A stretch of 38,796 bases of DNA. It comes from a virus. The translations under genes were made by a program, and so were the position numbers. The stretch covers positions 1 through 38,796 of IMG/VR virus record IMGVR_UViG_3300047558_000148; one strand, given 5' to 3'. Position 1 is the stretch's first letter; each line of letters opens with the position of its first letter. This document shows positions 1 through 38,796 of this stretch, in pieces. Under the pieces are notes generated by a model that worked only from the letters and a program-made list of their open reading frames with translations, was not told where the DNA came from and made no database searches.

Positions 1-138
1 TTAGCAGAATACTACCTAGCTCAGTATTATGCCGCTATCTCTGATGAGAATATGGAACCTAGGAAGCAGTCTATGATTGCCGACTATTGGCTAAATCTGT
101 TTACCGAAGAGAATCGGAGAATCAATGGACACGAGTAA
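1..138 (+). CDS. Unknown protein, 3' end only
   Basis: An open frame enters from the left edge and stops with TAA at 136-138, giving the last 45 residues of a protein. The visible part is acidic and aromatic-rich (it contains A-E-Y-Y-L-A-Q-Y-Y and D-Y-W-L-N-L-F) and is probably helical. The next gene starts inside its end, at 125, overlapping by 14 bases in another frame. This tight coupling suggests one operon with the nuclease and primase genes. I do not recognise the family, and the missing N-terminus prevents a functional call. That it is coding rests on the open frame, the overlap and plausible composition. Confidence 0.55.
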   Translation, partial: LAEYYLAQYYAAISDENMEPRKQSMIADYWLNLFTEENRRINGHE

Positions 139-718
139 AGATACAGAATACGAACCAAAAAAGTTTGTTAGCGTGTATCATCTTTACTTTATGGTAGGTG
201 ACAGAAAGATCACCTATTATATTGGTCGAACTGGTGATGTTAAACGCCGTGAGCGTGAGCATCGCCTAGCCGTAAAAGATACCCAAGAGCAAACAGACAA
301 ATATCGCTGGTCTAGACAACTAGAGCAATCTGGCATCGAATGGAAGATGGAAGTGCTCAGTGATATGGTAGAAGATAATCTCGAAAGCGAATATGAGTGG
401 GTTCTTCGTGCCGCTCGTAATAATCGTCACGATAACATTAAATTCTACAATGAACTACCACTAACTAACCTGCGGCGTGGTGATTTCTTAGAAGAAATGC
501 TGGCTGAACCCACAGTTAATACTGCTGAGCAGATTCGTGATTGGATTGCTATTCGTGAGCTACGTAAGCAAGTAGAATATGAAGCCCGGCAGTTTGTGGC
601 GCCCGTTAATGACGCGTTTGGTCGCGTTATGAATAAACTGGGTGGCACATCTACTGTGAAGGGTGGTGCTAGAAACTGGGTGATTCCTAAAGTGGAGAAG
701 CGAGGTAAGAAGCGATGA
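125..718 (+). CDS. GIY-YIG-type endonuclease
   Basis: The 197-aa protein carries the signature of the GIY-YIG nuclease fold. There is Y-H-L-Y at about residues 18-21, Y-Y-I-G-R at 31-35, basic residues in K-R-R-E-R-E-H at 40-46, and acidic residues in E-S-E-Y-E (87-91) where the metal-binding glutamate is expected. Proteins of this family cut DNA; in phages they act as homing enzymes, repair nucleases or host-DNA degradation enzymes. The C-terminal 100 residues are basic at the end (K-R-G-K-K-R) and show no NUMOD or zinc-finger DNA-binding module. It overlaps the upstream gene by 14 bases and the primase gene by 4 (ATGA at 715-718), so it is likely translated together with the primase. A role in replication or recombination rather than homing is possible. 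Confidence 0.75.
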   Translation: MDTSKDTEYEPKKFVSVYHLYFMVGDRKITYYIGRTGDVKRREREHRLAVKDTQEQTDKYRWSRQLEQSGIEWKMEVLSDMVEDNLESEYEWVLRAARNNRHDNIKFYNELPLTNLRRGDFLEEMLAEPTVNTAEQIRDWIAIRELRKQVEYEARQFVAPVNDAFGRVMNKLGGTSTVKGGARNWVIPKVEKRGKKR

Positions 719-1707
719 AATACACCTTATCAATTTATGAAAGCGTAGGTAGAGCGTATGTAGCTACCACCCAAGAGTGTACACTTGAAGAACTGGGCAC
801 TACTCTAACCACTTTCACACGAGCAGATAGCAAAGAAGATAATATCTTATTCAACTTAGCTAGATTTAAAACAGTCGAACAAGGAGCCTTACCAGCCAGA
901 AAGTATGATTTCATAAATGGTGAGCGCCAAGAGACTTTCACAGAGATACCAAATACAGTTCGTCGTTGTCGTGATAACTTAGTTAGCATTGACGGCTTAG
1001 TGCTAGACGTTGACGCTCAACACTCGATTGAAGATATCGTCAGATTACTAGACGGTATATACATTATCATCTATACAACATTCAGACACACTTGGGAGCA
1101 CAATAAGTTCCGAGTTGTAATTCCATTCAGTAGACCATTACTAGCTCAAGATATCGCTAGTAGAGAATCTAGTATTATCAACACCTTTCCCGGCGTTGAT
1201 CACGCTTCTTTCTCTGTATCTCAATCGTTCTACTTTCACAGCGGTCCAGACGAGTCCGTAGCGTTTAGTTGCGTTATGGAAGGTGAGTTAGTAGACCCAT
1301 ACCAGTTTGAAGAAGAACAGATTGTAGAGTATGTGCCACAGCCATATGTAGATAAGCCAATAGACGACGAATACAAACGTCGAGTGTTAGATGCCTTACT
1401 AACGTGTAGTGGTGTTCACTACGATAGTCAACACGGTAGTAGAAATGGCGGTGTCTTAACTTTGATAAGTATTTGTCGCTCTATCGGACTGACATATGAA
1501 GAATATGATTCGCTGTGTCAAGTGATATGCGCACCTGATTCGCAGTTAGTACACAAAACAATCAGACGCAACGCATGGACAGGATGGAAGGGCGATAGAA
1601 TAACTTGGCAAAAGCGCAATGAGTTTATTCGGGCTAATGGTGGTAGAATTCAGGATACACAATCTACTGGTAAATTGACTGGAAAATGGATAAAAAAGTT
1701 AAAATAA
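715..1707 (+). CDS. Archaeo-eukaryotic-type DNA primase (AEP-like)
   Basis: This 330-aa protein has the motif order of phage primases of the archaeo-eukaryotic superfamily. L-V-L-D-V-D at residues 95-100 supplies the two metal-binding aspartates. T-F-R-H-T at 122-126 is the nucleotide-contacting histidine motif, followed by F-R-V-V-I-P-F-S-R-P-L (132-142). The third acidic position is D162, followed by S-F-Y-F-H-S. Such proteins lay down primers for DNA synthesis and often work with a superfamily 3 helicase; a candidate lies one gene downstream at 2324. The C-terminal half (residues 210-330) is basic and may be the helical PriCT-like part. The start overlaps the nuclease stop (ATGA). The stop is followed almost at once by a sigma70 promoter at 1711, so the next genes can also be read independently. 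Confidence 0.75.
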   Translation: MKYTLSIYESVGRAYVATTQECTLEELGTTLTTFTRADSKEDNILFNLARFKTVEQGALPARKYDFINGERQETFTEIPNTVRRCRDNLVSIDGLVLDVDAQHSIEDIVRLLDGIYIIIYTTFRHTWEHNKFRVVIPFSRPLLAQDIASRESSIINTFPGVDHASFSVSQSFYFHSGPDESVAFSCVMEGELVDPYQFEEEQIVEYVPQPYVDKPIDDEYKRRVLDALLTCSGVHYDSQHGSRNGGVLTLISICRSIGLTYEEYDSLCQVICAPDSQLVHKTIRRNAWTGWKGDRITWQKRNEFIRANGGRIQDTQSTGKLTGKWIKKLK

Positions 1708-1710
1708 CTA

Positions 1711-1738
1711 TTGACAAACTCAGTTTTTGTGCTATAAT
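1711..1738 (+). promoter_or_regulatory. Sigma70-type promoter before structured RNA and helicase block
   Basis: TTGACA at 1711-1716 and TATAAT at 1733-1738 are both exact consensus hexamers, 16 bases apart, starting 4 bases after the primase stop. This is the best host-type promoter on the + strand. Transcription would start near 1745 and read the structured RNA before reaching the gene at 1964. The -10 box overlaps an AATAAATA octamer (1736-1743), so a second factor could also use this site. Confidence 0.85.
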
Positions 1739-1743
1739 AAATA
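1736..1743 (+). promoter_or_regulatory. NATAAATA octamer (AATAAATA)
   Basis: This is an exact match to NATAAATA, the late-promoter consensus of T4-like cyanophages. It overlaps the -10 box of the sigma70 promoter. It may be chance overlap of two AT-rich motifs, but it is one of nine such octamers in intergenic DNA here. Confidence 0.35.
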
Positions 1744-1748
1744 CTAAT

Positions 1749-1937
1749 GATGAGCAAGTCATCGTGTGTCTCGTAGGCGCAAAAACTGATTTACAAGTCG
1801 GGTAAATCTGTAACTTCAAAACCGCACTCAAGCCCCTTCAATGGGGCTTTGAGCTGAAAAGGTATGATTTGAAGTCATATCTTATCCGTCCCGAAAAGGG
1901 AGCGCCTACGTAAATTGAAAGTGAGCAATAGTGCTCA
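1749..1937 (+). ncRNA. Structured RNA / leader, family not recognised
   Basis: About 190 nt between a consensus promoter and the gene at 1964 can fold into a closed multi-branched structure. Helices seen are 1749-1753/1759-1763 (5 bp), closing stem 1772-1780/1902-1910 (9 bp, perfect), 1788-1794/1802-1808 (7 bp), 1827-1836/1843-1853 (10 bp with one bulge), 1861-1869/1873-1881 (9 bp with two wobbles), 1889-1892/1898-1901 (4 bp, GAAAA loop) and 1922-1927/1932-1937 (6 bp). Bases 1813-1820 are also perfectly complementary to 1868-1875. That pairing would extend the 1827-1853 hairpin and destroy the 1861-1881 hairpin, so two exclusive folds exist. No T-run follows any hairpin. It could be a cis-acting leader or riboswitch, or a separate small RNA. 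I found no tRNA, tmRNA or hammerhead signature. Confidence 0.65.
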
Positions 1938-1963
1938 GGAGCAACTTAATTTAAGGACACATT

Positions 1964-2323
1964 ATGAGAAAAAATCACGGCAACGCCGCAACTAACATCA
2001 TCAACAATAACTATCGAACCGCAAGAAAAGGTGAAAAAGTTACAACACCACGCACATCTGGGTTTACATCTAGCTCTAGTAAAGATATCAAATCCTTTGA
2101 TACGATCAAAGCCTTTGATATTCTAATATCAGCACTCAGTAGTAACGATGAAAAAAATAAAGAACTCATTGAGAAATATCTTGCTATTCGTGGGTTACAT
2201 GGTGCTAATATAGCCGCTAATATGTTCCCACAGGCACATTACATCATTATCGAAGACCCTCTACTCAAACAAATCTGGGAAGATTTACTAATCACTATCG
2301 ATTCATTACAGGCGGCACGATAA
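1964..2323 (+). CDS. Unknown protein, 119 aa, co-transcribed with helicase
   Basis: The start has a good ribosome site (AAGGA at 1953-1957) and the stop directly abuts the helicase ATG at 2324, so the two are likely co-translated. The first 45 residues are polar, rich in N, T and S, and probably disordered. Residues 48-119 look folded, with hydrophobic helices in 'DTIKAFDILISAL' and 'YIIIEDPLLKQIWEDLLITI'. I recognise no family. Its position behind the structured RNA and in front of the helicase suggests a replication accessory factor such as a helicase loader or single-strand binding partner, but nothing in the sequence proves this. Confidence 0.7.
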   Translation: MRKNHGNAATNIINNNYRTARKGEKVTTPRTSGFTSSSSKDIKSFDTIKAFDILISALSSNDEKNKELIEKYLAIRGLHGANIAANMFPQAHYIIIEDPLLKQIWEDLLITIDSLQAAR

Positions 2324-4225
2324 ATGACCGACACCATTAAATTCCCAGAAATAACAACAAGTGCTGTTGTTCTTGAGCAGAAGAAACTCGCTAGTAAAAT
2401 TGAAAAGACTGGTGATGTTAATGTTGAACTATCAGAGGCTGAAAAGGCGGCGGCACTTGCTAAAGCAACTGCTGATGCTCTGGCAAAAGCAGTAAAAGAA
2501 GAAAACGCCGCTAAAAGAAAAGCCAAGAATCAGGCTAAAAAAGAAGAAGCCCAGATAGCCAAACAAGAAGAAACTGAAGAAGAAAAAATCATCAACGAGT
2601 GGAATGCTTTTGTCATTGCTAAGAACTTAGTTGAAACTACCGATATGAACTTTTTCAGAGATGGACAAGCAAAGTATTTCAACAAATTGATGACCACGAC
2701 AGTCAATCCAAAGTCTGGCGTTGTGGAGTATGAGACAGATATCAAATACTATCCACCACACTCTCTTAAAGACAACTGGTTAGAATTCAAGAATGAGAGA
2801 GTACTTATATGGTTTAGAAAGATTATTGATGGTGGTAAAATCACCGTCAAAAATCCAGAAACTGACGAGTTAATTACATTCGACTTTGAATCTAGACTGT
2901 ATGAGAAATTAACCAACACTGTTAGACAGGTTGATTCTAAAGTGTACAATCTGCTGGACTTGTCGGACAAACTTGTACCTAACTACAATAAAGATGAAAA
3001 ACAAGAATGTCCACCTATTCTAAAGGCACTACTCTATAGTTGTAGTGGTAATGAAATCACTTGGAATGAAGAAACTAATCAATGGGATTGTGATAAGCAA
3101 GAGAATCTTGATTGGTATGAAAAGTGGGTATACGGCACTGTTCATGCTGATATCGGCAACCCAATGGCTAGTATGCCAGTTACATTCGGTAGCGGTAAAG
3201 TAGGTCAGAACGCTCTGGCAGATATCGTGTTCCCGTCTATCATGGGAAGACAGACTTGTATGAGTACTATTTGGGATGTGATTCATGGCAACTTTGATGG
3301 TTTCAAACTTGGCAAAGTTTTTATCTTTATTGATGAAGTGCCAGAGCGAGATGATTGGAACCGTCTGAAGAATATGACTGGTAGTCCACAGGCATTCGTT
3401 CGTCAAAAGTACGGAGCTGAGTTTACTATCGATAACTGTATTCGTTATGCGTTAAGTAGCAATAGTGAGACATATCCCGGACCAGTAGAGAATGGTCGTC
3501 AGATGGAGCGTTATAGCCCTATCAAAAAGAACCCTAAGAGCACTTTCGCTGAAAATACAGTCAAAATTCTTGATAAGATTCATGGTGAAAATTATTGTAG
3601 AAACCTACTAAAAGAGTACAATGATTCATTAGATGTAGACACGATGAGCGATTTCGCAGTTGGCGACTCGTTACTACGTACAGCATTAGCAGATCAATGG
3701 CAATCCAGAGAGGCTGGGCAACAGTTGCTAAACTATCTAGATCAGACTTATGCTAGTTCTAAGGGTAGTTATAGTAACCCACCGTTGCGTGGTAGAGATT
3801 GGTCCGAAATCATTCAATCTAAGGGTAATATCAATGATAAGGTAACTCACTACTGTGTAGATCAAGATATCGATACTATTACAATTAATGAGCTATATGA
3901 GATTTACAAAGTGCTACAATCTGAGCGTAATGATAGTCCAAAGAAAATCAATGGTTTTGCGGCAACAATTAAACCATTGATGGAAGAAGTTGGGTATAAA
4001 GCGTTTGGACAGGCTTCAATCGCTGGCGGCACTAGAACTACAGTTTATAGTAAAACCAGCGATGATTTTGCTGAGTATCAGGAGAACGTTGATCGATTTA
4101 TCGTGACTGCCAATTTGAGCGATGACACATTCCATAAAGCTACTGTGCGAAGACTGCGATGGGAGAAAAAATCATCCATAAATGACGAGTTAAAGGCTAA
4201 ATTAGCTAAGTTTAAAGGGAAATAA
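2324..4225 (+). CDS. SF3-like replicative helicase (phage primase-helicase type)
   Basis: The 633-aa protein has the layout of superfamily 3 phage helicases that pair with AEP primases. Residues 30-90 form an A/K/E-rich, probably coiled-coil stretch. The middle region is unassigned. A P-loop-like segment F-G-S-G-K-V-G-Q-N-A-L lies at 288-298, Walker B V-F-I-F-I-D-E-V at 332-339, and a sensor-like Y-A-L-S-S-N at 375-380. About 180 residues of C-terminal domain follow. The family unwinds DNA at the fork as a ring, using ATP. The P-loop is odd: aligned on the usual G-x-G-K-N-x-L, glutamine sits where the catalytic lysine belongs, and a lysine lies three residues earlier. The sequence was read directly, so this is not a frame problem. 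A functional ATPase with a shifted lysine is plausible. Confidence 0.7.
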   Translation: MTDTIKFPEITTSAVVLEQKKLASKIEKTGDVNVELSEAEKAAALAKATADALAKAVKEENAAKRKAKNQAKKEEAQIAKQEETEEEKIINEWNAFVIAKNLVETTDMNFFRDGQAKYFNKLMTTTVNPKSGVVEYETDIKYYPPHSLKDNWLEFKNERVLIWFRKIIDGGKITVKNPETDELITFDFESRLYEKLTNTVRQVDSKVYNLLDLSDKLVPNYNKDEKQECPPILKALLYSCSGNEITWNEETNQWDCDKQENLDWYEKWVYGTVHADIGNPMASMPVTFGSGKVGQNALADIVFPSIMGRQTCMSTIWDVIHGNFDGFKLGKVFIFIDEVPERDDWNRLKNMTGSPQAFVRQKYGAEFTIDNCIRYALSSNSETYPGPVENGRQMERYSPIKKNPKSTFAENTVKILDKIHGENYCRNLLKEYNDSLDVDTMSDFAVGDSLLRTALADQWQSREAGQQLLNYLDQTYASSKGSYSNPPLRGRDWSEIIQSKGNINDKVTHYCVDQDIDTITINELYEIYKVLQSERNDSPKKINGFAATIKPLMEEVGYKAFGQASIAGGTRTTVYSKTSDDFAEYQENVDRFIVTANLSDDTFHKATVRRLRWEKKSSINDELKAKLAKFKGK

Positions 4226-4226
4226 T

Positions 4227-4517
4227 ATGAAAAATAACAATATGAAGAGTACACGTAATCAAGCTATATTAGATATGATAAGAGCTAGAAAAGATGGTGT
4301 AGGAGTACCAATGAAGCGCTCCAATGAGCAGACTTTCACCATTGAAAACTACGTTTATACTACTTTGGCTAGATTGACGATTGACGCTGTTAGACTTAAT
4401 AGCGAAATATCTGACATTTTTGACAAATATTCGGATGTAGATATAACGGAAGTTACCAGTAGCATCAATTCCGCTGGTATATGTGAGCGTGTTTATGTCC
4501 ACGTAGAGTATCAATAA
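4227..4517 (+). CDS. Unknown protein, 96 aa
   Basis: This short gene begins one base after the helicase stop, with a GGGA ribosome site at 4217-4220; an internal ATG at 4242 is an alternative start. The N-terminus is basic (residues 5-35), then helical, ending in a beta-like segment I-C-E-R-V-Y-V-H-V-E-Y. I do not recognise it. It is the last gene of the replication transcription unit and is followed within 4 bases by an intrinsic terminator. Its size and place fit a small replication or regulatory protein, possibly one acting at the iteron region that follows, but this is conjecture from position only. Confidence 0.65.
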   Translation: MKNNNMKSTRNQAILDMIRARKDGVGVPMKRSNEQTFTIENYVYTTLARLTIDAVRLNSEISDIFDKYSDVDITEVTSSINSAGICERVYVHVEYQ

Positions 4518-4518
4518 C

Positions 4519-4544
4519 AAAATGCCCCATAGTGGGGCATTTTT
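4519..4544 (+). terminator. Intrinsic terminator closing the replication block
   Basis: Stem AATGCCCC (4521-4528) pairs with GGGGCATT (4534-4541) around a 5-base loop and runs into a T-tract at 4540-4544. It sits directly after the stop at 4517. The upstream A-run could also give weak termination on the other strand. Confidence 0.9.
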
Positions 4545-4761
4545 ACTGAGAGACTGAGAGACTTTGAGACTTATTTTAAAAACTTATATAGAAAACAAAT
4601 TATTTTTTTTTATTTTTTTTTATTTTGAAGGTTGCCGAAAACTCAAACCCAAGTCTCTCAGTCTCTCAGTCTCTCAGTAACTCAAAAAAGTGCTCTGGAG
4701 CTATCAAAAACAGCGTTTTTTCTGAGATTTTACTGAGAGACTTTTGAGAGACTGAGAGACT
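4545..4761. other. Iteron clusters with AT tract: candidate replication origin
   Basis: The 8-mer GAGAGACT and its reverse complement AGTCTCTC occur in three clusters. In the forward direction it is at 4548-4555, with a close variant at 4556-4563 and a degenerate copy ending near 4571. In reverse it is at 4652-4659, 4660-4667 and 4668-4675, plus a degenerate unit at 4676-4683, with exact 8-base period. In the forward direction again it is at 4735-4742, 4746-4753 and 4754-4761. Between the first two clusters lies an A/T tract (4572-4627) with two runs of eight or more T. Iterons next to an easily melted AT tract, placed just after the primase and helicase genes, are the classical makeup of an origin. 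Clusters can also pair with each other as long hairpins, so a regulatory RNA is an alternative. Confidence 0.6.
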
Positions 4762-4799
4762 TTACACCTGAAAAACTTTCAGAATATTTCATCCATCGT

Positions 4800-5067
4800 T
4801 CGCCAATGATAAATACCTATGTAAAACGAAATTGCCATTTCGGTTTTATGTTTCTAAAAAATGGTCGTTGTCTGACATAAAAGTGACTTTACTTGAGGTT
4901 CTTACCTTTTAGTTTTGGTGAAACACTAAAATCACCCTGATGTTGAAAAGACGTTAGTTTCTGACATTATGTAACAATTTGTTGCGCATAGTAGATAGTC
5001 TCAAGTAATAGGTAGCTGATGTTCCTGTAGGTTGATTTTTAGTCTGCTACCATTTTCATAAGTTAGG
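4800..5067 (+). other. Non-coding, hairpin-rich stretch between origin-like region and terminator
   Basis: No credible gene is present. Self-complementary pairs seen are a near-perfect hairpin at about 4820-4851 with a TGCC loop, 4917-4921/4932-4936, long-range 4889-4897/5000-5008, and 5011-5016/5046-5051. A NATAAATA octamer lies at its left edge (4808-4815) and a strong terminator at its right edge (5068-5103). The region could be transcribed as a separate non-coding RNA of about 280 nt. No consensus sigma70 promoter was seen within it. Confidence 0.4.
4808..4815 (+). promoter_or_regulatory. NATAAATA octamer (GATAAATA)
   Basis: This octamer stands in front of the hairpin-rich non-coding stretch. 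No coding gene follows for 370 bases, so if it is active it would drive a non-coding transcript. Confidence 0.35.
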
Positions 5068-5103
5068 AAACCCTCTAGATTAAAGCCCTAGGGGGTTTTT
5101 TCT
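5068..5103 (+). terminator. Strong intrinsic terminator
   Basis: An 11-bp stem, 5068-5078 with 5088-5098, has one G-T wobble, a 9-base loop and a T-rich tail. It ends a transcript that does not belong to any coding gene, since the gene before it is already terminated at 4544. The tail GGGTTTTTTCTTT is repeated almost three times (5093-5132), probably by slippage duplication. Confidence 0.85.
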
Positions 5104-5132
5104 TTGGGTTTTTTCTTTGGGTTTTTCTTTTT
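5093..5132 (+). repeat. Three 13-nt direct repeats in the terminator tail
   Basis: GGGTTTTTTCTTT at 5093-5105 and 5106-5118 is identical. A third copy at 5119-5132 differs in T-run lengths. The strand is almost free of A and pyrimidine-rich, with a T-rich run leading into the promoter-like octamer at 5150. Confidence 0.8.
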
Positions 5133-5149
5133 ATAGATTATCTATTATG

Positions 5150-5157
5150 AATAAATA
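5150..5157 (+). promoter_or_regulatory. NATAAATA octamer before small-gene operon
   Basis: AATAAATA lies 25 bases before the start at 5182. It is preceded by ATCTATT, and the same ATCTATT/TCTATT precedes the octamers at 14741 and 15638. It is the likely promoter of the small-gene operon, which has no sigma70 box close by. Confidence 0.5.
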
Positions 5158-5181
5158 AAGATATCACAACAGGATGAACAA

Positions 5182-5526
5182 ATGAACAACCAGATGAAAC
5201 TACAATTTACTGACCAAATGTTACTCAACATGATTCTTAAGGATATCAAGAATACCAAGCCTAAATTCGTTGCTAACTTAGTTAAACGATTTGGTAGATT
5301 GAAATCACAAGAAACAACTAGAGTAACCTACGACAAAATCAATCCAGCAACTGGTGAACCTATGTACACTGACCACGTAGTGCTAACATATGAACGAGCC
5401 ACTGTAACTACTACAAAGTATGGTAGAGTGCTTAAAGTTGTTAAGAATAAGCCAGTAAAAGAGGTAGCTAAGCAAGTTAAACCACCAGTTGTTATTGTCA
5501 AAAAGAAAAGAGTATTTACAAAATGA
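5182..5526 (+). CDS. Unknown basic protein, 114 aa
   Basis: The start has AGGA upstream (5171-5174) and follows an isolated terminator, so it opens a new operon. The protein is strongly basic: residues 25-40 carry K-P-K-F-V and K-R-F-G-R-L-K, and the C-terminal 35 residues alternate lysine with valine and proline (K-Q-V-K-P-P-V-V-I-V-K-K-K-R). The charge suggests binding to nucleic acid. I recognise no family. It overlaps the following NUMOD3 gene by four bases (ATGA at 5523-5526), which makes joint translation and perhaps joint function likely. Confidence 0.65.
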   Translation: MNNQMKLQFTDQMLLNMILKDIKNTKPKFVANLVKRFGRLKSQETTRVTYDKINPATGEPMYTDHVVLTYERATVTTTKYGRVLKVVKNKPVKEVAKQVKPPVVIVKKKRVFTK

Positions 5527-5903
5527 GTATCAGAAAAGGTAGCCGTAGATGGTGGAGAATCACTGAAGAGGGCACCATTGAGCGCAGAACAGTTCGACCA
5601 GAACAGCCAGACCCTATCGCCAAACACGGTGAGCGAGTCTGGTCACGTGGTATTGGTCCAGTAGATAGTAGCGCTGATAGAAGTTATTGGCAAAGTAGCT
5701 TGCGTGGTGTGCCTAAGACTGCTGAACACCGTGAAAAGATGCGCTTAGCTAAGTTAGGCAAGCCAAAGACTGAACAACAAAAGGCAAGGATGCGAGCTAC
5801 ACACTTAGCTAGAACTGCCCAAATACATGCTATTCAACAGGAATTAAATTGTGAATGGCACGAAGCATGTAAGGTATTGAAAGTGCGTAAAAATGCCGGA
5901 TGA
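5523..5903 (+). CDS. NUMOD3-motif protein without nuclease domain
   Basis: Residues about 60-95 contain two tandem units of the NUMOD3 type: G-V-P-K-T-A-E-H-R-E-K-M then G-K-P-K-T-E-Q-Q-K-A-R-M. NUMOD3 modules bind DNA and usually sit behind a GIY-YIG or HNH nuclease in homing enzymes. Here the 60 residues in front of them (W-W-R-I-T, many Arg) show no nuclease motif, and the protein is only 126 aa. The C-terminal 30 residues, containing C-E-W-H-E-A-C, may be a small helical domain. It could be the remains of a homing endonuclease, or a DNA-binding partner of the GIY-YIG protein at 125. It is translationally coupled to both neighbours by short overlaps. Confidence 0.6.
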   Translation: MSIRKGSRRWWRITEEGTIERRTVRPEQPDPIAKHGERVWSRGIGPVDSSADRSYWQSSLRGVPKTAEHREKMRLAKLGKPKTEQQKARMRATHLARTAQIHAIQQELNCEWHEACKVLKVRKNAG

Positions 5904-6072
5904 TGAATTACCAGAACTACCAGAACTAAGTCCACGTGGCAAGGAACTATTTGATTGGCTAAAAGAAGCTAGACAACAAGGTGACGATATTACTGTTGAG
6001 CGATTACGCAAACAGATGAGTGACATCAATGAACACTATGATAGATTATATAGAAATAGAGAAGACAAATGA
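5893..6072 (+). CDS. Small acidic/amphipathic protein, 59 aa
   Basis: ATG at 5893 opens a 59-codon frame ending TGA at 6070-6072. It overlaps the gene before it by 11 bases and the next by 4 (ATGA at 6069-6072), which is the same packing as all its neighbours. The gene fills what would otherwise be a 165-base hole. The product begins M-P-D-D-E-L-P-E-L-P-E-L, then forms a helix with F-D-W-L-K-E-A-R and ends in charged residues. There is no known domain. The gene call rests on packing and composition. No clear ribosome site is visible, so it may be translated by coupling. Confidence 0.6.
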   Translation: MPDDELPELPELSPRGKELFDWLKEARQQGDDITVERLRKQMSDINEHYDRLYRNREDK

Positions 6073-6362
6073 ACCAACTAAGTAAATTATACGAGGTCCA
6101 TATATCTAAGTCATCTAAAGCTAGGCGCAGAATAGTGCCTCCTAGTGGTGGATGGAGTGCTACACCTCTAACTATTGCTGACGAGCGATTTGAAGTCGAA
6201 CATCTACCAGTAGTTGAGATTGAGATTACTCAACGAGATTTAGCAAGATTAGAAGAAGACCTAGCACTGTTAAAACAGATTCAGTCATTCTTTTGTGAGA
6301 ATCCTAGAGAGTACCACAATTTCTCAATGTGGCAAACAATGGACATACTTAGACGAGCATAA
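6069..6362 (+). CDS. Unknown protein, 97 aa
   Basis: The start is coupled to the preceding small gene by an ATGA overlap. The N-terminus is basic (K-S-S-K-A-R-R-R-I-V-P-P). A beta-type segment V-V-E-I-E-I-T leads into an amphipathic helix rich in leucine (residues 54-73) that may be a coiled coil. It is not recognised. It belongs to the operon of small genes before the terminase, a place where phages keep unassigned early or packaging-related genes. Confidence 0.6.
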   Translation: MNQLSKLYEVHISKSSKARRRIVPPSGGWSATPLTIADERFEVEHLPVVEIEITQRDLARLEEDLALLKQIQSFFCENPREYHNFSMWQTMDILRRA

Positions 6363-6374
6363 AAGGAGCAATAA

Positions 6375-6725
6375 ATGCCAGTACAACGAGTAATGAAAGA
6401 CGGACGGGTAATGTATAGATGGGGCACCGCCGGTCATCTTTACCCAACAAAAGCGGAAGCAGAAGCGCAAGGTGCTGCTATTAGAGCAAGCCAATATGCC
6501 GAACAAAAAAAAGAAAGATGGAAACAAATGAACCAACCAAGATATAAATTAGTTAAAGCCGAAGACGGAGTAATCTGGGCATCACTTCAGCCACTTTTTT
6601 TAGACCTTCAAGAAAAATTAGATGATCCACAATTACCAAAAGACATTGCCCAGCAATTACAAACAGTTATTGAGTTCATCTCTCATCTAATTATTGAGGG
6701 CGAGCAAGAGGAGGCACAACAATGA
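6375..6725 (+). CDS. Unknown protein with Y-R-W-G / P-T-K-A-E-A motif, 116 aa
   Basis: It has a strong ribosome site (AAGGAG at 6363-6368) six bases before the ATG. Residues 8-40 form a short module: G-R-V-M-Y-R-W-G, then Y-P-T-K-A-E-A-E-A-Q-G-A-A-I-R-A-S. I know this pattern (basic Tyr-Trp-Gly loop, then a helix with A-Q-G-x-A-I) from small phage proteins and the tails of some virion proteins, where its role is unclear. Residues 55-116 are helical and acidic (I-I-E-G-E-Q-E-E). It overlaps the next gene by 4 bases. The function is unknown. Confidence 0.65.
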   Translation: MPVQRVMKDGRVMYRWGTAGHLYPTKAEAEAQGAAIRASQYAEQKKERWKQMNQPRYKLVKAEDGVIWASLQPLFLDLQEKLDDPQLPKDIAQQLQTVIEFISHLIIEGEQEEAQQ

Positions 6726-7084
6726 AAACTCTAGTCCAACGTGGAGATACCTCCAACATCAAACTATTCGATAGAGCGGTGATGGAACTTTCACCATATA
6801 TGACGCCGCTTGAAATCGACAAAACAGTGGGCTTTATGGACCGCATTCAAGACAGTAAATGGGATATCAATCCTAGTGAAGAAGATTCAATAACACAGCT
6901 AAAACTAATCTTAGGTGCGGATAGATACACAGAGTTGAAATTAGCATGGAGTCTTGATAATCAGAAGCTGATTGATGGATTGCCAGAAGCCAGAACAAAG
7001 TATCGCCATAAAGCCACTGGCCAGTTATTTGACGGGCTTGATGAAACCGATTCAATCGACGACTACGAGAAAATCAAAATTTAA
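6722..7084 (+). CDS. Unknown protein, 120 aa
   Basis: It starts in an ATGA overlap with the previous stop and has a GAGGAG sequence 9 bases ahead inside that gene. The protein is mixed alpha/beta and acidic overall, with a helix-rich centre (F-M-D-R-I-Q-D and I-T-Q-L-K-L-I-L-G) and an acidic end (D-G-L-D-E-T-D-S-I-D-D-Y-E). No motif is recognised. It lies just before a gp10-like virion protein, so it may belong either to the small-gene block or to head-tail joining. Confidence 0.6.
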   Translation: MKTLVQRGDTSNIKLFDRAVMELSPYMTPLEIDKTVGFMDRIQDSKWDINPSEEDSITQLKLILGADRYTELKLAWSLDNQKLIDGLPEARTKYRHKATGQLFDGLDETDSIDDYEKIKI

Positions 7085-7096
7085 ATAGGCGAATAA

Positions 7097-7408
7097 ATGT
7101 TAAGAATAACTGTTACCAAAGACCGTGGACGCGGCTCAGTCGCAACTACTAGAACTATTGCTAGAGGGTTATTGAGAATACTTCAGCGAAACACGCCCAA
7201 AAATACTGGCGAATTAGCGAGTGGCTGGTATATTGATTATGTTGCAGCTACTGGATTCGCCTTACAAGATGATGTTTATTATGGTTACTGGGTCAATAAT
7301 GGTAATACTAAAGGTTTAAAGGCTCGCAGATTTGTCGAGCGTAGTATTCAACAATATCGTAGTCAATTACGTGGATACACTGTTGACTTTGAGGCAGTAG
7401 AAGAATAA
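7097..7408 (+). CDS. HK97-gp10-like tail completion / neck protein, copy 1
   Basis: The 103-aa protein resembles the HK97 gp10 family that joins head and tail. T-P-K-N-T-G-E-L-A-S-G-W-Y (residues 35-47) matches the conserved 'P.dTG.L..s.' turn. D-D-V-Y-Y-G-Y-W-V-N-N-G (54-66) is the usual 'Y...e.G' segment. K-A-R-R-F-V-E-R-S-I then gives the 'a..f...a' ending. Finding it ahead of the terminase, 12 kb from the tail genes, is unusual; a second member lies at 19163. It may be a second completion protein, or a displaced duplicate. The ribosome site is weak (AGGCG). Confidence 0.6.
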   Translation: MLRITVTKDRGRGSVATTRTIARGLLRILQRNTPKNTGELASGWYIDYVAATGFALQDDVYYGYWVNNGNTKGLKARRFVERSIQQYRSQLRGYTVDFEAVEE

Positions 7409-7422
7409 GAGTAAATAAAGAT

Positions 7423-7698
7423 ATGGACAATCATATGGATTATCACGAACAAGAGTTGGAGCGCCGCAGACAGGCTGCTAAAGAAAATGCGCTGCGAGTA
7501 GCGTTCCCTGACAGATATAAGGAATCCCATGACATATCAACCAAAAACGTGGAAGCTAAGCCCAAAGCCCGCAAGTCAAAAGCCGCAGACAAGTCTGTAT
7601 TCATTGAACAGCCAACCCAAGCAGTCGCCAGTTATGAAGAACCACTCAGTGTTCAATCTAGCGATCATAGCACAGATGGTGATGGAAGAGGTCAATGA
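7423..7698 (+). CDS. Unknown charged protein, 91 aa
   Basis: The protein starts M-D-N-H-M-D-Y-H-E-Q-E-L-E-R-R-R-Q-A-A-K and continues as a charged helix for 35 residues, then becomes low-complexity (K-P-K-A-R-K-S-K-A-A-D-K) and probably disordered. GTAAATAAAG, a near miss to the NATAAATA box, lies just before it. No family is recognised. Its 3' part overlaps the next gene in another frame. If the next gene begins at 7634, the overlap is 65 bases. Confidence 0.5.
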   Translation: MDNHMDYHEQELERRRQAAKENALRVAFPDRYKESHDISTKNVEAKPKARKSKAADKSVFIEQPTQAVASYEEPLSVQSSDHSTDGDGRGQ

Positions 7699-7870
7699 AC
7701 TAGACGGTGATAATCAATATATGCCACGTGAGAAGTTAGAGTTGACTTATAGACTTACTCACCATTTCTTAGGCATGGCATATGACGAATATTATCAAAC
7801 GGATGTAGACACTGTTTTCTTAGCAGTACTACAACTATCAATAGATGGAGATGGAGAATTAGATGAGTGA
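7634..7870 (+). CDS. Unknown acidic helical protein, 78 aa
   Basis: The frame is open from 7529, but the segment before 7634 reads as low-complexity out-of-frame sequence of the upstream gene. From the ATG at 7634 it gives a sensible protein: a hydrophobic helix (V-F-N-L-A-I-I-A-Q-M), then E-K-L-E-L-T-Y-R-L-T-H-H-F-L-G-M-A-Y, and a C-terminus D-G-D-G-E-L-D-E. Starts at 7676 or 7682 are also possible, and none has a good ribosome site. It overlaps the small terminase gene by 8 bases. It is not recognised. Confidence 0.5.
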   Translation: MKNHSVFNLAIIAQMVMEEVNELDGDNQYMPREKLELTYRLTHHFLGMAYDEYYQTDVDTVFLAVLQLSIDGDGELDE

Positions 7871-8210
7871 ACAAAAACCAAAGAAACAAAATGGTGGTGC
7901 TAGAGCCGGAGCAGGACGCAAAAAAGGCGGCACTAACAAAATCAGTGGCAGTTCTATTATTGCCGCACTAGAAAAATCAACTGGCAAAGCATACGAAGAA
8001 CAATTAGCTGAAAACTATATGAACGCTATTGCTGACGGAGACAAGTCTATGGTTGCTAAGTATGACCAAATGTTTCTAAACAAAGTAGTTGCTGATAAAG
8101 CAGAGATGGACATTACATCGGCTGGTGAAGCCATACAAACTGTGTTTAACTTTGGACATCAAGAGTTACCAGAGTGGGGCGGATTGCCTATCACATCGTT
8201 GAAAAAATGA
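7863..8210 (+). CDS. terS: Terminase small subunit
   Basis: The 115-aa protein begins with G-G-A-R-A-G-A-G-R-K-K-G-G (residues 11-23), the Gly/Arg-rich start common to one large class of phage small terminases. Helices 30-85 follow (S-I-I-A-A-L-E-K-S-T-G-K and D-K-S-M-V-A-K-Y-D-Q-M-F). Small terminases recognise the phage DNA and feed it to the large subunit. The assignment is supported by the large terminase two genes on. An unusual feature is that a methyltransferase gene sits between the two subunits, coupled to this stop by ATGA at 8207-8210. Confidence 0.75.
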   Translation: MSEQKPKKQNGGARAGAGRKKGGTNKISGSSIIAALEKSTGKAYEEQLAENYMNAIADGDKSMVAKYDQMFLNKVVADKAEMDITSAGEAIQTVFNFGHQELPEWGGLPITSLKK

Positions 8211-9379
8211 TGACCGAATTCAAGTTATCTACAATCCCAACTTACCAAGAGTTTAGCAATCGCATATCAGTTCTTGATATCAGTGATAAAACTGGTTCAT
8301 ACAAGGTGCGCTCACACTTAGACGAATTCATTGCTAAGAATAGTCGTGGTGACACTCGACCACAACGATTAGAACACTATAAGCAAACCTTATATCGTAT
8401 CTTGGTAACTGACCGTGATAAAACCCTAGCGCAATGGTATGAGAAACATGGAGCCTTACCTAAGCCTATGGAATACTATCTAAGCATACCTAGCACAAAC
8501 ATTCTAACTGACGGTGTATTCAATGGCAGAACTAATAGTGCCTATGGTAAATTAGCAAAGCATCTGAACTTTGATGTAATCTACAATACTAAGAAACTAA
8601 ACCCTAACGATAGCGAATATACATTTGGTCTAATGCGGGCTATGTTCAATGACTTCAAGATTAGAAACAGTATGGCTTGCCCTGCTTTCTTTGATCAGAT
8701 ATGCCAATATGATGGTGATTCTACTAAGTTTTGGCAAGCATTTATGATGGGTGCTAATCGACCATCAGTATTCAATCCGCAAACATACAAGAGTATTCTA
8801 GATGAAGTGTTCACTGGCGATACCTTACTTGCTCCAGTAATGGGATGGAATAGTTATCAAACAGCGTTCTATTCATCTAACTTCAAACACTTTATCGCAA
8901 CTGATGTGATTCCTAGTGTGGTTGATAATGGTAAGTGGCTACACACTCAACAACAAACTGATAAGACCGTTGACCTTTACTGTGTGCCTAGTGAGCAATG
9001 GGACTTATCAAAGTATCGTGGTCTAGTAGATGCTATCTTATTCTCGCCGCCATACTATGACTTAGAAATCTATGATAGTAGTGACCAAAGTTTCACTAAC
9101 TATCCTGACTATAGCACATGGTTAGACCTGTATTGGAAGGCTACCGTGGCTAAATGCGTAGAAGCAATGAAGCCCGGTGCTAAGTTTGGATTCGTTATCT
9201 CTAACTATGTAAAGAATGGCGAGATGAATACTATCTCCGAAGATATGCGTGATGTAGTCGCTACTATGCTAACCCTAGATAAGCATTACCGTGTTCAATG
9301 GAGTAGCATGGGCGGTAGCAGACAAAGCCATAAGACACGCAATGGTAACTATGAAGATTTGTGGGTATTTGTAAAATGA
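8207..9379 (+). CDS. DNA methyltransferase (SPPY class, N4-cytosine or N6-adenine)
   Basis: The 390-aa protein has motif IV as S-P-P-Y at about residues 280-283 (F-S-P-P-Y-Y-D-L-E-I-Y). A cofactor-binding motif I of the divergent type P-V-M-G-W-N-S-Y lies at 210-217, followed by I-A-T-D-V at 231-235. The order I then IV is as in amino-methyltransferases that modify N4 of cytosine or N6 of adenine. No restriction endonuclease gene is near, so it is an orphan enzyme that could mark phage DNA before or during packaging, or protect it from host restriction. I chose ATG 8207, which overlaps the terS stop as ATGA. An upstream GTG at 8174 would lengthen the overlap without benefit. The N-terminal 200 residues may hold target recognition and are not recognised. 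Confidence 0.75.
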   Translation: MMTEFKLSTIPTYQEFSNRISVLDISDKTGSYKVRSHLDEFIAKNSRGDTRPQRLEHYKQTLYRILVTDRDKTLAQWYEKHGALPKPMEYYLSIPSTNILTDGVFNGRTNSAYGKLAKHLNFDVIYNTKKLNPNDSEYTFGLMRAMFNDFKIRNSMACPAFFDQICQYDGDSTKFWQAFMMGANRPSVFNPQTYKSILDEVFTGDTLLAPVMGWNSYQTAFYSSNFKHFIATDVIPSVVDNGKWLHTQQQTDKTVDLYCVPSEQWDLSKYRGLVDAILFSPPYYDLEIYDSSDQSFTNYPDYSTWLDLYWKATVAKCVEAMKPGAKFGFVISNYVKNGEMNTISEDMRDVVATMLTLDKHYRVQWSSMGGSRQSHKTRNGNYEDLWVFVK

Positions 9380-10815
9380 ACGCAGTAGATATTACTCTTT
9401 ACGGTGAACAGCGCACTGTCTTACATGATTGGCTTATGACTGATAAGCACTGTATGGACATTGTGCCTGTTGGCAGTGGTAAAACATTCTTAGCATCTAT
9501 TGCGTTACCGATATTTGCTAACAATGATATCTACCATAAGGGTAAAGATATTATCTATTCTGCTCCTACTCGTGAAATGATCAAGACCCTAATATGGGAA
9601 CCGTTGAAACAATCTTGTCGCAACTATTTCGCTATTGCTGACAAAGATATCAACAATTCGGATATGACAATCAGATTTCCTAACGGCACGTATATTCGTT
9701 GTAAGTCGGCTGAACAAAAAGAAAATCTTCGTGGTATCAACGCTGGTGTATGGGTTGCTGACGAAGCGGCATTATACTCTGAAGAATCACTGTTAGAAAT
9801 CACTAACCGATTGCGTCCTAAAGTCGGTGACCCTGATAGTGAAGGTAGATTTATTGTTATTAGTACGCCTAATGGCGCTAATGCTCTTTATACGCTTTAC
9901 AACAATGCGCTTAAAATGCCAGATAAATGGATTGTGCGCCACCTAACATACGATCAAATGCGCAGTGGTAATAAGCAGTTCATCGAAACACAAAAGCAAA
10001 TCTTATCGCCACTAAAATTCGCAAAAGATTATCAGTGTGTTTGGGAATCGGTTGAAGATAAGTTCTTTATGGCATGGAATAGAACTATGTGTGTAGAAGA
10101 GATAACAGACCGTGGCGGAGACTTATATACCTTTCAGGATTTCAACATGAAGAGGATGGGCGCTGTTGTTGCGCAAGTAAAAAACCCTGGCAAATTAGAT
10201 GGCACGATTGAAGTATTAAAAGTGTATGCTATTCCAAATTGCTCAACTGAAGACATTGCCCGTCGTATTCGTGAAGATTACCCACAGCGTAACATCTACT
10301 CGATTATAGATGCCACAGGTAGTCACAATAACCGTTCAACCACATCACAGTTTGGTATCACCGATAAAACAATCTTAGAGAAATACGGTTTCACTATTGT
10401 TACATCTAAGAAGAGTAACCCGCTAGTTAAAGATACTGACAATAGTTCAAACGCATTTATTGCTCGTGGTGGTCTAAAAGTAAAGGGCGATGAAGCCCTA
10501 CTCTTAGAAGCACTTGATAACTACCATTACGAAGATGCCTCCCGCATCAAATTAGTTAAGTATAGTGAACAACAATTCGCACATATAGATTCGTTGGGCG
10601 ACTGCATTCGGTACGGTATCAATCACCTATTCCCAATTACACACAATGATACACCAGTGCCTGATTACCAAGTAGCAGATACTGGTAAATACACTAGACC
10701 AGGCTCACAATATTTGAAGCCATCACCACTTTTCCCAGGCGGTCCCTCATGGGAAGAGATTATTAGTGATGACTATGATAACAGTGGTATGAGCGATAGT
10801 GTCTCATGGTACTAA
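9376..10815 (+). CDS. terL: Terminase large subunit
   Basis: The 479-aa protein has the packaging ATPase motifs: Walker A P-V-G-S-G-K-T at residues 31-37, Walker B V-W-V-A-D-E-A at about 125-131, and coupling motif I-S-T-P-N-G near 162-167. The C-terminal nuclease domain of RNase H fold shows its acidic residues in Q-D-F-N-M-K, S-I-I-D-A-T-G and H-I-D-S-L-G-D-C-I-R-Y. It pumps DNA into the prohead and cuts it. The length is normal for the family. I chose ATG 9376, which overlaps the methyltransferase stop (ATGA). A GTG five codons earlier is in frame but less likely. Confidence 0.93.
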   Translation: MNAVDITLYGEQRTVLHDWLMTDKHCMDIVPVGSGKTFLASIALPIFANNDIYHKGKDIIYSAPTREMIKTLIWEPLKQSCRNYFAIADKDINNSDMTIRFPNGTYIRCKSAEQKENLRGINAGVWVADEAALYSEESLLEITNRLRPKVGDPDSEGRFIVISTPNGANALYTLYNNALKMPDKWIVRHLTYDQMRSGNKQFIETQKQILSPLKFAKDYQCVWESVEDKFFMAWNRTMCVEEITDRGGDLYTFQDFNMKRMGAVVAQVKNPGKLDGTIEVLKVYAIPNCSTEDIARRIREDYPQRNIYSIIDATGSHNNRSTTSQFGITDKTILEKYGFTIVTSKKSNPLVKDTDNSSNAFIARGGLKVKGDEALLLEALDNYHYEDASRIKLVKYSEQQFAHIDSLGDCIRYGINHLFPITHNDTPVPDYQVADTGKYTRPGSQYLKPSPLFPGGPSWEEIISDDYDNSGMSDSVSWY

Positions 10816-10818
10816 ACA

Positions 10819-10826
10819 GATAAATA
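10819..10826 (+). promoter_or_regulatory. NATAAATA octamer before portal
   Basis: GATAAATA lies 4 bases after the terL stop and 18 bases before the portal start, with AAGG as ribosome site between. At this spacing an RNA started here would have almost no leader. Confidence 0.45.
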
Positions 10827-10844
10827 TACAATAAGGAAAAATAG

Positions 10845-12425
10845 ATGCTAGTAAGCACACTTTTAAACAAAAACAGTCTATACAAAGCTATCGAATTCAC
10901 GATGAATGACTACCAGACGGCGTTCATTGCCAATGAGACATTCAAACGAGCATGTCGCAAAAAGCGCCCTAGTGAAGATGCTATCATCTATACTGATCTG
11001 ATACAGCACACAGCGGTAATGCCTATCTGCCGTTATATTGTTGATAGCATCAATGACGTTGTATTTGAGCCAGGCGTTCAGCGCACATTGAACTTTGCCC
11101 GTCCAGACGGCACTCTACTGAATCCCGAATCCCAAGATTGGGCAGAGCTATTTCAATTAGATGCTGACTTAACTAACACTAGTTTGAACGGCGTTATGGA
11201 GAGTATCGGCGACCTTACGTCAATTTATGGACACTGCTGGGTATTCGTAGACATGCCAGAAGCGCAGGTAGGGTATGAAAATAGTTTGCGACCATATGTA
11301 GTGCCAGTGTCACCACTTAATGTATGGGATTGGGAATTCACCCAAGTTCGAGGCGTTCAAATCCCCGAATATGTTAAAGTATTAGAGCGTGAAGAAAACG
11401 ATTGCTATTACTTTAAGTGCTACTATCTAGGTACAAAGACCACACCATCATATTGGGAATGTTATGAAGTAGAAAAAGATGCTTCAATGTCGGCTGACCT
11501 ACTACCAATCGCAACTGGCGAATTCCCATTAGGTATGAGTATCCCAGGCTTTATAGCTTATACTAAACGTGACCCACGTAGTACAGAACTGGGAATTTCA
11601 GATATTGATATGGCTACCGGCGTTCAGAAAGAAGTTTTCAAACTTGAATGTGAGGCATTTTCTAGTATCCAATTTGCCCGCACACTAATTCGTGCCGACA
11701 ATGGCATCAAAGTACCAGCACAAGCAGGCAGCATTATTCGTGCCACTCAAGGACAAGTAGAAGCCATTAACATTGATCAACAAGATGTGATGACTATTAT
11801 TGACAAACAAAATAGTTTGTTAGAGAATTTACAAAATCTAACAGGTCTAGGTGGCTTAACAAATAGTTCAAGGCAAGTTCAAAGCGGAGTATCAATTATT
11901 CAAGAGCGTAAAGCCCTACATCGTATGGCAAAAGCAAAATCTCGCTTAATGGAAGTATGTGAAGAACAAATCTGGACATTCGCTAGTCGCTTCATGGGAG
12001 TTCGTTGGGCAGGCGAAGTTAAAATGAATGTCGATTACGAACAGGGAGATACTGAATACAAAATCGCCCTGATGGAGAAAGCAAAAGCACTGGCCGGCGA
12101 TAACCCTGTTATTCAAGGTATGATCGTCAAGCAACTTGTTGAGATGATGGCTGAACCTACTGATATCAGAGATTATGTAGAAGCAGCTAAATCAGTGAGT
12201 GATCCACTAACAACCGCATTCGTTGATGAGGAAGAACCAGGTGAGGTTTATAGTCGTGATATCGGTGATCAAACACCCCTAGATGGTGAAGAGGATGAAG
12301 ATTCTAAATCTGATATGGCAGATAATGCTAGTGAATCTAACTATAGCATCACCAATACTGGTCAATCTTATACTACACAGGGCGCTATTGTTGCCAGTTT
12401 AGGATTAATGAATAGTGGTAGATAA
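10845..12425 (+). CDS. Portal protein
   Basis: The 526-aa product follows terL directly and has the length and layout of siphovirus portals. The N-terminal part includes Y-T-D-L-I-Q-H-T-A-V-M-P-I-C-R-Y-I. An alpha/beta wing carries G-D-L-T-S-I-Y-G-H-C-W-V-F-V-D-M-P, and a stem/crown part contains V-Q-S-G-V-S-I-I-Q-E-R-K-A-L. The C-terminal 90 residues are acidic and polar (D-G-E-E-D-E-D-S-K-S). Portals form a twelve-fold ring at one head vertex through which DNA passes. Next on the + strand should be scaffold and capsid, but an inverted cassette intervenes. A two-way terminator closes this unit at 12450-12472. Confidence 0.85.
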   Translation: MLVSTLLNKNSLYKAIEFTMNDYQTAFIANETFKRACRKKRPSEDAIIYTDLIQHTAVMPICRYIVDSINDVVFEPGVQRTLNFARPDGTLLNPESQDWAELFQLDADLTNTSLNGVMESIGDLTSIYGHCWVFVDMPEAQVGYENSLRPYVVPVSPLNVWDWEFTQVRGVQIPEYVKVLEREENDCYYFKCYYLGTKTTPSYWECYEVEKDASMSADLLPIATGEFPLGMSIPGFIAYTKRDPRSTELGISDIDMATGVQKEVFKLECEAFSSIQFARTLIRADNGIKVPAQAGSIIRATQGQVEAINIDQQDVMTIIDKQNSLLENLQNLTGLGGLTNSSRQVQSGVSIIQERKALHRMAKAKSRLMEVCEEQIWTFASRFMGVRWAGEVKMNVDYEQGDTEYKIALMEKAKALAGDNPVIQGMIVKQLVEMMAEPTDIRDYVEAAKSVSDPLTTAFVDEEEPGEVYSRDIGDQTPLDGEEDEDSKSDMADNASESNYSITNTGQSYTTQGAIVASLGLMNSGR

Positions 12426-12449
12426 ACTGTAATTGTTTATACACAAAGA

Positions 12450-12472
12450 AAAAGGAGCTTATTGCTCCTTTT
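12450..12472. terminator. Bidirectional terminator between convergent units
   Basis: A 9-bp stem (12450-12458 with 12464-12472) with loop TTATT separates the portal gene from the inverted cassette. T-rich sequence follows on the + strand and A-rich sequence precedes, so it can stop transcription from both sides. The stop codon of the minus-strand gene lies in its loop (12459-12461). Confidence 0.85.
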
Positions 12473-12686
12473 CTTCTTTTTGGTTGTCGTCTTTTGACTT
12501 TAGATAACCGTTAATCAGCCATAACACTGCCAACACCGCCAAGGCGGGTCCGATACCAGCACTGCCACCTGCGGGAGCCGGACTACATACAGTTGTGCCG
12601 TTTGACATCGGTCTACAGGCGAGCGATTGTGCGGTAGCGTTGGTGAGGGTGAACGCTAGGATTGTGGCTATGATTATGGATTTCAT
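12459..12686 (-). CDS. Small membrane or exported protein, 75 aa
   Basis: From ATG at 12686 the protein starts M-K-S-I-I-I-A-T-I-L-A-F-T-L-T-N-A-T-A-Q, a good signal peptide. Two cysteines follow (A-C-R-P-M and T-V-C-S-P), then one membrane helix (P-A-L-A-V-L-A-V-L-W-L-I-N-G-Y) and a charged tail. I chose this start because it overlaps the preceding stop as ATGA and begins at the signal peptide; a start at 12722 would add 12 unlikely residues. It is last in the inverted cassette. It may serve in lysis (holin- or spanin-like) or in changing the host envelope, for example against superinfection. The S-L-A-C site is only a poor lipobox. Confidence 0.6.
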   Translation of the reverse strand: MKSIIIATILAFTLTNATAQSLACRPMSNGTTVCSPAPAGGSAGIGPALAVLAVLWLINGYLKSKDDNQKEEKEQ

Positions 12687-12979
12687 TTTGAAAGATTCAA
12701 TAAGGTTTGATAATTGTCCCATGCTATTTGTAAGGACTCGTTTGATTCGCGGAGTTTCCTATCAGATTCGTATGCTCTTTTTTCTCGCATGAATTCTGCT
12801 AGTCTTACCTTTGGCATATTAAGCGTAGCAGTTTCTAGCTTGCCTTCATCATCAAGCAATTTCTTCATCTTAGGTCTGAATGAACCGTGCGGAACATCGT
12901 AGCTGAATGTGACATCGGCGCCATATTCCTTCTGAAAATCTGTTAGTTGCTCCTGGGTAATATCTAAGTTTTGTGTCAT
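12683..12979 (-). CDS. Unknown protein, 98 aa
   Basis: The start has a good ribosome site (AAAGGAAA) and lies two bases after the stop of the zinc-finger gene. The protein is charged and mostly helical. The first 30 residues contain E-Q-L-T-D-F-Q-K-E-Y-G-A-D-V-T-F-S-Y-D-V, and the last 45 a long helix (R-L-A-E-F-M-R-E-K-R-A-Y-E-S-D-R-K-L-R-E) that may form a coiled coil. I recognise no family. Its place between the DNA-binding protein and the membrane protein of the cassette is the only functional hint. Confidence 0.65.
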   Translation of the reverse strand: MTQNLDITQEQLTDFQKEYGADVTFSYDVPHGSFRPKMKKLLDDEGKLETATLNMPKVRLAEFMREKRAYESDRKLRESNESLQIAWDNYQTLLNLSK

Positions 12980-12981
12980 GA

Positions 12982-13773
12982 TTATTTTCCTTTCTTAATT
13001 AGTTTATAAACAACACCGTTAACTGATGCCTTTTTGCCAAGACAACAGAGTTTTACTTTATCAAACAAGATGCCATCATCTACAATGGACTGATATGTCT
13101 TGTACAGCTTATGTTTTTTACCGTCAATATAAGACTGAATGTGATAGCCATTCATAAAGCAGTTGTCGCCATGATAGCGAGTAAGCATAGCTTTACCTCC
13201 TTCGATATGACAGTGAGGACACTTGACTACTTCCTGTGGTCCGGGCTTAGCGCCACATTTACGCTTTACTCTTGTTGGATTCTGTTTACAGTATTTACCG
13301 TGATGTGTACCATAAGTTTGAGAATCTACGACTGCGCCGCAATGCTCACAGGTTTTATCCTTTACTCTGTTCTCTGCACACCAACGAAGCGTCTGTTTCG
13401 TCTCATCAGTATGACTTTTGTTATAGAATCCGTTGCGTTCGCCAGAAATCAAGTGACCATTACCATACATACCATTATCCTCACCGTATCTAGCAATTTT
13501 CTTGGCATGATTTTCTCGCTCTTTTTCTGACTTATTTTCCCAGGTTTTTCTTTTCTTATTGGCCACATTTTCTAGCTCATCTGCCGACATCTCGTTATAA
13601 GCGGATCGCCCATACATTGGATTCTTCTCGCCCTTGAATGCGCCTGATTCTGCTAATCTACGATTCTTTTCGCGGTTGGCAATTCTGGTATTGATTTTAC
13701 TATCAAAGATATCATCACTATCAAGATCACCGATGCCTAAATTGCCCCATTGTTGATTGTTTATATTAGTCAT
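12982..13773 (-). CDS. NUMOD3 / double zinc-finger DNA-binding protein lacking a nuclease domain
   Basis: The 263-aa protein is built only of DNA-binding modules known from homing endonucleases. NUMOD3-like turns occur three times: G-E-K-N-P-M-Y-G-R-S (48-57), G-E-D-N-G-M-Y-G-N (97-105) and G-E-R-N-G-F-Y-N-K-S (111-120). Two zinc fingers of Cys-Cys-His-Cys type follow, C142, C145, H157 or H158, C162 and then C185, C188, H201, C205. The end (S-I-V-D-D-G and C-C-L-G-K-K-A-S-V-N-G-V-V-Y-K-L) resembles the IENR1/NUMOD1 type. No GIY-YIG or HNH catalytic motif is visible. It lies three bases after the AAA+ gene with its own ribosome site (GGAAG). It may target the AAA+ protein to DNA, or be a homing enzyme that lost its nuclease. 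Confidence 0.65.
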   Translation of the reverse strand: MTNINNQQWGNLGIGDLDSDDIFDSKINTRIANREKNRRLAESGAFKGEKNPMYGRSAYNEMSADELENVANKKRKTWENKSEKERENHAKKIARYGEDNGMYGNGHLISGERNGFYNKSHTDETKQTLRWCAENRVKDKTCEHCGAVVDSQTYGTHHGKYCKQNPTRVKRKCGAKPGPQEVVKCPHCHIEGGKAMLTRYHGDNCFMNGYHIQSYIDGKKHKLYKTYQSIVDDGILFDKVKLCCLGKKASVNGVVYKLIKKGK

Positions 13774-13776
13774 GTT

Positions 13777-14619
13777 TTACTTCCAAAGTTGTTTTAACAT
13801 AGATTTGCGCAGATTCTCGTCGCCATTGTGCTGAAGAATATCAGCAATTTTAATTGCGATTCGCGGAGTAACTTCTACAAGATTGCGATAGTGTTCTGCC
13901 ATGTAATCATATGCCTGCTCGATGATATCACCATCGTAGCCGCCAGCAAACTCCTGACAATTTTTACCAAGCATAGCATAGTTTTCAACTAAGTGAGCAG
14001 TATACATAAACTTTTGCTCTTCTGTAAAGTCGCACTCGGCATAGTTGAAGCGACTGGCAATAGCGTGTTTCCACTGCTTCAATGCTCGATTCATGCCGTC
14101 TCGCTTGTCGTTTGTAATCCAAATGATAGAGGCATTGAACTCAAAAGAATGAGGGACGTTGAACTCTTCCATCAGCGCGTTTTTCTTAGCAGTTTCCCAT
14201 CCAATCTGTCGGTTCTGACCGAGTTCAACAGCCCCAAGCAACATTGGGATGATAAGATTACGCTCACTATTGTGAATCAGGTCGCAATCATCTAGTACGA
14301 TGATGCGATGCTTGTGTCGATTAAGATACAATTTAACATACAGACTTGCCGCAGTAACTTTTGAGCCCTTAATGTACTCAGTGTTAGTTTGATGTCCACT
14401 ATCAATCAGCGCTTTTTTGACTGTATAAGTCTTGCCTACGCCAGCGTCACCGGCAATGATTAACCCATTAATAGCACTATCTGGATTCTTAGCGAAGCTA
14501 GTAACTTGAGCATTAATGCCATCAAAGTGATCAATGATTTCTTTAGCTATCGGATTTACACGGAATTTTGCTTTTGGATATACGCCGAAAGCACCGGCGG
14601 TTGTGTCGATTAATGACAT
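13777..14619 (-). CDS. AAA+ ATPase
   Basis: The 280-aa protein has a full AAA+ set: Walker A G-D-A-G-V-G-K-T at 57-64, Walker B I-I-V-L-D-D-C-D at 106-113, sensor 1 I-I-W-I-T-N at 165-170, and A-S-R-F (188-191) as probable arginine finger. A helical C-terminal lid ends I-A-D-I-L-Q-H-N-G-D. The stretch K-G-S-K-V-T-A-A-S-L-Y-V-K-L-Y before Walker B resembles AAA+ proteins of unknown role that I recall from marine podo- and myophages. It is first in the inverted cassette, with a near-consensus sigma70 promoter and strong ribosome site (AAGGAG, minus strand, 14631-14626), so it is likely made early. Possible roles are helicase loading, DNA remodelling with the zinc-finger protein, or host takeover. 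Confidence 0.8.
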   Translation of the reverse strand: MSLIDTTAGAFGVYPKAKFRVNPIAKEIIDHFDGINAQVTSFAKNPDSAINGLIIAGDAGVGKTYTVKKALIDSGHQTNTEYIKGSKVTAASLYVKLYLNRHKHRIIVLDDCDLIHNSERNLIIPMLLGAVELGQNRQIGWETAKKNALMEEFNVPHSFEFNASIIWITNDKRDGMNRALKQWKHAIASRFNYAECDFTEEQKFMYTAHLVENYAMLGKNCQEFAGGYDGDIIEQAYDYMAEHYRNLVEVTPRIAIKIADILQHNGDENLRKSMLKQLWK

Positions 14620-14679
14620 TAGATACTCCTTAAAGTTGAAAAGTTTGTTTTATGATTTGCCTTAGCAGCTCATGTGAGT

Positions 14680-14708
14680 ATTGTAGTATAAGCGTGATTT
14701 GTTGTCAA
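14680..14708 (-). promoter_or_regulatory. Sigma70-type promoter of the inverted cassette
   Basis: Read on the minus strand, TTGACA (14708-14703) and TACAAT (14685-14680) are 17 bases apart. The RNA would start near 14673 and reach the AAA+ start at 14619 after about 55 bases. Only 33 bases separate this promoter from the NATAAATA box that faces the scaffold gene, so the two units diverge from one control region. Confidence 0.85.
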
Positions 14709-14740
14709 GTACAGCAAAAGTATTCATTTTATCTATTGTA

Positions 14741-14748
14741 GATAAATA
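14741..14748 (+). promoter_or_regulatory. NATAAATA octamer before scaffold
   Basis: GATAAATA is preceded by ATCTATT, as at 5150 and 15638. The following leader (14750-14790) closely resembles the start of the capsid leader after 15645, including TTCGG.G.CA.CCGTA. The scaffold start is 58 bases downstream. Confidence 0.55.
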
Positions 14749-14805
14749 ATATGGTGAGCAATCACATAACTTCGGCGTCAACCGTACCTGACAGAAAGCA
14801 ATCAA

Positions 14806-15597
14806 ATGGAAATCGAAAACCAAGACAGTGGTCAATCCCAAGACCAATCACAGGGCCAACAAGGCACAACAGGTCAGCAAGACCAACAAGTAAACCCAGC
14901 AGCAATTAGAAAGTCAACACAAGCATCAATGTTGAAAGCCCTATCAAACGCTACAGGCACTGAGTTTCAAAGTATGGAGGATCTAATCTCCACAGTCGCT
15001 CGTTTATCACAACAAGCCCAACAAACTGCTAAGCCTGCTCAGCCAACTGGCGAAACAGAAGAACAGAAGCAAAAGCGCATTACTGCTAACGATCTACAAG
15101 ATCAATTACAGGCAATGAAGCAACAGTTTGAGCAACAACAAGCAGCACTCAAACAAAAAGAATTAGATAACTCTATTCGTAACGCGATGGGAGATCAATT
15201 TGATCCTGCTTTCTCAGATTATACTATTTCTGAAATCAAGCGCCAACTAGTAGAACAAGACGGCGACTTTATCGTTGTTGATAGCAAGAATCGCCAACGT
15301 TATTCAACAGATACTGGCGCTCCATTAACTATCAAAGAATTGATGGAAGAAATGGGTCGCAATAACCCTAAATTGTTACGCCAAACACAACAACCAAAAG
15401 GCGGCAGTGGACTCAGACCACAAGGCTCTATGTTTGATGGTATGCCAGGCGATGGTGAATTTGTTCCAGATTATACGAAGGACCCGGCAGCGTTTGAACA
15501 GTGGGCAGGCCGTAAAGGTTTAACTAAGAACAGTGGCTTAAAGTCATTAGGTGTAAACGTTCAGAACAGTCACCCTGGTAGAATGTTCGGACAGTAA
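14806..15597 (+). CDS. Scaffold protein
   Basis: The 263-aa protein immediately precedes the major capsid gene and has the composition of scaffolds: extremely rich in Gln, no cysteine, and charged. Residues 1-30 are low-complexity Q/S/G. Residues 60-125 form a long predicted coiled coil (L-Q-D-Q-L-Q-A-M-K-Q-Q-F-E-Q-Q-Q-A-A-L). The C-terminal part holds G-L-R-P-Q-G-S-M-F-D-G and a basic end, as expected of the capsid-binding tail. Scaffolds guide capsid shell assembly and then leave. No head protease gene is seen nearby. The ATG has no clear Shine-Dalgarno sequence (AGAAAG only). Confidence 0.75.
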   Translation: MEIENQDSGQSQDQSQGQQGTTGQQDQQVNPAAIRKSTQASMLKALSNATGTEFQSMEDLISTVARLSQQAQQTAKPAQPTGETEEQKQKRITANDLQDQLQAMKQQFEQQQAALKQKELDNSIRNAMGDQFDPAFSDYTISEIKRQLVEQDGDFIVVDSKNRQRYSTDTGAPLTIKELMEEMGRNNPKLLRQTQQPKGGSGLRPQGSMFDGMPGDGEFVPDYTKDPAAFEQWAGRKGLTKNSGLKSLGVNVQNSHPGRMFGQ

Positions 15598-15847
15598 TCT
15601 AGTTATTGATAGACATTATAGGAATATAGTGTCTATTGATAAATAAGATTATGGGTAGAAATACTCACAACATTTCGGTGGCACCGTAAAGCCAACTTAA
15701 CTCGATGACTACGTAAAGTCAATTCCATGTGTATAAATGGCTACGGTGCCTAAACAATACACACGTTATTGTCGGAATGGGTCTGACACTAACATCAAAA
15801 CTTTTAATGATACTGTGTCAGTCTAATAAACGACAGTAATATAAAAT
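15598..15847 (+). promoter_or_regulatory. Structured 5' leader of the major capsid gene
   Basis: This 250-base gap holds no gene. A 12-bp hairpin with GGAA loop (15609-15620/15625-15636) runs straight into a GATAAATA box at 15638. The RNA after it can form GGCACCGTA (15680-15688) with TACGGTGCC (15742-15750), 9 bp, enclosing GACT/AGTC at 15707-15720. It can also form ACAATA/TATTGT (15754-15759/15767-15772) and CTGACAC/GTGTCAG (about 15783-15789/15815-15821). No Shine-Dalgarno sequence stands before the capsid ATG, so the leader may set stability or translation of this highly expressed mRNA. Confidence 0.65.
15638..15645 (+). promoter_or_regulatory. NATAAATA octamer before major capsid gene
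   Basis: GATAAATA has TCTATT directly upstream and AAGATTATGGG downstream. It lies 203 bases before the capsid start and at the foot of a strong hairpin. Confidence 0.55.
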
Positions 15848-16837
15848 ATGGCATATGTGCTCGGCGGTTCAGCCGGTGAATCCAATTCATTCGAGAAAGC
15901 AATTTCTGGTTTCTGTCTACGCGCTGTTCACTCAGCAAGTGGCTTAGTTGACGCAACTCGCATTGCGACAATCAGCCAGGGAACAACCTACGTTATTCCT
16001 AAGTTTTCTCCACTTTCATACGCAGATTATGATCCTGCCGGTACAGGCGGCGACATCTCTGGTGACGCGAGTGAGCAAACACCTTCTATCGAACAAAGTA
16101 CAATCACTGCTACACCAGCAGTTGCTGCTACCTCTTTCGATACATTCTTGGCACAAACAGCCGCATTTGATCTAGCATCAAGTATCGGCGCAGAACTAGG
16201 CGAATCTTTCGCTGAGAAAGTTGACCAACGTGTTGCTAAGGCATTCTTGTCTTTCAAAGCAACTCCAGGCAATACAAACTACGCATCAAGTGCTGACGGT
16301 TTCACACGTCCTAGTGCTCTAGGCGCTATGGAACTACGCGCTGCTGGCGCCACTGGTGGTACAGCTACTGCTGGCTTCACAAGTGCTACAGTTAGTGAAT
16401 TGATTCGCAACATTCGTTCAGTATGGACTAACGCTGGCCTATCTGGTACACCTGTTGTAGTTCTAGACACTCAAGTATCTCAGTCACGTTTGTTAGGCGA
16501 ACTAACTGGCGGTGCTGTTAACAACAACATCTCTAACCTAGGTAATGAATTGCTACAAAACGGTAACGTTCAAAACCTATACGGCTGCCGTGTTCTATTC
16601 ACACGTTTCTTGCCAACAGCTTCACGCGCTATCGCAGGTGGCTCAGCAGAAACAATCCGTGTTGGCGCTTACTTCGGTGATAACTCAATCTACACCGTCA
16701 TGAAGAGTGGTCTAGATATCAAAATGGGCCAAAAGCCATACGGACTTCAGATGTGGCTTAGTGGCACTGGCTTCTTCGGTAGTGGTGTTGCTGACGGTCG
16801 CCGCGGCGGTGCTGTAAACGTGGAAATCACAGCCTGA
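15848..16837 (+). CDS. Major capsid protein
   Basis: The 329-aa product follows the scaffold. It has the alanine/glycine-rich, cysteine-poor composition of HK97-fold coat proteins of the N4-gp56/P22-like branch. An N-terminal region contains V-I-P-K-F-S-P-L-S-Y-A-D-Y. A helix F-A-E-K-V-D-Q-R-V-A-K-A-F is the probable spine region. An A-domain part has T-P-V-V-V-L-D-T-Q-V-S-Q, and the end is G-G-A-V-N-V-E-I-T-A. There is no obvious N-terminal delta domain, which fits a separate scaffold and no protease. The start has no visible ribosome site. A 250-base structured leader precedes it and a 10-bp hairpin follows it, both unlike the neighbouring genes. Confidence 0.85.
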   Translation: MAYVLGGSAGESNSFEKAISGFCLRAVHSASGLVDATRIATISQGTTYVIPKFSPLSYADYDPAGTGGDISGDASEQTPSIEQSTITATPAVAATSFDTFLAQTAAFDLASSIGAELGESFAEKVDQRVAKAFLSFKATPGNTNYASSADGFTRPSALGAMELRAAGATGGTATAGFTSATVSELIRNIRSVWTNAGLSGTPVVVLDTQVSQSRLLGELTGGAVNNNISNLGNELLQNGNVQNLYGCRVLFTRFLPTASRAIAGGSAETIRVGAYFGDNSIYTVMKSGLDIKMGQKPYGLQMWLSGTGFFGSGVADGRRGGAVNVEITA

Positions 16838-16846
16838 TAGTTGAAG

Positions 16847-16872
16847 TAGAGAGTGATTAAGTTCACTCTCTA
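16847..16872 (+). other. Perfect 10-bp hairpin after the capsid gene, no T-run
   Basis: TAGAGAGTGA (16847-16856) pairs with TCACTCTCTA (16863-16872) around a 6-base loop. No T-tract follows, so it is more likely an RNA-stabilising or processing hairpin, or a weak attenuator, than a terminator. It leaves the capsid mRNA bounded by structure on both sides. Confidence 0.7.
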
Positions 16873-16919
16873 TCGTATGTTCAATAATCGCTTAATTAAC
16901 TGACTACACAAGGAAAAAA

Positions 16920-17438
16920 ATGTCAATCTCATATTCAAGAATTAGTAACGCAACGGTCGACGACATTATCTTTTATGATCCTGCCGCTGAGCGCCGTGCT
17001 GACTCGCTCGATGTAAACTGGGATGATTATTTTCGAGTTGGCAGTCAGGAGATATTGTATTCACTAGAATTTGGTTGGTGGCCTAAGTATGTTGAAAGTA
17101 CAATGGGTGCTTGGTATTTTAAAAATGACGCGCAAGGTCGAATGGTAACTGCCTTTGACACTGCTAAATTGCTAAAAGATAGTCAAACACTAATTCGCTT
17201 AGACGTATTCAAGGCAGTAGAACAATTTTATAGCGCCTTAGTAACAGATGTTTCTAACATTAACGAAGTTGATGAAAAGAACTGGAAACATGCTAAGGCC
17301 CGTTATGAAGCTGAATTTACTAAAGCTGTTCAATTATCCAATTTCTACGATCTTAGACTTGACGGTATTATCGACAAGTTTGAAGAAAATATGAAAGCAG
17401 ATGCTGAATACTTCACGGGCGATAGGAGATACTTCTGA
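16920..17438 (+). CDS. Head-tail connector / adaptor protein
   Basis: The 172-aa protein directly follows the capsid gene, where siphoviruses encode the adaptor of the portal ring. It is mainly helical (L-L-K-D-S-Q-T-L-I-R-L-D-V-F-K-A-V-E-Q-F and A-R-Y-E-A-E-F-T-K-A-V-Q-L-S-N-F-Y-D), as in the gp6/gp15-like head completion proteins. The start has a clear ribosome site (AAGGAAA). The stop shares a base with the next ATG (TGATG at 17436-17440). The family assignment is by position and helical pattern, not by a diagnostic motif. Confidence 0.6.
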   Translation: MSISYSRISNATVDDIIFYDPAAERRADSLDVNWDDYFRVGSQEILYSLEFGWWPKYVESTMGAWYFKNDAQGRMVTAFDTAKLLKDSQTLIRLDVFKAVEQFYSALVTDVSNINEVDEKNWKHAKARYEAEFTKAVQLSNFYDLRLDGIIDKFEENMKADAEYFTGDRRYF

Positions 17439-17836
17439 TGGCACGACCATTAGTTACTAGCGCTGATGTTACTGCGTGGCTCAAAGCTAAGCGAACTGGC
17501 TTTGAAGTCTTTGACGACTTTCCAACTGATATGAAGAATGTTCGTCATGGAATTTATGTTAATGACCCAGCTACCAGTGAGCGAGTACCATACCGACTAG
17601 GCGTACAAGATGAATCACACATTTACACTTGTGTAGATGCTATGAGAATTCTTGTAGTTACTTTTCAAGGTGATAACAAGCGTGATGCCGCTATTGATGC
17701 GGTAACTGGCATAGTGTTCGACAATGAATTGCTAGACGGGTATCACGAGCGTGACTATGTAATGGAACAAGAATACTTGAACAGAGCTGAATACCGAACA
17801 TACGATTTCGAACTTAAACGGATCGAAACCCAATAA
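17438..17836 (+). CDS. Head-tail joining / tail terminator-type protein
   Basis: The 132-aa protein is mixed alpha/beta. The N-terminal helix contains V-T-A-W-L-K-A-K-R. Beta strands include H-I-Y-T-C-V-D-A-M-R-I-L-V-V-T-F-Q-G-D, then a helix, and a strand pair ends Y-R-T-Y-D-F-E-L-K-R-I. That order, just before the tail tube gene, fits the tail-terminator fold (lambda gpU-like) that caps the tail and meets the head. The sequence alone does not prove it. Translation is coupled to the upstream connector. Confidence 0.5.
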   Translation: MARPLVTSADVTAWLKAKRTGFEVFDDFPTDMKNVRHGIYVNDPATSERVPYRLGVQDESHIYTCVDAMRILVVTFQGDNKRDAAIDAVTGIVFDNELLDGYHERDYVMEQEYLNRAEYRTYDFELKRIETQ

Positions 17837-17855
17837 CAACTAAAGGAAAACAATC

Positions 17856-18362
17856 ATGGCAAGAATTACCACAAACACAACATCTACACAACCAGTTATC
17901 GTTATCAAGGTTGGTGAGCGCAACACAAACAGTGCGACTCCAATCTCTGCCGAAACTACTGGTTTGACAATTCCTTTCTTACAGGACTTGACAATCACCA
18001 ACTCAACTGGTGTCTATAGCTATACTACTTTCACTGATATTGATACACGCAAGTTGTCAACACCAGCTGATAACGAAATCTCTACTAACATCGTTATTGA
18101 CGATACTGTATATTTCGGCGATGCTACTGCTACTGCTGCTACAGCCGCTCGTTTGGGTCTAGCAACCTTGTCTACTGACAAGTATCCAATCGTGTTTACA
18201 ATCTACTGGACAGGCAATACAAGTGCTACCACAGATCGTATCACAGTTGGTCAGGGCTTTATTAGCTCCTTAGCTCCAACAACATCACCAGATGCGCCAA
18301 TTTGGGTAACACCAATGACCATCGCTGTTGACGGTGCTATGGCTACTACTGTTACTGGTTAA
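17856..18362 (+). CDS. Major tail (tube) protein
   Basis: The 168-aa product is rich in threonine and beta-strand patterns (T-Y-S type repeats such as G-V-Y-S-Y-T-T-F-T-D-I and Y-P-I-V-F-T-I-Y-W-T-G-N). It has no cysteine and lies between the connector genes and the tail chaperones, which is the standard place of the tube subunit. The ribosome site is good (AAAGGAAAA). A separate terminator right after the gene fits high-level expression of a structural subunit. Tube subunits stack as hexameric rings along the tape measure. Confidence 0.75.
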   Translation: MARITTNTTSTQPVIVIKVGERNTNSATPISAETTGLTIPFLQDLTITNSTGVYSYTTFTDIDTRKLSTPADNEISTNIVIDDTVYFGDATATAATAARLGLATLSTDKYPIVFTIYWTGNTSATTDRITVGQGFISSLAPTTSPDAPIWVTPMTIAVDGAMATTVTG

Positions 18363-18383
18363 TCTACCTAGGATGTAGAGATC

Positions 18384-18416
18384 GGGCGGGTTACCCACAA
18401 GGTAGTCCGCCTTTTT
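18384..18416 (+). terminator. Terminator after the tail tube gene
   Basis: GGCGG (18385-18389) pairs with CCGCC (18407-18411), and within it TACC pairs with GGTA around a CACAA loop. T-run at 18412-18416. Genes further on have their own NATAAATA box at 18425. Confidence 0.85.
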
Positions 18417-18424
18417 AGTAAGTG

Positions 18425-18432
18425 AATAAATA
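18425..18432 (+). promoter_or_regulatory. NATAAATA octamer before tail chaperone operon
   Basis: AATAAATA lies directly after the tube terminator and only 2 bases before the ATG at 18435. If it is a promoter, the first gene would be leaderless or be read from upstream readthrough. Confidence 0.4.
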
Positions 18433-18434
18433 TT

Positions 18435-18629
18435 ATGAATAAAGAAAATAAACAATGGCTTAACGATGAGAATGAAATCTTAGATTCTCTTCTAGCCGAT
18501 GAAGCAAAAGCAAAGGCAATGCTTGTTGACATGGAGAATACGCTCCGTCAACTAAAAGCCAAAAGTTCATTCAGACTTGCTCTAATCAATAGTCTGCGTG
18601 AAAGCAAATCAACTAAGGAAAATAAATGA
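18435..18629 (+). CDS. Small coiled-coil protein, 64 aa
   Basis: The short charged protein is almost entirely helical (E-I-L-D-S-L-L-A-D-E-A-K-A-K-A-M-L-V-D-M, then L-R-Q-L-K-A-K), so it is probably a coiled coil. It overlaps the tail chaperone gene by four bases (ATGA at 18626-18629). No ribosome site is seen before its ATG. It is not recognised. By position it may aid tail assembly. Confidence 0.55.
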   Translation: MNKENKQWLNDENEILDSLLADEAKAKAMLVDMENTLRQLKAKSSFRLALINSLRESKSTKENK

Positions 18630-18922
18630 AAATGAGTCAATTGGCAGCTAAGCCACAATTAGTAGAAGTCACACTAGATGACGAAGCAACCGTCCTAGAA
18701 TACGGCGAAGCAATTACATTCCACACATGGGATAGACAACCAATGTCTGTCTTTATGAAGCTGGCGCAATCAACAGAATCAAATCAGAGCGAAGCAATTA
18801 CTATTGTTAAGGACTTAATCCTTGACGAACACGGTAATAAACTTCTTGTAGATGATGTAATGTTACCTACAAAAGTATTGATGAAGGCCATTGGTAAAGT
18901 TACCCAATTATTGGGAAACTAA
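18626..18922 (+). CDS. Tail assembly chaperone, short form (gpG-like)
   Basis: The 98-aa protein sits between tube and tape-measure genes and ends in a slippery heptamer, as lambda G does. It is acidic, with a beta start (L-V-E-V-T-L-D-D) and helical end (P-T-K-V-L-M-K-A-I-G-K-V-T-Q-L-L-G-N). In the normal frame it stops at 18920-18922. A fraction of ribosomes should slip back one base at 18913-18919 and continue into the next frame. Chaperones of this kind coat the tape measure before tube subunits polymerise. Confidence 0.8.
   Translation: MKMSQLAAKPQLVEVTLDDEATVLEYGEAITFHTWDRQPMSVFMKLAQSTESNQSEAITIVKDLILDEHGNKLLVDDVMLPTKVLMKAIGKVTQLLGN
18913..18919 (+). promoter_or_regulatory. -1 ribosomal frameshift site GGGAAAC
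   Basis: The heptamer reads G-GGA-AAC in the short chaperone frame, the X-XXY-YYZ form, immediately followed by TAA. Lambda uses GGGAAAG at the same point. After slipping, reading resumes at 18919 and stays open without a stop through to 19170. I see no strong hairpin just downstream. Confidence 0.88.
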
Positions 18923-19170
18923 CTGGCGGCACCATCCCTGAAGGAAGTAGAGAATTAGCAATGATTATGACACTAGACAACTTAGCACACAGATATGGTA
19001 AATTGCCTAGCGAAATTATTGCTAATAGTTCTACTTTCGATCTATATGTGATGGATGCTGCCGCAAGTTATCGTGATTATCAGCAACGCAAATCAGAAGG
19101 TAAAGTTGCGGTTGATTATACCGTAGATGAGCTACAAGATATAATGAAAAGAACAAAAACAAATGCTTAA
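18919..19170 (+). CDS. Frameshifted part of tail chaperone (gpT-like; product joins 18626-18919 to 18919-19170)
   Basis: This frame reads L-T-G-G-T-I-P-E-G-S-R-E-L-A from the shift site and then M-I-M-T-L-D-N-L-A-H-R-Y-G-K-L-P-S-E-I. The 'L..rwG..Ps' pattern is typical of the second half of tail chaperones. The joined protein has 98 plus 83 residues, about 181 aa. The ATG at 18961 is in frame, but its upstream sequence (AGAGAATTAGCA) offers no good ribosome site, so independent start is less likely. The T part binds tube subunits in lambda. It overlaps the next gene by 8 bases. Confidence 0.8.
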   Translation, partial: LTGGTIPEGSRELAMIMTLDNLAHRYGKLPSEIIANSSTFDLYVMDAAASYRDYQQRKSEGKVAVDYTVDELQDIMKRTKTNA

Positions 19171-19471
19171 ATTTCAACTTCAACCTGTTCGTAAAGATAT
19201 TGAACTCGAAACAAAGAAGATTCAAAATGAATTAAAGAAAGTGCCAAAAAAAGCGCACGAATTCTTTAAGTATGGAGCACCTACTCCTGTAGATAGTGGC
19301 AATGCTCGTAGAAATACTGATTTAAAAGGCAATGAGATTGTTGCTGATTATCCATATGCCCAACGATTAGATGAAGGATATTCTAAGCAAGCGCCCGATG
19401 GTATGAGTAAGCCAACAATGGAATATATCAAACGAACAGTTAACAGAATTATGAGAGGCGGTAGAGTATAA
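19163..19471 (+). CDS. HK97-gp10-like tail completion / neck protein, copy 2
   Basis: The 102-aa protein has the gp10 pattern: P-V-D-S-G-N-A-R-R-N-T (residues 42-52), then Y-P-Y-A-Q-R-L-D-E-G-Y-S-K-Q-A-P-D-G-M (70-88), and a final helix. These proteins are placed at the head-tail interface. Its place between chaperone and tape measure, rather than next to the connector genes, is unusual. It shares only the family pattern with copy 1 at 7097. It starts inside the chaperone stop region and its last base is the first of the tape-measure ATG. Confidence 0.65.
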   Translation: MLKFQLQPVRKDIELETKKIQNELKKVPKKAHEFFKYGAPTPVDSGNARRNTDLKGNEIVADYPYAQRLDEGYSKQAPDGMSKPTMEYIKRTVNRIMRGGRV

Positions 19472-21693
19472 TGGCAACAACAACAGATGTTTATAAGTTA
19501 GTAGTTGAAACGGACGAAGCGCTCTCCAGAGTTAATGATTTAGCTAAGGGTGTAGCTGCTGCCTTCGTTGGTATGATTGGCGTAGTTGCGTCATTCGCAG
19601 ATGAAATTACTGATACCGCTGATGCTTTCAATGCCACTACGGCAGAAGTATTATCACTTAGTGCCGCATTAGGCGCTGTCGGTGGTAAGGGCGATAACGC
19701 CGTTAAAATCTTCAAAGGTATTAATGATAGTATTGGCGAACTCAACGACGGCAATCTAAAAACATTAAAGAACTTTCAAGATTTAGGCATTTCTATCAGT
19801 CAACTTGGTAGTATGAGTGAGAGCGAGATCCGCGGCAAAGTAATTACTCAGTTAGGCGAAATGACAAACGCTACTGAGCGTAATGCTCTAGCGTTTAAAA
19901 TGTTTGGCAAGGCAGCAATTGGTGTTGATTGGTCTAAGATGGCCAGTCAGATGGCAGACAATACAAAAGAAAGCGAAAAATACGCAGCGGCTATCGAAGA
20001 TGCTGGCCAAGCATATGATAGCATGGCAAAAATGCTTAAACAAGTCAAACTAGCATTTGCTGAAGCATTTAATCCAGTGTTTAAGATGTTAGCCGATACA
20101 AAAGTATCTACCGATGCGATTGCCACTGGATTTAAAGTTATCGCTGTTACTGTTACTGCTGTTCTAGTTCCACTTGGACTGATGCGCACTGCTATTATGT
20201 TAGCAACTGCGGCGCAGGCAGCATTTAATACAGTCACTACAATGAACCCATGGATTCGAGGCGGCATGTTGGTAGTTGCTGGTGTGACTGCGGTAGCAAC
20301 TGCCCTTGGTCTAACTAAAGACAAGCAAACAGAAGTCAATGATGAAACCAAGAAGCAAGGCGACGAAACAAAAACAAACGCTGTAAAAACAGATGAACTT
20401 AATAATAAGTTGAAGCAACAGCGTGAAGAGGTAATGAAGATTGGTATTGAGTATAAGCGTAATACACAAGCTCTATATGAACAACTACAATTATCAGCTA
20501 GTAGCATGTCCATGAGTAAGACTCAGGCGCAGATTGCTGCCTCAAATTTGGCTATCGAACAAAAACTTCGTGCAGATATTGAAGCAAAGAAACTTGAATT
20601 TAATAGTAAGGATAGTGAGTATCAAAAAGCAAATATGCAGGCATATTTGGATACTATATACACTATTACTAAACAGGCCGATGAGCAAAAAAAGATTACT
20701 GCTGAAAAAATTAAGCAAGATGAATTAAACAAATACAATGAACAATCTTTGTTGGCTGTTGGTAATGCTCAAGCTGATTCTCTTAAAGATTTAATAGCAA
20801 TTAGAGGTCAGTATGCCGCAATAGCGGCATCATCTGCTCTTAGACCATATATTGAACAAAATACTAAACAACAATTAGAAGAAATTAATGTTTTACAAAA
20901 AGCAATCAATGATTCTAGTGAATTAAATGTCGGTCAAAAACAACGAGCGTTATTCATCTTATCACAAGAAAATAAAACTACAGAGGATATTGCTGAATTA
21001 GAGAGAGTAAAGAAAAAGATTGGCAGCGAAACCAATAGTATTCTTGAAATTCAATTAAAGAGAATTCAAGATATTGGTCAGGAACAGCGAGTGTTGACTC
21101 AACAAACAGAAACATTTAAATTTGGGTGGCAACAGGCGTTCAACAATTATTACGAAAATGCCACAAAAGCATCAACTATGGCAGGTAACGCATTTAATTC
21201 TGTTACCCGTGGTATGGAAAGTGCTATCGACCGTTTTGTTGATACTGGCAAATTCTCATTCTCTGACTTAGCAAGTTCGATCATACGTGACCTAATCAAA
21301 ATTGAGATGAAGGCACAGGCTATGCAGTTGTGGAAAATGATGGGTGGAGGCGGAATTGGCGGCGGTGTCGGTGGCAGTATTCTAAGTGGTATTGGTGGCT
21401 GGCTAGGAGGATTACTAGGTTTCGCCGAAGGTGGTCAGCCTCCAATGGGCAAAGCCTCAATCGTTGGTGAGAACGGTCCTGAATTGTTTGTGCCTCGTTC
21501 GGCTGGCACTGTTATTCCTAACAATCAATTAGGTGGTGGTGGTCAAACAGTCAACAACTATTATACTACTAATGTAAATAATAGTGTATCGGCACTAGAT
21601 GCCAAATCAGTTGCGCAACTATTCGCAGAAAATAAGAAAACACTGTTTGGTGTTGTAGAATCGGCACGTAGAGAAGTGCCAATGAGAGGCTAA
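19471..21693 (+). CDS. Tail tape measure protein
   Basis: The 740-aa protein determines tail length and lies inside the tail tube. It has hydrophobic segments at about residues 27-43, 222-252 and 265-283. A long charged helical middle (290-560) has many K, E and Q. The C-terminus has the usual glycine-rich stretch and F-A-E-G-G-Q-P-P-M-G-K-A-S-I-V-G-E-N-G-P (about 650-669), a motif found at the end of many tape measures. The family rule of about 1.5 angstrom per residue gives a tail of roughly 110 nm. No peptidase or lysozyme domain is visible. The start shares a base with the previous stop. Confidence 0.92.
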   Translation: MATTTDVYKLVVETDEALSRVNDLAKGVAAAFVGMIGVVASFADEITDTADAFNATTAEVLSLSAALGAVGGKGDNAVKIFKGINDSIGELNDGNLKTLKNFQDLGISISQLGSMSESEIRGKVITQLGEMTNATERNALAFKMFGKAAIGVDWSKMASQMADNTKESEKYAAAIEDAGQAYDSMAKMLKQVKLAFAEAFNPVFKMLADTKVSTDAIATGFKVIAVTVTAVLVPLGLMRTAIMLATAAQAAFNTVTTMNPWIRGGMLVVAGVTAVATALGLTKDKQTEVNDETKKQGDETKTNAVKTDELNNKLKQQREEVMKIGIEYKRNTQALYEQLQLSASSMSMSKTQAQIAASNLAIEQKLRADIEAKKLEFNSKDSEYQKANMQAYLDTIYTITKQADEQKKITAEKIKQDELNKYNEQSLLAVGNAQADSLKDLIAIRGQYAAIAASSALRPYIEQNTKQQLEEINVLQKAINDSSELNVGQKQRALFILSQENKTTEDIAELERVKKKIGSETNSILEIQLKRIQDIGQEQRVLTQQTETFKFGWQQAFNNYYENATKASTMAGNAFNSVTRGMESAIDRFVDTGKFSFSDLASSIIRDLIKIEMKAQAMQLWKMMGGGGIGGGVGGSILSGIGGWLGGLLGFAEGGQPPMGKASIVGENGPELFVPRSAGTVIPNNQLGGGGQTVNNYYTTNVNNSVSALDAKSVAQLFAENKKTLFGVVESARREVPMRG

Positions 21694-21696
21694 CAA

Positions 21697-22395
21697 ATGA
21701 GTTTACAAGCAATAATTGATTCCAGTGATAGTATTGAGATTGATCGCCGTAGAATTATCGGCGTTCAAGCAACTCGTGCTGAGATTTACAAAACAGCAGA
21801 AACACCAACACGCAACCCGTGGAAGTTTACTGTTCATCATGGTGGTGGATTACCTTACTACAAGGGTAGAGCCATCATTGAACAACTTGATTATATTGAT
21901 CGTAGAACACCAGAGATTATTACATTCTCTAACAACCCTAAGTTAAGTTGGATGTTTCGCTATCAGGGTGTAATGACTGATGCTCAGCAGAGTGCTATTA
22001 TCGTTCAATCATTTACAGGCAATCAACTGGTACTAACTAATTTGCCAACAGTTGATGGCATTACAATTACAGATAGCAGTTTGTTATTTGGCAAAGGCGA
22101 TATCATTCAAATCGGTAGTTTCTACGCACCGTTTTCTGTTACCGCAGATGTCCTTCGTGGTAGTTCCTCAACAGTTACAATTACTACACACCGTCCTAAC
22201 TTTTTAGTAGGAGTAGATAACAGCACTGTAAATATTGGCGCTAACTGCCGATGGATGATGTTGTGTACAAATATGCCCGCATACAAAATCATTCCCGGCG
22301 CAACTACCTATCAAAATGGCACCCTAATAAATAATGGTATCATAGAGTTTACTGACTCTTTCAAACTTGTAGAATACACTGATACAAGTTATTAA
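21697..22395 (+). CDS. Distal tail / minor tail protein
   Basis: The 232-aa protein directly follows the tape measure, the normal place of the distal tail ring component (Dit or gpM-like). It is beta-rich with the segment N-P-W-K-F-T-V-H-H-G-G-G-L-P-Y-Y. The middle has a small beta-barrel-like part (G-K-G-D-I-I-Q-I-G-S-F-Y-A-P-F). I recognise no diagnostic motif, so the call is by position and fold type. A NATAAATA octamer lies inside its end (22326-22333), 82 bases before the next start. Confidence 0.6.
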   Translation: MSLQAIIDSSDSIEIDRRRIIGVQATRAEIYKTAETPTRNPWKFTVHHGGGLPYYKGRAIIEQLDYIDRRTPEIITFSNNPKLSWMFRYQGVMTDAQQSAIIVQSFTGNQLVLTNLPTVDGITITDSSLLFGKGDIIQIGSFYAPFSVTADVLRGSSSTVTITTHRPNFLVGVDNSTVNIGANCRWMMLCTNMPAYKIIPGATTYQNGTLINNGIIEFTDSFKLVEYTDTSY

Positions 22396-22414
22396 CAAAT
22401 CACTGGAATAATAA

Positions 22415-23011
22415 ATGAGCACACTAATACCTGAAGTCAGCGGCGGAGATCAAAACATTCGCACTGCTGAATTTGTTCGTTGGGTAAAATACGACAACGC
22501 AACAGATACCGCAACTACCTATACATTCTCATCAGCATATAAAGACGAAACTTGGACTATTGATGGTCAACAAGTGGTATTTGAAGCAGTTGGTGGCTTA
22601 CTATCAGTTGGCAGTCAACAAAAGGATATCTCAGTAAGTGGCTTTGATACCTCTATCATCTTAATGGGTGTTGACCCTGATGAAGTTTGGCGTGTTGTTG
22701 ACCGCTCTACTAAAGGCAGTGAGATTACCATCTATCGTGGCTTCTATGATGAGCAATATAACCTAACAAACATGTATTTGCGATTTACAGGTATTGTTAC
22801 CAGTTATACCACTGATGAAACCTATGAAGCGATTGAGAATACTATTAACCTTATTCTCAACTGTAGTGCTACAAAATATTCGCTTGAGAGATTATACAGC
22901 GGTCGCAAAACAAACTCAGAGAGTTGGAAGCAATATGCTCCTAGCGATACTTCAATGGACAAGATACCAAGTTTGATTGGTGTTCAATTTGACTTTGGTA
23001 AAAAGGTGTAA
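22415..23011 (+). CDS. Minor tail protein, DUF2163-like
   Basis: The 198-aa protein is beta-rich and has a C-terminal part L-Y-S-G-R-K-T-N-S-E-S-W-K-Q-Y, then S-M-D-K-I-P-S-L. That resembles the end of minor tail proteins of the gpL or DUF2163 kind, where the 'R.n...q....p.d..f..v' pattern is common. These sit at the tail tip between the tube and the J-type fibre. No cysteine cluster for an iron-sulfur centre as in lambda gpL is seen. It ends three bases before the J-like gene, which has a good ribosome site. Confidence 0.6.
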   Translation: MSTLIPEVSGGDQNIRTAEFVRWVKYDNATDTATTYTFSSAYKDETWTIDGQQVVFEAVGGLLSVGSQQKDISVSGFDTSIILMGVDPDEVWRVVDRSTKGSEITIYRGFYDEQYNLTNMYLRFTGIVTSYTTDETYEAIENTINLILNCSATKYSLERLYSGRKTNSESWKQYAPSDTSMDKIPSLIGVQFDFGKKV

Positions 23012-23014
23012 GAT

Positions 23015-26000
23015 ATGGGATGGTTATCAAAAGCGTGGAATGCCGTAACAGGCACAATTAAAGCAATCGTTAGTAACCCAATAACTGCTATTGCTGCTGT
23101 TGGTCTTGCTATCTATGCGCCAGCACTCGGGCTCAGAATGTTGGGCACTATGTTAGTTAGTAATGTGCTCAATGCCGTTACTGCTAAAGATCAGCCATCA
23201 CAAACAGATGGCGGCTCAACCGCTCAACAAGGTAGTAGTCAAGTTCTGCCATTCGCAACCACAAACAAACTACCAGTAATCTATGGTACTGGTTTCGTAT
23301 CAGGCTTCCTAACAGATGCTAAGATTAGTACTGACAATCAAACAATGTGGTATGTTATTTCTGTTTGTGAAGCGCCTGATAGCGGTGAAGCTACGGTTAC
23401 ATTCGGCGATATGTACTGGAATGAACAGAAGATTACATTCTCTAGTAGTGAATATGGTCGTGTAATAAAACTAACAAACAACGCTGGTCAAGAAGACGCT
23501 AAGATTGATGGCAACTTGTGGATTTACCCATACAGTGGCAGTTCAACGCCACTAACTCTCAACGGACTATCTTCATCAACTACCGCTTTCACCCGCTTAC
23601 AAGATACGGCTATTCCTGCCGCAGCCCGTTGGGGTAATACAGAAGCAATGACTGGCACTGTATTCTATATTGTTAAGTGTGTTTATTCTACTGATGATAA
23701 CATGACTGGTCTAGGCGCTCTCCTAGCAGAAGTTAAAATCAATCAAACAGGTGTAACCGGCGGCTATCGTCCAGGTGCCGCTATGATTGACTATCTAACC
23801 AATAATCGTTATGGCGCTGGCTTAGATCCAGATAAAGTCAATGCCGCTAGTTTTGCCAATTTAGATAGTTACAGTGATGTTCTAATTAACTTCTCACAAT
23901 TTGGTGGTGGCACTGCGAGTCAGCCACGCTATCGCTTCAACGGTGTCTTAGATACTACTCAAACAGTTATGAGCAACTTGGTGGCAATGGCAGATAGTTG
24001 TGATGCGTATATTCAGTTTAATGAGGCATTAGGTCAGTGGAGTGTAGTGACTAACAAGAGTGTCCTACAATATCCTAATATTCAAACATATGATAGCCTG
24101 TTTAGATTAGACGATACAAACATCATTGGTGGTGTGAATATTATTCCGCTTGATTTGAATTCTACTCCTAATGAAGTTGAGAGTGGATTCAACGATGGCG
24201 CAAATCGTGGTCGTATGAATTACGCCTACGCATCTACACCAGATAACTTAAAGAGTGTGAATGAACCAGTCAATAAATTGTCTATTACCTACAAGTTTGT
24301 TAACGATAGCGTTCGTGCTCAATATCTAAGTAATCGTAAGTTGGAACAGTGCCGCGCTGATTATATTGTTCAACTAACTGCTGACTATTCGGCTATTCAA
24401 ATTGATGCTGGTGATGTAGTTGCGCTAACTTATAAGCCATACGGTAATAACCTCAACGGTTGGGGCGATAATAAATTGTTCCGTGTTACTCAAGTGACTG
24501 AGAACCGTGCCGACAATGGCGACCTAACAGTTGGTCTACACCTAATGGAGTATGCCGAAGCAGTATATGACGACCGTAATATTACTGAGTTTAGTCCACC
24601 AAGTGGCGGTGTTGTCTTAGACCCACGATTATTAGCGAAACCCGGCACTCCAACATTCCCTGATGCTGATGTTAAACCTAGCGGCAACCCACCAACATTC
24701 GTAGTTCAATCAGAAGTGCCTCGTAGTGGCGTAACTGTTGCTATGGAATTCTGGTATGGTCCAACACAAGAGATTACTAACAATAACTATATTCTTTACA
24801 ACACAGAATACAACAGCGGCGGCAATCAATATGCTATTAGTGCGGCTGGTGCTGAAGTATATGAACGGGAAACAGTAAGTGGATTACCTGAGGGCACATG
24901 GTATTGGCGTGTTCGCGCTATTGGTACTTCTCGTAAATCAGATTTTAGCGATGCCGCTGAGATTATTTGGGCACCGCAAGCAGTAGATACTGGTAATACT
25001 GGCGGACAAAGCGATAAGTCAAACATGGTACCTGTGCCACTAGTTGTCGGTAACACAAATTTTCCAGATAATACTAGAGGATGGGTGCCACCGGGTGGTG
25101 CGGGACTGGTCGCAAGCAATAATCCCGGTTCCATTCACATCAATTTCAGTAGCAGTATCTACAGTCAAACAGATTCAACAATGAATTGTATGGAAGTATG
25201 GAAGTCAACTAGTAGTGAGGTCTTTAATAAGAAGGGTCTTGTTATTAGACACAGCTACCAATATGATAATGGGCAAACAATTACACCATGGGAGAGAATT
25301 CAGTCTGTAGGAACTGGAAGATTTGACTATTATAGTGATGATGGTGGTTCTACTTGGCTTGTAGGAAACTCAGCTTCTACAACAGGCACATTTATCTCTC
25401 TAGGGTCGTATGTTGATACTTCATATATCAACGGTGATGAAATAATGTCGTGTATTTTTGGCTTATATCAAGATAATCCAGATACTACAACCTATATTGA
25501 TTACAGAAATACAGCAGCTAGAGTAGATAGCGGTAACACGATCAGATCGTCAACACAAACTGGCACAATATACCCATACAAGCTGTCAGGACACGAGCTA
25601 ATTAGAGATAACAAAGAAACAATTACAGCAATAGAAAAAACGCCGCATACAGGCGGCTCAATTTATCCTTCATCTAGAGGAGTATCTGGTGTATCAGATG
25701 ATGAGCACTCGTGTTTAGTACTCACATCCGGAGGCTCAATTTATTGGGCTGATACTTATTATAAAGAAGCCTACAGATGGTTCTTTATAAATCAGTACTT
25801 ATTTGAATGGAAAAAAGAAAACACTGGAGGGTCAGTTCAACCGCTATACGCTGTATATTCTAACAGATATGTAAATGATGTTTCAGATAGAAACTTCACG
25901 GCGGTAGCAGTAGGCGGGTTCGGCACTATTCTGGTATCTAACAGAGCAGGTTCAACAACCGGATCATGGAGTCCAAAGAATATTACAACTACTGGCACAG

Positions 26001-26662
26001 ACGGCAATACAACACACTTTATAGAAAACTTATACGGTGTTGCTGGCGATGACTCTAGAAAATCAACAACGAGCAAATGGGTAGCAGTTGGTGCCCGTGG
26101 TAGTATTGTTACTAGTAGCGACAATGGCGAGACATGGACTCAACAAACAAGTGGCACATCTGTTACACTAAAGGCAGTTCGATATTGTAATGGCACATGG
26201 GTAGTATGTGGAGATAACGGCGCACTATTAACATCTACGGATATGACAACATGGACGCAAGCAACTGTTCCAGCAGATGTCAATACTCGCAATCTTTATA
26301 GTATTGATTACTCACCTTCTTTTAACACTATTAACATTAGTGGTGATGGTCTAATATTACATAGTGCTGCTAGTCCTATTAGCTTTACTTCGGCGCTAAA
26401 ATTATCACCGGACGAAAGTTACACAATGGAACGCCTATGGTATCGTGGTAGTCATGCTAGTCCACAAACTATCAATACGGCTGTGCCAGCAACAAGTCAA
26501 ATCATTAATGGCTCTACAGTAACTGGCACTATTATTGATACCGACTACAAGAAAAACGACGAGATTGTATATTATCTAGTTATTGGTAATATAAAAGGCA
26601 CTGGAACAAGTGGCTTAAAGGCTGGCGGTTCAGTTATCACAGCCGTAGAATACAAAAAATAA
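23015..26662 (+). CDS. Tail tip attachment protein (gpJ-like) with C-terminal beta-propeller
   Basis: The 1215-aa protein starts with a hydrophobic segment (residues 16-45: I-V-S-N-P-I-T-A-I-A-A-V-G-L-A) and P-V-I-Y-G-T-G-F-V-S-G (about 87-97), as in the lambda J/gpI-type tip proteins. Residues 540-655 form a fibronectin type III-like domain (P-G-T-P-T-F, then G-T-W-Y-W-R-V-R-A). Residues 900-1115 show repeated G-x-x-G-x-I-x-x-S and W-V-A-V-G-A-R-G-S-I with S-S-D-N-G-E-T-W-T, the pattern of YCF48/BNR beta-propeller blades. The C-terminus is probably the receptor-binding part. Arginine codons switch from mostly CGN to only AGA between about 25070 and 26055, then back, which suggests that this part was acquired separately. 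Confidence 0.85.
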   Translation: MGWLSKAWNAVTGTIKAIVSNPITAIAAVGLAIYAPALGLRMLGTMLVSNVLNAVTAKDQPSQTDGGSTAQQGSSQVLPFATTNKLPVIYGTGFVSGFLTDAKISTDNQTMWYVISVCEAPDSGEATVTFGDMYWNEQKITFSSSEYGRVIKLTNNAGQEDAKIDGNLWIYPYSGSSTPLTLNGLSSSTTAFTRLQDTAIPAAARWGNTEAMTGTVFYIVKCVYSTDDNMTGLGALLAEVKINQTGVTGGYRPGAAMIDYLTNNRYGAGLDPDKVNAASFANLDSYSDVLINFSQFGGGTASQPRYRFNGVLDTTQTVMSNLVAMADSCDAYIQFNEALGQWSVVTNKSVLQYPNIQTYDSLFRLDDTNIIGGVNIIPLDLNSTPNEVESGFNDGANRGRMNYAYASTPDNLKSVNEPVNKLSITYKFVNDSVRAQYLSNRKLEQCRADYIVQLTADYSAIQIDAGDVVALTYKPYGNNLNGWGDNKLFRVTQVTENRADNGDLTVGLHLMEYAEAVYDDRNITEFSPPSGGVVLDPRLLAKPGTPTFPDADVKPSGNPPTFVVQSEVPRSGVTVAMEFWYGPTQEITNNNYILYNTEYNSGGNQYAISAAGAEVYERETVSGLPEGTWYWRVRAIGTSRKSDFSDAAEIIWAPQAVDTGNTGGQSDKSNMVPVPLVVGNTNFPDNTRGWVPPGGAGLVASNNPGSIHINFSSSIYSQTDSTMNCMEVWKSTSSEVFNKKGLVIRHSYQYDNGQTITPWERIQSVGTGRFDYYSDDGGSTWLVGNSASTTGTFISLGSYVDTSYINGDEIMSCIFGLYQDNPDTTTYIDYRNTAARVDSGNTIRSSTQTGTIYPYKLSGHELIRDNKETITAIEKTPHTGGSIYPSSRGVSGVSDDEHSCLVLTSGGSIYWADTYYKEAYRWFFINQYLFEWKKENTGGSVQPLYAVYSNRYVNDVSDRNFTAVAVGGFGTILVSNRAGSTTGSWSPKNITTTGTDGNTTHFIENLYGVAGDDSRKSTTSKWVAVGARGSIVTSSDNGETWTQQTSGTSVTLKAVRYCNGTWVVCGDNGALLTSTDMTTWTQATVPADVNTRNLYSIDYSPSFNTINISGDGLILHSAASPISFTSALKLSPDESYTMERLWYRGSHASPQTINTAVPATSQIINGSTVTGTIIDTDYKKNDEIVYYLVIGNIKGTGTSGLKAGGSVITAVEYKK

Positions 26663-26668
26663 CAACAG

Positions 26669-26676
26669 AATAAATA
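26669..26676 (+). promoter_or_regulatory. NATAAATA octamer before first BppU-like gene
   Basis: AATAAATA follows the J stop by 6 bases and precedes the next ATG by 19. The ribosome site AAGGAAA lies between. Confidence 0.45.
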
Positions 26677-26695
26677 TAAGAATAAGGAAATAAAT

Positions 26696-27181
26696 ATGTC
26701 CCTAAAACTAAGCGATTTTAGCAACTGGATTCAAGTGGGTGACCAGATTGACTATATTGAGGTTCGTCATGGCGAACAACTGGTAATCCCATTCACAATG
26801 CGAGACAGTGCCGATAGTATCGTTGACTTATCTGGCTGGACACTGACCGTGAACAGCGAGATTATGACCGCTACTTTTACCTATGCTAACAGTAAACTAA
26901 CCTCAGTTACCAATATTACAAAGCAAAAGAATTCTAGTGGCAACACTGGTTCTACTGCGGTTGCTGGCTTAGAAGTGGTCAATATTGTAGCGGCTGCTGG
27001 CACAGGTGTGTTAAAGATTCCAGCGTCCGCTACTCCTAATCCATCTACCTTAATCACACCAGATGATAACAATACTCTCTTGAATATCATCACAATCACA
27101 GCAACTTACCCATCATCAGTTACAGGTTTCTCTAACATTCGTAAATTGATGATGGGTCTAATCGTTCGTTACAGTAATTAA
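26696..27181 (+). CDS. BppU-like baseplate/fibre-anchor protein 1
   Basis: The 161-aa protein has the pattern of the N-terminal domain of upper baseplate protein BppU. H-G-E-Q-L-V-I-P-F-T-M-R-D-S (residues 25-38) is followed by V-D-L-S-G-W-T-L-T-V, the usual 'G....i.....d.....dltg....' line. Such proteins anchor receptor-binding fibres to the tail tip. A fibre gene follows at 27191. A second member (36537) precedes another fibre, so each may serve one fibre. A variable loop (S-S-G-N-T-G-S-T-A-V-A-G) interrupts the middle. Confidence 0.6.
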   Translation: MSLKLSDFSNWIQVGDQIDYIEVRHGEQLVIPFTMRDSADSIVDLSGWTLTVNSEIMTATFTYANSKLTSVTNITKQKNSSGNTGSTAVAGLEVVNIVAAAGTGVLKIPASATPNPSTLITPDDNNTLLNIITITATYPSSVTGFSNIRKLMMGLIVRYSN

Positions 27182-27190
27182 GGCAGAAAT

Positions 27191-29122
27191 ATGAGCACAG
27201 TAAGTTTAAATCTAATAAATGATAGCATCACAGCAAACTTCTATATTGAAGGAACAACTGCTGGACCAACAGTAGGTAATGTCGCACTATTGAACCTTGA
27301 CGGTAATATTTCAAATGTTCTACGAGGCGATGGTAGTTGGGGCGTAGGTGGCGGTGGCGGTGATGCTACTGTTGCTGGTGCGGATACCCAACTACAATAC
27401 AACAATGCGGGCGCACTTGGTGCTATTACAGGCGTGACAAGTAATGGTGTTGCGATTACCGCTGCTATTGCTAATATCAAAATTACCGGTGGTGCTAATA
27501 GTCAATTCATCTCTACTGATGGTTATGGTAATTTGGCATTCTCAACTATTCCCGGTTATGTTCAAACACCTCGTGTAGAGTTGATTGCTCCTGCGGTTTC
27601 GGCACAAAACTATACTTGGACACATCCTTCATTCGCTTATTACAATGATGATGCCACACTGATGAACATCTTTGCTATGGGTGTTCTAACAGACAAAAAT
27701 GAGTGGTCATTAAGTGGCACCACCCTAACTTACAATGCTTGGACTATTCCTAGTGCGCAGTATGATGTTCTGCCTGGTGTTGTTGCTACTGGCGCCGCTA
27801 GTGGTAGTATTGCTAGCGCGGATACTATCAACGCTAATATTATTACTGCTAATTCAGTAACTAGTGTGCGCTTAGCAGGTGAAGGTGGCAATATTAGTAA
27901 TATTCAAACACCGGTTATCTCAAATTCAACTACATACGCTCGCACTTATAGTGATGGTCACTTCCGTGTTGCTATCAACAACGGTTTGAAGATGATGATT
28001 GATAGTGATGGCGTAGAAATTACTGGTGCCTTAGTTCCAGCTGCCAACATCACTTATGATTTAGGCACTGCTACTCGTCGCTGGAAAGACCTATACCTAA
28101 GTAACAATACTATCTACTTGAACGATGTGTCGCTAAGTGCTGATGCTAATGGTCTGTCGGTTGCTGGTTCTACAATGGCTACTGAAGATTTTGTAGGCAA
28201 TTCAATCAACGCTCTAGGCAATATTCGCACAGTTAACTTAGACGGTAATGTTGCTAACGTGTTAAGTGGTAATGGCAGTTGGGTTCAAAACAAAACTGCG
28301 GGTGGCAACACTGGTGAGGTTCAGTTTAGTAACAGTGGCACACTTGATGGTAGTAGCCGTCTGAAATACGATGGCGTAACGCTAATCTCTAGTAGCGATA
28401 CCGTATCAGCAATTGGTGCTGTAAAATACAGTAACACAAGTAGTTCTACTCTTACCGTATATCGTGCCCGTGGCACTAAAGCAAGTCCTGCTACGGTTCA
28501 AGTAAATGACACATTAATTTTATCAGGTGGAACTTTTTATACTGGTAATGGTGCTGCTACAGTAGATGGCTTAGTAGGCTGGCCTAATACTCCTACTGCT
28601 ATTGTAGCAAAAGTATTAGCACTACCAAGCGCTAATGGATTCCCAGCATCAACTGAAATTGCGCTTAACGTAACTTCTAACGCATCAAACTCTTTAAGGA
28701 CAATGCTAAGTGTAGATTGGAGTAACGTGTCAATCGCCGGTGGTTCCGCTAATAGTAACGTCACAATCGCCGGTGGTTCCGCTAATAGTAACGTCTACAT
28801 CGCCGGTGGCTCCGCTAATAGTAACGTCTACATCGCCGGTGGCTCCGCTAATAGTAACGTCAGCATCGCCGGTGGCTCCGCTAATAGTAACGTCAGCATC
28901 GCCGGTGGCTCCGCTAATAGTAACGTCAGCATCGCGCCTGCAAGTGACGCTACTATTCGCATTGGTGGTGGTGCTAATACAAAAATTATTATGTATACAC
29001 AAAACGTGCCAGCCACTGCGACCTCAACAGGCACAGCCGGACAGGTAGCGTTTGACAGTAACTATATCTACTACTGTTGGGCAACAGACCAGTGGAAACG
29101 CTCACCACTATCAACATGGTAA
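27191..29122 (+). CDS. Tail fibre with 11-residue tandem repeat stalk
   Basis: The 643-aa fibre has 'N-V-L-R-G-D-G-S-W-G' and 'N-V-L-S-G-N-G-S-W' units. A block Y-D-L-G-T-A-T-R-R-W-K-D-L-Y-L-S-N (about 297-313) is shared with the fibre at 37044. Six perfect or near-perfect repeats S-N-V-x-I-A-G-G-S-A-N occupy residues about 511-577, plus a partial seventh; x is S, T, Y, Y, S, S. The end G-Q-V-A-F-D-S-N-Y-I-Y-Y-C-W-A, then W-K-R-S-P-L-S-T-W, matches C-termini known from marine phage fibres. The repeat is likely a thin beta-structured trimer stalk. The ribosome site is AAGG. Confidence 0.8.
   Translation: MSTVSLNLINDSITANFYIEGTTAGPTVGNVALLNLDGNISNVLRGDGSWGVGGGGGDATVAGADTQLQYNNAGALGAITGVTSNGVAITAAIANIKITGGANSQFISTDGYGNLAFSTIPGYVQTPRVELIAPAVSAQNYTWTHPSFAYYNDDATLMNIFAMGVLTDKNEWSLSGTTLTYNAWTIPSAQYDVLPGVVATGAASGSIASADTINANIITANSVTSVRLAGEGGNISNIQTPVISNSTTYARTYSDGHFRVAINNGLKMMIDSDGVEITGALVPAANITYDLGTATRRWKDLYLSNNTIYLNDVSLSADANGLSVAGSTMATEDFVGNSINALGNIRTVNLDGNVANVLSGNGSWVQNKTAGGNTGEVQFSNSGTLDGSSRLKYDGVTLISSSDTVSAIGAVKYSNTSSSTLTVYRARGTKASPATVQVNDTLILSGGTFYTGNGAATVDGLVGWPNTPTAIVAKVLALPSANGFPASTEIALNVTSNASNSLRTMLSVDWSNVSIAGGSANSNVTIAGGSANSNVYIAGGSANSNVYIAGGSANSNVSIAGGSANSNVSIAGGSANSNVSIAPASDATIRIGGGANTKIIMYTQNVPATATSTGTAGQVAFDSNYIYYCWATDQWKRSPLSTW
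28724..28935 (+). repeat. 33-bp in-frame tandem repeat, 6.4 copies
   Basis: Units start at 28724, 28757, 28790, 28823, 28856 and 28889, with a partial unit at 28922. The core GCCGGTGGCTCCGCTAATAG is identical in the last four units and differs by one base in the first two. Changes fall mainly at the codon for residue 4 (S, T, Y). Near identity at third positions shows recent duplication. Loss or gain of units keeps the frame. Confidence 0.95.
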
Positions 29123-29136
29123 TCAAAGGAAAATAA

Positions 29137-30723
29137 ATGGCAACAATTAAATCAAACCCACTGTTCTATCAAATCGCAGTTACAAATGCGGATGAATCAC
29201 AAATCACTGGCATTACAGTAGGTAATATTACTGCGACGGCTAATCTTACATCTACTGGTAATACAACAATCACTGGCAACTTAGCCGCTGGTAACCTATC
29301 TGCTACTAAACTAACTCTCGCAGGAACATCAAATCTTTCTATAGGTGGTGGTGTAAGTGGACAGCATTTATCAACAAACGGTGCTGGCGGATTATCGTGG
29401 GTTACTCCTAGTATTGCTACTGGCACAGTTACTAGTGTTGCTACCGCTACTAACAACGGTGGTGTAGGTGGCTTTACACTTACTGGTGGTCCTATTACTA
29501 GCAGTGGAACGCTAACACTCAACACACCAAGTGTTGCTACTCTTCGTAGTGTGTTGAATATTGGTACTGTGGCGAATATGTCGTTTGGTACCGATACGCA
29601 AACATTCTTGCGAAATGATGGACAGTGGGCAACTGCTGGAACCGTCTCTGGTGGTGGTGGTAGTGTAACTAGTGTTAGTGGCACTGGTAGCGGTCTTGGC
29701 TTCTCATTGGGTGGCACAGTTACCTCTACTGGTAGTTTATCCTTAACTGTTCCTAGTGCCGCTGATTTGCGCACTAATATGGGATTGGGTAATATCGCTA
29801 CTATCAACAAAGATGGTAGTACCTCTACTTTCCTACGTGGCGATGGCACATGGGCTGCGGTCGGTAGTGGAGGCGGTAGTGGCGGAACAGTCACATCTGT
29901 TGGCACAAGTGGTGGCGGTGTATTAGGTTTCAATATTGCTACTTCAACTGGTACCCCAATTACTGGTAGTGGTACCTTAACCTTAAATGGTCCAAGTGCC
30001 ACTGCTTTACGAGAAAGTTTAAAAATTGGCAACGTTGCTAATGCTAACTTCAATGGCTCTACTACACAATACTTACGAGGTGATGGTAGTTGGGGCACTC
30101 CTACTAGTGGCGGCAGCAGTGGTCCATCAGGTTATCCAGCACTCAATTCTTCAACTACCCAATACCTACGTGGTGATGGCACTTGGCAAACACTAGGCAA
30201 TATCACAGCCACCAATCTTGACGGTAGTTCAACTAATGTTCTTTATGGTAATGGCGCATGGGCAGCACTACCATCTGCCTCTCAATTAACTGCCGGTAAT
30301 AACATCTCAATCGTTAGTGGTGCTATCAACATGGACACCCTAAAGTTTGCCAAAGAAAAGATTACAATCCTAACTAGTCCTATCACTGGTTATACGATTG
30401 ATGTTCTAACTTCTAGTATTGTTTATAATACTGCGGTCGCAACTAGTGCCATGAACTTAAACATCCGTGGTAATGTTTCTACATCACTCAATTCAATGTT
30501 GGCTATTGGCGAAACTATTACTGTGACGGCTATGATTACTAACGGCGCTACTGCTCTAGATATGGCATCTGTTAACATTGACGGTACTACTCGCACAGTA
30601 AAATACATTAGCGGTAGTAACGCTACTGGCATTGCTAACACCATTACTGCCTATACATATACAATCATCAAAACTGCTGATAACGTATTCACGGTTCTAT
30701 GTAGCAAAGCTGCTTATAAATAA
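29137..30723 (+). CDS. Tail fibre with L-R-x-D-G-x-W repeats
   Basis: The 528-aa fibre has at least five copies of a unit of about 60-70 residues. Each joins V-T-S-V, a G-G-G-V or G-S-G-L-G-F loop, G-T-L-T-L-N (or a similar strand), L-R-S-V-L-N-I-G-T-V-A-N, and F-L-R-x-D-G-x-W; the last copies are shortened. The first 30 residues (P-L-F-Y-Q-I-A-V-T-N-A-D-E) are probably the attachment part. Glycine- and serine-rich linkers follow each repeat. The C-terminal 110 residues are a globular beta domain (I-T-I-L-T-S-P-I-T-G-Y-T-I-D-V). The ribosome site is AAAGGAAA. Fibres of this repeat form are common in aquatic phages. Confidence 0.8.
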   Translation: MATIKSNPLFYQIAVTNADESQITGITVGNITATANLTSTGNTTITGNLAAGNLSATKLTLAGTSNLSIGGGVSGQHLSTNGAGGLSWVTPSIATGTVTSVATATNNGGVGGFTLTGGPITSSGTLTLNTPSVATLRSVLNIGTVANMSFGTDTQTFLRNDGQWATAGTVSGGGGSVTSVSGTGSGLGFSLGGTVTSTGSLSLTVPSAADLRTNMGLGNIATINKDGSTSTFLRGDGTWAAVGSGGGSGGTVTSVGTSGGGVLGFNIATSTGTPITGSGTLTLNGPSATALRESLKIGNVANANFNGSTTQYLRGDGSWGTPTSGGSSGPSGYPALNSSTTQYLRGDGTWQTLGNITATNLDGSSTNVLYGNGAWAALPSASQLTAGNNISIVSGAINMDTLKFAKEKITILTSPITGYTIDVLTSSIVYNTAVATSAMNLNIRGNVSTSLNSMLAIGETITVTAMITNGATALDMASVNIDGTTRTVKYISGSNATGIANTITAYTYTIIKTADNVFTVLCSKAAYK

Positions 30724-30765
30724 TCATAGTAAATAATAGTAGTTGATAAAGAAAGAAACAAATAA

Positions 30766-33700
30766 ATGCCAATTTTAAACAGTATCGGTGCGCTTAGTAT
30801 TGAAGAGGGTGGTGATAACAATAGTGGTAATCTACCTGTTCAAAAATCATTTTTGAAGGTAGTACCTAGTCATACCGGCAATACTTTTATTATTAAACAG
30901 GTACGCAGTTTTGAGATTTACGAATACTCCACAGATAGTGGCAGTTACAGTTTGGCATATACTATTGATACTCCTACTGATTTTCCTACTCAAAGCGGTG
31001 TAGGTCAGAATATTCTGGCAGATGATTGCGATATTAGTTATGGTGGTGATAGAGTATTAGTTTCTTTTTACGACAGCAATCAATACAACAGTAAAGTGTA
31101 TGCTTACCAACTGGTAGGTGGTTTATGGACGCTAAAGAATAGTGTATTAAACACTGGTTCATCAAATGCTAATAATCGTTTTGGTTATTCTGTATCAATG
31201 AGTTGGGCAGATAACGGCTCAGTAGTTGCGCAATATCTAGAATCATACGGTAATGGGGCTGTTTATTATTACGGCGATATATGGAGTTCAACAAGTGGCA
31301 CAGTTCGCTCTGTCTTGCCGCGAGTTTCAATTAACCAGTCGAATGTTCAGGAATTCCCACGAAACGTTCAAATCACAAAAGATGGTAGTTACGCCCGTGC
31401 TGGTAGTTTAATAAGTGGTGTAATTAGCAACGCTGATATCTGGAGCATTACCACAAAATCTGGCGCTACCCTACCATTAAATGCTAAATGGCACGAGTTC
31501 AGTGATAAGTTGAACCTATTGAACCGTGAGTTCTCTGCTAAAGTATTGAGTGGCGATAAGAAGGTATCCTTTGAGATGGATGCTGCCATGACTTATATTA
31601 AAGTTACCCGCGATTTGGTAGTTGTTCCAGTGGTGCCGCCTACTATTAGCGTGCCAGTGAAGACATTTACTTTTACTACAAATACCGCAGTTAATCAAGT
31701 TGTTGCTACTTCTACTGGTACTGGCACACCAGTTTATAACATCAGTCCTGCCTTACCGCCCGGTCTAACTTTTAATACATCTACTGCTACTATTACTGGT
31801 ACACCTACATCGGTGACTGGTGTTACTCTGTATACTGTTACTGTTGGCTATAATGGCGATACTGCTAGTGATGGGTTTAGTTTGAAAACACTAATGCCTC
31901 GCACCGTTACTCTCAATGGCATTGGTGGGTTTTCATTTAATATTGGCAAATCTATCATGCCATTTAGTATTGCTACTATTAGTGGGTTCTCTCAGCCAGT
32001 TACCTATACAATAACTCCAGCATTGCCAAGTGGAGTTACTTTCAATACTTCAACTGGGGTTATGAGTGGCACACCTTCTGCTATTAAGGCAGTATCTACA
32101 TATCAACTAACCGTCAGTGATGCTGATAGTAGTCGTAGTATCAATTTTGATATTGAGGTTACTAGTGCTTTTACTGTTGCGACTACAACACCAACATTAA
32201 ATTTAATAGTAGGCAAAGCATTTACCAGTTCTGTTGTAACTACCACAAATAATTTCGGAGCCGTGACTTTCTCAATAAGTCCAGCGCTGCCTTCTGGTAT
32301 TAGTATGAGTACCACTACTGGTGTTATCAGTGGCACATTAACAAGTATATTGTCAGAAAGACAGTATACAATTACCGCCGCTGATAGCGTAACGTCTAGA
32401 ACTGCTGTCGTAAATATTTCTTGCGCTTCTGATACTACAATTACTACTACTACACAGACTTTTACTTTAGGTGTAGCAGTAAATTATACTCCAGTTACTA
32501 CAAGTTCTGCTGGTGCTCCGTATGTTTATTCTACATTAGCCGCATTGCCAAATGGGCTATCTTTGAATACTTCGACAGGCGCTATTAGTGGAACTCCTTC
32601 TAATTGTGAAGGTGGTTATACTGTAACTATAACCGTAACGGACAAATATGGTTACTCTTCTACTAGTAACATGATAATGTATATCGTACATACTAGCATT
32701 TCTATTACTTCTGTTTATGGTACCAATTATAATCTTGGTCAAACTTATACCGGTACAAGTTACATCACTGGTCAGGGTATTGGAACATTTACAACAACTG
32801 TAACGCCAGCATTACCAAGCGGGTTGTCTATCGGAACTGGCGGTAAAATAATTGGAACACCTAATCTAGCTAGTACTATTGGCAGTAACTCTTATACATT
32901 TAGAGTAACGAATGCTTTCGGCAACTATACGGAGGTAACTAAAACTCTATCTATTAGCAGTGATTTTACTGCTACTCTATCTACGACTATTTTCACTGCT
33001 ACTCTAGGAAAACCAACAATACTGAATATTATGACGTTGAGCGGAGTCGGTACCCCTTATTCGGTATCTATATCGCCAGCGTTGCCGTCCGGGTTAAGTT
33101 TAAATTCTACTAATGGTCAGATTACTGGCACTCCGGTAGTAGGACTATCTCCAGCTAAGATTTATACTCTTACAGCAGCAGATAAATTTGGAATAACAAA
33201 AACACTAAAAATTAATTTAAGTGTAATAAGTGATTTGACTGTCACTGGAACAAACTTGTCATTTACTATCGGCGCAACTGGCGCTTTCTCACCAGTTACA
33301 GTAACTGGTAGTAGTGGTCCTTATGTATATGCGTTTACTCCATCAACTCCGCTACCTAGTGGACTAACGATTAATTCTTCAACCGGGGTTATTAGTGGAA
33401 CTATTACTCAACTTATCAGTAAGACATGTAATATTTTAGTAATTGATTCATTTGGGATTACTATTAGCACACCAATTACTATTTCTTCAGTAAATGATAC
33501 TGTATTATCAACGCCTACAGATGCTCCAATATATGGACAGACACTATTAGAAGCTGAGAAGAATAATTCTATTACTCCAGTAACAGTGACTGGTAACAGT
33601 GGTCCTTATACATTTTCTATTTCGCCAGCTCTGCCGAGTGGATTATCATTTAATACTGCCACAGGCGAGATAACAGGCACTCCTACTACTGGTTTTGGTA

Positions 33701-36414
33701 CTAACTCATATACTATTACTGCTACTGGTTCTGCCTTGTATGGTAGTTTACAAACATCTAAGACATTCAATCTGTTTATTGGATATTTCTTAAAGTTCAC
33801 ACAGGGTTTACAATTAACTAATACCCTATCATTTGGCGGAATTGCTAATACAGCGGGATTTAAATGGTACGAGCTTAAGGGTTTCTTTACTACGGCTAAA
33901 GTTACGGATATGAGTAATTTATTTGCTTATAAGTATCCATTGAGTCAAAACTGGGATGATATTATCTCGTGGGATGTTAGTGCGGTTACTAATATGTCTG
34001 GGATGTTCTATCCTTCGAAATACTTTAATGCCGATATTAGTGGATGGAATACCAGTAATGTTACTAACATGAGTAATATGTTTAGAGGCGCTAGCTCTTT
34101 CAATCAGGATATTAGTGGATGGAATACCAGTAATGTTACTAATATGAGTAATATGTTTTATCAGGCGACTGCGTTCAACCAAGATATTAGTGGATGGACA
34201 GTTGACTCCGTTACCGATATGTCTGGTATGCTTGCAGGTTGTAGTTCTTTCAACCAAGATATTAGTAGTTGGAATACCGGTAACGTTACTAATATGAGTG
34301 GAATGTTTGGTAGCTGTAGTTCTTTCAACCAAGATATTAGTAGTTGGAATACCGGTAACGTTACTAATATGAGTGGAATGTTCAGCGGATGTAGTTCTTT
34401 CAATCAAGATATTAGTAATTGGGATGTTAGTAAGGTTACTAATATGAGCGGCATGTTTAACACTGCCACAAACTTTAATCAAGATATAGCTGGATGGAAT
34501 GTTGCCGCCGTTACTAATATGAGTAAGATGTTCTACAGTTCTAATTTCTCCAATGATTTAATATACTGGTGTGTTACTCGTATTCCTACTTTGCCTGATC
34601 AATTTGGCACTGTTCTAACTGCCGATAAATTACCTCGTTGGGGCACATGTCCATCTGGCGTAATAACTTATCAGCCATCACTGACACTAGCTATTGGTTC
34701 AACCGTAAGTAAAAAATTAGCAACTGTGTATAAGCCTACTGCTGCTTACTCAATAAGTCCAGCATTGCCGAGTGGATTATCATTTAATACTGCTACTACT
34801 GAAATAACAGGTGTGCCTGATAGAATATCTGCGGTTACCGCATATACTATTTCTACGGTAGATAGAAACGGTGTTGCTGTTAGTGGGGTGGTTAATATTG
34901 GCGTAGTATCTGAATTATCTGTAACTGCGCCATCTCGAATCGTTTTCACGACGAATGTTTATGGACAAACTACTATTCCTGTATTAAAATCATTCGGCAC
35001 AATCACTTACTCGTTTTCGCCTGCGTTGCCGAGTGATATGATATCCTCAGTTACAAACAATAATATTATTGTATATTCAACAACAAGACAAAAATCATAT
35101 AGCGTTACTCATACATTGACAGTGGCAGATGAATCTGGAAACTCTATTAGCAAATCTATATTATTCTTAATAGATTATCCTCTTTTAGTTGCCAAATTAT
35201 TAACCGCTAAAACTTTAACTGTTGTTGCGTCTGAAAATCTTAGAGCAACAGGGTTGGTTATTGGCTCCGGAGGGGCAGGTACAGTTACCGGTACTTATAC
35301 ATACTCGGCAAGTCCTTCTTTACCATCTGGTTTATACTTTAGTCCTACTACAGGCGAAATTTCTGGCGCACCTGATAGAGCAACTCCTACATTGACGACT
35401 TCAACTCATACTCTAACTGTAACAGATGAGGTAGGTTCTACTGCCACAACTACTGTTACAATCGGTATAATTACAAAATATTTTTATCCGCTAAACGCAA
35501 CAACTGACCCTACATATGCTCTGTGTGCCGCAAGAACCACACCAGGATATTCTTTTGTTAGCGGAGTTGGAATTTATACCAGCAACAAAATAACTGATAT
35601 GAGTTACATGTTTTTGAATAATACAACATTTAATAATAGTGATATTACTAAATGGGATACTTCAAGCGTCACTTCTATGGCGCACATGTTCTCTGGCGCA
35701 ACCTCGTTTAATCAGCCAATTGGTAGTTGGAATACTTCAGAAGTTTTAAACATGGATTATATGTTCTCTGGAGCTAGTTCGTTCAATCAAGATATAAGTG
35801 CTTGGGATTGTAGAAACGTCAATACAAGAAGATATCAATTTAAAAATGCCGCCGCTTTCAATAAACCTGTCGGAATTGTAGGTGGTGGCTATTTAACTGG
35901 TATGTTTTATGGTGCTAGTTCTTTTAATCAACCTATTGTTGGCGTGCCATCTATAACCAAGCCCTCGTTATTCCCATATGACCTCAGTTATATGTTCTAT
36001 GGGGCAAGTTCTTTCAATCAATCATTGGCTGAAATAGGAACGGATAACTGTACCGATTTGAGTTATATGTTCGCTGGCGCCAGTTCTTTTAACCAGTCCA
36101 TTAGTCACTTTAACTTATCAAAAGTGACTAATGTTAGCTATATGTTCTCTGGCGCAAGCGCATTTAATCAACCAATTATGGAAGCATTTGGCATTGGTAC
36201 ACCTCCTATCACAAAAGCAGACGGGATGTTTAAAAATGCGACTTCATTTAATCGGCAGTCAAACTTTCATTTTCAGTATATTACTACGCAGCCATTGGAG
36301 TTTACTGCTGGAGCAAATACATCGTGGTTATCGAATAGGAGTGATAATGTTCCTAAAATTTATGGTGGAATAGGTCCAAATGGCTTACCTCTATATCTGA
36401 ACATAACAACCTAA
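30766..36414 (+). CDS. Giant adhesin: He_PIG Ig-like repeats and DUF285/BspA-like repeats
   Basis: The 1882-aa protein is the largest in the window. Residues 1-290 look like a beta-propeller (F-E-I-Y-E-Y-S-T-D-S-G-S-Y, V-Y-A-Y-Q-L-V-G-G-L-W). Eight He_PIG-type Ig-like units follow, each with P-A-L-P-S-G-L, then N-x-x-T-G-x-I-x-G-T-P. A first DUF285 block of 25-residue repeats (S-F-N-Q-D-I-S-G-W-N-T-S-N-V-T-N-M-S) spans about 1045-1258. Three more PIG units, one decayed, follow, then a second, more diverged DUF285 block at about 1598-1838. DUF285 repeats are known from surface lipoproteins of mycoplasmas and other bacteria. It is probably a side fibre or head decoration that binds a surface. 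The ribosome site is weak (GAAAG). Confidence 0.85.
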   Translation: MPILNSIGALSIEEGGDNNSGNLPVQKSFLKVVPSHTGNTFIIKQVRSFEIYEYSTDSGSYSLAYTIDTPTDFPTQSGVGQNILADDCDISYGGDRVLVSFYDSNQYNSKVYAYQLVGGLWTLKNSVLNTGSSNANNRFGYSVSMSWADNGSVVAQYLESYGNGAVYYYGDIWSSTSGTVRSVLPRVSINQSNVQEFPRNVQITKDGSYARAGSLISGVISNADIWSITTKSGATLPLNAKWHEFSDKLNLLNREFSAKVLSGDKKVSFEMDAAMTYIKVTRDLVVVPVVPPTISVPVKTFTFTTNTAVNQVVATSTGTGTPVYNISPALPPGLTFNTSTATITGTPTSVTGVTLYTVTVGYNGDTASDGFSLKTLMPRTVTLNGIGGFSFNIGKSIMPFSIATISGFSQPVTYTITPALPSGVTFNTSTGVMSGTPSAIKAVSTYQLTVSDADSSRSINFDIEVTSAFTVATTTPTLNLIVGKAFTSSVVTTTNNFGAVTFSISPALPSGISMSTTTGVISGTLTSILSERQYTITAADSVTSRTAVVNISCASDTTITTTTQTFTLGVAVNYTPVTTSSAGAPYVYSTLAALPNGLSLNTSTGAISGTPSNCEGGYTVTITVTDKYGYSSTSNMIMYIVHTSISITSVYGTNYNLGQTYTGTSYITGQGIGTFTTTVTPALPSGLSIGTGGKIIGTPNLASTIGSNSYTFRVTNAFGNYTEVTKTLSISSDFTATLSTTIFTATLGKPTILNIMTLSGVGTPYSVSISPALPSGLSLNSTNGQITGTPVVGLSPAKIYTLTAADKFGITKTLKINLSVISDLTVTGTNLSFTIGATGAFSPVTVTGSSGPYVYAFTPSTPLPSGLTINSSTGVISGTITQLISKTCNILVIDSFGITISTPITISSVNDTVLSTPTDAPIYGQTLLEAEKNNSITPVTVTGNSGPYTFSISPALPSGLSFNTATGEITGTPTTGFGTNSYTITATGSALYGSLQTSKTFNLFIGYFLKFTQGLQLTNTLSFGGIANTAGFKWYELKGFFTTAKVTDMSNLFAYKYPLSQNWDDIISWDVSAVTNMSGMFYPSKYFNADISGWNTSNVTNMSNMFRGASSFNQDISGWNTSNVTNMSNMFYQATAFNQDISGWTVDSVTDMSGMLAGCSSFNQDISSWNTGNVTNMSGMFGSCSSFNQDISSWNTGNVTNMSGMFSGCSSFNQDISNWDVSKVTNMSGMFNTATNFNQDIAGWNVAAVTNMSKMFYSSNFSNDLIYWCVTRIPTLPDQFGTVLTADKLPRWGTCPSGVITYQPSLTLAIGSTVSKKLATVYKPTAAYSISPALPSGLSFNTATTEITGVPDRISAVTAYTISTVDRNGVAVSGVVNIGVVSELSVTAPSRIVFTTNVYGQTTIPVLKSFGTITYSFSPALPSDMISSVTNNNIIVYSTTRQKSYSVTHTLTVADESGNSISKSILFLIDYPLLVAKLLTAKTLTVVASENLRATGLVIGSGGAGTVTGTYTYSASPSLPSGLYFSPTTGEISGAPDRATPTLTTSTHTLTVTDEVGSTATTTVTIGIITKYFYPLNATTDPTYALCAARTTPGYSFVSGVGIYTSNKITDMSYMFLNNTTFNNSDITKWDTSSVTSMAHMFSGATSFNQPIGSWNTSEVLNMDYMFSGASSFNQDISAWDCRNVNTRRYQFKNAAAFNKPVGIVGGGYLTGMFYGASSFNQPIVGVPSITKPSLFPYDLSYMFYGASSFNQSLAEIGTDNCTDLSYMFAGASSFNQSISHFNLSKVTNVSYMFSGASAFNQPIMEAFGIGTPPITKADGMFKNATSFNRQSNFHFQYITTQPLEFTAGANTSWLSNRSDNVPKIYGGIGPNGLPLYLNITT
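33958..34557 (+). repeat. 75-bp tandem repeats (8 units) in the adhesin gene
   Basis: The word GATATTA (GATATAG in the last unit) recurs at 33958, 34033, 34108, 34183, 34258, 34333, 34408 and 34483, exactly 75 bases apart. Units 34033 and 34108, and 34258 and 34333, are nearly identical in DNA. These are recent duplications within an older DUF285 array. Confidence 0.92.
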
Positions 36415-36536
36415 TCTCGACATAACACTATTCTCCACAAAAGAATAAATACAATATCAATAGCGTCGAGCACACTCCGCTAGTCTAAACAGCCACACGG
36501 CATAGTGCTCCTCGTCCATTCAAAAAGGAGCCACTA
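36415..36536 (+). promoter_or_regulatory. Leader with hairpins before second BppU-like gene
   Basis: No gene is present. CTCGAC (36416-36421) can pair with GTCGAG (36465-36470). GAGCAC (36468-36473) can pair with GTGCTC (36505-36510). The two overlap at GAG and exclude each other. A NATAAATA box lies in the first loop and an AAGGAG ribosome site before the ATG. Confidence 0.45.
36444..36451 (+). promoter_or_regulatory. NATAAATA octamer before second BppU-like gene
   Basis: AATAAATA lies 86 bases before the ATG at 36537, as G-AATAAATA-C, the same context as at 26668. Confidence 0.45.
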
Positions 36537-37031
36537 ATGGCTAGGTTTACAAAACAAACGATCTCCAAAGTAGGCGGTTTCGCTGACCAAGTTCTAGCAG
36601 AAGAACTAACATACGGTCAGGATACCTACTGGGACATTACTATCGCAGACGACGATGGTACTCCTTATGACCTAACAAATTGGGCATTCTCTGCTCGCCT
36701 AATCCGCCGTTCAGTTACTGCGATTGAAGATACTCGCAACGGTCTTGATATTCAAGGTCTTGCCGCCCTCGCAACTGCTTCTGAAATTCAACTAGACAGT
36801 AACGTTATTTCATATAATCCAACTCAAGGCAAAGTTAGATTTATCATTGACGATGTATTCTTTCAGGATGCTACGTCCGTAATTGACACAGAAACTCCAC
36901 CAGTTTATACAGGTTATATTGGCTTGTTGCTGCCTGCTATCGGAACACCGGGTGATATTGATTACATTCCGCCGCTACAGAAGAAAGTGGCCTTGCTATT
37001 CATTATCAGAAATGATGGCATAAATTTATAA
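36537..37031 (+). CDS. BppU-like baseplate/fibre-anchor protein 2
   Basis: The 164-aa protein has T-Y-G-Q-D-T-Y-W-D-I-T-I-A-D-D-D-G-T-P-Y (residues 25-44), then D-L-T-N-W-A-F-S-A-R-L. This is the 'g.......v.d.dG.p.dltgw...a.i' line of the BppU N-terminal domain, clearer than in the copy at 26696. It begins a new unit with a strong ribosome site (AAGGAG). It precedes a fibre gene by 12 bases, as the first copy does. Confidence 0.65.
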   Translation: MARFTKQTISKVGGFADQVLAEELTYGQDTYWDITIADDDGTPYDLTNWAFSARLIRRSVTAIEDTRNGLDIQGLAALATASEIQLDSNVISYNPTQGKVRFIIDDVFFQDATSVIDTETPPVYTGYIGLLLPAIGTPGDIDYIPPLQKKVALLFIIRNDGINL

Positions 37032-37043
37032 GAAAGAAATAAT

Positions 37044-38796
37044 ATGGCACAAATAGAAGTTCAACCAGGTAGTAATATTACCGTAACAGTTAACAAGGGT
37101 CCGCTATCTGGTGGCTTACCTGCTGGTAGTGTTGGCGACCTACAATATAATGTAGATGGTCAGCGTTTCGGAGCCATTGATGGCATTACTTACAATCCGG
37201 CTAATGCTACTACAACCTTAGGTAGTGGCGGCACTATCGTATTCTCAGGTGGCGCACTAGGTCAAACCTTAACAAACATGGGTGATGGTGTAGTTGGCTG
37301 GAGTCAACAATACAATATTTCTAATGGCACTACCTCAGTTACTACAAATGCCTCAAATGTAGCAATCACTGCTGGATTTACTGCTAATGTGGCTGTTATT
37401 GATTCTAGTGGTATTACTGTTAAAGGTCATATCTTACCAGAAGCAAACGTCACCTATGACTTAGGCAGTTCAACACAACGTTGGCGTGACCTCTACCTAT
37501 CAAATGCTACTATTGACCTTAACGGTACTCGCATCTCTGCTGATGAAGCTGGTACACTTGTTACAAGTAGTGGTCTGTTAGTTCAAGGTGGTATTCAAGC
37601 TCGTAACTTCTACGGTAACATTAGCGGTGATTACCTCAAGGGTGATGGTAGCGAAATCTTTAACATCAACGGCGCTAACGTTAGTGGCGCTGTTTCGGTA
37701 TCTATTACTAGTGGTGTTGCTGATACTGTTCGTGAAGGTTATCAGCCAAATATTACACACGTTGGCACCTTATCAACTCTCCGAGTAGAAGGACCAACTG
37801 ACTTAGGTGCTATTGGTAATATCACAGTTAGTGGTGGTGGTGCTAACTTATTTGCTACTAGTGAGGCAAATGGTCAACTCAAGTGGAGTGAAGTTCGCTT
37901 ATCAAATATTGCTAACGGTTCTACAACGTTCCGTGCTGATCAACATCAAGCAAATATCACTGTAGATGGTGTTCAACTTTATGTTGGTACGGCTACTACT
38001 AACCGCTTCTTAAAGCCAGTGGTATTAGACAATACCTTAGAAGTTACTGGTAATGCTAACTTAGCAAATACTGCTATCACACGTGCTAACATTGGTAACT
38101 TAACCGTCACTGGTAGAACTACCTTAGGTAGCAACGCTAATGTTAAAATCAGTGGTGGCGCTATTGGTGAGTTCTTACAAACAGATAGTTTAGGCAACTT
38201 ATCGTGGGCTACTCCTACCAAGTTAGTAAATGGTGGCAGTAGTTTAATCGTTGATAGTAATGGCTACTCTCGCTTTCAAGTTGGCGGTGTAGCAGATGTT
38301 CTCAAAGTAACTGAAGATGGTATCATCACCCTTGCTAGTGGTGACAGTAATTTTGGTAATAGCGTAACTGCTAACTATATCAACGGCAACATTGTAGCAA
38401 GTCATGCTAACTTAGGCAATATTGGCAACGTTAAGATTTACGGTGGCTCTAACTCATATATTCTAGCAACTGATGGTGCTGGCAATCTACGTTGGGCGCA
38501 ATCTAACGTAGTTAACGCGGCTACAGTAGAGTATGTAGATGGTGCTGTTGCTAACGCTGTAACTAGTCTAATTGACGGCGCACCTGAAGCACTTGATACA
38601 TTCTTAGAACTAGCAAACGCTATTGCTAATGATGCTTCATATGCCACAACAATCGTAAACTCTCTTGCTAACAAAGTAGAGTTCACTACATACGAAACAT
38701 ACGTAAATGATACAGCAAATACGATTGCTAATCTAGTAACTACTTCTACATACCAAACTTATGTAGATGATACTGCTAATGTAATCGCTAACTTAG
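37044..38796 (+). CDS. Tail fibre, 5' part (continues beyond the window)
   Basis: ATG at 37044 opens a frame that runs to the right edge, 584 complete codons. It begins M-A-Q-I-E-V-Q-P-G-S-N-I-T-V and contains V-T-Y-D-L-G-S-S-T-Q-R-W-R-D-L-Y-L-S-N, shared with the fibre at 27191. Near the edge, repeats of the form T-Y-x-T-Y-V-x-D-T-A-N-x-I-A-N-L occur (about every 17-20 residues) and are probably a coiled coil. It follows the BppU-like anchor gene. The true length and the receptor-binding end are not visible. The ribosome site is weak (GAAAG). Confidence 0.8.
   Translation, partial: MAQIEVQPGSNITVTVNKGPLSGGLPAGSVGDLQYNVDGQRFGAIDGITYNPANATTTLGSGGTIVFSGGALGQTLTNMGDGVVGWSQQYNISNGTTSVTTNASNVAITAGFTANVAVIDSSGITVKGHILPEANVTYDLGSSTQRWRDLYLSNATIDLNGTRISADEAGTLVTSSGLLVQGGIQARNFYGNISGDYLKGDGSEIFNINGANVSGAVSVSITSGVADTVREGYQPNITHVGTLSTLRVEGPTDLGAIGNITVSGGGANLFATSEANGQLKWSEVRLSNIANGSTTFRADQHQANITVDGVQLYVGTATTNRFLKPVVLDNTLEVTGNANLANTAITRANIGNLTVTGRTTLGSNANVKISGGAIGEFLQTDSLGNLSWATPTKLVNGGSSLIVDSNGYSRFQVGGVADVLKVTEDGIITLASGDSNFGNSVTANYINGNIVASHANLGNIGNVKIYGGSNSYILATDGAGNLRWAQSNVVNAATVEYVDGAVANAVTSLIDGAPEALDTFLELANAIANDASYATTIVNSLANKVEFTTYETYVNDTANTIANLVTTSTYQTYVDDTANVIANL

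Follow-up and report, generated by a model that had tools for sequence, protein, structure and literature searches.

The operon leaders of related uncultured phages carry a previously uncatalogued two-state RNA switch, absent from Rfam, whose base pairs are kept although its letters are not. The window analysed here, an IMG/VR virus record of 38,796 bases, holds in front of its replication genes an RNA that is a probable divergent relative of this element rather than a proven member. Judging from predicted folds and from the relatives, we favour, with some reserve, the reading that region 1749-1937 forms the 5' leader of the mRNA for the replication operon, where it would act in cis as a translational switch.

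The predicted fold of the window's leader

The leader and its surroundings comprise the following features.

715-1707 (upstream of the leader): primase-like gene
1711-1738, plus strand: sigma70-type promoter, TTGACA-16-TATAAT with TG before the -10 (extended -10), matching 12/12 consensus positions
1738-1743, plus strand: TAAATA box overlapping the -10 and start region; it precedes every complete element of the relatives and many other genes of this phage
1749-1763, plus strand: 5' hairpin at the presumed transcript start, predicted by folding and found at the corresponding place in relatives
1764-1771, plus strand: anti-Shine-Dalgarno (anti-SD) strand GUGUGUCU, assigned from pair probabilities, with its partner at 1955-1962; not significant when taken alone
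1772-1780 and 1902-1910, plus strand: arms of the closing stem P1, 9 bp, pair probability 0.99
1785-1811, plus strand: extra hairpin Pa, predicted by folding and absent from relatives
1813-1820, plus strand: linker ACUUCAAA, complementary to the Pc loop and a rival of the loop-loop pairing
1827-1853, plus strand: hairpin Pb (P2-like), predicted by folding, with loop UUCAAU at 1837-1842
1856-1886, plus strand: hairpin Pc (P3-like), with loop UUUGAAG at 1868-1874, six Watson-Crick pairs being possible with 1836-1841
1889-1901, plus strand: extra hairpin Pd, predicted by folding and absent from relatives
1922-1937, plus strand: 3' hairpin between P1 and the Shine-Dalgarno (SD) sequence, predicted by folding
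1953-1962, plus strand: SD sequence AAGGA (1953-1957) together with the strand 1955-1962 that pairs with 1764-1771
1964-2323, plus strand: first gene of the operon, an orphan open reading frame of 119 aa with no relative found
2324-4225, plus strand: DUF5906/primase-helicase-like ATPase of 633 aa (PF19263, 4.5e-10; phrog_1156, 1e-8)
4519-4543, strand not assigned: GC-rich terminator hairpin 3' of the operon

Folding of the leader (1749-1937) gave a minimum free energy of -69 kcal/mol, compared with a dinucleotide-shuffle mean of -42.7 (sd 3.8; z -6.97), and 0 of 200 shuffles were as stable. When fold strength relative to GC was scanned across the whole window, the leader ranked second on the plus strand, behind the repeat-rich region 4500-4840. 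The initial annotation had described a perfect closing stem around four hairpins, a further hairpin on either side and a consensus sigma70 promoter directly upstream; all of these were recovered, the stem and every hairpin being part of the predicted fold. It had also proposed a switch between two folds, in which ACTTCAAA (1813-1820) pairs with TTTGAAGT (1868-1875) in competition with a local hairpin. This complementarity is present in the sequence, but it forms a minor state only, with a mean probability of 0.07 (~7% of the ensemble), a weight derived from the ensemble alone. The relatives point to a better-supported switch, one anti-SD strand with two mutually exclusive partners.

Two features had been overlooked. 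One is a helix between 1764-1771 (GUGUGUCU) and 1955-1962 (GGACACAU), which covers the SD sequence AAGGA with a mean probability of 0.86 in the predicted ensemble. By itself this pairing is unremarkable (185 of 2000 shuffles, p ~0.09), and the two pairings of the 5' strand, with the SD sequence and in P1, were together matched in strength by 54 of 2000 shuffles. The SD helix and P1 abut end to end in the window and do not overlap. Given this predicted pairing of 1764-1771 with the SD region, translation control is the likely role of the leader. No terminator-like site was found on the plus strand at 1749-1964; a transcription attenuator was rejected on this ground, and the earlier preference for control of translation of the 1964 gene over termination found support.

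The second overlooked feature is the complementarity between the loops of Pb and Pc, the second and third of the enclosed hairpins. CUUCAA (1836-1841) and UUGAAG (1869-1874) can form six pairs, or five if the closing pair stays shut, and complementarity of at least 5 bp between neighbouring loops arose in 14 of 600 shuffles (about 2% by chance). The Pc loop of the window has two competing partners, the Pb loop and the linker at 1813-1820.

A leader element conserved in shape among related uncultured phages

A direct nucleotide search with the leader in phage records returned promoter-sized chance matches only. Searches with the window RNA and the helicase found nothing close in phage records or IMG/VR, and queries with the helicase, the first gene and the endonuclease gave few relatives or none. 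A terminase scan of cultured-genome contigs produced no match and thus pointed to no prophage or host. Relatives, all of them uncultured phages, were reached via their terminase and primase genes.

The corresponding leaders of L006, L010 and L012 share a common order: a promoter with a TAAATA box, a hairpin at the transcript start, a long hairpin P2 and, directly after it, a short hairpin P3, the loops of P2 and P3 being complementary. We scanned 836 kb for this architecture, requiring a P2 of 8 pairs or more, a P3 of 4 or more, 6 or more Watson-Crick pairs shared between the loops, and a distance of up to 8 nt; this gave 14 matches on the plus strand and 3 on the minus strand. The plus-strand matches lay mostly in such leaders, with two inside genes; matches inside genes (L048 17112, L053 4484, L010 4261) were set aside as chance. 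The set was then extended by looser scanning, by following primase relatives and by a covariance model. In all, 31 contigs have the element in an operon leader, and their loop pairs comprise 19 different sequences. Its parts follow one another as TAAATA box, 5' hairpin, anti-SD strand, P2, P3 and two alternative anti-SD partners, one of which holds the SD sequence; the P3 loop is complementary to the P2 loop over 6-9 bp. The far ends of ten records, used as a negative control, contained no strong copy, and some relatives (L004) are without the element. The first gene behind the switch varies (L024, L040, L049, L052, L095, L101, L157 and others) and encodes Prim-Pol, primase, polymerase-like proteins of 440-570 aa or members of unknown families. 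Considering these differing first genes, the leader behaves as a module swapped between operons.

Covariation was assessed in an alignment of 18 cores. Across P2, P3 and the loop-loop pairs, 97.0% of cells were standard-paired, compensating changes occurred in 14 of 15 pairs, and 74 cells had changes on both sides. The covariation score was 0.793 versus 0.238 for shuffled alignments, and no higher than 0.21 when the partner was slid by one to three columns, which lowered the paired fraction to below 50%; the loop-loop helix alone scored 0.653 versus 0.242. Only 1 of 50 columns is invariant in the 18 relatives, and the loop letters are not conserved. At least 6 Watson-Crick pairs were possible in all 17 distinct loop pairs, a result reached by 0 of 100,000 permutations in a test that is inflated, as members were partly selected for loop complementarity. 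The fairest test is provided by three later finds (L016, L127, L072) from a covariance model without loop-loop pairs: both new loop pairs among them (L016, L072) are fully complementary. The stems contain six G.T and no A.C pairs, which points to an RNA of this strand. All 23 folded leaders were more stable than their shuffles (mean z -4.3). A conserved short reading frame or peptide across the element was rejected, as stops and indels break the frames between relatives while the pairing holds.

In the relatives, a pyrimidine-rich strand, for example ACUCCUAA, lies just 5' of P2 and has two downstream partners, one immediately after P3 and one containing the SD sequence. The clearest case is L019, where UUUCUCAAUC has two alternative partners, GAUUGAGAA immediately downstream of P3 and GAUUGAGAAA at the ribosome site; the same plan is found in L016, L157, L101, L076, L080, L049 and L010. 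In L080, CUCCAA replaces CUCCUA in the anti-SD strand, and the proximal copy follows suit, with UUGGAG in place of UAGGAG. The two duplexes are similar in energy (about -7 to -15 kcal/mol), and in most members the same bases are contested. In all 23 leaders tested, dual pairing exceeded that of at least 95% of shuffles; three of these leaders came from a covariance model that ignores dual pairing; in short leaders (e.g., L006, L048) the proximal and distal windows overlap and the numbers are less clean. Predicted ensembles split between the two states, and the favoured state differs among members.

Consistent with the initial annotation, which had recognised no known RNA class, the window gave 0 matches at the gathering threshold of Rfam release 15, a permissive search of 1690-1990 gave chance-level matches only, and ten relative loci had no Rfam match either. 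The window shares the position of the element, namely promoter and TAAATA box, 5' hairpin and operon leader. Covariance model R1, built from 18 members, did not find it (0.6 bits, E 3.1); R1 also misses L006, L012 and L040, in which the element was recognised by hand, so the model is narrow. Compared with the relatives, the window's RNA has two extra hairpins, a weaker loop match, helices that abut instead of overlapping, which is largely the case in L002 as well, and an additional competitor for the Pc loop, the linker. Covariation, which had been named as the check on the proposed RNA, is strong in the corresponding leaders of relatives; IMG/VR yielded no close homologue of the window's expanded version or of its operon. 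Weighing the common place and plan against the miss by a narrow model, the structural differences and the lack of a closer homologue, we class the window's RNA as a probable divergent relative.

Alternatively, the window's leader might be merely a very stable 5' UTR, a message stabiliser or generic brake unrelated to the relatives' switch. The covariance-model miss, the extra hairpins and an SD pairing that alone reaches p about 0.09 are in line with this reading, which we nevertheless consider doubtful: the leader lies at the same position behind a promoter of the same kind and has a 5' hairpin and a closing stem, along with a 5' strand that faces the SD sequence and, less clearly like the relatives, two adjacent hairpins whose loops are complementary.

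Proposed mechanism and competing explanations

Under the cis-acting translational switch, transcription would start just after 1738. In the ON state the 5' strand would be paired within the leader only (P1 plus the P2/P3 hairpins), leaving the SD sequence free, and the complementarity of the P2 and P3 loops would steady this fold. In the OFF state the 5' strand would pair with the SD sequence and initiation would be blocked. For the relatives, we infer that pairing of the proximal copy corresponds to ON and pairing of the distal copy to OFF; the expanded version in the window may work alike. Since transcription reaches the proximal copy before the distal one, a nascent RNA would begin in the ON state and close later, thereby timing expression of the operon. 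If a protein favoured one of the states, the switch could instead come under autogenous control. In the absence of conserved loop or junction letters, a co-transcriptional timer or a change driven by a phage protein fits better than a metabolite.

One form of protein control, which we entertain only tentatively, is a translational operator whose hairpins are bound by a phage replication protein that locks the SD sequence closed. In its favour, the window's leader stands before replication genes (primase, DUF5906 ATPase) and that of L010 before a Prim-Pol gene, and fast letter change within a fixed shape suits a co-evolving RNA-protein pair. However, the first gene varies widely, no single protein accompanies the element in all relatives, and a protein-binding sequence is not conserved.

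The geometry of the two hairpins bears on how the translational switch would be built. P2 spans about one helical turn and P3 has 3-5 pairs. With no more than 2 nt separating the hairpins, and loops complementary over nearly their whole length, coaxial kissing of the classical kind seems difficult within a single molecule. Either P3 would open into an ordinary pseudoknot, or the loops would pair between two molecules. That they pair mainly between two mRNAs, making the leader a self-dimerising, concentration-sensing translational switch, seems improbable to us; if it were true, each phage type would have a private loop code, and operon expression would shift once transcripts accumulate.

Sensing of a metabolite had been one suggestion of the initial annotation. 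The element does resemble the purine riboswitch in its P1 closing stem, its two hairpins joined at a junction by a loop-loop contact and its SD expression platform. However, known aptamers conserve their binding core, and the junction and loop letters conserved in the purine riboswitch are absent here: the loops and junction of the relatives show no sequence conservation, one column only is invariant in the 18 cores, there is no Rfam match, and the contact consists of 6-9 Watson-Crick pairs of changing sequence. A metabolite riboswitch is therefore very unlikely. We give slightly less credence still to a put-like antitermination RNA acting by modification of RNA polymerase, as might be suggested by adjacent hairpins at the very 5' end of an operon. 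Put sites are conserved in sequence, unlike the letters of the element, and in each of the relatives' leaders tested its 5' strand matches the SD sequence, a match for which antitermination would have no use. Least credible is a DNA element (an origin, cruciform or single-strand initiation site), to which the inverted repeats and nearby replication genes might point, given G.T but no A.C in the stems, an orientation fixed relative to the start codon, the SD pairing and a better origin candidate at 4545-4765.

Known systems and further observations in the window

No description of the element was found in titles and abstracts of the open-licence literature on loop-paired leaders, phage riboswitches, structured-RNA surveys and alternative phage mRNA folds. 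The lambda cIII mRNA leader is bistable: of its two mutually exclusive folds, one exposes the ribosome site and the other conceals it. It resembles the element in being a phage mRNA with two such folds and no terminator; unlike the element, cIII has neither paired P2/P3 loops nor a duplicated SD-strand decoy, and its structure includes coding sequence. In the rep leaders of IncI/IncB plasmids (repZ), a loop pseudoknot forms, and regulation needs an antisense RNA and translation of a leader peptide. Long-range loop pairing and an SD-blocking stem before a replication gene are common to both systems, whereas no conserved reading frame crosses the leader element. The phi29 pRNA likewise has a three-way junction and two hairpins with complementary loops, keeping its shape with little sequence conservation, but it is a trans-acting packaging RNA, whereas the element lies in an mRNA and pairs with the SD sequence. 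Type I toxin mRNAs (H. pylori aapA1, PMC6733600; hok) form metastable anti-SD structures, and their SD sequence pairs successively with anti-SD strands during transcription. In contrast to the leader element, for which no antisense RNA partner was seen, toxin mRNAs have one, and the folds differ. The element matches none of these systems, purine riboswitches included, well enough to count as a member.

Switchable leaders that hide the SD sequence are already known singly in phages; the element described here is a recurring, uncatalogued device shared by many phage contigs. As nearly every letter has changed, sequence searches miss it. The element is placed where a phage would time operon expression, with no obvious metabolite needed. 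Its pairing rules are simple, which makes them testable and reusable, and the strong two-sided covariation makes the mechanism of one strand with two partners directly testable.

Several further features of the window were noted. On its plus strand, 12 of 19 TAAATA boxes are intergenic (1738, 4810, 5152, 7412, 10821, 14743, 15640, 18427, 26671, 26691, 30730 and 36446), intergenic DNA making up 5.5% (binomial p 3e-11); on the minus strand, 0 of 3 copies are. The box seems to be a general signature of promoters or start sites, similar to the T4 late box.

Region 4545-4765, a noncoding gap directly after the replication genes, contains direct and inverted repeats of GAGAGACTGAGAGAC round an A/T-rich core and is a candidate replication origin, better than the leader region. 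Rfam plant microRNA matches in this gap were below gathering scores and were rejected as artefacts that the inverted repeats produce.

A second candidate noncoding RNA of ~290 nt lies at 4816-5108 on the plus strand (z -3.1), without an open reading frame of 60 aa; it is delimited by the TAAATA promoter at 4810 and by an intrinsic terminator at 5082-5108. L012 5363-5635 matches it at 61% over 316 nt, and a gene resembling it occurs at the corresponding place in L006 and L010, with the recurring hairpin motif CUGUAGGUUGAU.

Amid the plus-strand morphogenesis genes, a minus-strand cluster at 12459-14619 encodes a phrog_1250 ATPase and a NUMOD3-type homing endonuclease and is likely a mobile insertion. 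Regions 27191-29122 and 30766-36414 encode repeat-rich tail or structural proteins, with tandem SNVTIAGGSAN repeats and a 1882-aa protein with many repeated domains.
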